This document shows positions 1 through 36,534 of a stretch of 36,534 bases of DNA, in pieces (the stretch's first letter is position 1; each line of letters begins with the position of its first letter). The DNA comes from Saprospiraceae bacterium. Lineage in GTDB: Bacteria > Bacteroidota > Bacteroidia > Chitinophagales > Saprospiraceae. The notes below the pieces were generated by a model, which did no database searches, was not told where the DNA came from, and saw only the letters and a program-made list of their open reading frames with translations. The position numbers and the translations under genes are program-made. The stretch spans positions 1 to 36,534 of the forward strand of contig JALZVN010000087.1 in assembly GCA_023299965.1 (NCBI GenBank). Direction: 5' to 3'.

Positions 1-3000
1 CAGTAATGCTTACTGATTCAATTTCAACGCAAGCGGCTAATGACTGCTATACTATCACTAGAACCTGGGTTATCGAAGACAACTGTGCGAATACTAATAC
101 ACATACTCAGGTAGTTACTATCCAAGATAATGATATCCCTACTTTTGATAATGCGCCAGTCGATGAAACGATCGAATGTACGGATGCTATCCCTACTTAC
201 ACTATCCTAGCTTCTGACAACTGTGATTCAGATGTTGCGGTAATGCTTACTGATTCGACATCTACTCAAAATTCAAGCGAATGTTTCGCTATAACACGTA
301 CATGGCTGGCTACTGATAATTGCGGAAATACAGTCACTCATACGCAAATAACAACTATAGTGGACAATATAGAACCGACCTTCGTTAATGCACCAGCTGA
401 TGAGACGATCGAATGTACGGATGCTATTCCTACTTATACAGTTTTAGCGTCTGATAACTGCGACACGGATGTTATGGTAATGCTTACTGATTCCGTTTCT
501 ACACAAGCGAATAACGATTGTTATTCTATTACTAGAACTTGGATAGCTTCTGACAATTGTGGAAATACACAAGTATTGATACAAAACTTGACTGTAATTG
601 ATACCATCAAGCCAGTATTCGTAAACGTACCTTCAGATGAAACAATTGATTGCTTAACTGCTATACCAACTTATACCTTTGATCTTTCAGATAATTGTGA
701 TGCAGACCCAACACTAACATTAGTTGATTCTGTATCTACGCAGACAAATAATGGAAGCACTACTGATTTCTGCTTTGATATTAACAGAACATGGACTCTT
801 ACAGACAACTGTGGTAATGAAGAATTTTATAGCCAAACTACTACAATACAGGATACATTAATACCGATGATATCTTGTGTAGATACTATTACACTATTAT
901 GTAATTTGTTAGATCTTCCTGCTTCTATTACTTTAGAAGACTTCATACAAAACGGTGGTTCTGTGAGTGATAACTGCTCTATCGACACATTCAGCTTCAC
1001 ACATATTGGAGATTTATCAGATGATAACGATTGCGCTGAGACAATTATCAGATCTTACATGATATCTGATCTTTGCGGAAATTCGAATATTTGTACTCAG
1101 ACAATAATTGTCGATGATAGAGAATTACCAGAATTTGTAAATACACCTGTAGATCAAACAATCGATTGTGAAGATAGTATCCCGGTATTTATTCTAGAAG
1201 CAATTGATAATTGTGATAATGATATTACTATTAGTAGAACTGATTCTACATCTACTCAGACGTTTAATGGTTCAATTACAGATGTATGCTTCGATATTTC
1301 TAGAACATGGATAGCGACTGATAACTGTGGCAATATTGATTCATTCACTCAAGTTGTAACCATAATAGATACTATTGAACCAATATTCACTAATGTACCT
1401 ATTGACGAAACTATAGAATGCACTACAATTGTACCTAGCTACGTATTAGAGGCTACGGATAATTGTGATAATGCACTAGAAATAGTACTTGTGGATTCTA
1501 CGTCTACTCAAGCGAACAATGACTGCTACATGATTACTAGAACATGGGTAGCCAGCGACAAATGCGGCAATACAGATATACATACACAGATACTTACAGT
1601 AATAGATACAATCGCACCAGTGTTTACAAATGCTCCAGTCGATGAGACGATTACTTGCGTAGATGCATTCCCAGTCTATATCCTTGAAGCTACAGACAAT
1701 TGTGATACAGATATTACAATTGTACTTATCGACTCAACTTCTACTCAGATGGATGATAGTAGCCTTGGTGACAACTGCTTCGCAATAACTAGAACTTGGA
1801 GCGCAGAAGATAATTGTGGAAATATAATTGTGCATACACAAACTACAACTATGTTTGATGAGACACCTCCAAGCATAGTATGTCCAGATACAATCAATCT
1901 TACTTGTATTGATTTGTTACCTGAAAGTTATACAACAATCATTGAATTCGAAAATGCGGGAGGTTCGATTACTGATCAATGTAATGTTGATATATCAAGC
2001 TTCATTCTTTTATCAGAAATTAGTGATGGAAATACATGTCCAGAGATAATAACTAGAACATATAGCATCGCTGATCAATGTGGAAATTCTGCAACTTGTG
2101 CTCAAGCTATTATTGTAAACGATACTATTGCTCCTTTGATTACTTGTCCAGACACAATTACAGCTAATTGTACTATAGACGAAATCGACATTTATACTTC
2201 AATTATTGAATTTGAGAATGCTGGAGGTACTATCTCAGATAATTGTGGCATAATCGAAAGTAGCTTCACCTATTTAGGAGACAGTTCTGATGGAAATACA
2301 TGTCCAGAAATAATTACAAGAACATACCAAGTATCAGATTCATGTGGAAACACAAGTATCTGTGAAAGCTACATAGTTGTGCGCCCAAATACACTAACAT
2401 GTAATCTTTTATTTGTTCAAAATGAAACATGTGATTATCTTGACAATGGTACTATAACTGTAGGTGCAACAGGTTGTTCAGGTCAATATACATTTGACAA
2501 TGGCATCACTACTAATACAGATGGAATATTCCTAGACTTAGCTTCTGGTACATACAATATAACCGTTACAGATGAGGCAGGATGTACGAGCATTTGTCCT
2601 GCAGTATTGATAACTGAACCTGAAACATTGACTTGCAGCTTAGACAATACAGTTCCAGAATCTTGTTCTACAGGAAATGATGGATCTATAAGTGTCTCCG
2701 CAGCTGGTGGAACAGCTCCATATTCATTCACACTTGGTAGTGTTACTAATACTACTGGAATCTTTACAGATCTTGATGCTGGAGAGTATATTATCACCAT
2801 TACAGATGCCAATGATTGTGAGTCAATCTGCGATACGATTTCTATCCTCAATGATTTCTCTTTTGAAGTTGTTACTGACTTAGTAGAATCATTCTGCAAC
2901 GGTGACTCCATAACAGTTGCCAATAGCACATACTTTGTTTCTGGTATTTACGCAGATACAATACAAAACTACATAGGATGTGATTCTATCATAAACTTGG

Positions 3001-6000
3001 ATTTAACAGTCTACCCTACTTATGATATCGACTCTACTGTAGTATTATGTGAAGGAGAATCTATAACTATTGGTACTAGTACATATAGCAGTACAGGTCA
3101 ATTTATTGACGAGCTTACGACAATCAATGGTTGTGATTCTATCATCAAATTGGATCTTACAGTGCATCCATTATTATTCGATACAATGCGTGTAACGCTA
3201 TGTGAAGAGGATAGCATTGAATTTAACAATACAACTTATTTCACAGCAGGTACTTATGACTTTATCACTACTTCTTCATTGAATTGTGATAGTACTATTA
3301 CGCTGGAATTAGATTATATCGCTACTAAGCGAACTGACGAAATTATCGAAATCTGTGAGGGGGATAGTGTATTTATTGCTGACCAATACTATTCCGTGCC
3401 GGGTAGTATCAGCGATACACTTTCTGCCTTTACAGGTTGCGATTCTATTCACATTACTAATTTGATTGTAAACCCAACTCACTCAGATACAATTACTACA
3501 TTTATCTGTGATGGAGATAGCATATTGATTGACAATCAGTATCAAACGACAGGAGGACATTACCCAGTACTGTATGCAAACCAATTTGGATGCGACAGTA
3601 TAGTTACAACGGCGCTATTCATTAACCCAACTTACAATGTACCATTGACAGATAGTATTTGTGATGGAGACAGCATCATGATTGGTAATGTATATGCAAG
3701 CATTGCAGGTATCTATCCAGACACATTACAAACGGTTGAAGGTTGCGATAGTATTTTGCTTGTAGATTTAACAATACTGCCAGTGTTCGATATTACACTA
3801 GTTGATACGATCTGTTCTAACGAAACTATTGCCTTTGGTAATGATATCTATAATGAGACTGGTATTTACCAGTTCGATACATTGACACAATTTGGATGTG
3901 ATAGTACGGTGTTCTTAGATCTTACTGTTTTATTAAGCCCAGAGACAGATCTATTTATTGACATCTGTGAAGACGAGTCGCACTTTGTTGCTGGTCAGTT
4001 ACAGTTCGAAACGGGAGACTATACAGAAGTATTTACAGCATCCAATGGTTGTGATAGTACTGTTATAACGCACTTGACAGTACACCCAATCCTTACTACG
4101 GATATACAAATAGATATCTGTCAAGGACAAAGTGTACAAGTGGGCGATGAACTTATCTTTGAAAGCGGAATTTATACAGATACATTAAGCACTGTATTTG
4201 GATGCGATAGTATCCTATACTTCGATATCAGTATCGTTGAATTTGTATTCGAAGAAGTTGATGTTACTATTTGTGATGGTTCTTCATACTTTGTTGGTGG
4301 AGACCTGCAAACGGAGGCCGGAGTATACTACGATACCTTATCTACTAATATGGGTTGTGATAGTATAGTTGTGACCTTCTTAGAATTGGATGATAAGATT
4401 GTTCAAGTCGTTAACGAGAACATATGTTTTGGTGATAGTATCTTTGTTGGAGGAGCATACCAGACAATACCTAGTATCTATGTTGATTCTCTAGTAGCAC
4501 AAGGAGGTTGCGATAGTATCGTATTCACAGCGTTGAATGTCTTACAGCCAAATATCACAAATACATCACAGACACTTTGCTCTGGAGATACCTTAACGGT
4601 AGGCAATAGCATATACACCGAGACAGGTAGCTTTATTGACACACTGATATCTATCAATGGATGTGATAGTATTGTAAACACAGAATTAATCATCAGAGAC
4701 GAAATTATCACTGATTTATCATTTGAGGTTTGCTTTGGAGATACAATATCAGTGGCTGGCGAGACTTACTCTACGTTCGGTATGTTTACAGATACATTGA
4801 TGGCGTATACAGGATGTGATAGTATATTGACTATTACCATTGTGAATTTATCTGATGCCGAGACCATCTTTACAGATACTATTTGCCAAGGAGAGACTGT
4901 CACCTTTGGAGGTATAGATTATACGGAGACAGGTGTGTATATAGACAACTTCGCGACCACTGGTGGATGTGATAGTATATCTACACTAAACCTTACAGTA
5001 ATACCTACAGATACAGCGTATACTGAATTGACTATCTGTCAAGGAACTACTATTGAGTACAATGATTTCACGATTACTAATCCAGGTGAGTATACCTTCT
5101 TATTAGCATCGACCAATGGATGTGATAGTGTTGAGATATTAACTGTAGAGACTATAGATATACTTAGAGACACCGTTGATCTTGTTATTTGTGAAGGAGA
5201 CACAGTGATCATCGACAATATAGAATATACAGAAGAAGGAGTAGTCTTAGAGACGCTCTCTAGTGTTAATACAAATTGTGATAGTCTTACATACCACTTT
5301 ATCACACTAGCACCGTCATACGCATTTGATAGTACAATTGTGATTTGCGAAGGAGACAGTGCATTGATAGAAGGAGTATACTTCAGCGAAGAGGGGATTT
5401 ACACAAACAGCTTCACAAGCGAATTTGGTTGTGATAGTATATTGACTACTGAATTGATTATTGAAGGAGTAGTAACATTCGTCTCTGCAGATACTACGAT
5501 TTGTCAAGGAGAACCTGTTCAATTATTTATCGAAGGCGCCAACTTTGTAACTTGGTCACCAAGTGAGACATTGAGCTGTTCTGACTGCTTCGATCCAATT
5601 GCTACACCAGATGAAACGACAACGTACACAGTGTTTGCAGAAACTTGTTTGGGTATGATAGAAGAGCATCAGATAACGGTAACTGTAAATACACTACCAG
5701 TCATAGAAACTGCAATTGTGGTAAATGCTAATATTGGAGAGACCGTAGTATTGACTGCAGATGTCAATGACTTTACATCTACCCTAGTATGGACAAATGA
5801 AGCAGGCGAAGTTCTCTGTACAAATTGCTTCTCTATAGAAGTAAATGTAACGGAGGAAATCACATTATTCTACGTAACCGCTACGTCAGCGCAAGGATGT
5901 GAAGTGACGGCATCTATTGACTTGATTGCGCAGAACCTGTGTGATGAAGGTCTAGTAGAAGTACCGAATTTCATTACTCCAAATAATGATGGAGCCAATG

Positions 6001-6227
6001 ACAAGCTTGAAATTAGATACACCAACATTGAAGAATTAGGACTCCTTAGAGTCTATAACAGATGGGGAGAATTGGTATTCGAAACAGATGATCCTACTTT
6101 CAACTTCTGGGATGGAACATTTAGAGGACAAGAGTTGAATCCAGGAGTATACGTTTACTATCTAGAAGTATATTGCCGTGATAATACATTATTCCTAAAG
6201 AAAGGGAATGTAACCATAATAAAATAA
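1..6227 (+). CDS. Giant Cys-rich repeat adhesin, T9SS type-B sorted (5' end outside window)
   Basis: Secreted surface protein; the reading frame is already open at the window edge and the first Met lies inside a repeat (VMLTDS recurs later), so the N-terminus is missing. Residue numbers count from the Met at base 6. Residues 1-790 hold HYR/Ig-like repeats of about 79 residues with a recurrent P.DETIEC...SDNCD pattern. Residues about 795-970 hold two SprB-type repeats (TCNLLF..., TCSLDN...). Residues about 970-1830 hold 17 short repeats, each with an IC.GDS-like start and a GCDSI-like end. After a linker, residues about 1983-2073 form the gliding-motility-associated C-terminal domain (FITPNNDGAND, VYNRWGELVFET, NPGVYVYY, KKGNVTIIK), the export signal of type IX secretion type-B cargo. 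The SprF-like gene downstream fits the SprB-SprF pairing. The adhesive or gliding role is inferred from the family; the ligand is unknown. Confidence 0.93.
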   Translation, partial: VMLTDSISTQAANDCYTITRTWVIEDNCANTNTHTQVVTIQDNDIPTFDNAPVDETIECTDAIPTYTILASDNCDSDVAVMLTDSTSTQNSSECFAITRTWLATDNCGNTVTHTQITTIVDNIEPTFVNAPADETIECTDAIPTYTVLASDNCDTDVMVMLTDSVSTQANNDCYSITRTWIASDNCGNTQVLIQNLTVIDTIKPVFVNVPSDETIDCLTAIPTYTFDLSDNCDADPTLTLVDSVSTQTNNGSTTDFCFDINRTWTLTDNCGNEEFYSQTTTIQDTLIPMISCVDTITLLCNLLDLPASITLEDFIQNGGSVSDNCSIDTFSFTHIGDLSDDNDCAETIIRSYMISDLCGNSNICTQTIIVDDRELPEFVNTPVDQTIDCEDSIPVFILEAIDNCDNDITISRTDSTSTQTFNGSITDVCFDISRTWIATDNCGNIDSFTQVVTIIDTIEPIFTNVPIDETIECTTIVPSYVLEATDNCDNALEIVLVDSTSTQANNDCYMITRTWVASDKCGNTDIHTQILTVIDTIAPVFTNAPVDETITCVDAFPVYILEATDNCDTDITIVLIDSTSTQMDDSSLGDNCFAITRTWSAEDNCGNIIVHTQTTTMFDETPPSIVCPDTINLTCIDLLPESYTTIIEFENAGGSITDQCNVDISSFILLSEISDGNTCPEIITRTYSIADQCGNSATCAQAIIVNDTIAPLITCPDTITANCTIDEIDIYTSIIEFENAGGTISDNCGIIESSFTYLGDSSDGNTCPEIITRTYQVSDSCGNTSICESYIVVRPNTLTCNLLFVQNETCDYLDNGTITVGATGCSGQYTFDNGITTNTDGIFLDLASGTYNITVTDEAGCTSICPAVLITEPETLTCSLDNTVPESCSTGNDGSISVSAAGGTAPYSFTLGSVTNTTGIFTDLDAGEYIITITDANDCESICDTISILNDFSFEVVTDLVESFCNGDSITVANSTYFVSGIYADTIQNYIGCDSIINLDLTVYPTYDIDSTVVLCEGESITIGTSTYSSTGQFIDELTTINGCDSIIKLDLTVHPLLFDTMRVTLCEEDSIEFNNTTYFTAGTYDFITTSSLNCDSTITLELDYIATKRTDEIIEICEGDSVFIADQYYSVPGSISDTLSAFTGCDSIHITNLIVNPTHSDTITTFICDGDSILIDNQYQTTGGHYPVLYANQFGCDSIVTTALFINPTYNVPLTDSICDGDSIMIGNVYASIAGIYPDTLQTVEGCDSILLVDLTILPVFDITLVDTICSNETIAFGNDIYNETGIYQFDTLTQFGCDSTVFLDLTVLLSPETDLFIDICEDESHFVAGQLQFETGDYTEVFTASNGCDSTVITHLTVHPILTTDIQIDICQGQSVQVGDELIFESGIYTDTLSTVFGCDSILYFDISIVEFVFEEVDVTICDGSSYFVGGDLQTEAGVYYDTLSTNMGCDSIVVTFLELDDKIVQVVNENICFGDSIFVGGAYQTIPSIYVDSLVAQGGCDSIVFTALNVLQPNITNTSQTLCSGDTLTVGNSIYTETGSFIDTLISINGCDSIVNTELIIRDEIITDLSFEVCFGDTISVAGETYSTFGMFTDTLMAYTGCDSILTITIVNLSDAETIFTDTICQGETVTFGGIDYTETGVYIDNFATTGGCDSISTLNLTVIPTDTAYTELTICQGTTIEYNDFTITNPGEYTFLLASTNGCDSVEILTVETIDILRDTVDLVICEGDTVIIDNIEYTEEGVVLETLSSVNTNCDSLTYHFITLAPSYAFDSTIVICEGDSALIEGVYFSEEGIYTNSFTSEFGCDSILTTELIIEGVVTFVSADTTICQGEPVQLFIEGANFVTWSPSETLSCSDCFDPIATPDETTTYTVFAETCLGMIEEHQITVTVNTLPVIETAIVVNANIGETVVLTADVNDFTSTLVWTNEAGEVLCTNCFSIEVNVTEEITLFYVTATSAQGCEVTASIDLIAQNLCDEGLVEVPNFITPNNDGANDKLEIRYTNIEELGLLRVYNRWGELVFETDDPTFNFWDGTFRGQELNPGVYVYYLEVYCRDNTLFLKKGNVTIIK

Positions 6228-6326
6228 AAAAATGCTAATCTACTGATAACAAAATAAGAACCTCTTTACAAGTATATTATAATTGAACGATTTTAAAGCA
6301 GTGGGATACATACATTGTAACCCTTT

Positions 6327-6375
6327 AGTCTGGTCTTATTTACAGCCGTATAAATGAGACCAGACTTTGCTTTTT
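6327..6375 (+). terminator. Intrinsic terminator of the adhesin gene
   Basis: Arms AGTCTGGTCT (6327-6336) and AGACCAGACT (6357-6366) are perfect complements. A second pairing, ATTTA with TAAAT, lies inside the loop, and a T-rich run (tttgcttttt) follows. It lies 100 bases after the adhesin stop codon. Confidence 0.85.
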
Positions 6376-6416
6376 AAAGAGCTTATACCATTTGAAATTT
6401 AAAATGATATTACTTA

Positions 6417-6596
6417 TTTGGGGGCTCCCACTACCCTGCTAGGTCTATCGACCATGTAGCAGGCTGTGGTCAGGCTGTTCGTTCCTATCACTCTAGATAG
6501 AAAATTATCTAGAGCGATACCACTGCCATCCTTAGCCTCTTACGCACTCCGTTTGTCGTGCTTCACGCCTACGGTGCTTCGCGATATGAATTAGTA
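6417..6596 (+). repeat. Dispersed intergenic hairpin element, copy A
   Basis: About 180 bp, clearly richer in G+C than its flanks. It begins TTTGGGGGCTCCC and ends with a 3' module (6552-6596) containing TTTGTCG, GCTTCAC, CGGTGCTTCGCGATA. Inside it are a hairpin CCTGCTA/TAGCAGG (6436-6462) and a perfect hairpin CTCTAGATA/TATCTAGAG (6491-6514). The same 5' and 3' ends recur at 8707-8888 (opposite strand) and 24429-24632. No ORF is credible. It could be a MITE/REP-like mobile element or a structured RNA. Confidence 0.7.
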
Positions 6597-7247
6597 ATAA
6601 TGCTGATCGAAAAACAGCAGAGCACCATCATCTGACTTATTGACTATATTGCAGTGATTGATAAAAAGTCAGTATTGCAAATCGAAGATGTAGAAGTAAA
6701 AACAAAAAAAATGAAGGTGTTAGTGACAAGTACTTTTATACTTGATATACTATATTATTTATATATACTACTTCAAACCAAATTACTAAGGCATACATTC
6801 CAAACAGATTGAGTAAAGATATTATAATACAAATGTATACTCATCCCATTTTGTTTGCCATTTTAGTGATTAATTTATTTGCCATTTTAAGCGTCAAAAT
6901 TATATTGTTTTTTGGTTTTACATTTAAGCTTAGTTGATTATATATTCTGGTTAAATCTATATGATAGTAGTAATTTTGACACTTGATGTGACACCAAAAA
7001 AAAGTAGACACATTCTACATTTTTAGCATGATGTTTGAATTAATAGCATTATAATCTAACATCTTAGGTTATATTTACATTCTCCCCTTCCCCCTTTTTA
7101 ATATCCCAAATTATTACATAGACTATAGCGTCTGCGTTAAAGATGCAATCATTAAATTTGCATATTGATTAGAAAGAAAAATATCGATTAATTTTGACAT
7201 AAAATTAATCCAATCCCCCCTATTGAGAATTTGTAAAAAAATATACA
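6597..7247. other. AT-rich intergenic stretch before the PorP/SprF gene
   Basis: No plausible gene. It contains two direct copies of TTTGCCATTTTA at 6854-6865 and 6878-6889 (24 bp apart, about two helical turns), a short C-rich run near 7082-7093, and a promoter-like element at 7153-7160. Otherwise I see nothing definite. Confidence 0.5.
7153..7160 (+). promoter_or_regulatory. Candidate -7 element for the PorP/SprF gene
   Basis: TAAATTTG matches the Bacteroidota -7 consensus TAnnTTTG. No clear TTTG is visible at -33. It would give a leader of about 80 bases before the ATG at 7248. Confidence 0.35.
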
Positions 7248-8288
7248 ATGAGAATTGTTTTTATTCTATTGGGGCTAATGAGTACCTTGAGTGTATTCAG
7301 TCAAGATGTGCACCTTTCGCACATACACGCTTCACCAACTTATTTAAATCCGGCTATGAACGGGATGATCCATGATGGAGTCGCTCGTGTTATAGTCAAC
7401 TCTAAAAGTCAGTGGAACACTGTTACTAATGGGTATAAGACAGCTATAGCTTCTGCGGACATGCAGATCTACGGTAATAAAGGAACCATTATAGGGGTAG
7501 GATTAAATCTAGCAGCAGATCAAGCCGGAGATTTAGATTTTACAACTGTGAAAACGGGATTGGCTTTATCTGTCATTCGAGCACTAGACTACAAGAGTGT
7601 AAACGTAATATCAGTCGGTGCTGAAGCCAACTATATAAACACAAGATTTGACATCAGTAAAATGATGGGCTTTGAAGAAGAGCCACTGGTTGCCTTAGGT
7701 TTATCTGATGTTTCTAACTATTTCACTTATAGTGCGGGAGTAAGTTGGTTCTATAATCCAGATAGAGATAAATCAGTTTACTTTGGCGCATCACTAGCAC
7801 ACTTCAATCAGCCTGATGTTACTTTTACCAAAGGACTAGATCAACAAGGATTAATAGTTACAGATTTTGGAGCTACTAACTTATTCACTAAAATCGTAAT
7901 TCATGCCGGTGGGTCTTTCAAGATGGGTAAAAATTTCAAACTATTACCCAGTGGTATATTCACTGATCAAGGTCCTCATCAAGAGATCTTAATTGGTAGT
8001 TTTCTCAGATATGCAAATAGAGCTGCTGGACCAGATGCTACTCCATTTTATTTGGGTGCATGGATAAGAGGATATCTAGAGGGGGATATAAAAGGCTCTG
8101 ACGCATTTGTTTTTTCAGTCAGAGCAGATATCAAAAAGACAAAATTTGCTTTATCGTATGATTTCAATGTATCTACATGGAGGAGAGCAAGTAGAGGAGC
8201 TGGAGGAGCAGAATTATCTATCATCCACGTACTTGATTTAGATAAACATAGTAGGAAATTGGAAGACGTATATTGTCCTGGTCTTTAA
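7248..8288 (+). CDS. Type IX secretion system membrane protein, PorP/SprF family
   Basis: 346 residues. A signal peptide (MRIVFILLGLMSTLSVFSQ) is followed by the family's N-terminal pattern (DVHLSHIHASPTYLNPAMNG) and then alternating amphipathic strands typical of an outer-membrane beta-barrel, ending near the family's usual CPxx tail (CPGL). Proteins of this family anchor or help display T9SS type-B cargo at the outer membrane and are usually encoded just after a giant CHU_C/SprB-like protein, as here. The two genes are separated by about 1 kb with a terminator and a repeat element, so they are probably transcribed separately. The family call is firm; the specific partnership with the upstream adhesin is inferred from adjacency. 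Confidence 0.9.
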   Translation: MRIVFILLGLMSTLSVFSQDVHLSHIHASPTYLNPAMNGMIHDGVARVIVNSKSQWNTVTNGYKTAIASADMQIYGNKGTIIGVGLNLAADQAGDLDFTTVKTGLALSVIRALDYKSVNVISVGAEANYINTRFDISKMMGFEEEPLVALGLSDVSNYFTYSAGVSWFYNPDRDKSVYFGASLAHFNQPDVTFTKGLDQQGLIVTDFGATNLFTKIVIHAGGSFKMGKNFKLLPSGIFTDQGPHQEILIGSFLRYANRAAGPDATPFYLGAWIRGYLEGDIKGSDAFVFSVRADIKKTKFALSYDFNVSTWRRASRGAGGAELSIIHVLDLDKHSRKLEDVYCPGL

Positions 8289-8360
8289 AAAAAAGAACAT
8301 CTATATAGCCGCGTACATCGGTCAAAAAGAAATTAAAAATATAATACCAAAACTAATCTT

Positions 8361-8402
8361 AGAAGGTCAACTCATAATGAGTTGGTCTTCTTTTTTTGTT
8401 TT
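8361..8402 (+). terminator. Intrinsic terminator after the PorP/SprF gene
   Basis: A 14-bp stem (AGAAGGTCAACTCA, 8361-8374, with TGAGTTGGTCTTCT, 8378-8391, including two G-T pairs) with a 3-base loop and a run of T residues. Confidence 0.9.
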
Positions 8403-8706
8403 AACATAGATATTGAATGTGTGTTCATGTATATAACACTGCATATAAAATTAAGTACAGCTTCACATATGGGCATCGCTATCCAGCCTATTCATTGACT
8501 AATGTGTTACTCTTCTAGACTCTCTACAAATTTAGTATTTTAAAGATGAGAATTCACCTTTGTCATTTTAACCAAGCTAATCACCTACATTCTTAATCCT
8601 AGGCGTAAAGTCAAGATAGTCTCGTCTTGCAATAAAATCAGCTTTTATGCTAATTCAGCTTTTATAGTGGGACCTCTGTTTTATACGATATATAATTATG
8701 ATGAAA

Positions 8707-8888
8707 TATCGCGAAGCACCTGAGGTGTGGAGCTCGACAAGGCGGAGCCGCGTAGAGGCAAAGGATCGAAGTGGTATCTCGACATTTTCGTCGAGGTAAG
8801 AACGGAGAGCCTGGTCTCGCCTTCTGTCCCGATCTGCGGAAGGATGGCAGCAAGGCCTGCATCGGGATAAGGTCGAGATGACCCCAAA
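8707..8888 (-). repeat. Dispersed intergenic hairpin element, copy B
   Basis: About 182 bp and markedly GC-richer than its surroundings. Read on the minus strand it begins TTTGGGGTCATCTCGACC (8888 leftward) and ends CTTGTCGAGCT, CCACACC, then GGTGCTTCGCGATA (8707), the same ends as copies A and C. Internal inverted repeats include CTCGAC/GTCGAG around 8778-8796 and TCCCGAT/ATCGGGA spanning about 8827-8867. The rest of 8403-9058 shows no gene; ORF fragments across it are artefacts of the GC-rich element. Confidence 0.7.
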
Positions 8889-9058
8889 TGATTATTAAGA
8901 ACAATTTTTAGACGCTAAATGTTAAAAGAAGTACCTTTTACATGAAATACTGGATAAAAAGTAAGTCTATAAGACCAGTTGGTCGAAAAATCTTGCTAAA
9001 ACTGCTATTTATCCAGTACTTTAGCTTTTATTCAAAATTTCAAATAGTCAATTCTAAA

Positions 9059-11203
9059 ATGATGTTAAAAAAACTATTACCAATTTTAGCGGTTTTGAGC
9101 TTGGTTGGTTGTACTCCTAAGGTGAGTGCTCCCTCTATATCAGGACCTACGATGCCTAATAAACCTGAAATGCCTGCGAAAGAGGACATGATGGACGAAG
9201 GCAAAGCCATGGTTGAAGATGCCATGAGTAAAATAAAACCTGGTATCGACCTAAAAAATATGAATCCAGCGGTCAGTCCTAAGACTGATTTTTATACCTA
9301 TGCCAATGGTGGATGGATGGAGTCTACAGAAATACCTGCTGATGAATCTAGATGGGGTGGATTTAGTGAACTTGGAGATAACAATAGCAAAATGGTGCTT
9401 GCTCTAGTGGACAAAGCACTCAAAATGAAGAATGTAGATCCGAAAAGCGACGAAGGAAAAGTGGTCAACTTTTTTAACACGGCGATGAATACGGATATGA
9501 GAAATGAAAAAGGTTTTTCTACCATTCAGATTTACTTGGATCGTATCGCAGAGATCAGAAATACAGACGACCTACTTGACTATTTCGTAAAAGCTGAACC
9601 CTATTTTGGAGGCTTATTTGGAGTATTTGTGGGTTCTGATCCCAAGAATAGTAATATGAATGCCTTGTACTTGGGAGGTGGAAATCTCGGTCTTCCTGGA
9701 AGAGATTTTTATATGAACACTGGTGAGGATGACCAGAAGAAAAGAGACCAATATGTAGCGTTTACTGCCAACCTACTGAAGATGTCTGGTATCGCTGAAG
9801 AAGCTGCGATGGCTCAGGCGGAGCGCATCTTGAAGTTGGAAACACGTATGGCTGAGTCTATGTTGCCAAAGGAAGAAATGAGAAACCCACTAAATAGGTA
9901 TAATCCTAAAAGTTTGGCAGAGCTAAATGAATTGGCGCCAAATATCAACTGGAAAAAATATCTTGACGGAATCGGTGCTAAAGGATATGAGCAAATCATA
10001 GTAAGTCAACCAAAATATATCCAAGAAGTAAATAAGATCTGGGAAACAGAAAGCCTAGGAACTATCAAGGAGTATCTAAGATGGGGCGTAATCAATGATG
10101 CAGCTGGATTCTTGACAGATGCCGCTAACGAGGAAAATTTTGATTTTTATGGTAGAACGCTGCGTGGTCAACAGGAGCAAAAGCCATTGAATGAAAGAGT
10201 ACTCAGAACTACAAGTGGTGTACTTGGTGAGGCATTAGGTAAGTTATACGTGAAAGAATATTTTCCACCAGAGGCTAAGGCTACTGCCCTTCAAATGGTA
10301 GAAGACTTACGTACTGCTTATGCAAGCCGTATCAACAATCTACCTTGGATGTCTGATGAAACTAAGGTAAAGGCAATTGAGAAGCTGAATACATTTAGAA
10401 TCAAAATTGGATACCCTGATAAGTGGAAAGACTATAGCTCACTAAAGGTAGATACTTATGAAGATGGTGGTTCATTCTATAGAAATATGTTGAATGCCAG
10501 AAAATGGAGATTTGATCAAAATATCGTAAAAATCGGTAATGAAGTAGATAAGGATGAATGGTTTATGTCTCCGCAAACGGTGAATGCATACTATAATCCT
10601 CCATACAATGAAATCGTATTTCCAGCGGCTATTTTACAAGCTCCTTTCTTTGATTTTAAAGCGGATCCAGCATCAAACTATGGTGGTATCGGTGGCGTTA
10701 TAGGACACGAATTTTCTCATGGATTTGATGATCAAGGTGCAAAGTATGATGCTGAAGGAAACTTGAATAACTGGTGGACAGACGAGGATCTTGCACAATT
10801 TGAAGAGCGTGGAAATGCACTAATAGAGCAGTACAATAGTTATGAGCCTCTACCTGGAGTATTTGTAAACGGTAAGTTTACATTAGGAGAGAACATAGGT
10901 GATCTTGGTGGTATCAATGCTGCGTATGATGCACTACAAATCTATGAAGCAAGGGAAGGTGAAACAGGTAAAATCGATGGTCTAAATCAGGATGAGAGAT
11001 TCTTTATCAACTGGGCTACTATTTGGAGAACTAAGATGCGTGATGAAGCTATGAAAAATAGAATCAAAACGGATCCTCACTCTCCAGGACAATATAGAGC
11101 TGTAGGACCAATCATCAATATGGAGGCGTTCTATAAGACTTTTGATATCAAGCCTGGTGATCCTATGTATATTGCCCCTGAAAACAGAGTGAATATCTGG
11201 TAA
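9059..11203 (+). CDS. M13-family (neprilysin/PepO-like) zinc metallopeptidase lipoprotein
   Basis: Zinc endopeptidase of oligopeptides, predicted to be a lipoprotein of the envelope. I start it at the ATG at 9059 because this gives a clean lipoprotein signal (MMLKKLLPILAVLSLVGC, lipobox LVGC); an upstream in-frame ATG at 8942 would bury it behind 39 unlikely residues. Residues about 75-460 form the M13 N-terminal domain. The catalytic domain has NAYYNPPYNEIVFPA, the zinc site HEFSH beginning at residue 550, and the third ligand in ENIGD (Glu 611, Asp 615). It ends NRVNIW where the family usually has CxVW. About 714 residues, the normal size. It stands alone between terminators. Substrate unknown. 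Confidence 0.93.
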   Translation: MMLKKLLPILAVLSLVGCTPKVSAPSISGPTMPNKPEMPAKEDMMDEGKAMVEDAMSKIKPGIDLKNMNPAVSPKTDFYTYANGGWMESTEIPADESRWGGFSELGDNNSKMVLALVDKALKMKNVDPKSDEGKVVNFFNTAMNTDMRNEKGFSTIQIYLDRIAEIRNTDDLLDYFVKAEPYFGGLFGVFVGSDPKNSNMNALYLGGGNLGLPGRDFYMNTGEDDQKKRDQYVAFTANLLKMSGIAEEAAMAQAERILKLETRMAESMLPKEEMRNPLNRYNPKSLAELNELAPNINWKKYLDGIGAKGYEQIIVSQPKYIQEVNKIWETESLGTIKEYLRWGVINDAAGFLTDAANEENFDFYGRTLRGQQEQKPLNERVLRTTSGVLGEALGKLYVKEYFPPEAKATALQMVEDLRTAYASRINNLPWMSDETKVKAIEKLNTFRIKIGYPDKWKDYSSLKVDTYEDGGSFYRNMLNARKWRFDQNIVKIGNEVDKDEWFMSPQTVNAYYNPPYNEIVFPAAILQAPFFDFKADPASNYGGIGGVIGHEFSHGFDDQGAKYDAEGNLNNWWTDEDLAQFEERGNALIEQYNSYEPLPGVFVNGKFTLGENIGDLGGINAAYDALQIYEAREGETGKIDGLNQDERFFINWATIWRTKMRDEAMKNRIKTDPHSPGQYRAVGPIINMEAFYKTFDIKPGDPMYIAPENRVNIW

Positions 11204-11247
11204 AAATATTTCTTTTGTTTTCGATATTTTATACTATTTATAATATC

Positions 11248-11285
11248 AAAAAGCGCAACTCATAACATTGAGTTGCGCTTTTTTT
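11248..11285. terminator. Bidirectional terminator between convergent genes
   Basis: Perfect 15-bp stem AAAAAGCGCAACTCA (11248-11262) with TGAGTTGCGCTTTTT (11269-11283) and a 6-base loop. A-run on one side and T-run on the other allow it to serve both the M13 peptidase gene and the minus-strand SRAP gene. Confidence 0.92.
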
Positions 11286-11964
11286 ATGCCTCTATTACTT
11301 GGATTAATGAAGGAGAATTGTTGCGTACATTCCCAACTTCTTTGCCTACTTCATGATACTGGATCTCTTCTGGATTTAATGGTCTAATGCTATCTAATGC
11401 ATCTTGGGGGGATATGCTTAAGTCCAACCATGAATCTTCCTCTCCTGGTATTATAAGTGCAGGCATTCGATCATGGATATGCGCTATTTTCTCTATAGGT
11501 TTTTGAGTAATAAGCGTAAAGCTTTGTATGATCTGTCCAGAAGGAGACTTCCATTTTTCCCATAGACCTGCGATAAGAAACAGCTCAAAATTGGGCAGTC
11601 CAATCCTGAATGGAGTCTTGGTACCATCTCTATGTCTCTTCCACTCATAGAATCCATCAAACGGTACTACGCAGCGTTGGTTGACTGCTGCTTTCTTAAA
11701 GCTATTTTTTTCTAGAATGGTCTCTTTACGCGCGTTAAGCATCCGATATCCTACCTTCACATCCTTTGCCCAAGGTGGAATCAAACCCCATCGCATACAG
11801 TCAAAATGATCCGAATCCGCCTTAATGACAGGCATATTATGCGATGGTGCCACATTGTAGTTGGGTAATGGATTGTATCTTTCTAGATCTTCAGAGTAGA
11901 AGCCTTTACCAAATTTAAGCTCCAGCTGTTTTTCATTGACGGTAAGAGAACTTCGTCCGCACAT
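11284..11964 (-). CDS. yedK: SRAP-domain abasic-site DNA-protein crosslink protein (YedK/HMCES family)
   Basis: 226 residues. The protein begins MCGR; Cys2 becomes the N-terminal residue after Met removal and in this family forms a thiazolidine crosslink with abasic sites in single-stranded DNA, shielding them during replication. Other active-site residues match: Asn77 in LNARKE, Glu107 in GFYEW, and His164 in HDRMP. WGLIPPWA is also diagnostic. This is the full length for the family. It is on its own on the minus strand, converging on the M13 peptidase across a shared terminator. I see no SOS box, but Bacteroidota boxes are not well defined to me. Confidence 0.95.
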   Translation of the reverse strand: MCGRSSLTVNEKQLELKFGKGFYSEDLERYNPLPNYNVAPSHNMPVIKADSDHFDCMRWGLIPPWAKDVKVGYRMLNARKETILEKNSFKKAAVNQRCVVPFDGFYEWKRHRDGTKTPFRIGLPNFELFLIAGLWEKWKSPSGQIIQSFTLITQKPIEKIAHIHDRMPALIIPGEEDSWLDLSISPQDALDSIRPLNPEEIQYHEVGKEVGNVRNNSPSLIQVIEA

Positions 11965-12105
11965 AATAAGATTATTAAGCCCTAAAAGTACTAATTACAA
12001 ATTAGACCTTGGTATAACACGAAATCAAAACAAATCCTATAGCCATGGCTGTGAATAGCATTTTTTGGTCAAAATCCTTGTCACAATATGTTAGAAACAT
12101 TTTCA

Positions 12106-12162
12106 AAATCAGGCTTCTTGGCACGAATTTGCCATTATACATATTACATTAATTCCTGATTT
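12106..12162. promoter_or_regulatory. Nested inverted repeats in front of the small coiled-coil gene
   Basis: AAATCAGG (12106-12113) pairs with CCTGATTT (12155-12162); inside lies TGGCA/TGCCA around CGAATT. It ends only three bases before the ATG at 12166. It could be a leader structure or operator, or chance in AT-rich DNA. Confidence 0.3.
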
Positions 12163-12165
12163 AAA

Positions 12166-12384
12166 ATGACTGAAAAAGAACTCATATCAACATTGGAAAG
12201 CATGAATACGGTAACCTATCAGTTGGAAAGACACTATGAGTTTTTACTGCTATGTAAATCAGATGATAAGGAGGCGATGGTCAACCTATACAATACACGC
12301 CATAAACTCAATGCTATCCTTAAGAATCTATATGAGGCTGAAAAACAGCTCATAGAATACTCTTTTGAACTAAATGTAGAATAG
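12166..12384 (+). CDS. Small hypothetical helical protein
   Basis: 72 residues (MTEKELISTLESMN...), acidic and almost certainly all-helical with heptad-like hydrophobic spacing; no signal peptide and no membrane segment. I do not recognise the family. The ORF is supported by a normal ATG, helix-favouring composition throughout and a separate promoter for the next gene, rather than by homology. It lies between the divergent SRAP gene and the FKBP lipoprotein gene. Confidence 0.6.
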   Translation: MTEKELISTLESMNTVTYQLERHYEFLLLCKSDDKEAMVNLYNTRHKLNAILKNLYEAEKQLIEYSFELNVE

Positions 12385-12422
12385 AATACAATTACTTCCT
12401 AGAATAAATCCCTTACACTAGC

Positions 12423-12430
12423 TATATTTG
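12423..12430 (+). promoter_or_regulatory. -7 promoter element for the FKBP lipoprotein gene
   Basis: TATATTTG is a full match to TAnnTTTG. It covers the in-frame TTG at 12428 and so argues that translation begins at the ATG at 12446, with a very short leader. Confidence 0.5.
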
Positions 12431-12445
12431 TGCAAAACGCAATTT

Positions 12446-12901
12446 ATGGCTAAGTATATCATCCCTTTTAGTTTTCTGTTAGTCTTAGGTCTTTTCTCTT
12501 GTGATAAAGGAGAAAGAATTCTTAATAACGATATTGAAGAGATAGAAGAATACCTGGAAGATAATAACCTAACTGCTGAGCGCACTGCAAACGATTTGTT
12601 TTATGTAGTCCAAGAAGAAGGTAATGGTGAGTTTCCAACTTTATCAAATGAGGTAACTGTCGACTACCATGGATACTTTCCAAATGGTAACGTTTTTGAT
12701 TCTTCTGTAGTTAGAGGAGTTCCAGCCACTTTTCCACTTTCACAAGTGATTCGAGGCTGGCAAGAAGGAATTCCGTTTTTCTCCAAGGGTGGCAAAGGAA
12801 TATTACTAATCCCCAGCCATTTGGCTTATGGAGAAGCAGGTACTCAAGGAATCCCAGGTAATCAAGTAATTATTTTTGATGTCAACCTATTGGATTTTTA
12901 A
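12446..12901 (+). CDS. FKBP-type peptidyl-prolyl isomerase lipoprotein
   Basis: 151 residues from the ATG. A short lipoprotein signal with lipobox LFSC (Cys19) is followed by an acidic linker and a single FKBP domain at about residues 60-151, with the family landmarks VTVDYHGYFPNGNVFDSS, VIRGWQEG, GILLIPSHLAYGEAG and VIIFDVNLLDF. It would catalyse cis-trans isomerisation of prolyl bonds in folding envelope proteins. A TTG start at 12428 is possible but overlaps the promoter. Bacteroidota genomes commonly encode several such lipoproteins. Confidence 0.92.
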   Translation: MAKYIIPFSFLLVLGLFSCDKGERILNNDIEEIEEYLEDNNLTAERTANDLFYVVQEEGNGEFPTLSNEVTVDYHGYFPNGNVFDSSVVRGVPATFPLSQVIRGWQEGIPFFSKGGKGILLIPSHLAYGEAGTQGIPGNQVIIFDVNLLDF

Positions 12902-13562
12902 TCCTCAACCTAAAATATATTTCCTCTTAGCACCTTCATTTTGAATTTGCATGTTGATGGTCTATCTGACCACGATTGAGTAGTATATCTTAACTGACTA
13001 TCCGTTTGTTGAATACCGAAATAAATTGTCGGAATTTTCAGAATAGGATATGAATGCTTAGTTTTTGCATAGCTTTTCAGCACTAAGATTGATCTTATTA
13101 ATATTTTAGATCGGTATACAATATGCGAATAGTCAATATATCATTACTGTTTACGCGTTCATCATGAACGACGAGATCTGATGCTACAATCGTTTTTGGG
13201 AACATTGTATCTCGATTCTTCTCTCCTTTATTTTAATGAATATGGGAGGTACTAAATATTCAGATTTACAATAGAAGAAACTTCATCGTATTCACTTTTT
13301 CTACCATTTTTATCAAATCTTACAATAAGAGCGAGCTGTTTTCAACTCGGTATTAAGGTCTGCATTAGTGAGTAGTCCTTCCATTTAAAAATGTAAGTAT
13401 AATTCTATTTTAAGGCATGCTTTATTTTAAGCTTCGGCATAAATAAAAAACCATCTCACTGATTATCATCTGTTTATGTTTTCCAATTTCATTTTCAATC
13501 TTGACTAAACAAGAAAAATAGGCCTTAATTTTCCCAACTGTTTTATATAATAATCGTATTAT
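12902..13562. other. Intergenic gap before manC
   Basis: No gene seen. There is a small hairpin CGTTCA/TGAACG at 13156-13170 and GGTC/GACC near 12959-12971, neither followed by a T-run. Nothing else stands out. Confidence 0.5.
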
Positions 13563-13570
13563 TAACTTTG
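13563..13570 (+). promoter_or_regulatory. -7 promoter element for manC
   Basis: TAACTTTG matches TAnnTTTG and lies 19 bases before the ATG. TTTT at 13541-13544 is a weak candidate for the -33 element. Confidence 0.5.
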
Positions 13571-13589
13571 AGTCATCAAACAATAAAAG

Positions 13590-14669
13590 ATGAATAAGAA
13601 TAACTACGTGGCTATCATGGCCGGAGGAATAGGAAGTAGATTTTGGCCTGCTAGTAGAGTAAATAGACCTAAGCAATTTTTAGATATTATGGGTACCGGA
13701 AAGTCCCTAATTCAACAAACTTGTGATCGGTTTCTTAACCTATGCCCTAAGGAAAATATATTCATCGTTACCAATAGCATCTACAAGGATCTTGTAAAAG
13801 AGCATTTGCCATTTATCACGGACAATCAAATACTCTGTGAGCCATCTAGAAATAATACTGCACCTTGTGTTGCCTATACTGCTTTGAAATTGGCTGCATT
13901 GAATCCGGATGCGAACCTGGTCGTAGCCCCTTCAGATCACATTATTCTCAAGGAGGGAGCGTTTATAGAGGCTCTAAAGCAAGGATTGGATTACACGAGT
14001 AAGAATGATGCATTACTGACATTGGGCATTTCTCCTACTCGCCCTGATACTGGCTATGGCTACATTAAATTTTCAAATGATAACCAAGAGGGAGTACATA
14101 AAGTAGAGCGATTTACGGAAAAACCAGATTTTGATACTGCTAAAACCTTTGTCACTTCTGGTTCTTACCTCTGGAATGCGGGAATCTTCCTTTGGAAAGT
14201 TTCTAGCTTATTGAGTGCTTTTCAAAAAAATGCTCCAGAGATATACGATATACTGGCAGCTGGAAACGAGTACTACAACACCGATCAAGAGCAGGCATTC
14301 ATAGACAAAGCTTATCCTACGACACCGAGTATCTCTATAGATTACGCCATTATGGAAAAGGCCGATAATGTATATACCATTCCTTCAGAGTTTGGCTGGT
14401 CGGATTTGGGTACCTGGGCTTCTTTGCATGCGGAATCTGATAAGGATGATCATGGCAATAGCAGTAATTCTGAAAATGCACTATTTTTTGATAGTAAGGA
14501 TAATATGATCCGACTACCAAATAATAAGCTAGCTGTTATCAATGGTTTGGAGGACTACATCATAGTAGATGAAGATGACGTATTGCTAATCTTTCCAAAG
14601 GCAAAGGAGCAAGAAATAAAGCAGATCACAGGACTCATCAAGGAAAAGAAGGGAGAGAAATTTGTTTAA
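13590..14669 (+). CDS. manC: Mannose-1-phosphate guanylyltransferase (GDP-mannose synthesis)
   Basis: Makes GDP-mannose from mannose 1-phosphate and GTP, a precursor of polysaccharides and glycoproteins. 359 residues, the size of the stand-alone enzyme without the phosphomannose isomerase domain of bifunctional forms. The nucleotide-binding signature is at residues 10-30 (MAGGIGSRFWPASR...RPKQF); later landmarks are VVAPSDH, TGYGYI, FTEKP, LWNAGIFLWK and FGWSDLGTW. The C-terminal part from about residue 285 is the usual left-handed beta-helix remnant. It is not in an obvious operon; the polysaccharide-type gene at 35369 is distant. Confidence 0.95.
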   Translation: MNKNNYVAIMAGGIGSRFWPASRVNRPKQFLDIMGTGKSLIQQTCDRFLNLCPKENIFIVTNSIYKDLVKEHLPFITDNQILCEPSRNNTAPCVAYTALKLAALNPDANLVVAPSDHIILKEGAFIEALKQGLDYTSKNDALLTLGISPTRPDTGYGYIKFSNDNQEGVHKVERFTEKPDFDTAKTFVTSGSYLWNAGIFLWKVSSLLSAFQKNAPEIYDILAAGNEYYNTDQEQAFIDKAYPTTPSISIDYAIMEKADNVYTIPSEFGWSDLGTWASLHAESDKDDHGNSSNSENALFFDSKDNMIRLPNNKLAVINGLEDYIIVDEDDVLLIFPKAKEQEIKQITGLIKEKKGEKFV

Positions 14670-14950
14670 TGCTAGACAGATTTTTCTAGAAAATTCTCAT
14701 AGTTGATCTTAAGCTTTTAGAACTAATACCATTTGAAGTTTAAAGGACATTTATACACCAGAAATAAGAACAACAAATATAGGGCTATCAATACTTGAAG
14801 ATGGCTATATATGTAAACTAGCAGGCTCATACTCCATGTTTTAGAGGCGGTAGACAAACAGTTTTAGAACTCTATTTTCTAAAACCTGCTATTCCGATCT
14901 TTTTAGATTTTAAGATTTTGATTAGAATTAAGCTAAATCTTTAAGTTTTA
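14670..14950. other. Intergenic gap with inverted repeats
   Basis: No gene seen. AGCAGG (14820-14825) and CCTGCT (14885-14890) could close a stem that contains GTTTTAGA/TCTAAAAC (14861-14885). The phrase ATACCATTTGAAGTTTAAA near 14727 also occurs with one change at about 6387, close to element A, so this may be a decayed relative of the dispersed elements. Confidence 0.4.
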
Positions 14951-14987
14951 GTATTTTGTGTGCATATTATTAAACACGAAAAGGAAT

Positions 14988-15344
14988 ATGGAGGATCAGA
15001 CAAACTCACATCACAAAGCCCCGCATCCAAAATGGAATGATAAAGAATTTTGTGCTTTTCTTTTATTATATTCAGCAATGGCAGATAATGTCATTACTTC
15101 GGAAGAAAGAGACATGGTGCTTGAAACAGTCGATGCTGAAGTATATGATCAATTGTTGGACGAACTTAATGCAAACACAGAAGCAGAGAATAAGGCCATC
15201 TTGATGAGCTATAAAGGTCTTTACTTCCCTACCCTTGCACGCAAAAAAGAATTATTGTATTTGGTAAAGAAAGAGTTCTACGCTGACCATGATTTTAGCG
15301 CGGTTGAAATAGAATTGTATAATACTTTGAAAGGTATGATGTAG
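14988..15344 (+). CDS. TerB-like small acidic protein, function unknown
   Basis: 118 residues from the ATG at 14988, preceded by AAGGAAT, a fair ribosome site; an in-frame GTG at 14958 overlaps a near-match to the -7 promoter element (TATTTTG, 14952-14958) and is less likely. A His-rich N-terminal tail is followed by a helical domain with a TerB/DjlA-like pattern (FLLLYSAMADNVITSEERDMVLE...). No signal peptide or membrane segment. TerB-like domains occur in tellurite-resistance and other stress proteins, but the similarity is weak and I assign no function. It converges on the DUF4249 gene. Confidence 0.75.
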   Translation: MEDQTNSHHKAPHPKWNDKEFCAFLLLYSAMADNVITSEERDMVLETVDAEVYDQLLDELNANTEAENKAILMSYKGLYFPTLARKKELLYLVKKEFYADHDFSAVEIELYNTLKGMM

Positions 15345-15347
15345 TAA

Positions 15348-15382
15348 ATCAAGAGGTTATTTTCTAAAAGGAACTTCTTGAT
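15348..15382. terminator. Possible shared terminator stem between convergent genes
   Basis: ATCAAGAGGTT (15348-15358) pairs with AACTTCTTGAT (15372-15382), with one G-T pair. It overlaps the last codons of the minus-strand gene and lacks a clean T-run, so it is weak. Confidence 0.3.
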
Positions 15383-16379
15383 CGAAGACAGAGAAACCCG
15401 CAAATATTCCAAAGCCACCTTCTATATTGTTGGATATATTATTCGACTGGACAAACAATGGATTACTTCCAGCTTGTGACAGTCTGTATCCCTCAACGAA
15501 GTAATTGTGATACTCTTTTGATACAGATCGCAATTCATACCTAATTGCGCTTGGATAATGATCATCAGCAATAGCAAACTCTATATCAAAATTTAGCTTT
15601 TGAGAATCCCCTTCAAAATTCTTATTAGTGAAATGAGCTCCAAAAAATACAGGCGAATTAACCGCATTTACTATGGTAGCGTCTGTGCCTATTTCCTCAG
15701 CTAAGTTTTCATCATTAATATTGATTTGGGCATGTGGTCTTCGACCATCGGGAGAATCAGTTACTAGCCATACTCTCAGATGAAATTGCTTCTCTATATC
15801 AATTGTGTTATCCAACTCAAATGAAGTTTCAGAAAAATACCTTGTGGTTCCCTCTAATTGACCATCTTTTGATTTCTTGAAGTCGTTGACTTCTAGATTT
15901 TCAATTTCCGTTATGTTAGGTACATGGCTTTCCGCCGTTACTGTTGGATAATCCGGATGCTCAACAGTTAATGTGTAAGTATAGCCATCAGCAGGTACTG
16001 TATTATCTGTACGATAGATTATTCGGTCCGAGTTATTAATCGCATAAGAAATAGCTTCTTCAGTGATAGCTTCACTAACCGTGGCACCCCCTGGGTCTAC
16101 TTCTTTGTCCTGCTTGTCTTCTCCATCCATTGGTCGCGAAGTAACAGATACTCGAGCGTCGTTTATATAATTTGAAGCGGAATATTCAAGAATAGATTGG
16201 GTCGCCGTCACCTCAATATTGATATTGTGATTATCAGTAAAAAAATCGTTAGGGGAAAAAAGGCTAAAAATCGCTAAATCTTGCTGCTCATCACCAAAAT
16301 CCAAGATTACTTCTTTCTCACAAGAAAAGAAGGCGCCAGAAATACCAAGCAAAAAGAAAAATTTATACAGCCTATTCAT
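15357..16379 (-). CDS. DUF4249-family outer-membrane lipoprotein
   Basis: 340 residues. Lipoprotein signal MNRLYKFFFLLGISGAFFSC with the lipid-accepting Cys at residue 20, then CEKEVILDFGD and a long beta-rich region; the WVxx-type core and C-terminal SNNISNNIEGGFGIFAG match the DUF4249 family. Members are nearly always encoded directly after a TonB-dependent receptor and are thought to sit on or next to it at the cell surface, like SusD-type partners, though biochemical roles are poorly known. Here it is the last gene of the sigma-FecR-receptor operon, about 120 bases after the receptor gene. Confidence 0.88.
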   Translation of the reverse strand: MNRLYKFFFLLGISGAFFSCEKEVILDFGDEQQDLAIFSLFSPNDFFTDNHNINIEVTATQSILEYSASNYINDARVSVTSRPMDGEDKQDKEVDPGGATVSEAITEEAISYAINNSDRIIYRTDNTVPADGYTYTLTVEHPDYPTVTAESHVPNITEIENLEVNDFKKSKDGQLEGTTRYFSETSFELDNTIDIEKQFHLRVWLVTDSPDGRRPHAQININDENLAEEIGTDATIVNAVNSPVFFGAHFTNKNFEGDSQKLNFDIEFAIADDHYPSAIRYELRSVSKEYHNYFVEGYRLSQAGSNPLFVQSNNISNNIEGGFGIFAGFSVFDQEVPFRK

Positions 16380-16500
16380 TGATTTGGATTCTTATAGGGC
16401 AATAACCAAAGATATCGAAAAATATAGATAAAAGCTATTAATGTAAGCTATTTACCAGAATAAACCCTAAAACTATTTGCTTGAATAGAGATATGCCTAA

Positions 16501-19191
16501 TTAAAACCCGATAGAGTAGTTGATTGAAGGGGTTATTGGTAATAAGCTCACTGAGGCAAACTGTAATTGACTAAGATTATCGGGGTCTCTTCTAAGTCTA
16601 TAATAGATAGGGTTTAGGCTGTTATATAAGTTGTATATACCAATCTGAAGAGACTGCTTAAATCCTCTTTTTTCAAACCTATAATTCACGCCAAGATCCA
16701 ATCTATGATTGGCAGGAAGCTGTACCGCATTTTTAGGGGATAGAATAGGTATTGCTATAGGATCTATATCAGGAAATGGTGAAGGAACTCCATAAACGCT
16801 AGTAGGAATAGTCAAATTAATGCCTGAACTATATGTCCAGGTAGCGTTAGCACTCCATTTTTCATTTATTGCATATACTCCCCCTATATTAGCTACATGT
16901 CTCAAGTCAAATCTATACGGGAATACTTCTCCATTATTAATTTCATCAAACTGTCTGTCTGTTTTAGAGTATGTATAGTTTATTTTGCCCGAAAAGCGTT
17001 CGCCTTCTTTTATCAATCCTAGCTCCAATCCTCGACTAGTCCCTTGCCCCTGAGTTACCTTAGATTCGAAGTTGAGTGCGTTAATGATATTGGTAGAGCT
17101 TCCTTCTAAAAATTCTACTAAGTTATCAAACTCCTTGTAATAAACATCTGCAGTAAATCGGATACCCTCAGGAAATTTCCATTGCATACCCGCAGTAATA
17201 TGAGTAGCCGTCTCAGGTAATACGTTTTCGGAGGCTGGTACCCAAATATCACCTGGAAGTCCAATATCTGATTTAGTCAACAAATGAAGATGTTGAACAA
17301 TTTCTAGATAAGACGCAGAAAAAGACAGGTTATCGTTGAGGTTAAAATCAAGACTGATACGAGGCAAAATTGACAAATCTTGATATTCTTCATAGTCCCA
17401 AAATCTTGCATGTAGTCCTAAAGTAAAATATAATTGTCGACTCAAGGAGATACCCGTTTCGGTATAGGCGAAACTTTCAAAAGTCTCTATATCCTCTATA
17501 TTCAATTGTTCTTCGATTGATAAATTAATAGTATCCAACATAGGAGAAGTCAGATTTTCTAGATCTATACCATTTTGAAAGGAACCTGGACTAAAGGAAT
17601 GACCAATAGCTCCTGCCCCAAATTTGAAATTTATCCGATCAGAATACAAAAATTCAGCGTCTGTTCTGATCCCTATATCTCTAACTTCAGAAGCAAAGGC
17701 TCTCTCTGAAAAAATAAGATCCGTTCTTCCATTATCATATTCGCCAATGGATTGAAAAACCTCAGAAGAAGAGAAGTTATATCTTGAAGAGTATGCAGTC
17801 GTATTTGCGAATATCTTATCTCCAAACAAATGATTCCATCTCAAAGAAAGAACTTGATTGCCCCATTTCAAGGAGTCCCTATTAGAATTTGAGAAACTAC
17901 CTGGTAAAAAGGTATCGTTTACGGAGAGTATAGTATCTCGAAACACGGGTTGCTGTTTCTCGTTCAGAAAATCATCTTTCCCGTTATAAAAACTAATATA
18001 AAATCTGTCGTTTTTACCCGCCTGAAAGTTGGTCTTAATATTCAAATCTTCAAAAAAGTAATTGGAAAACCCATCTATGTTATCTCTAGCAGCTACGATT
18101 CGTGTTATCTCTGGCAGATATATATCTGTGAGCGATCGTCTGTATGAAATAAAAAAAGAGGATGCATTCTTCACGATGGGTCCTTGCAAAGTAGCCTTTG
18201 CAGCTAGTAAACCTACTGAAAGCTTTCCTTCAACTCTCTGGTTATTCCCTTCAGTTGTTTGGACATCTATGACAGATGATAATCTCCCTCCATACTTCGC
18301 GGGAAAATTTCCTTTATACAGTTTAGCACTTCGTACTGCATCAGAATTAAAAATCGATAAAATTCCGATAGCATGCTCGGGTCGATATATAGGTACTCCA
18401 TCCAATAAAACTAGATTTTGATCAAGATTTCCACCACGTACATGAAGCCCCCCTACTCCATCTGCTCCTGTATTTACTCCATTCAACTGGTATGCGGCTT
18501 GAAATAAATCTGGTTCACCACCTATACTGACCACATTTTGGATAGCGCTCAAATCTAGTCTATCCACACTAGATGAAGGTCTTCTAATAAAATCTTCAGC
18601 ATTATTATCCGCCGTTACGACTACTGTTTCAATATAAGAAGGGGTTAGTTTTACCGTAATATCTTGACTAGACTCTTTGGTAATCAATAGTCTTTGTGTC
18701 TCATAACCCAAATAAGAAATATAGATACTGTCCACATCAGGCACCCCATTAAAACTAAAGTAGCCATATTCATTACTATCCGTACCATAAGCATTGTTAG
18801 GGTTATAGATATTAGCCCCTATCAATCGTTCTCCTGTCGTTTTATCTTCTATATACCCATTGATACTTATGGTATTCAAAAGTCGAGTGTTTTCTCGAAA
18901 GAGAATGACTTGATCAGACACCAATTTAAAGGAAACATTTGTGTCTACTAAGATCCTTCTTAGTATAGACTTGAAAGCTTCATTTTTTGCTTCTATAGAA
19001 ATGATCTTGTCTTGAGGAAGTATAGAATTGCTGAAGGCAATATTTACTTTCGCTTTTAAGCTTAATTCAGTGATCGCTTCTCCTATACTTTTTTCATAAG
19101 TAGCAAACGAAAGCTTCTTGTTGATTGAGGATTGCCCAAAACAAGATGCATATGTACTTACGAATAAAAGAGATAGTATAATTAGCCTCAT
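16501..19191 (-). CDS. TonB-dependent receptor with STN signalling domain
   Basis: About 896 residues. I start it at the ATG at 19191, where MRLIILSLLFVSTYASCFGQ is a clean signal peptide; an upstream ATG at 19215 adds eight residues. In order: STN (secretin/TonB short N-terminal) domain at about 25-100, carboxypeptidase-like regulatory Ig domain at about 105-180 (GYIEDKTTGERLIGANIYN..., ISYLGYETQ), plug at about 200-320 (LHVRGGNLDQNLVLLDGVPIY), then the 22-strand barrel ending in a terminal Phe (SINYSIGF). The STN domain contacts the FecR protein, so this receptor both imports a ligand and signals its presence. The ligand is unknown; with DUF4249 partners both peptide/metal and glycan ligands are possible. 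Confidence 0.93.
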   Translation of the reverse strand: MRLIILSLLFVSTYASCFGQSSINKKLSFATYEKSIGEAITELSLKAKVNIAFSNSILPQDKIISIEAKNEAFKSILRRILVDTNVSFKLVSDQVILFRENTRLLNTISINGYIEDKTTGERLIGANIYNPNNAYGTDSNEYGYFSFNGVPDVDSIYISYLGYETQRLLITKESSQDITVKLTPSYIETVVVTADNNAEDFIRRPSSSVDRLDLSAIQNVVSIGGEPDLFQAAYQLNGVNTGADGVGGLHVRGGNLDQNLVLLDGVPIYRPEHAIGILSIFNSDAVRSAKLYKGNFPAKYGGRLSSVIDVQTTEGNNQRVEGKLSVGLLAAKATLQGPIVKNASSFFISYRRSLTDIYLPEITRIVAARDNIDGFSNYFFEDLNIKTNFQAGKNDRFYISFYNGKDDFLNEKQQPVFRDTILSVNDTFLPGSFSNSNRDSLKWGNQVLSLRWNHLFGDKIFANTTAYSSRYNFSSSEVFQSIGEYDNGRTDLIFSERAFASEVRDIGIRTDAEFLYSDRINFKFGAGAIGHSFSPGSFQNGIDLENLTSPMLDTINLSIEEQLNIEDIETFESFAYTETGISLSRQLYFTLGLHARFWDYEEYQDLSILPRISLDFNLNDNLSFSASYLEIVQHLHLLTKSDIGLPGDIWVPASENVLPETATHITAGMQWKFPEGIRFTADVYYKEFDNLVEFLEGSSTNIINALNFESKVTQGQGTSRGLELGLIKEGERFSGKINYTYSKTDRQFDEINNGEVFPYRFDLRHVANIGGVYAINEKWSANATWTYSSGINLTIPTSVYGVPSPFPDIDPIAIPILSPKNAVQLPANHRLDLGVNYRFEKRGFKQSLQIGIYNLYNSLNPIYYRLRRDPDNLSQLQFASVSLLPITPSINYSIGF

Positions 19192-19308
19192 TTGAAAATA
19201 ATGGTTGCAATACAATAAACGTATAAAGCGGCTTAAATAAGTCTCTTTAAGGATAAATAGTGCTTTATTTTATGCTAATGGACTAAAAAATGTCGAATTG
19301 ATAATAGA

Positions 19309-20325
19309 TTATTTACATTTTCCTCCAGACAACTGGTAAGAATTGGCTCCACTCTTTATCAGCTGAAAGTCAAAAACGGCTGAGATGGTCTCTAAAACGT
19401 CCTCGGCGATAGGATCATTAAACAATGAAGTATATGGTTCATCCTTACAAGCATCATTATCTAAAGCAATTTCAATATCAAAGTGATTTTCTATATCCTT
19501 GAGCGCTCGCTCAAGTAAAATATTGTTAAACCTCAATTTTTTGGTCAGCCAAGATGTTGCATTGACAGTCCCCTGCTCATCCTTCAATAAGGTTCCCGAG
19601 TCTTTATTATATGTAGCAGACTCCGCAGCGGTCAGTAGTACTTTTGTTCTTGAATGGAGGCTAGACACTTTAACTTTACCTTCATGAACGTACACCTCGA
19701 TAACATCTCCAACAGGATTATTATCAATATTAAACTCTGTCCCAAGTACTTCTATTTTCACTCCAGAAGTATTGACTGTGAATGGTTGATTATCATTATT
19801 CCTAACCTTGAAATAAGCCTCTCCTGTCAGGTCCATATCTCTAAGATGTGTACCAAATCCATCCGCTAAAGTAAGTGTACTATTTTTATTCAATAACACC
19901 TCAGATCCATCTGACAAGGAAATAGTCTTTGTCTCCCCTTCTGTGGTATAAACTAAAGTGTTCTTTTGGTCTCCCAAAAAACTATACACCAAACTTCCCA
20001 AACCAAGCAAAACTACCGCAGCGGCTACCCAGTTATAGCTTCTAGATTTTTTCTTATGAGTATTATTACTTTCAGAGTTTAATGTAATGAGCTTAGGACC
20101 AGAGGATTTAATTTCATTGACTTTGGCTAATGCTTTATCAGCATCAAATAAATCAGTAGATTCTTCGAATGAAGGCAGATTGGTAAGTATTAGCTGATTC
20201 TCCTTTACAAACAAATCATTTTTAGACGATTGACCTCTAAAAGATTCCAACATAGCGCGCTCCTCCTGGCTAAGCTCAGAATGAGCCTGCTTCATCAAAA
20301 TCTCTATTATTTTATTCTCCGTCAT
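19309..20325 (-). CDS. FecR-family anti-sigma factor
   Basis: 338 residues. A cytoplasmic N-terminal part (about 1-95) would hold the sigma factor; one membrane segment lies at about 98-117 (NWVAAAVVLLGLGSLVYSFL); the periplasmic FecR domain follows (TTEGETKTISLSDGSEVLLNK, LTGEAYFKV, VLGTEFNI, VHEGKVKV), and the C-terminal 70 residues are the DUF4974-type STN-like domain. Family role: relays the state of the outer-membrane receptor to the ECF sigma factor. It lies between the sigma and receptor genes on the same strand. Confidence 0.94.
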   Translation of the reverse strand: MTENKIIEILMKQAHSELSQEERAMLESFRGQSSKNDLFVKENQLILTNLPSFEESTDLFDADKALAKVNEIKSSGPKLITLNSESNNTHKKKSRSYNWVAAAVVLLGLGSLVYSFLGDQKNTLVYTTEGETKTISLSDGSEVLLNKNSTLTLADGFGTHLRDMDLTGEAYFKVRNNDNQPFTVNTSGVKIEVLGTEFNIDNNPVGDVIEVYVHEGKVKVSSLHSRTKVLLTAAESATYNKDSGTLLKDEQGTVNATSWLTKKLRFNNILLERALKDIENHFDIEIALDNDACKDEPYTSLFNDPIAEDVLETISAVFDFQLIKSGANSYQLSGGKCK

Positions 20326-20384
20326 ATAAACTTTAATCGTACTACCATAAAGACACCAAATAATGGCTTTACCCCTATGTCTAC

Positions 20385-20942
20385 CTATTTTTTATATTTA
20401 TTTATTGCTTCTCTCAATATTCGAAGCGCTTTTGACATCTGATTTTCTACCGTTTTCACTGAAATTTCAAGTTTTTCAGCTGTTTGCTTGTAAGAGAAAC
20501 CCTCGTACTTAACCATTGAAAATACAATCCTACATCTTTCTGGTAAGCCTTCATATGCCTTTTTTATTACCTTTTGTAGCTCATCGTTCTGCATTTTTTG
20601 GAGTGGTGAAGATTGCATAGCGCTAATTTGTTCTAAACTCTCCTCCTCTTGGCTATACTCTAATTTCTTACCTCTTATTTTGTTTAGCGTTTTATTTACC
20701 GCTGCTCTATGCAAATAAGATTTTACTGCATTCTTAATATCTAACTCCCCTCTTTTTCTCCAAATCTCTAAAAAGACCTCTTGTACTACATCCTCAGCTT
20801 GTTCCTTACTTTGAGTCATACGCATAACAACCATACACAGATACGAGTAGTATCGTCTAAATAAGGTATCATAAGCTGTGTTATTTCCAGCTTTGATACC
20901 CTGTATAAGTTGTTGATCTATTTGTTGTTCCTCATTCGGCAT
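20385..20942 (-). CDS. ECF RNA polymerase sigma-70 factor (Bacteroidota family 1)
   Basis: 185 residues, first gene of the four-gene surface-signalling operon. Region 2 lies at about 25-90 (FRRYYSYLCMVVMRMTQSKEQAEDVVQEVFLEIW) and region 4 at about 120-180 (LPERCRIVFSMVKYEGFSYKQTAEKLEISVKTVENQMSKAL), with the short linker typical of ECF sigmas. Expected to be held inactive by the adjacent FecR and to drive the downstream receptor operon when ligand binds. 59 bases separate it from fecR; I cannot identify its own target promoter with confidence. Confidence 0.95.
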   Translation of the reverse strand: MPNEEQQIDQQLIQGIKAGNNTAYDTLFRRYYSYLCMVVMRMTQSKEQAEDVVQEVFLEIWRKRGELDIKNAVKSYLHRAAVNKTLNKIRGKKLEYSQEEESLEQISAMQSSPLQKMQNDELQKVIKKAYEGLPERCRIVFSMVKYEGFSYKQTAEKLEISVKTVENQMSKALRILREAINKYKK

Positions 20943-21067
20943 TTCAATACATAAGTAAGATAGGTAGACAATATCTATAAAAAGGAACTAAGACCCAAAT
21001 TGTGATTCAATTTGCCAGATAGTTGACATAAACGTTTAAGATCCAGAAAAAAACTAGAGTACCTTTA

Positions 21068-22714
21068 CTATATCTTCAACAAAGGCAAGGTTTTACTATA
21101 GGATTGATCATTTATAGAGATTCGATATATCAAAGGAGCCATCACAAACTGTCTATCTAGATTGACATCCAAAGCATACTGGCCACCTGGTTGACTCCCA
21201 TTTTGCAAAGTCTTTAAATGCTTTCCAGAGATGCTAATAATTACTACTTTAATATACTGCGTGCGCTCCAGTTCGTAATAAATAAATGCACGACCATGAT
21301 CATGATATCGCACTTCATGTTTGATCTTTGGAATATCTACCCACGGCGAAGCAGAAACCGTCTGACACCGCAGTCCAAGCTCTAGTCTTGCAAAATTTCT
21401 AAACAGTATAGCATCCACTTGCTGAGCATCTAAACAAAGCCATTGTTCCAATACAGTAGCGTATATAGATCGAAAATCAGTAGTGAATTTTAAATTGCCG
21501 TTACTATCTAAGTCATTGAGATCCGGATTGTCTCCGATGATACCATTTCCATTTAGGCTAGGTCCAAACAACATAGTAGGGCTAGCAGTACCATGACCTG
21601 TTCCTCGTGAGGCATTCTCTTGAACACGACGTCCAAATTCAGAAAATGTCATAGCTAATACAGACTCATCTTTACCTTCCAATTTTAGATCCGCATAGAA
21701 GTTGCTGACGGCTGTCCCTAAGGTATTCATGAGATTGTCGTGATCAGATTCTTGATTGGCATGTGTATCAAATCCATTAAGCGTGACTACATAGAACTGG
21801 GTTCGCAATCCACCCTTGATTAGACGTGCCACTAGAGCCAATTGTTGGCCGAGCGATGTTGTATAGTTCACGCCATTGACCCCTTCATCAAATCGCTCTT
21901 TAATTACTTCAGCGTATTGAAAAGTAGTATTTGCCACTGTACGTAAAAAACCTAATTGCTCACCGTAAGTACATTCAGGGAGTCCGTCTAGATTATAGAG
22001 CTGCCCTGTCTGTGCGATCTCAAACAACTGATCTGGACTCGACACCGTCAAAGCATAATTATTTACTCCGCCTTCTCCCCCTCCAAATAAAATACTACCT
22101 CCTCCAGCTATCTGCACTGCAGATGGATGCTCTGGTGCATTTGTCAAGAAGTCAGGAAAACAATCATTGAGATGCCTGCCCAACCAGCCAGAATCTTCAA
22201 TCTGTTCTGCATCTGAAGCCGATGCAATTATATCCGATGATCTAAAATGAGAAAGATTGTGATTTTCATATCCGACCCCATTCACAATTTTCATCTGCCC
22301 ATTATTCCATAGCGGCATGAGCCTTTCAAGATTTTGATTGATAGCATGCTCGTTTGTCAGTTGTATGGTATCCCCTACTTGCTTTGATATCTGAGGTCTG
22401 TTGTTTCTGTAAGTATCAAAATCGTATAGTGGGATTAAAGTATTCAGGCCATCATTCCCGCCTTTTAACCTTATCATGACTAGTACACGATCAGTGTTTC
22501 CTCCATCTAGCAACATATTCAGAGGCGAAGAAGACAAAGCATTGACCGGTAAGTGCCCGAGCATCATACCCATACCACCGGATATCCCTAGTCCTCTCAA
22601 AAAAGATCTGCGACTCCATTTGTTATGTGCTTTTTCATGCGCTATACCATGCGCCATTTCACTCCCTTTCTTTACCTCTAAGTTTGACTTTATATCCTGA
22701 TCATGTGTACACAT
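21068..22714 (-). CDS. DUF1501 protein with Tat signal and T9SS-like C-terminal domain
   Basis: 548 residues. The N-terminal tail carries a twin-arginine motif (SRRSFLRG, Arg35-Arg36) followed by a hydrophobic stretch, so Tat export in folded form is likely. The body is the alkaline-phosphatase-like DUF1501 fold (MIRLKGGNDGLNTLIP, NGFDTHANQ, MTFSEFGRRVQENASRGTGHG). The last 85 or so residues (VRYHDHGRAFIYYELERTQ...SGKHLKTLQNG...GGQYALDVNL...SKTLPLLKI) resemble a type-A T9SS sorting domain. DUF1501 and DUF1800 genes are habitually adjacent; here the DUF1800 gene ends 47 bases upstream. The biochemical function of the pair is unknown. Confidence 0.9.
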   Translation of the reverse strand: MCTHDQDIKSNLEVKKGSEMAHGIAHEKAHNKWSRRSFLRGLGISGGMGMMLGHLPVNALSSSPLNMLLDGGNTDRVLVMIRLKGGNDGLNTLIPLYDFDTYRNNRPQISKQVGDTIQLTNEHAINQNLERLMPLWNNGQMKIVNGVGYENHNLSHFRSSDIIASASDAEQIEDSGWLGRHLNDCFPDFLTNAPEHPSAVQIAGGGSILFGGGEGGVNNYALTVSSPDQLFEIAQTGQLYNLDGLPECTYGEQLGFLRTVANTTFQYAEVIKERFDEGVNGVNYTTSLGQQLALVARLIKGGLRTQFYVVTLNGFDTHANQESDHDNLMNTLGTAVSNFYADLKLEGKDESVLAMTFSEFGRRVQENASRGTGHGTASPTMLFGPSLNGNGIIGDNPDLNDLDSNGNLKFTTDFRSIYATVLEQWLCLDAQQVDAILFRNFARLELGLRCQTVSASPWVDIPKIKHEVRYHDHGRAFIYYELERTQYIKVVIISISGKHLKTLQNGSQPGGQYALDVNLDRQFVMAPLIYRISINDQSYSKTLPLLKI

Positions 22715-22761
22715 AATTTTTTCTTTTTAGATTTGAAAATTGTTGAATGCCATAGCAGATA

Positions 22762-24251
22762 TTACGCCATTTGAAATTCTGGAAGCCGTGAAATAAACCG
22801 CAATAAAAAAACAATTTGTCCCCCTACAATTTCTTGATCCCAATCAAGGTTCCAACTCTCATCTTCAAAATAATTTTCCGGCACTTCCCATTTAAAAGCC
22901 TCTACTCCGTTATTATAATCTTGCTCACTTTGCAGTTCTAAAGGGATAAAGTAGTCGATAACGCGCTTAGTTATAAAGTAAGGATCATTACTATTATCGA
23001 CCAATTCTTGAACCCAGACAATCAAGTCATCACGATGATTTTGGAAGAAATCAAAAATGAAAAAGTCTATAATATTCCATCTATTAGTCAGGCTCGTACT
23101 ATTGATCCAGTCTCGATCACCAAGCCATCCTGCCACATCGACTGGGTCAAATAAAGCCTGTCCTTGCTCTGCATTTGCAAAATATAATGCGACAAAAGCA
23201 CTCGTAGGGTTTGCTCCTCCAATAACTGTCTCTTCAACTGGAAAACCACTTTCTTTGATAAAACCGTACATCGATTCAATAGGACTTTTGATTACCCCTC
23301 CTAGATGCGCTTCATCAAAGAAGTGTTCACTTTTAAATAATATTCGAAGTACCGGAGCAAGTTCAAAATTCTTATCTAAAAATACTTGGGCAAGTTCAGC
23401 TACTATATCCTCATTGGCTTCCCGGTTGATGTAAAAATTATACAACTTAGAACAAATATAGTTTGCTGCCTCCCTACTACGTTGTTCAAATATTAGATCT
23501 ATAAGACCGTTATAGTCAAAGTTATCCGTCTGACCAAAAATGGTCTTTTGACCAGGATCATGAAAATCAGAAATATAAGTAATGGGGGCACAAGCTTCAG
23601 TAAAACCGTTCCAACCTGTCAGCGCACGAGCTGCTTCTGTAATATCATTTTGTGTATAGTTATTGTCTCTTCCTAAAGTGAATAATTCTAAAAGCTCCCG
23701 AGCGTAGTTTTCATTTGGTTGAAATCGTGTATTTTGAACTCCATTTAAGTAGACTAACATAGATGGGGATGTCCCAATCTGCTCAACAAAACTTCTAAAA
23801 TTGCCTAAGGCATTTTCCTCTAGCATTCTGAAATAGTCGTAAGCATAAGATGGACAGTTGTAGTCTTCTACCCTTGTCACAAAGTGATTACTCCAAAACA
23901 GCATCAACTTCGCTCGTATAGCATTGTCCTCTAAAAATTCACCCGACCATCGATCTATAAGTTCGTACAGTTGCCCTACCGCTTGAGTTGTGATGTCATC
24001 TGGATCATAATCTGATATAGACCAATCACCCCATGAAGGTTTTGGAAACTCTGGTTAGCGATAGCATCATCAATCAATGCGTCTACAACATCTACTGGAT
24101 TCTGCAACAAGGCATTCTGGATCATCTCCAGATTTGCACCAAATCCTAGCCTCCGGTAAAGATGCTTCACACGCGCTTCATTCCTTGGTGCACCTGCATT
24201 AGGTACATATGCTTCTAGAGATCCTATTGCACAATTGAAATAAGCTTCCAT
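22762..24251 (-). pseudogene. DUF1800-domain protein, broken by a one-base frameshift
   Basis: Two reading frames together give one DUF1800 protein of about 495 residues. The first (24251 to about 24053) reads MEAYFNCAIGS...VKHLYRRLGFGAN, the family's N-terminus. The second, from about 24053 down to 22762, reads PKPSWGDW...LMLFWSNHFVT...NENYARELLELFTLG...WLGDRDW. In the first frame the coding sequence runs to a stop at 23976; in the second, a stop lies at 24056-24058, just upstream of the join. Adding one G to the GG at 24053-24054 (a C on the coding strand) joins them as ANPEFPKPSWGDW, a natural DUF1800 sequence. This may be a real inactivation or a sequencing error. The start could also be the TTG at 24272. 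Confidence 0.9.
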
Positions 24252-24428
24252 AATCTGATCATTTTGCTTCAAAAAAAGAGTCTAGTGTTTGTCAGCTCTT
24301 GGGTAAATATATTGAACTGAAGATATGAATAAAATTAATGCATTGTACTCCCCTTATATTGTATGCCTCAAAATTTACCTATCTACTTAACATAACGATT
24401 TTTATTCGGCGAAGCGATTTCTTTATTT

Positions 24429-24632
24429 TTTGGGGTCTCCTCCAGTCCCTTGAAAAGCGGGACGGAGTCGGGTGTTTCGCTCGTACCCGGCTATGATCAC
24501 CGTCAAAAAAAACGGCCATCATAGCCGGGACCCACTACACCCCCTAGCCCCTAACGCGCCTTGCCCCGACTTACGTTACACTACAGTCGAGACAGGCTTT
24601 GTCGAGCTTCACACCTTCGGTGCTACGCGAAA
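24429..24632 (+). repeat. Dispersed intergenic hairpin element, copy C
   Basis: About 204 bp, GC-rich against an AT-rich background. It starts TTTGGGGTCTCC and ends CTTTGTCGAGCTTCACACC, then TTCGGTGCTACGCGAAA, the ends shared with copies A and B. Its interior has CTCC-GTCCC/GGGAC-GGAG (about 24439-24467) and a long perfect hairpin CCCGGCTATGAT (24486-24497) with ATCATAGCCGGG (24518-24529), containing a further CCGT/ACGG. The flanks 24252-24428 and 24633-24781 show no gene. Confidence 0.7.
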
Positions 24633-24781
24633 ACAATAATATGTGAATTAGGCAGGAAAATTGATTTATATTCCGAGATTCAGCGCCTGAAAACTTTATT
24701 TCTTTATAAAGTGTCGATGATTGCAATACAATACCCATTAAAACCCTTATATAGTTTGTAAACCCTTCCGAAAAAATGCAT

Positions 24782-24817
24782 TTTTGTTAAAATTGGGAAG
24801 CCGTTTATATATTTTTG
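24782..24817 (+). promoter_or_regulatory. Promoter of the small HExxH lipoprotein gene
   Basis: TATTTTTG at 24810-24817 matches TAnnTTTG and TTTTG at 24782-24786 fits the -33 TTTG element at about 23 bases spacing. Transcription would start at or just after the GTG at 24822. Confidence 0.5.
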
Positions 24818-24821
24818 TTTA

Positions 24822-25331
24822 GTGATAAATTTATATCTTTTGTTTAAAAAATCTCATATCATATTTTTTCTAGGACTATGCTTCTTTTCTTGTAATAAAG
24901 AAGAAAAGGCTCCCAAAGAATTTACCAACGTAGATGAACGTTTACATTCCTTTTTTGAGAATTTTGAGAATGAAGCTGCTGCTCGAGGTATAGAGATAGA
25001 CTTGAATGAGGCTATTCTCACGGCAAGTATTAGTGAGATTGAAGGGCAAGGCGTTGCTGGACAGTGTTCAAGACCTCGAAATAGTATAGCCAATGACATC
25101 GTTATAGATGAGTCTTTCCTCAATAGCAATGTCAGTAATCTTCTCAAAGAATTTGTCATTTTTCATGAGCTCGGGCATTGTTTCTTACAACGCGAACATC
25201 GTGAAGACGAATACCCAAATGGAAATTGTATAAGCATTATGAGATCGGGTATAGATGGCTGTCGTGATAACTATTCAAGCTCTTTTCGCTCTATTTATAT
25301 TGACGAATTATTTGATCCAGATTCTTTTTAG
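24822..25331 (+). CDS. Small lipoprotein, putative metzincin-like metalloprotease
   Basis: 169 residues from GTG at 24822; because the likely promoter sits directly in front, a TTG at 24840 (giving MFKKSHIIFFLGLCFFSC) is equally plausible. Lipobox FFSC (Cys24), then a short linker and a compact domain with HELGHCFLQREH at about residues 133-144 and a downstream SIM (CISIMRSG) resembling a metzincin Met-turn. The third His is 12 residues from the first rather than the classical 11 of HExxHxxGxxH, so the fold assignment is tentative. Two or more Cys residues after the signal may form disulfides. It would act at the outer membrane or periplasmic face. Monocistronic; partner unknown. Confidence 0.8.
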   Translation: MINLYLLFKKSHIIFFLGLCFFSCNKEEKAPKEFTNVDERLHSFFENFENEAAARGIEIDLNEAILTASISEIEGQGVAGQCSRPRNSIANDIVIDESFLNSNVSNLLKEFVIFHELGHCFLQREHREDEYPNGNCISIMRSGIDGCRDNYSSSFRSIYIDELFDPDSF

Positions 25332-25825
25332 TGTGATTAGAAGATAGTTCATTGCTATCATTTGTTCCATCTTGTTTTTTGTCTTTAGAGTTCCCAATAA
25401 GTAATTCATAAATTGCTTTGGGTCTTACCTCTTATTCACTTCCAGAAATTCTATGAATCTAGAATACTATATATCTTACATACATTCAACGTATGCTGGT
25501 ATGTAACTAGTAATCGTTACCCTAACAATGTTTAACCTGATACCTACCCACCCCCACCCTTTGAAATCTAAAATCTAGTCCGCCAATTGATACCTCCAAA
25601 ATGGTACAACAATCAAATTTCACTGTACTTCTAGATTAATAAAATAGTTAAATAAAGTAGTTAAATAAAGTAGACTATTTTTATCTAGACTAGGTGTAGT
25701 CTATACCTTTATGCATTGCTTAATACAATTTGAGGTCCATAGCTTTATATTCCATTATAATCTAAAGTCAATTCTGACTTAGCGCTGGAAACGGTAAATG
25801 ATACTCCCCACTCTTCTTTTTATAT
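25332..25825. other. AT-rich intergenic gap with a tandem 13-mer inside an inverted repeat
   Basis: No gene seen. TAGTTAAATAAAG occurs twice in tandem (25645-25657, 25658-25670). It is flanked by AAAATAGT (25641-25648) and ACTATTTT (25674-25681), with TCTAGA on both outer sides (25630, 25689), so the segment can form a long hairpin. Confidence 0.45.
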
Positions 25826-25970
25826 TAGGCATTGCAGCACTAGCCGCGTGAATGATGGGAATGATATCGCCGCATAGCGATAGTCCGTGCCTCTCCGCTA
25901 GGAAGAGCGCAAAGGACCGTAGCCGATAGGCGAAGTCATGGACAGTATGGCCTGTATGGGCACGCCCAAA
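25826..25970 (-). repeat. GGGCGTGCCC-type dispersed element (copy D)
   Basis: About 145 GC-rich bases. On the minus strand it starts TTTTGGGCGTGCCC (GGGCACGCCC at 25958-25967 on plus), passes through CTATCGGCTACGGTCC and a hairpin TATCGC/GCGATA (25865-25882), and ends near GCTGCAATGCCTAA. From memory, elements with this opening and a GGGCTWTCCGC-like middle are scattered through many Bacteroidota genomes; that comparison is recollection, not a search. It does not share the 3' module of copies A-C. Confidence 0.5.
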
Positions 25971-26012
25971 ACAAAAAAAGATACTAAAAGGAATCACCCT
26001 ATAGTATCTAAA

Positions 26013-26048
26013 AAAAAGGGTGACAATCTTGCGATAATCACCCTTTTT
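26013..26048 (-). terminator. Terminator after the outer-membrane beta-barrel gene
   Basis: AAAAAGGGTGA (26013-26023) pairs perfectly with TCACCCTTTTT (26038-26048). Read on the minus strand, downstream of the gene ending at 26077, it ends in a T-run. Confidence 0.85.
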
Positions 26049-26076
26049 AGCTTTATATATTTACAATAACTATTGT

Positions 26077-26823
26077 TTAGTTATTATCGTCATCGTTTAA
26101 ATACTCATCTCCTTCTTCGAGGTATTCTACTGGTTCCCCCTCCTCAATATAGCTGCTTGACGTTTCACCAATTCTATATGCAATGGTCACTCCTATAGAA
26201 GTATACCAATCGTTGTCATCGCTATTTGCAGAATTGCTAACACCATCCAAAAAGTCATTTAATCCAGCAGTTAAAGTCCCTTCAATGCCTATCACTAACT
26301 TATCTAAGCTGTAGCGAATTCCAGCTCCCATAGGAACGATCATAGCAAAACTTGGATAATCTCTAGTAGCATCTAATGGATCAAGCGCTCTACCATCAAC
26401 AGAAGTAGTCACATCTACATCCGCGAGGTTCGCGCCTACACCAAGATGTAAATATGGAGTAAATGTTGAGGCAAATCTTTTCTGATTTTCATAGATATTT
26501 ACGCCGAGTATGTTCCATTCAGTACTTACCGCAAAATCAATTAATGTTGATTCGTACGAAAATCCTCTTGATGCTCTTTCCGGAAAATTAAGATCGGAAC
26601 CTTCATACAAACCGTAGTTTGCAGCTGCCTTTAAATCGAATTTGGGACTGAAGTGATATTTTGCAAAAAGACCACCACCATATCCTAGCGCATCTGTATC
26701 AATAATATCTGGTACAAGATCACCATGAAGTGTGTTGACTCCACCTTTTACACCTATTTCAAACTCTTGTGCATATCCAACAACGCAAATTATAGCGAAG
26801 AGGATGGTAAATAAATTTCTCAT
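26077..26823 (-). CDS. Outer-membrane beta-barrel protein (PorT/DUF6089-like)
   Basis: 248 residues. Signal peptide MRNLFTILFAIICVVGYAQ, then EFEIGVKGGVNTLHGDL and eight or so amphipathic strands with Gly- and aromatic-rich turns, typical of a small OmpX/OmpW-sized barrel. The C-terminal 35 residues are strongly acidic (YIEEGEPVEYLEEGDEYLNDDDNN) and probably periplasmic. No specific function can be assigned; such proteins are common in Bacteroidota. It is transcribed away from the parA operon and has its own terminator. Confidence 0.85.
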   Translation of the reverse strand: MRNLFTILFAIICVVGYAQEFEIGVKGGVNTLHGDLVPDIIDTDALGYGGGLFAKYHFSPKFDLKAAANYGLYEGSDLNFPERASRGFSYESTLIDFAVSTEWNILGVNIYENQKRFASTFTPYLHLGVGANLADVDVTTSVDGRALDPLDATRDYPSFAMIVPMGAGIRYSLDKLVIGIEGTLTAGLNDFLDGVSNSANSDDNDWYTSIGVTIAYRIGETSSSYIEEGEPVEYLEEGDEYLNDDDNN

Positions 26824-26961
26824 TGTATTTCTTTTTTATTCTCACTAGAGTAAATCAATTACTTTGCCATATTTATTTTTAATGTTATGAGTGCAACAAA
26901 ATACTATCTATTCAGCTTCACTTTTTCTTGCTAAAAACATCTTAATTTAACGCTAACAAGC

Positions 26962-26982
26962 GTAAGGCATTTTATGCCTTAC
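26962..26982. other. Perfect hairpin upstream of parA
   Basis: GTAAGGCAT (26962-26970) and ATGCCTTAC (26974-26982) with a 3-base loop. No long T-run follows on either strand, so it is not an obvious terminator. A similar but weaker hairpin GTAAGC/GCTTAC stands at 28272-28289, after the operon. Confidence 0.45.
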
Positions 26983-27073
26983 TGCACTTCTTTATTATTA
27001 TCGTCCATATTCAAAATCTAGAAATCTGAGAATGGTAAATAAAAAAGTACAGATCTTACTAGTACATATTATA

Positions 27074-27093
27074 TTATTTTGTAATATTGCAAA
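27074..27093 (+). promoter_or_regulatory. Candidate parA promoter with overlapping operator
   Basis: TTATTTTG (27074-27081) is a one-mismatch match to TAnnTTTG. Overlapping it, TTTGTAATATTGCAAA (27078-27093) is a near-perfect palindrome whose core GTAATAT is the word repeated many times after the operon. This suggests that the small DNA-binding partner represses its own operon through the same motif, as in other ParA/RHH systems. Confidence 0.5.
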
Positions 27094-27108
27094 TACAAAA
27101 TTTACTAC

Positions 27109-27861
27109 ATGACAAATATTATTGCAATTGCAAACCATAAAGGTGGAGTTGGAAAAACGACTTCTGTACAAAACATAGGCGTTGCCCTCAGTCGGCTGGG
27201 CAAGAAAGTTTTACTTATAGATTTAGATCCACAAGCCAATCTTAGTGATTCCTTCGGTTTTGAAGACGCGGAAGTTAGTATCTATGATGCATTAACAGAT
27301 AAAGCACCAGCCCCCGTTCATAAGGTTTCTGAAAGTCTGGATATTGTCCCAGCTAATCTAGATCTCTCGGTAGCAGAGGTAGAACTCAGCAATGTACCTG
27401 GAAGAGAGTATGTCTTAAAGGAGATTGTAAATAAATGGAACGGAAAATATGATTATATAATTATTGACTGTCCTCCTTCTCTAGGATTGCTGACTATCAA
27501 CGCTTTAACAGCCTGTACTGAAGTATACATCCCTCTGGATGCCCAGTATTTCTCAATGAAAGGTCTTGATAAGCTGATGTTCATTTTGGAAAAGATAAAA
27601 GCACGACTAAATAAGGAGGTTGAAGTAACAGGAGTCTTTCTAACTCAATTTGACAACCGACTTGTACTCAACAAGAATATTGCTGATATGATAGAAGATT
27701 ACTTCCCGAATAAGGTTTTTAAGACCAGAATTAGGAAAAATATCGCTCTTGTGGAGGCTCCTATTGATGACTTAGATATTTTCACATACGCGCCTAGTAG
27801 TAATGGTGCGGTAGATTACAAAAAACTGAGCTTAGAAATCGTAGCAGCTCACAACATATAA
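27109..27861 (+). CDS. parA: ParA-family partition ATPase
   Basis: 250 residues. Deviant Walker A KGGVGKTT at about residues 11-18, LLIDLDPQAN (Walker A' region), YDYIIIDCPPSLGLLT (Walker B), and the Soj/ParA C-terminal part (LTQFDNRLVLNKN, VFKTRIRKNIALVEAP). No N-terminal HTH, so this is the short type of ParA/Soj/ParF ATPase that binds DNA non-specifically when ATP-bound and moves DNA carrying the centromere-bound partner. 18 bases before the next gene, with which it surely forms an operon. It lies in chromosomal surroundings (metH, crp-like gene) rather than beside a replication gene, and its partner is not a classical ParB. Confidence 0.96.
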   Translation: MTNIIAIANHKGGVGKTTSVQNIGVALSRLGKKVLLIDLDPQANLSDSFGFEDAEVSIYDALTDKAPAPVHKVSESLDIVPANLDLSVAEVELSNVPGREYVLKEIVNKWNGKYDYIIIDCPPSLGLLTINALTACTEVYIPLDAQYFSMKGLDKLMFILEKIKARLNKEVEVTGVFLTQFDNRLVLNKNIADMIEDYFPNKVFKTRIRKNIALVEAPIDDLDIFTYAPSSNGAVDYKKLSLEIVAAHNI

Positions 27862-27879
27862 AAATAAACCAATTCAGAC

Positions 27880-28212
27880 ATGGCAAAGGATTTTAAAAAT
27901 AGCATCGGAAGAAAAAGATTAAATACCTTAATCCCTGACAATGATTATGATGCTCAAGTCAAAGTAGAAGAAAAAAGGGAAATGCTAAAGGAAAAGAAGC
28001 AAACTACAACCACTTCAGCCCCTACCCCACCCAGTACAGTAGTAACTACTTTCAGAATAAACACGGAAAAGTTAAAAACAATAAAGGCTATTGCATTTTG
28101 GGATAGAAAGAAAATTCAAGATGTTTTTGATGAAGCTTTAGAAATGTATATCAGTGCTCAACCCCAGGAGGCTGTAAGCAAGGCTATAGAAGAGCATACA
28201 AAACGTACATAA
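27880..28212 (+). CDS. Putative centromere-binding partner of ParA (ribbon-helix-helix-like)
   Basis: 110 residues. The N-terminal 60 are basic and flexible (IGRKRLNTLIPDND..., KEKKQTTTTSAPTPP), as in ParG/omega proteins whose disordered basic tails stimulate ParF-type ATPases. The C-terminal 50 read TTFRINTEKLKTIKAIAFWDRKKIQDVFDEALEMYIS, one beta-strand and two helices fitting a ribbon-helix-helix DNA-binding dimer. The IGRKRLNTLIP segment also faintly recalls ParB-adjacent tails. Position directly after parA and before the repeat-rich gap supports a centromere-binding and autorepressor role. No HTH ParB or ParB-CTPase motif is present. Role inferred, not shown. Confidence 0.8.
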   Translation: MAKDFKNSIGRKRLNTLIPDNDYDAQVKVEEKREMLKEKKQTTTTSAPTPPSTVVTTFRINTEKLKTIKAIAFWDRKKIQDVFDEALEMYISAQPQEAVSKAIEEHTKRT

Positions 28213-28293
28213 CAATATATGTAATATTGAAATACACACATTACTATGTAGGCCCCCTAGAATAGTATTTTGTAAGCCAAAGCGCTTACGTCA

Positions 28294-28337
28294 CAAAGAG
28301 GGTCCATTCTTATTAAAGAATGGACCCTCTTTGTTTT
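28294..28337 (+). terminator. Strong terminator of the parA operon
   Basis: Perfect 18-bp stem CAAAGAGGGTCCATTCTT (28294-28311) with AAGAATGGACCCTCTTTG (28316-28333), 4-base loop, then TTTT. It cuts the repeat region off from parA transcription. Confidence 0.93.
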
Positions 28338-29175
28338 GAGTTGTCTCTCTGATAGGTTGAATCATATATAATAGACCGAAAATCATTACATATATCTTAC
28401 TCTAAGATCCTTAATTCTATTGTATAAATATAATAGTATAAGACACCATCCAAATAAATATACATATGGCAGCATAAGACACTACCCTACTTGGCGATTA
28501 GCAAGCGCTATTACTAAATGAAATAGATATTTTATTGTAAGGATTACTCTACAATATATGTAATATCATATTCTATATGATACATGTATTATAATATCCT
28601 ATATGATAACACTTTTGATCTTTGCTTTTTCTAAAATACAATAGCCATTTCTTGGCTGTTTACTTAGTACTTCTAGTAATACGTCTTATCTCCTAGTGTC
28701 TTGCCCTATCAGATTGCTAGAAGCTAGATTAGAGACCAATTACAAAATAATACTTGTAATATAACATGTCCAATAAATATAGGAAATATGCTTCTTGCAC
28801 TCAGATTTAAAAGTCATCGTGTTTAAAAGTACTTCTACACCATTTTCTTCTAGATTGGAATAATTAAATAAAGAATAGAAAGAGGCTTTTGAGGATTAGT
28901 ATAAATTAGATCTCATGTACAAGACAATATAAAGAATGAAATAGTTTATAAGCAGGTTTACACATATTAATAGCTTTACAGTATAATATTAGTAATATGA
29001 TATAGCCTGCTCAATTTGAGATTCTGTCAAATTAGAGTAATATCACAAGTCAAATTTAATGCTTCTCGTATGGCATAATCAATGATGGCGAACTTTGATA
29101 AACTACTAGGCTCTAAAAGATATCGAATTTAGTCCTATTCATATTGTTAAGACATGCTATATTACTATATAAGCT

Positions 29176-29189
29176 ATGTAATATTACAT
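29176..29189. other. Perfect palindrome ATGTAATATTACAT at the polarity switch
   Basis: 14-bp perfect palindrome containing the repeated word in both directions. It is the only fully symmetric copy after the operon and stands where the orientation of the other copies changes. A second word (ATATTAC at 29159) lies two helical turns away. Confidence 0.6.
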
Positions 29190-29758
29190 TCTTAGTGCAA
29201 AAGTCTATCTCTCTAAATGCAAATCCGACTATATCATTTTAGAATTACACTCGCTTTTCCCAATACTAGTTAAATTAATACATTTCTATCTTATGCCGCG
29301 ATTTGAAAGACTTACTAATATTCTTCTCTAATACTTGAAATCTTATATTACAATTAGAGCAATCTATTAGGCATTACATCCATAGAATGGATAGCTAGAA
29401 TTGATCAATCGGAATACTATATAATCTTAGTAAGTCTATATTACAAAACAATATAACCAAGTTGGAATTACAGTAGCATATGATGATTCTACAGTTCTAC
29501 TTGAATTCAAAAAGAGTTTTGAGGTGCATACCAGTATAGCTAATGATTTGATAGAGGATGTAACAGTGAATATCTCTTCTACTTTGAAATACTAGGGTAG
29601 GGCAGTTTAGATTAGCATTAAATCTTAAAACAGATACTTAAACCGCGTTGAAATGTAAAAGATCTGTTTAAATTGATCCTTGGAGAGAATACATTATAAT
29701 ATTATATTACACATACAGCAGTCTACATCTGAACATTAGCTATTTTTTTTCGCTTCTA

Positions 29759-29793
29759 GGGAGTACTCGGCATGCCAACTGAGCTATGTTCCC
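29759..29793 (-). pseudogene. 5' tRNA-half remnant
   Basis: On the minus strand from 29793: GGGAACA (positions 1-7), TA (8-9), GCTC (10-13), AGTTGG and a 3' D-stem GAGT, exactly the spacing of a tRNA 5' half. The 12-mer TAGCTCAGTTGG is the universal D-arm/A-box sequence and is unlikely by chance. The following bases do not form an anticodon stem and no T-arm (GGTTCRANTCC) is present, so it is a fragment, not a functional tRNA. Confidence 0.55.
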
Positions 29794-30102
29794 TAAAACA
29801 AATTTCTAGCCCGCTACAGCTCTTAAAACGACCTCTAAGTTAAAGTAGCCGCTATTAAATTACCGCACATAACAGTCTATTAAATAAACAAGGATAGTAA
29901 TATTTGCATTCTCTGTTATACGTGTGTGATTATATTACAGATATTGCCGCTAGATTACTCCGCATATCTAAAATACTTAAGTTCTTGACCAGAGCTTATC
30001 AATCTGGTTTCAAAATTATACGCAATGGGAAGTCCAGAATACAGTAATACCACAAATCTTCTATTACTAATATTACAATTACAGCAATAAAACAATAGAA
30101 GA

Positions 30103-30403
30103 GGGATTAAAGTAATCCTTTAAGCTCTCTACAATTTTTGAAGATCGTTTTATCACTAAATGTAAAATCTAGTGTGTATAAATATTGAATTACAGTCAAT
30201 ACTAATATTACAATATAATATATGTATGCTAAATTTATTAATAATGAAATTTAGGGATTAAAGTAATCCTTTAAGCACTCTACAATTTTTGAAGATCGTT
30301 TTATCACTAATGTAAAATCTAGTGTGTATAAATATTCAATTACAGTTAATACAAATATTACTATACAATATATATATGCTAGTATTACGATTAATGAAAT
30401 TTA
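30103..30403. repeat. 151-bp tandem duplication
   Basis: Copy 1 is 30103-30253 and copy 2 is 30254-30403, both starting GGGATTAAAGTAATCC and ending AATGAAATTTA, with few differences in the first 90 bases and more in the second half. Each carries one ATATTAC site (30205, 30355) and an ATTACAG site. The first part GGATTA-AAG-TAATCC is itself a hairpin. Confidence 0.9.
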
Positions 30404-30801
30404 ATGGGACTGGATAGGATGGATTTGAGACTTTTGAAAATCACTGAAACTCTTTTATTTAATTGGTACTAATTTCAATTGTTCTTGACTATCTCATAGG
30501 ATCGGATTGTTAACCTTACTAGAATTACCTTAATTATTAATAATACATATATTACAAATACTCGATAGCGTGTAATAGGAATACACTTAAAATCTAATTT
30601 TTGAAATTCTCAAACTATTATTTCGATTTCATCAAACAAAGAGGCGCAAACAGAATACTATTTGGCTTGCTGTCGTATTTCAAGCAAATAACCCATCAAT
30701 TTAAAATTAAATGAAATAAAATTAACTGAGACGTAGGGGTAAGCTATAAATATTGGGTCTTAGTAATGAGAAACAGTTTCATTCACCTAAAATTTTTAAT
30801 T

Positions 30802-31476
30802 ATGAGCTTACAAAGAAATATCATAGAGCAGATAGAATTCTTTAATTGTTTGACTGCAGAAGAAAAATTATTCCTAGCTGATAACTCAGAATTAAAAGTT
30901 AAGGGTAGATACTCCTATATATACTTAGCAGATGAACCTTCATCATTTTTAAATATTTTGCTAAAGGGTACTATTAAGATAGGAACACACTCCGCTGATG
31001 GTAAAGAAATAATCAAATCTATTATCCACCCTCAGGCAATGTTTGGTGAAATGTGCATGATGGGTGAGCAGTCTAGAATAGACTTTGCTAAATCGATGGC
31101 AGATGGAGCAGAGTACTTTTCACTAAAAAAAGAAGTGATGCTTAATCTAATATCATCTAATGCTAAATTGAATAACGCTTTTATGAGTCACATGGGGTCA
31201 AGACTGAAAACAGCAGAAACTAGACTTGAGTCTCTTATATTTAAAGATGCTAGATCAAGAATAATTGATTTTCTAAAAGACAATGTCGAAAGACGAGGCA
31301 GACAAGTAGGATTTGAGATTATGTTCAAGCATTCTTTAACGCAACAGGACATCGCTAATCTAACTGGTACATCCAGGCAGACGGTTACTTCCGTTATGAA
31401 TGAATTGAGGAAAAGCAATTTAATCTACTTTACTAGAAAGAGTATCCTTGTAAGGGATATGGCGAAACTAGGTTAA
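30802..31476 (+). CDS. Crp/Fnr-family transcriptional regulator
   Basis: About 224 residues from the ATG at 30802 (MSLQRNIIEQIEFFN, the usual family start); an in-frame ATG at 30766 adds 12 residues. The N-terminal cyclic-nucleotide-binding-like beta-roll spans about 15-130 (LLKGTIKIGTHSADGKEIIKS, FGEMCMMGEQ), then a dimerisation helix and a Crp-type winged HTH at about 170-215 (LTQQDIANLTGTSRQTVTSVMNELRK). No Cys cluster of Fnr type, so not an iron-sulfur oxygen sensor. Ends before a strong terminator. The regulated genes and the effector cannot be told from sequence. Confidence 0.93.
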   Translation: MSLQRNIIEQIEFFNCLTAEEKLFLADNSELKVKGRYSYIYLADEPSSFLNILLKGTIKIGTHSADGKEIIKSIIHPQAMFGEMCMMGEQSRIDFAKSMADGAEYFSLKKEVMLNLISSNAKLNNAFMSHMGSRLKTAETRLESLIFKDARSRIIDFLKDNVERRGRQVGFEIMFKHSLTQQDIANLTGTSRQTVTSVMNELRKSNLIYFTRKSILVRDMAKLG

Positions 31477-31529
31477 TTAGACGCATCAATTTTCTATTAT
31501 AGGTTTTACTAATAGGTTATATAACAGTT

Positions 31530-31569
31530 AAAAAAGCTACTCGACGCAAGGAAAGTAGCTTTTTTGTTT
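31530..31569 (+). terminator. Terminator after the Crp/Fnr gene
   Basis: AAAAAAGCTACT (31530-31541) pairs perfectly with AGTAGCTTTTTT (31554-31565); a T-rich stretch follows. Confidence 0.9.
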
Positions 31570-31578
31570 GTTTTAGGC

Positions 31579-31586
31579 TAAATTTG
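31579..31586 (+). promoter_or_regulatory. -7 promoter element for metH
   Basis: TAAATTTG matches TAnnTTTG and lies between the preceding terminator and the metH ATG, where a promoter is required. The leader is about 17-20 bases and carries AAGGAAT as ribosome site. There is no room for a cobalamin or SAM riboswitch. Confidence 0.6.
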
Positions 31587-31609
31587 ACATTTATAAATAA
31601 GGAATAGAA

Positions 31610-34600
31610 ATGAAGGATAAGACAAGTTTAATAGAAGAGATCCTAAGGCAAAGAATAATGGTCTTAGATGGAGCAATGGGGACTATGGTTCAACGATATA
31701 AACTTGATGAAAAAGCATTTCGAGGGGCACACTTCGAGAACCACACTCTAGATATCCAAGGAAATAATGATATACTTTCGATAACTCAGCCCGAAATAAT
31801 CAAAGAAATACATAAAGAGTACCTAGAGGCTGGGGCAGATATCATCGAAACTAACACCTTTAGTGGTACCTCTATAGCGCAAACGGATTATGAGCTTCAA
31901 GATCAAGCCTATGCAATTAATTACGAATCTGCTAAGATAGCGAAAGAAATAGCGGAAGAATTTACAGCTAAAAATCCAGATAAACCTCGATTTGTAGCAG
32001 GAGCCTTTGGTCCTACGAATCGAACCGCCTCCATGTCACCAGATGTAAATGATCCAGGATATCGGGCTGTATCGTTTGACGAATTGAAAAATGCATATTA
32101 CGAGCAAGCAAAAGGTTTGCTTGATGGGGGAGTGGATATATTTCTAGTAGAAACCGTATTTGATACTTTGAATGCGAAAGCAGCGCTTTACGCAATAGAT
32201 GAATTGATGACTGACAGAAATGTCACCTTACCAATTATGATTTCAGGTACCATCACAGATGCGAGTGGGAGAACTTTGTCTGGGCAAACAGTTGAGGCCT
32301 TTTTAATTTCTTTGAGTCATATTCCTTTATTAAGCATCGGTTTAAACTGTGCTTTAGGCGCTGAAGAAATGAGACCTTATATAGAGGTACTTTCTAAAAA
32401 TGCTCCCAACTTCATTAGTGCTTACCCAAATGCTGGTCTTCCTAATGAATTTGGTGAATATGATCAAATGGCCTCAGAGATGAAAACTCATATTGAGGAT
32501 TTTGCTAGTAGTGGATTTGTAAATATTGTGGGAGGATGCTGTGGAACCACTCCGGATCACATACGTGCTATGGCAGAAGCGGTATCAGATTTAAGCCCTA
32601 GAGAAAAAGTCGAACAAAAAGTATATACTCAGTTAAGTGGATTAGAACCTCTCGATATTAGACCTGAAACCAATTTTATCAATGTTGGGGAAAGAACCAA
32701 TGTTACAGGTTCAAAGAGATTCGCAAGACTCATAAAGGAGGAGAAGCTATCAGAAGCTTTATCCGTCGCTAGGCAACAAGTAGAAGCTGGTGCACAAGTG
32801 ATAGATGTAAACATGGATGAAGGATTGCTTGATAGTAAAAATATGATGGTCAAATTCTTAAACTTGATCATGTCAGAACCGGATATAGCCAAGCTCCCTA
32901 TTATGATTGACTCTTCTAAATTTGACATAATAGAAGCTGGACTTAAATGTGTCCAAGGCAAATGTATAGTGAATAGTATCTCTTTAAAAGAAGGTGAAGA
33001 AGAATTCATCAGGCAAGCTACAATAGTCAGGCGCTTTGGTGCAGCTGCTGTAGTCATGGCATTTGATGAAGCAGGGCAAGCGGATACTAAGGAGCGAAAA
33101 GTTGAAATTTGCACTCGAGCATATAAAGTACTTACAGAAAAAGTAGGCTTTAAGCCTGAAGATATCATTTTTGATCCTAATATATTTGCAGTTGCTACAG
33201 GTATAGAAGAGCATAATAACTATGCAGTCAACTTTATAGAAGCAACAAGAGAGATAAAGTTGAAGTGTCCTGGAGCAAAAATAAGCGGGGGAGTTAGTAA
33301 TATTTCCTTTTCATTCAGAGGAAATAACAAAGTGCGAGAAGCCATGCATTCAGCTTTCCTATATCATGCCATCCAAGCGGGTATGGATATGGGAATTGTC
33401 AATGCAGGGATGATAGAGGTCTATGAGGAAATACCTAAAGACCTTCTGAATACAGTAGAGGATGTTCTATTCAATAGAAGCAATGACTCAACAGAACGTC
33501 TGACAGATTTGGCAGAGAGTTATAAAAATGTGGGGGGGAAGGTAGTAGTAAAAGACATTGCGTGGAGAGAAAGTACGGTAGAAGAAAGAATATCATATTC
33601 TTTAAGGAAAGGAATCACAGAATTTGTAGATGTAGACATAGAAGAAGCTAGACAGAAATATCCTAACCCCATTGACGTTATCGAGGGACCTTTAATGGAT
33701 GGTATGAATATCGTTGGGGATTTATTTGGTGAAGGTAAAATGTTTTTGCCGCAAGTAGTAAAGAGCGCTAGAGTGATGAAGCAAGCAGTGGCGATACTCA
33801 CTCCTTATATAGAGGCTCAAAAAGGTGGAGTGGTTGCGAAAGGTAAAATACTCATGGCCACAGTGAAAGGTGATGTTCATGATATTGGAAAGAATATAGT
33901 AGGCGTTGTCCTTGGATGTAACAACTATGAAATTATCGACCTTGGGGTTATGGTACCTGCAAAGAAAATAATTGATGAAGCTATCAAACACAATGTGGAC
34001 GTAATAGGGCTAAGTGGCCTCATAACTCCTTCATTAGATGAGATGGTATATGTCGCATCTGAACTAGAAAGACTGGGACTAAATTTTCCTCTTATCATAG
34101 GAGGAGCGACTACTTCCAAAACGCACACTGCTGTCAAGGTAGAGCCCGAATATACCAACCCATGCATTCATGTATTGGATGCAAGTAAAAGTGTGGGTGT
34201 AGTCTCTAATTTGTTGAGTAAGAATGAAGAAGCTAAGGTTACCTACTTGCAATCCATAAAAGACGACTACGAAAAAGTAAGAGTGCAAAGGAATAATAGA
34301 AATGTAAGCAAGCAATACATAGCTATAGAGGAAGCAAGAAAAAATAAATATGACATTGACTGGACAGCATATGATTTTCCAAAACCTAGTTTCATTGGTA
34401 ACAAAACCTTTGAAAATATCGCTTTAGATGATTTACTGCCCTACTTAGATTGGACTCCATTTTTTAGCAGTTGGCAATTGGCTGGAAAATACCCAGCCAT
34501 ATTGACTGATGAGATAGTTGGGATAGAAGCTACAAAACTCTTCAATGATGCTAAGGACATGCTTAATAAAATAATAGCTGAAAAATGGATTAGTGCAAAT

Positions 34601-35293
34601 GCAGTAGTCGGCTTTTATCCAGCCAATGCCATAGATGGAGACATTACTGAGATCTATGAAGACGAGAAGCGCAAGAATGTAAAAGAACACCTTTTTCATT
34701 TAAGACAACAACGAAGGAAGGCCGCTTCAAAACCAAATATGAGTTTGGCAGATTTTGTAGCTCCTAAAGGAACAGGGGATGATTATATTGGAGCATTTGC
34801 CGTATCGGCAGGTCATGGTATAGAAAAGCACGTCAAAAAGTTTGAATCAGAAAACGACGACTACAGTGCGATTATGCTCAAAGCACTTGCAGACAGATTT
34901 GCAGAAGCAGCTGCGGAATACATGCACGCTAAAACCAGAAAAGAATTCTGGGGGTACGCCTCAGATGAATCACTAGATAATAATGCATTGATCAGTGAGA
35001 AATACAAAGGTATAAGACCAGCACCGGGATATCCCGCTTGTCCTGAACATACCGAAAAAGGGAAGCTTTGGGAGTTGCTGGATGCAGAAAAGGAGACAGG
35101 GATAAAGCTAACAGAAAGTTTTGCAATGTACCCTGCAGCATCTGTATCTGGCTGGTATTTTGCACATCCCGATACTAAATATTTTGGTCTTGGAAGCATA
35201 AGTGAAGACCAGGTGCAGGACTATGCAGATCGAAAAGGTTGGGATAAAGGGAAATCCGAAAAATGGCTAGCTCCTGTATTAAACTATAAATAG
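31610..35293 (+). CDS. metH: Cobalamin-dependent methionine synthase, full length
   Basis: 1227 residues, the same length as E. coli MetH. Transfers the methyl group of 5-methyltetrahydrofolate to homocysteine through cobalamin, giving methionine. In order: homocysteine-binding barrel (about 1-325; [10 protein letters not shown]; zinc ligands Cys247, Cys310, Cys311 in NCALGA and GGCCGTT), pterin-binding barrel (about 345-620; [20 protein letters not shown]), cobalamin cap and Rossmann domain (about 645-880; DVHDIG with lower-ligand His757, [24 protein letters not shown]), and the SAM-binding reactivation domain (about 890-1227; [12 protein letters not shown]). Many Bacteroidota split the enzyme; this one is complete. 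Transcribed alone from its own promoter. Confidence 0.98.
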
Positions 35294-35337
35294 GGTAAAG
35301 GAATCTACATAAATTATCAAACTACATAATATAATGA

Positions 35338-35345
35338 TACATTTG
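35338..35345 (+). promoter_or_regulatory. -7 promoter element for the Wzz-type gene
   Basis: TACATTTG matches TAnnTTTG, 23 bases before the ATG at 35369. No distinct -33 element. Confidence 0.5.
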
Positions 35346-35368
35346 CATACATAATATATATGTAGTGC

Positions 35369-36472
35369 ATGAACGACAATACTACACCTAAGGAAATACA
35401 GGAAAATTACGACGATGAAATATCGTTGAAAGAGCTCATTCTAAAGCTTCAAGAGTTTTGGAGTGAGATATGGAAATATTGGCGGACGGTTATTCTATTT
35501 TGTATTCCTTTTCTTGCTTTTTTCTTGTATAGTCACTTCAAACATATTAAGACCTATCAAGCTAACCTTACGTTTATGGTTAACGAGGATGAAGGAGGAG
35601 GTGGATTAGCATCTGTCTCTGGTGTACTTGGATCATTTGGTTTAGGGGGTGGAACTGGGGGTGAATATAACCTTGAAAAAATGCTTTCTTTATTGAAATC
35701 AAGGAAGATAATCCAAAAAGTCTTATTTGATACGCTTGTTCTTGATGGTCAAAAAGATTTTTATGCCAATCATTTAATACGTGCCGAGGAATTTAATGAA
35801 GATTGGTCTAAGTTAGATAGTGAAATAGATTTGAATAATTTTTTATTTTCTCATCCAGACATCAAAACATTTTCATTGTCTGAAAATACAGCCCTTAAAT
35901 ATATTCATACCCGATTAATTGGTAATGCAGAGCATGGAATTGTGAGTTTACTTAGTAGTAGTATTTCTGAAGCAACAGGTATTATGGAAATAGGTATTTC
36001 ATCTCGCAACGACCAATTGAGTATTGCTTTAACAGAAGTACTTTATAATAGATTGAGTGAGTTCTACATTGAAAAATCCATTGAAAAGCAATTAAATACC
36101 TATAAGATAATTTCTTCCAAATCAGATTCGCTTCAAGGTGAACTACGAGGTGCTGAATACGCTTTAGCTAACTTTAAGGATTCAAACCGAGGACTATACA
36201 ATAAAAAAGATCAGTTAGAAGAATTCAGACTAGAAGCTAAGGTGCAAATGTTAGGAGCTGCTTTTGTTAAAGTAGTGGAGCAAAAAGAAATAGCAGAATT
36301 CTCTTTAAATGATAAAACTCCTGTAGTTCAAATTATTGATTTGCCTATTTCTCCTATTGAGCCTTCAAAATCTTCCTTGATTAAAAAACTCATTATAGCC
36401 TGTCTTGTCGGCGGCTTTCTTAGTGCTATTTTCATAGTAGGTCGCAAGATAATAAGAGACGCATTAGTTTAG
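35369..36472 (+). CDS. Wzz/GNVR-type polysaccharide chain-length or co-polymerase protein
   Basis: 367 residues. A short cytoplasmic tail is followed by a first membrane segment at about 38-56 (TVILFCIPFLAFFLYSHF), a periplasmic domain starting with the Wzz pattern (KTYQANLTFMVNEDEGGGG), helical coiled-coil parts around 230-310, the Pro-rich IIDLPISPIEPSKSS before the second membrane segment (about 340-358), and a short tail. It lacks the C-terminal tyrosine-kinase domain of Wzc. Such proteins set the length of O-antigen, capsule or exopolysaccharide. It probably opens a polysaccharide cluster to the right of the window; the last 62 bases hold no further recognisable start. Confidence 0.9.
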   Translation: MNDNTTPKEIQENYDDEISLKELILKLQEFWSEIWKYWRTVILFCIPFLAFFLYSHFKHIKTYQANLTFMVNEDEGGGGLASVSGVLGSFGLGGGTGGEYNLEKMLSLLKSRKIIQKVLFDTLVLDGQKDFYANHLIRAEEFNEDWSKLDSEIDLNNFLFSHPDIKTFSLSENTALKYIHTRLIGNAEHGIVSLLSSSISEATGIMEIGISSRNDQLSIALTEVLYNRLSEFYIEKSIEKQLNTYKIISSKSDSLQGELRGAEYALANFKDSNRGLYNKKDQLEEFRLEAKVQMLGAAFVKVVEQKEIAEFSLNDKTPVVQIIDLPISPIEPSKSSLIKKLIIACLVGGFLSAIFIVGRKIIRDALV

Positions 36473-36534
36473 ATTTTAATAAGAGTAGAATCTTTAGTCA
36501 AAATCAATTTGGAATAACTGCAAGTATTGAGTAA

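Follow-up and report, generated by a model that had tools for sequence, protein, structure and literature searches.

The window, a stretch of 36,534 nucleotides, contains three copies of a structured intergenic repeat that, by sequence and covariance comparison, are members of the Flavo-1 superfamily (Rfam RF01705), extended by a 5' domain of two hairpins (P4 and P3). The family itself is already known, and the genus of the window is an expanded and structurally extended branch of it. Covariation and homology establish the fold and the family; as to function, we infer, at a probability of about one half, an old DNA-level, REP-like structured repeat in preference to a conventional small RNA. 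The genome of the window (G000, 2.88 Mb, 62.6% complete) was compared with five genomes of the same genus of uncultured Saprospiraceae (G001 to G005) and with more distant relatives.

The sequence-only reading had described copies A, B and C as a hairpin-rich family, and all three were confirmed in place with their borders set to the base as listed below. Copies were scored with a covariance model (R1) built from eight copies, in some of which P1 or P2 was shortened; they were aligned on the strand with the G·A pairs. This strand was taken as the structured one because the opposite strand would have C/T mismatches; it is the plus strand for copy B and the minus strand for copies A and C, which corrects the orientation given earlier. 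For two of the three full elements the E-values are not independent of R1, since these copies are close to or among its eight seeds.

6417..6584, structured strand minus: copy A, full element (R1 91.2 bits, E = 1.8e-25)
6464-6542, minus strand: Flavo-1 core match of copy A (RF01705 38.2 bits, E = 7.2e-6)
8709..8888, structured strand plus: copy B, full element (R1 102.7 bits, E = 8.3e-29)
8711..8733, plus strand: copy B hairpin P4 of the 5' domain (R1 alignment; pairs covary; mostly a C-GNA-G triloop in the family)
8741..8749, plus strand: copy B hairpin P3, GGC-GGA-GCC (covarying helix 3)
8763..8774, plus strand: copy B core helix, 5' strand GGATCGAAGTGG (covarying pairs, tandem G·A pairs)
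8775..8798, plus strand: copy B hairpin P2 with a variable tip (alignment, covariation and tip comparison)
8801..8811, plus strand: copy B core helix, 3' strand AACGGAGAGCC (covarying pairs, tandem G·A pairs)
8815..8878, plus strand: copy B hairpin P1 with a conserved base and a variable tip (R1 and R2 alignments; covarying helix 7)
8880..8888, plus strand: copy B 3' terminus GACCCCAAA, the TTTGGGG start of the earlier description on the other strand; paralogue similarity ends about here
24429..24630, structured strand minus: copy C, full element (R1 67.5 bits, E = 1.5e-18)
25843..25970, plus strand: probable divergent fourth relative, GCGTGAATGATGGGAATGA...TCATGGACAG...GGGCACGCCCAAA (tentative, read in the sequence)

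The common TTTGGGG start and the GCTTCAC-N-CC-NN-CGGTGCTNCGCGA end noticed earlier were recovered, with two mismatches in copy B, and the copies are GC-rich (53-58% GC) within AT-rich intergenic surroundings. The interior, previously described as variable, is so only in part: the hairpin tips vary but a conserved core (GGATNGNAGYGG...NARCGGANAGCC and variants) also lies inside. The core of copy C is a rare variant (GGGGGTGNAGTGG...ACACCCGACTCC), and P3 has grown to a hairpin of 35-45 nt in copy C and others. The putative fourth relative is GC-rich and structured (GCGTGAATGATGGGAATGA...GAAGTCATGGACAG...GGGCACGCCCAAA) and is similar to a Flavo-1 variant whose core is enlarged; it was missed by both R1 and R2 (R2 score only 6.9 bits), and five elements like it were found in fetched DNA of the congeners (L100, L126, L130, L138 and L168).

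Other features of the window were recorded alongside the copies. An ORF of 2073 amino acids with many internal repeats (6-6227) is followed by an ORF that by eye is like a PorP/SprF-type membrane protein (7248-8288) and is bracketed by copies A and B. Further downstream, a perfect 19-bp palindrome with a 4-base loop (ACAAAGAGGGTCCATTCTT, 28293-28334) lies just 3' of an ORF and is probably an intrinsic terminator, and two tandem units of about 150 bp, with repeat parts 87-98% identical, occupy an AT-rich, gene-poor stretch (30102-30403).

Covariance modelling, proposed as a check on the family, gave one architecture for all copies in which only the hairpin tips vary. A single strand forms a junction fold composed of the core helix with tandem G·A pairs and P2, and the hairpin P1; the 5' domain adds P4 and P3. 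Among 97 copies (the R1 yield from 1.13 Mb of fetched DNA), compensatory changes on both sides were found at 32 out of 32 tested base pairs, and the alignment contained 726 double-changed cells compared with 175±15 in shuffles. Overall, 96.4% of the cells pair, a percentage inflated by fitting the alignment to R1 although not plausibly to this level, and the value falls to 27-44% once the partner is slid by one to three columns. The purine pairs of the core helix are nearly invariant (G·A in 97/97, A·G in 93/97 and G·A in 94/97 copies), and at one purine position 61 of the 97 copies have GA and 33 have AG. The P4 loop is C[GNA]G in 49 of 71 triloops; such triloops are exceptionally stable in DNA, yet they are found in RNA too.

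The hairpin tips are replaced as whole modules in both orthologous and paralogous pairs while the core and the hairpin bases are retained, which explains the earlier impression of constant ends around a variable structured middle. Two copies in G005 (L140 and L147) that are about 93% alike elsewhere differ by a clean 35-nt hairpin insertion at P3 in one of them. The palindrome GACGCA-n-TGCG, often shared by tips, has a density of 1.76 per kb within copies, about 400 times the 0.004 per kb outside them. This count, like the triloop tally above and the analyses of paralogue identity, nearest relatives, gap types, strand, flanking motifs and borders below, was made on copies picked by high R1 score and describes the better-conserved members.

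A genome search with the 24-base 3' module returned eight sites in G000 at up to three mismatches (none for the reversed control), so the module is not confined to the three window copies; among 101 related genomes it was found only in the genome of the window and two congeners. The R1 profile search, which scored 150 candidates per genome, reached much further, with at least 70 copies in G000, at least 108 in G003, at least 128 in G004 and at least 117 in G005, and with E-values down to about 1e-38 in genomes that gave the model no seed or one seed. R1 matched one copy in G002 and none in G001, indicating expansion or loss within the genus. Each copy is a discrete intergenic unit of 130-260 bp, and R1 matches extend to other Saprospiraceae genera. 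Close inverted pairs of copies, BIME-like in arrangement, were seen at L166 2983-3433 (about 130 bp apart), L110 15178-15590 (about 25 bp) and L105 679-2296 (about 1350 bp). Matches to the 5' module in Silanimonas, Calidithermus and Fulvimonas, from a scan of named genomes, were taken for chance, and two scans of viral contigs with narrow patterns, a weak test, returned no Flavo-1-like cores.

The identity of the family surfaced only through more distant relatives. An Rfam scan of the window at the gathering threshold and a first relaxed scan of congener loci gave no match; copy A scores below the curated RF01705 cut-off of 42 bits, and for copies B and C the RF01705 listings, reaching E = 1 and E = 5 respectively, contained no match. 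Three G004 copies pass the cut-off (C61 with 61.0, C47 with 44.4 and C241 with 43.9 bits), the first of which is also an R1 match (L170:5009-5171, 59.4 bits). In the other direction, a model of the core, P1 and the 3' end (R2), built only from copies of the window genus and other Saprospiraceae, was run against 396 genomes of the phylum and matched 36, most of them from a single family. Its matches extend to other families of the class and include Flavobacteriaceae loci, and 15 out of 19 R2 loci examined reach the RF01705 cut-off. RF01705 thus finds the window family and R2 finds Flavo-1 loci, which demonstrates homology in both directions.

The Flavo-1 RNA motif was predicted by comparative analysis (Weinberg et al. 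2010, PMC2864571), has been listed as one of the most abundant families of predicted small RNAs and has no known function (PMC9029176), and in the Flavobacterium psychrophilum transcriptome has matches sense, antisense and outside of transcribed regions (PMC9723704). The window family has the same core helix, P2 and G·A pattern, and Flavobacteriaceae Flavo-1 copies likewise continue into a P1 hairpin and a GCCCAAA-like 3' end; both are multicopy and indifferent in strand to transcripts (PMC9723704). Unlike Flavo-1, the window family carries the added 5' domain, most copies of the genus fall under the Rfam cut-off, four members of the genus hold from at least 70 to at least 128 copies per genome, tip modules are swapped between copies, and the hosts are Saprospiraceae and not Flavobacteriaceae. 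The earlier suggestion of a family of structured RNAs therefore stands as far as homology to an Rfam family goes, but a DNA repeat is favoured over a conventional small RNA.

Copies have multiplied within lineages, and many have been retained at the same site and in the same orientation across diverged species. Of 92 copies, 45 have their nearest relative within their own genome, against 21 on average and 38 at most with shuffled labels. The flanks of similar paralogues are unrelated and the borders are sharp, the likeness stopping near TCGCG and CCCCAAA(TAA), and the closest full-length paralogues found are about 85-89% alike. Residence was assessed with the window's own flanks, an unbiased search in which target regions were not chosen for copies. 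Site and strand are unchanged for copy A in G004 (L212:4016-4177) and G005 (L213:314-469), for copy B in all of G003 to G005, and for copy C, whose core variant is also the same, in G003 (L211:17922-18098) and G004 (L161:9801-9935); wherever a contig of G003 to G005 covers a window-copy site, the copy is present on the same strand (7/7). The right-hand gene beside copy C is inverted in G003, so that the site is recognised there by its left neighbour. Genes next to shared sites have about 66-78% identity, and alignment is lost over most of the intergenic DNA that surrounds the copies. The fetched stretch of G002, the genome with a single copy, around the A and B sites contains no copy. One syntenic site is filled in G000 and G003 with no copy detected in G004, in comparisons beyond the window copies that are biased toward shared copies since the regions were fetched around copies.

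Copies are placed without regard to gene direction. The gap types (tandem, convergent and divergent) of 83 between-gene copies are much as for gaps generally, and in tandem gaps 26 copies lie on the gene strand and 28 on the opposite one. The Bacteroidota promoter motif TAnnTTTG is not enriched upstream of copies (6 observed, 4.5 expected), and terminator-like T-runs follow only 5 of 92. Judged by GC skew there is no replication-strand bias (45 out of 92 copies on the G-rich strand), and in the complete genome G106 the strand of copies is mixed along its length. Strand balance, ordinary gap types, lack of promoter enrichment and scarce T-runs argue against a transcript-level role, and together with the lack of target duplications and of Y1 transposase association described below and the long residence at sites they favour a DNA-level, REP-like repeat.

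Such a unit would act at the DNA level in the manner of REP/BIME elements. One strand, extruded as a cruciform or single-stranded during replication, would fold into the conserved core and be bound by a host protein, with P1, P2 and P3 serving as tolerant spacers or handles. New copies and tips could come from folded single strands that switch templates or undergo gene conversion with one another; alternatively, their source might be a lost or undetected single-strand DNA transposase, but not a cut-and-paste transposon. Like the GTAG- and CGTC-tagged palindromes of REP/BIME systems (PMC3733652), the window family is GC-rich, palindromic, intergenic, multicopy and sometimes arranged in close inverted pairs; unlike them, its copies are 130-260 bp long, share a multi-helix conserved core and show no conserved tag or RAYT association. 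Against the DNA-level reading stand the absence of a replication-strand bias, which a one-strand role in replication might predict, and the absence of any identified copying enzyme after Y1_Tnp correlation and adjacency were checked.

It is possible, though on balance unlikely, that Flavo-1 is a genuine structured RNA, either trans-acting or a UTR module, in which case the genus would carry an extreme gene expansion. The comparative prediction and the Rfam listing as a small RNA (PMC2864571) agree with this, as do the extreme covariation of a complex fold and a G·A-rich core typical of RNA junctions; GNA triloops and G·A pairs are also known in RNA, and the conservation of position over large divergence suits a functional RNA equally well. 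However, the copies show no strand preference with respect to their neighbours, no enrichment of promoter motifs and nearly no T-runs, the F. psychrophilum matches are sense, antisense or outside transcripts (PMC9723704), and an RNA gene would not usually have about 100 highly divergent copies per genome.

An active non-autonomous transposon, MITE- or REP-like and moved in trans by an enzyme that was not identified, is improbable. The intuition of a dispersed element was sound with respect to lineage-specific copying and sharp borders, and unrelated flanks, close inverted pairs and the syntenic site filled in two congeneric genomes without a detected copy in the third also point this way; the labels MITE and RAYT did not hold. 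Non-coding sequence, discrete borders and subterminal hairpins are shared with MITEs and IS200-IS605 derivatives, but a target-site duplication of at least six bases was seen in only 1 of 92 copies, no cognate transposase was detected by correlation with or adjacency to Y1_Tnp genes, the closest full-length paralogues found are no more than about 85-89% alike, and copies stay at orthologous sites for long periods.

Specific mobilization of a REP element by a RAYT (TnpA_REP) transposase is very improbable. The copies are palindromic, GC-rich, intergenic and multicopy, and a GTAG tetranucleotide adjoins P4 in some of them, but neither GTAG nor CGTC is a conserved tag (the 5' triplets flanking P4 are GAC, GTA, GGA, GAA and others) and the element is far larger than a REP of 20-40 bp. 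The transposase search suggested earlier showed no link between Y1_Tnp matches and copy number (none in G005 with at least 117 copies, five in G002 with one copy) and no enrichment of copies at Y1 loci, a single confident copy (L029) lying within 1.5 kb of a Y1 gene, about as copy density predicts. By the tests of copy-number correlation and of adjacency this explanation is largely refuted. Chance resemblance or a decayed coding sequence, for which nothing was found in favour, is refuted by the E-values, the covariation and the intergenic position, only 1 of 92 copies overlapping an ORF, and that partly.

The DNA-level reading may reach beyond this genus. We tentatively suggest, with the odds a little against it, that Flavo-1 has been mis-filed as a small RNA and is a DNA-acting repeat in which a single-strand fold is selected, residing at fixed intergenic sites and exchanging modules among about 100 copies. 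With the curated Rfam cut-off, nearly all copies go unnoticed in a genus that has about 100 of them per genome, and the hundreds of diverged copies in this genus define the fold far beyond the current 76-position Flavo-1 model. With an element that is strand-indifferent, positionally stable and modular, the question of whether Flavo-1 acts as RNA or DNA becomes testable.
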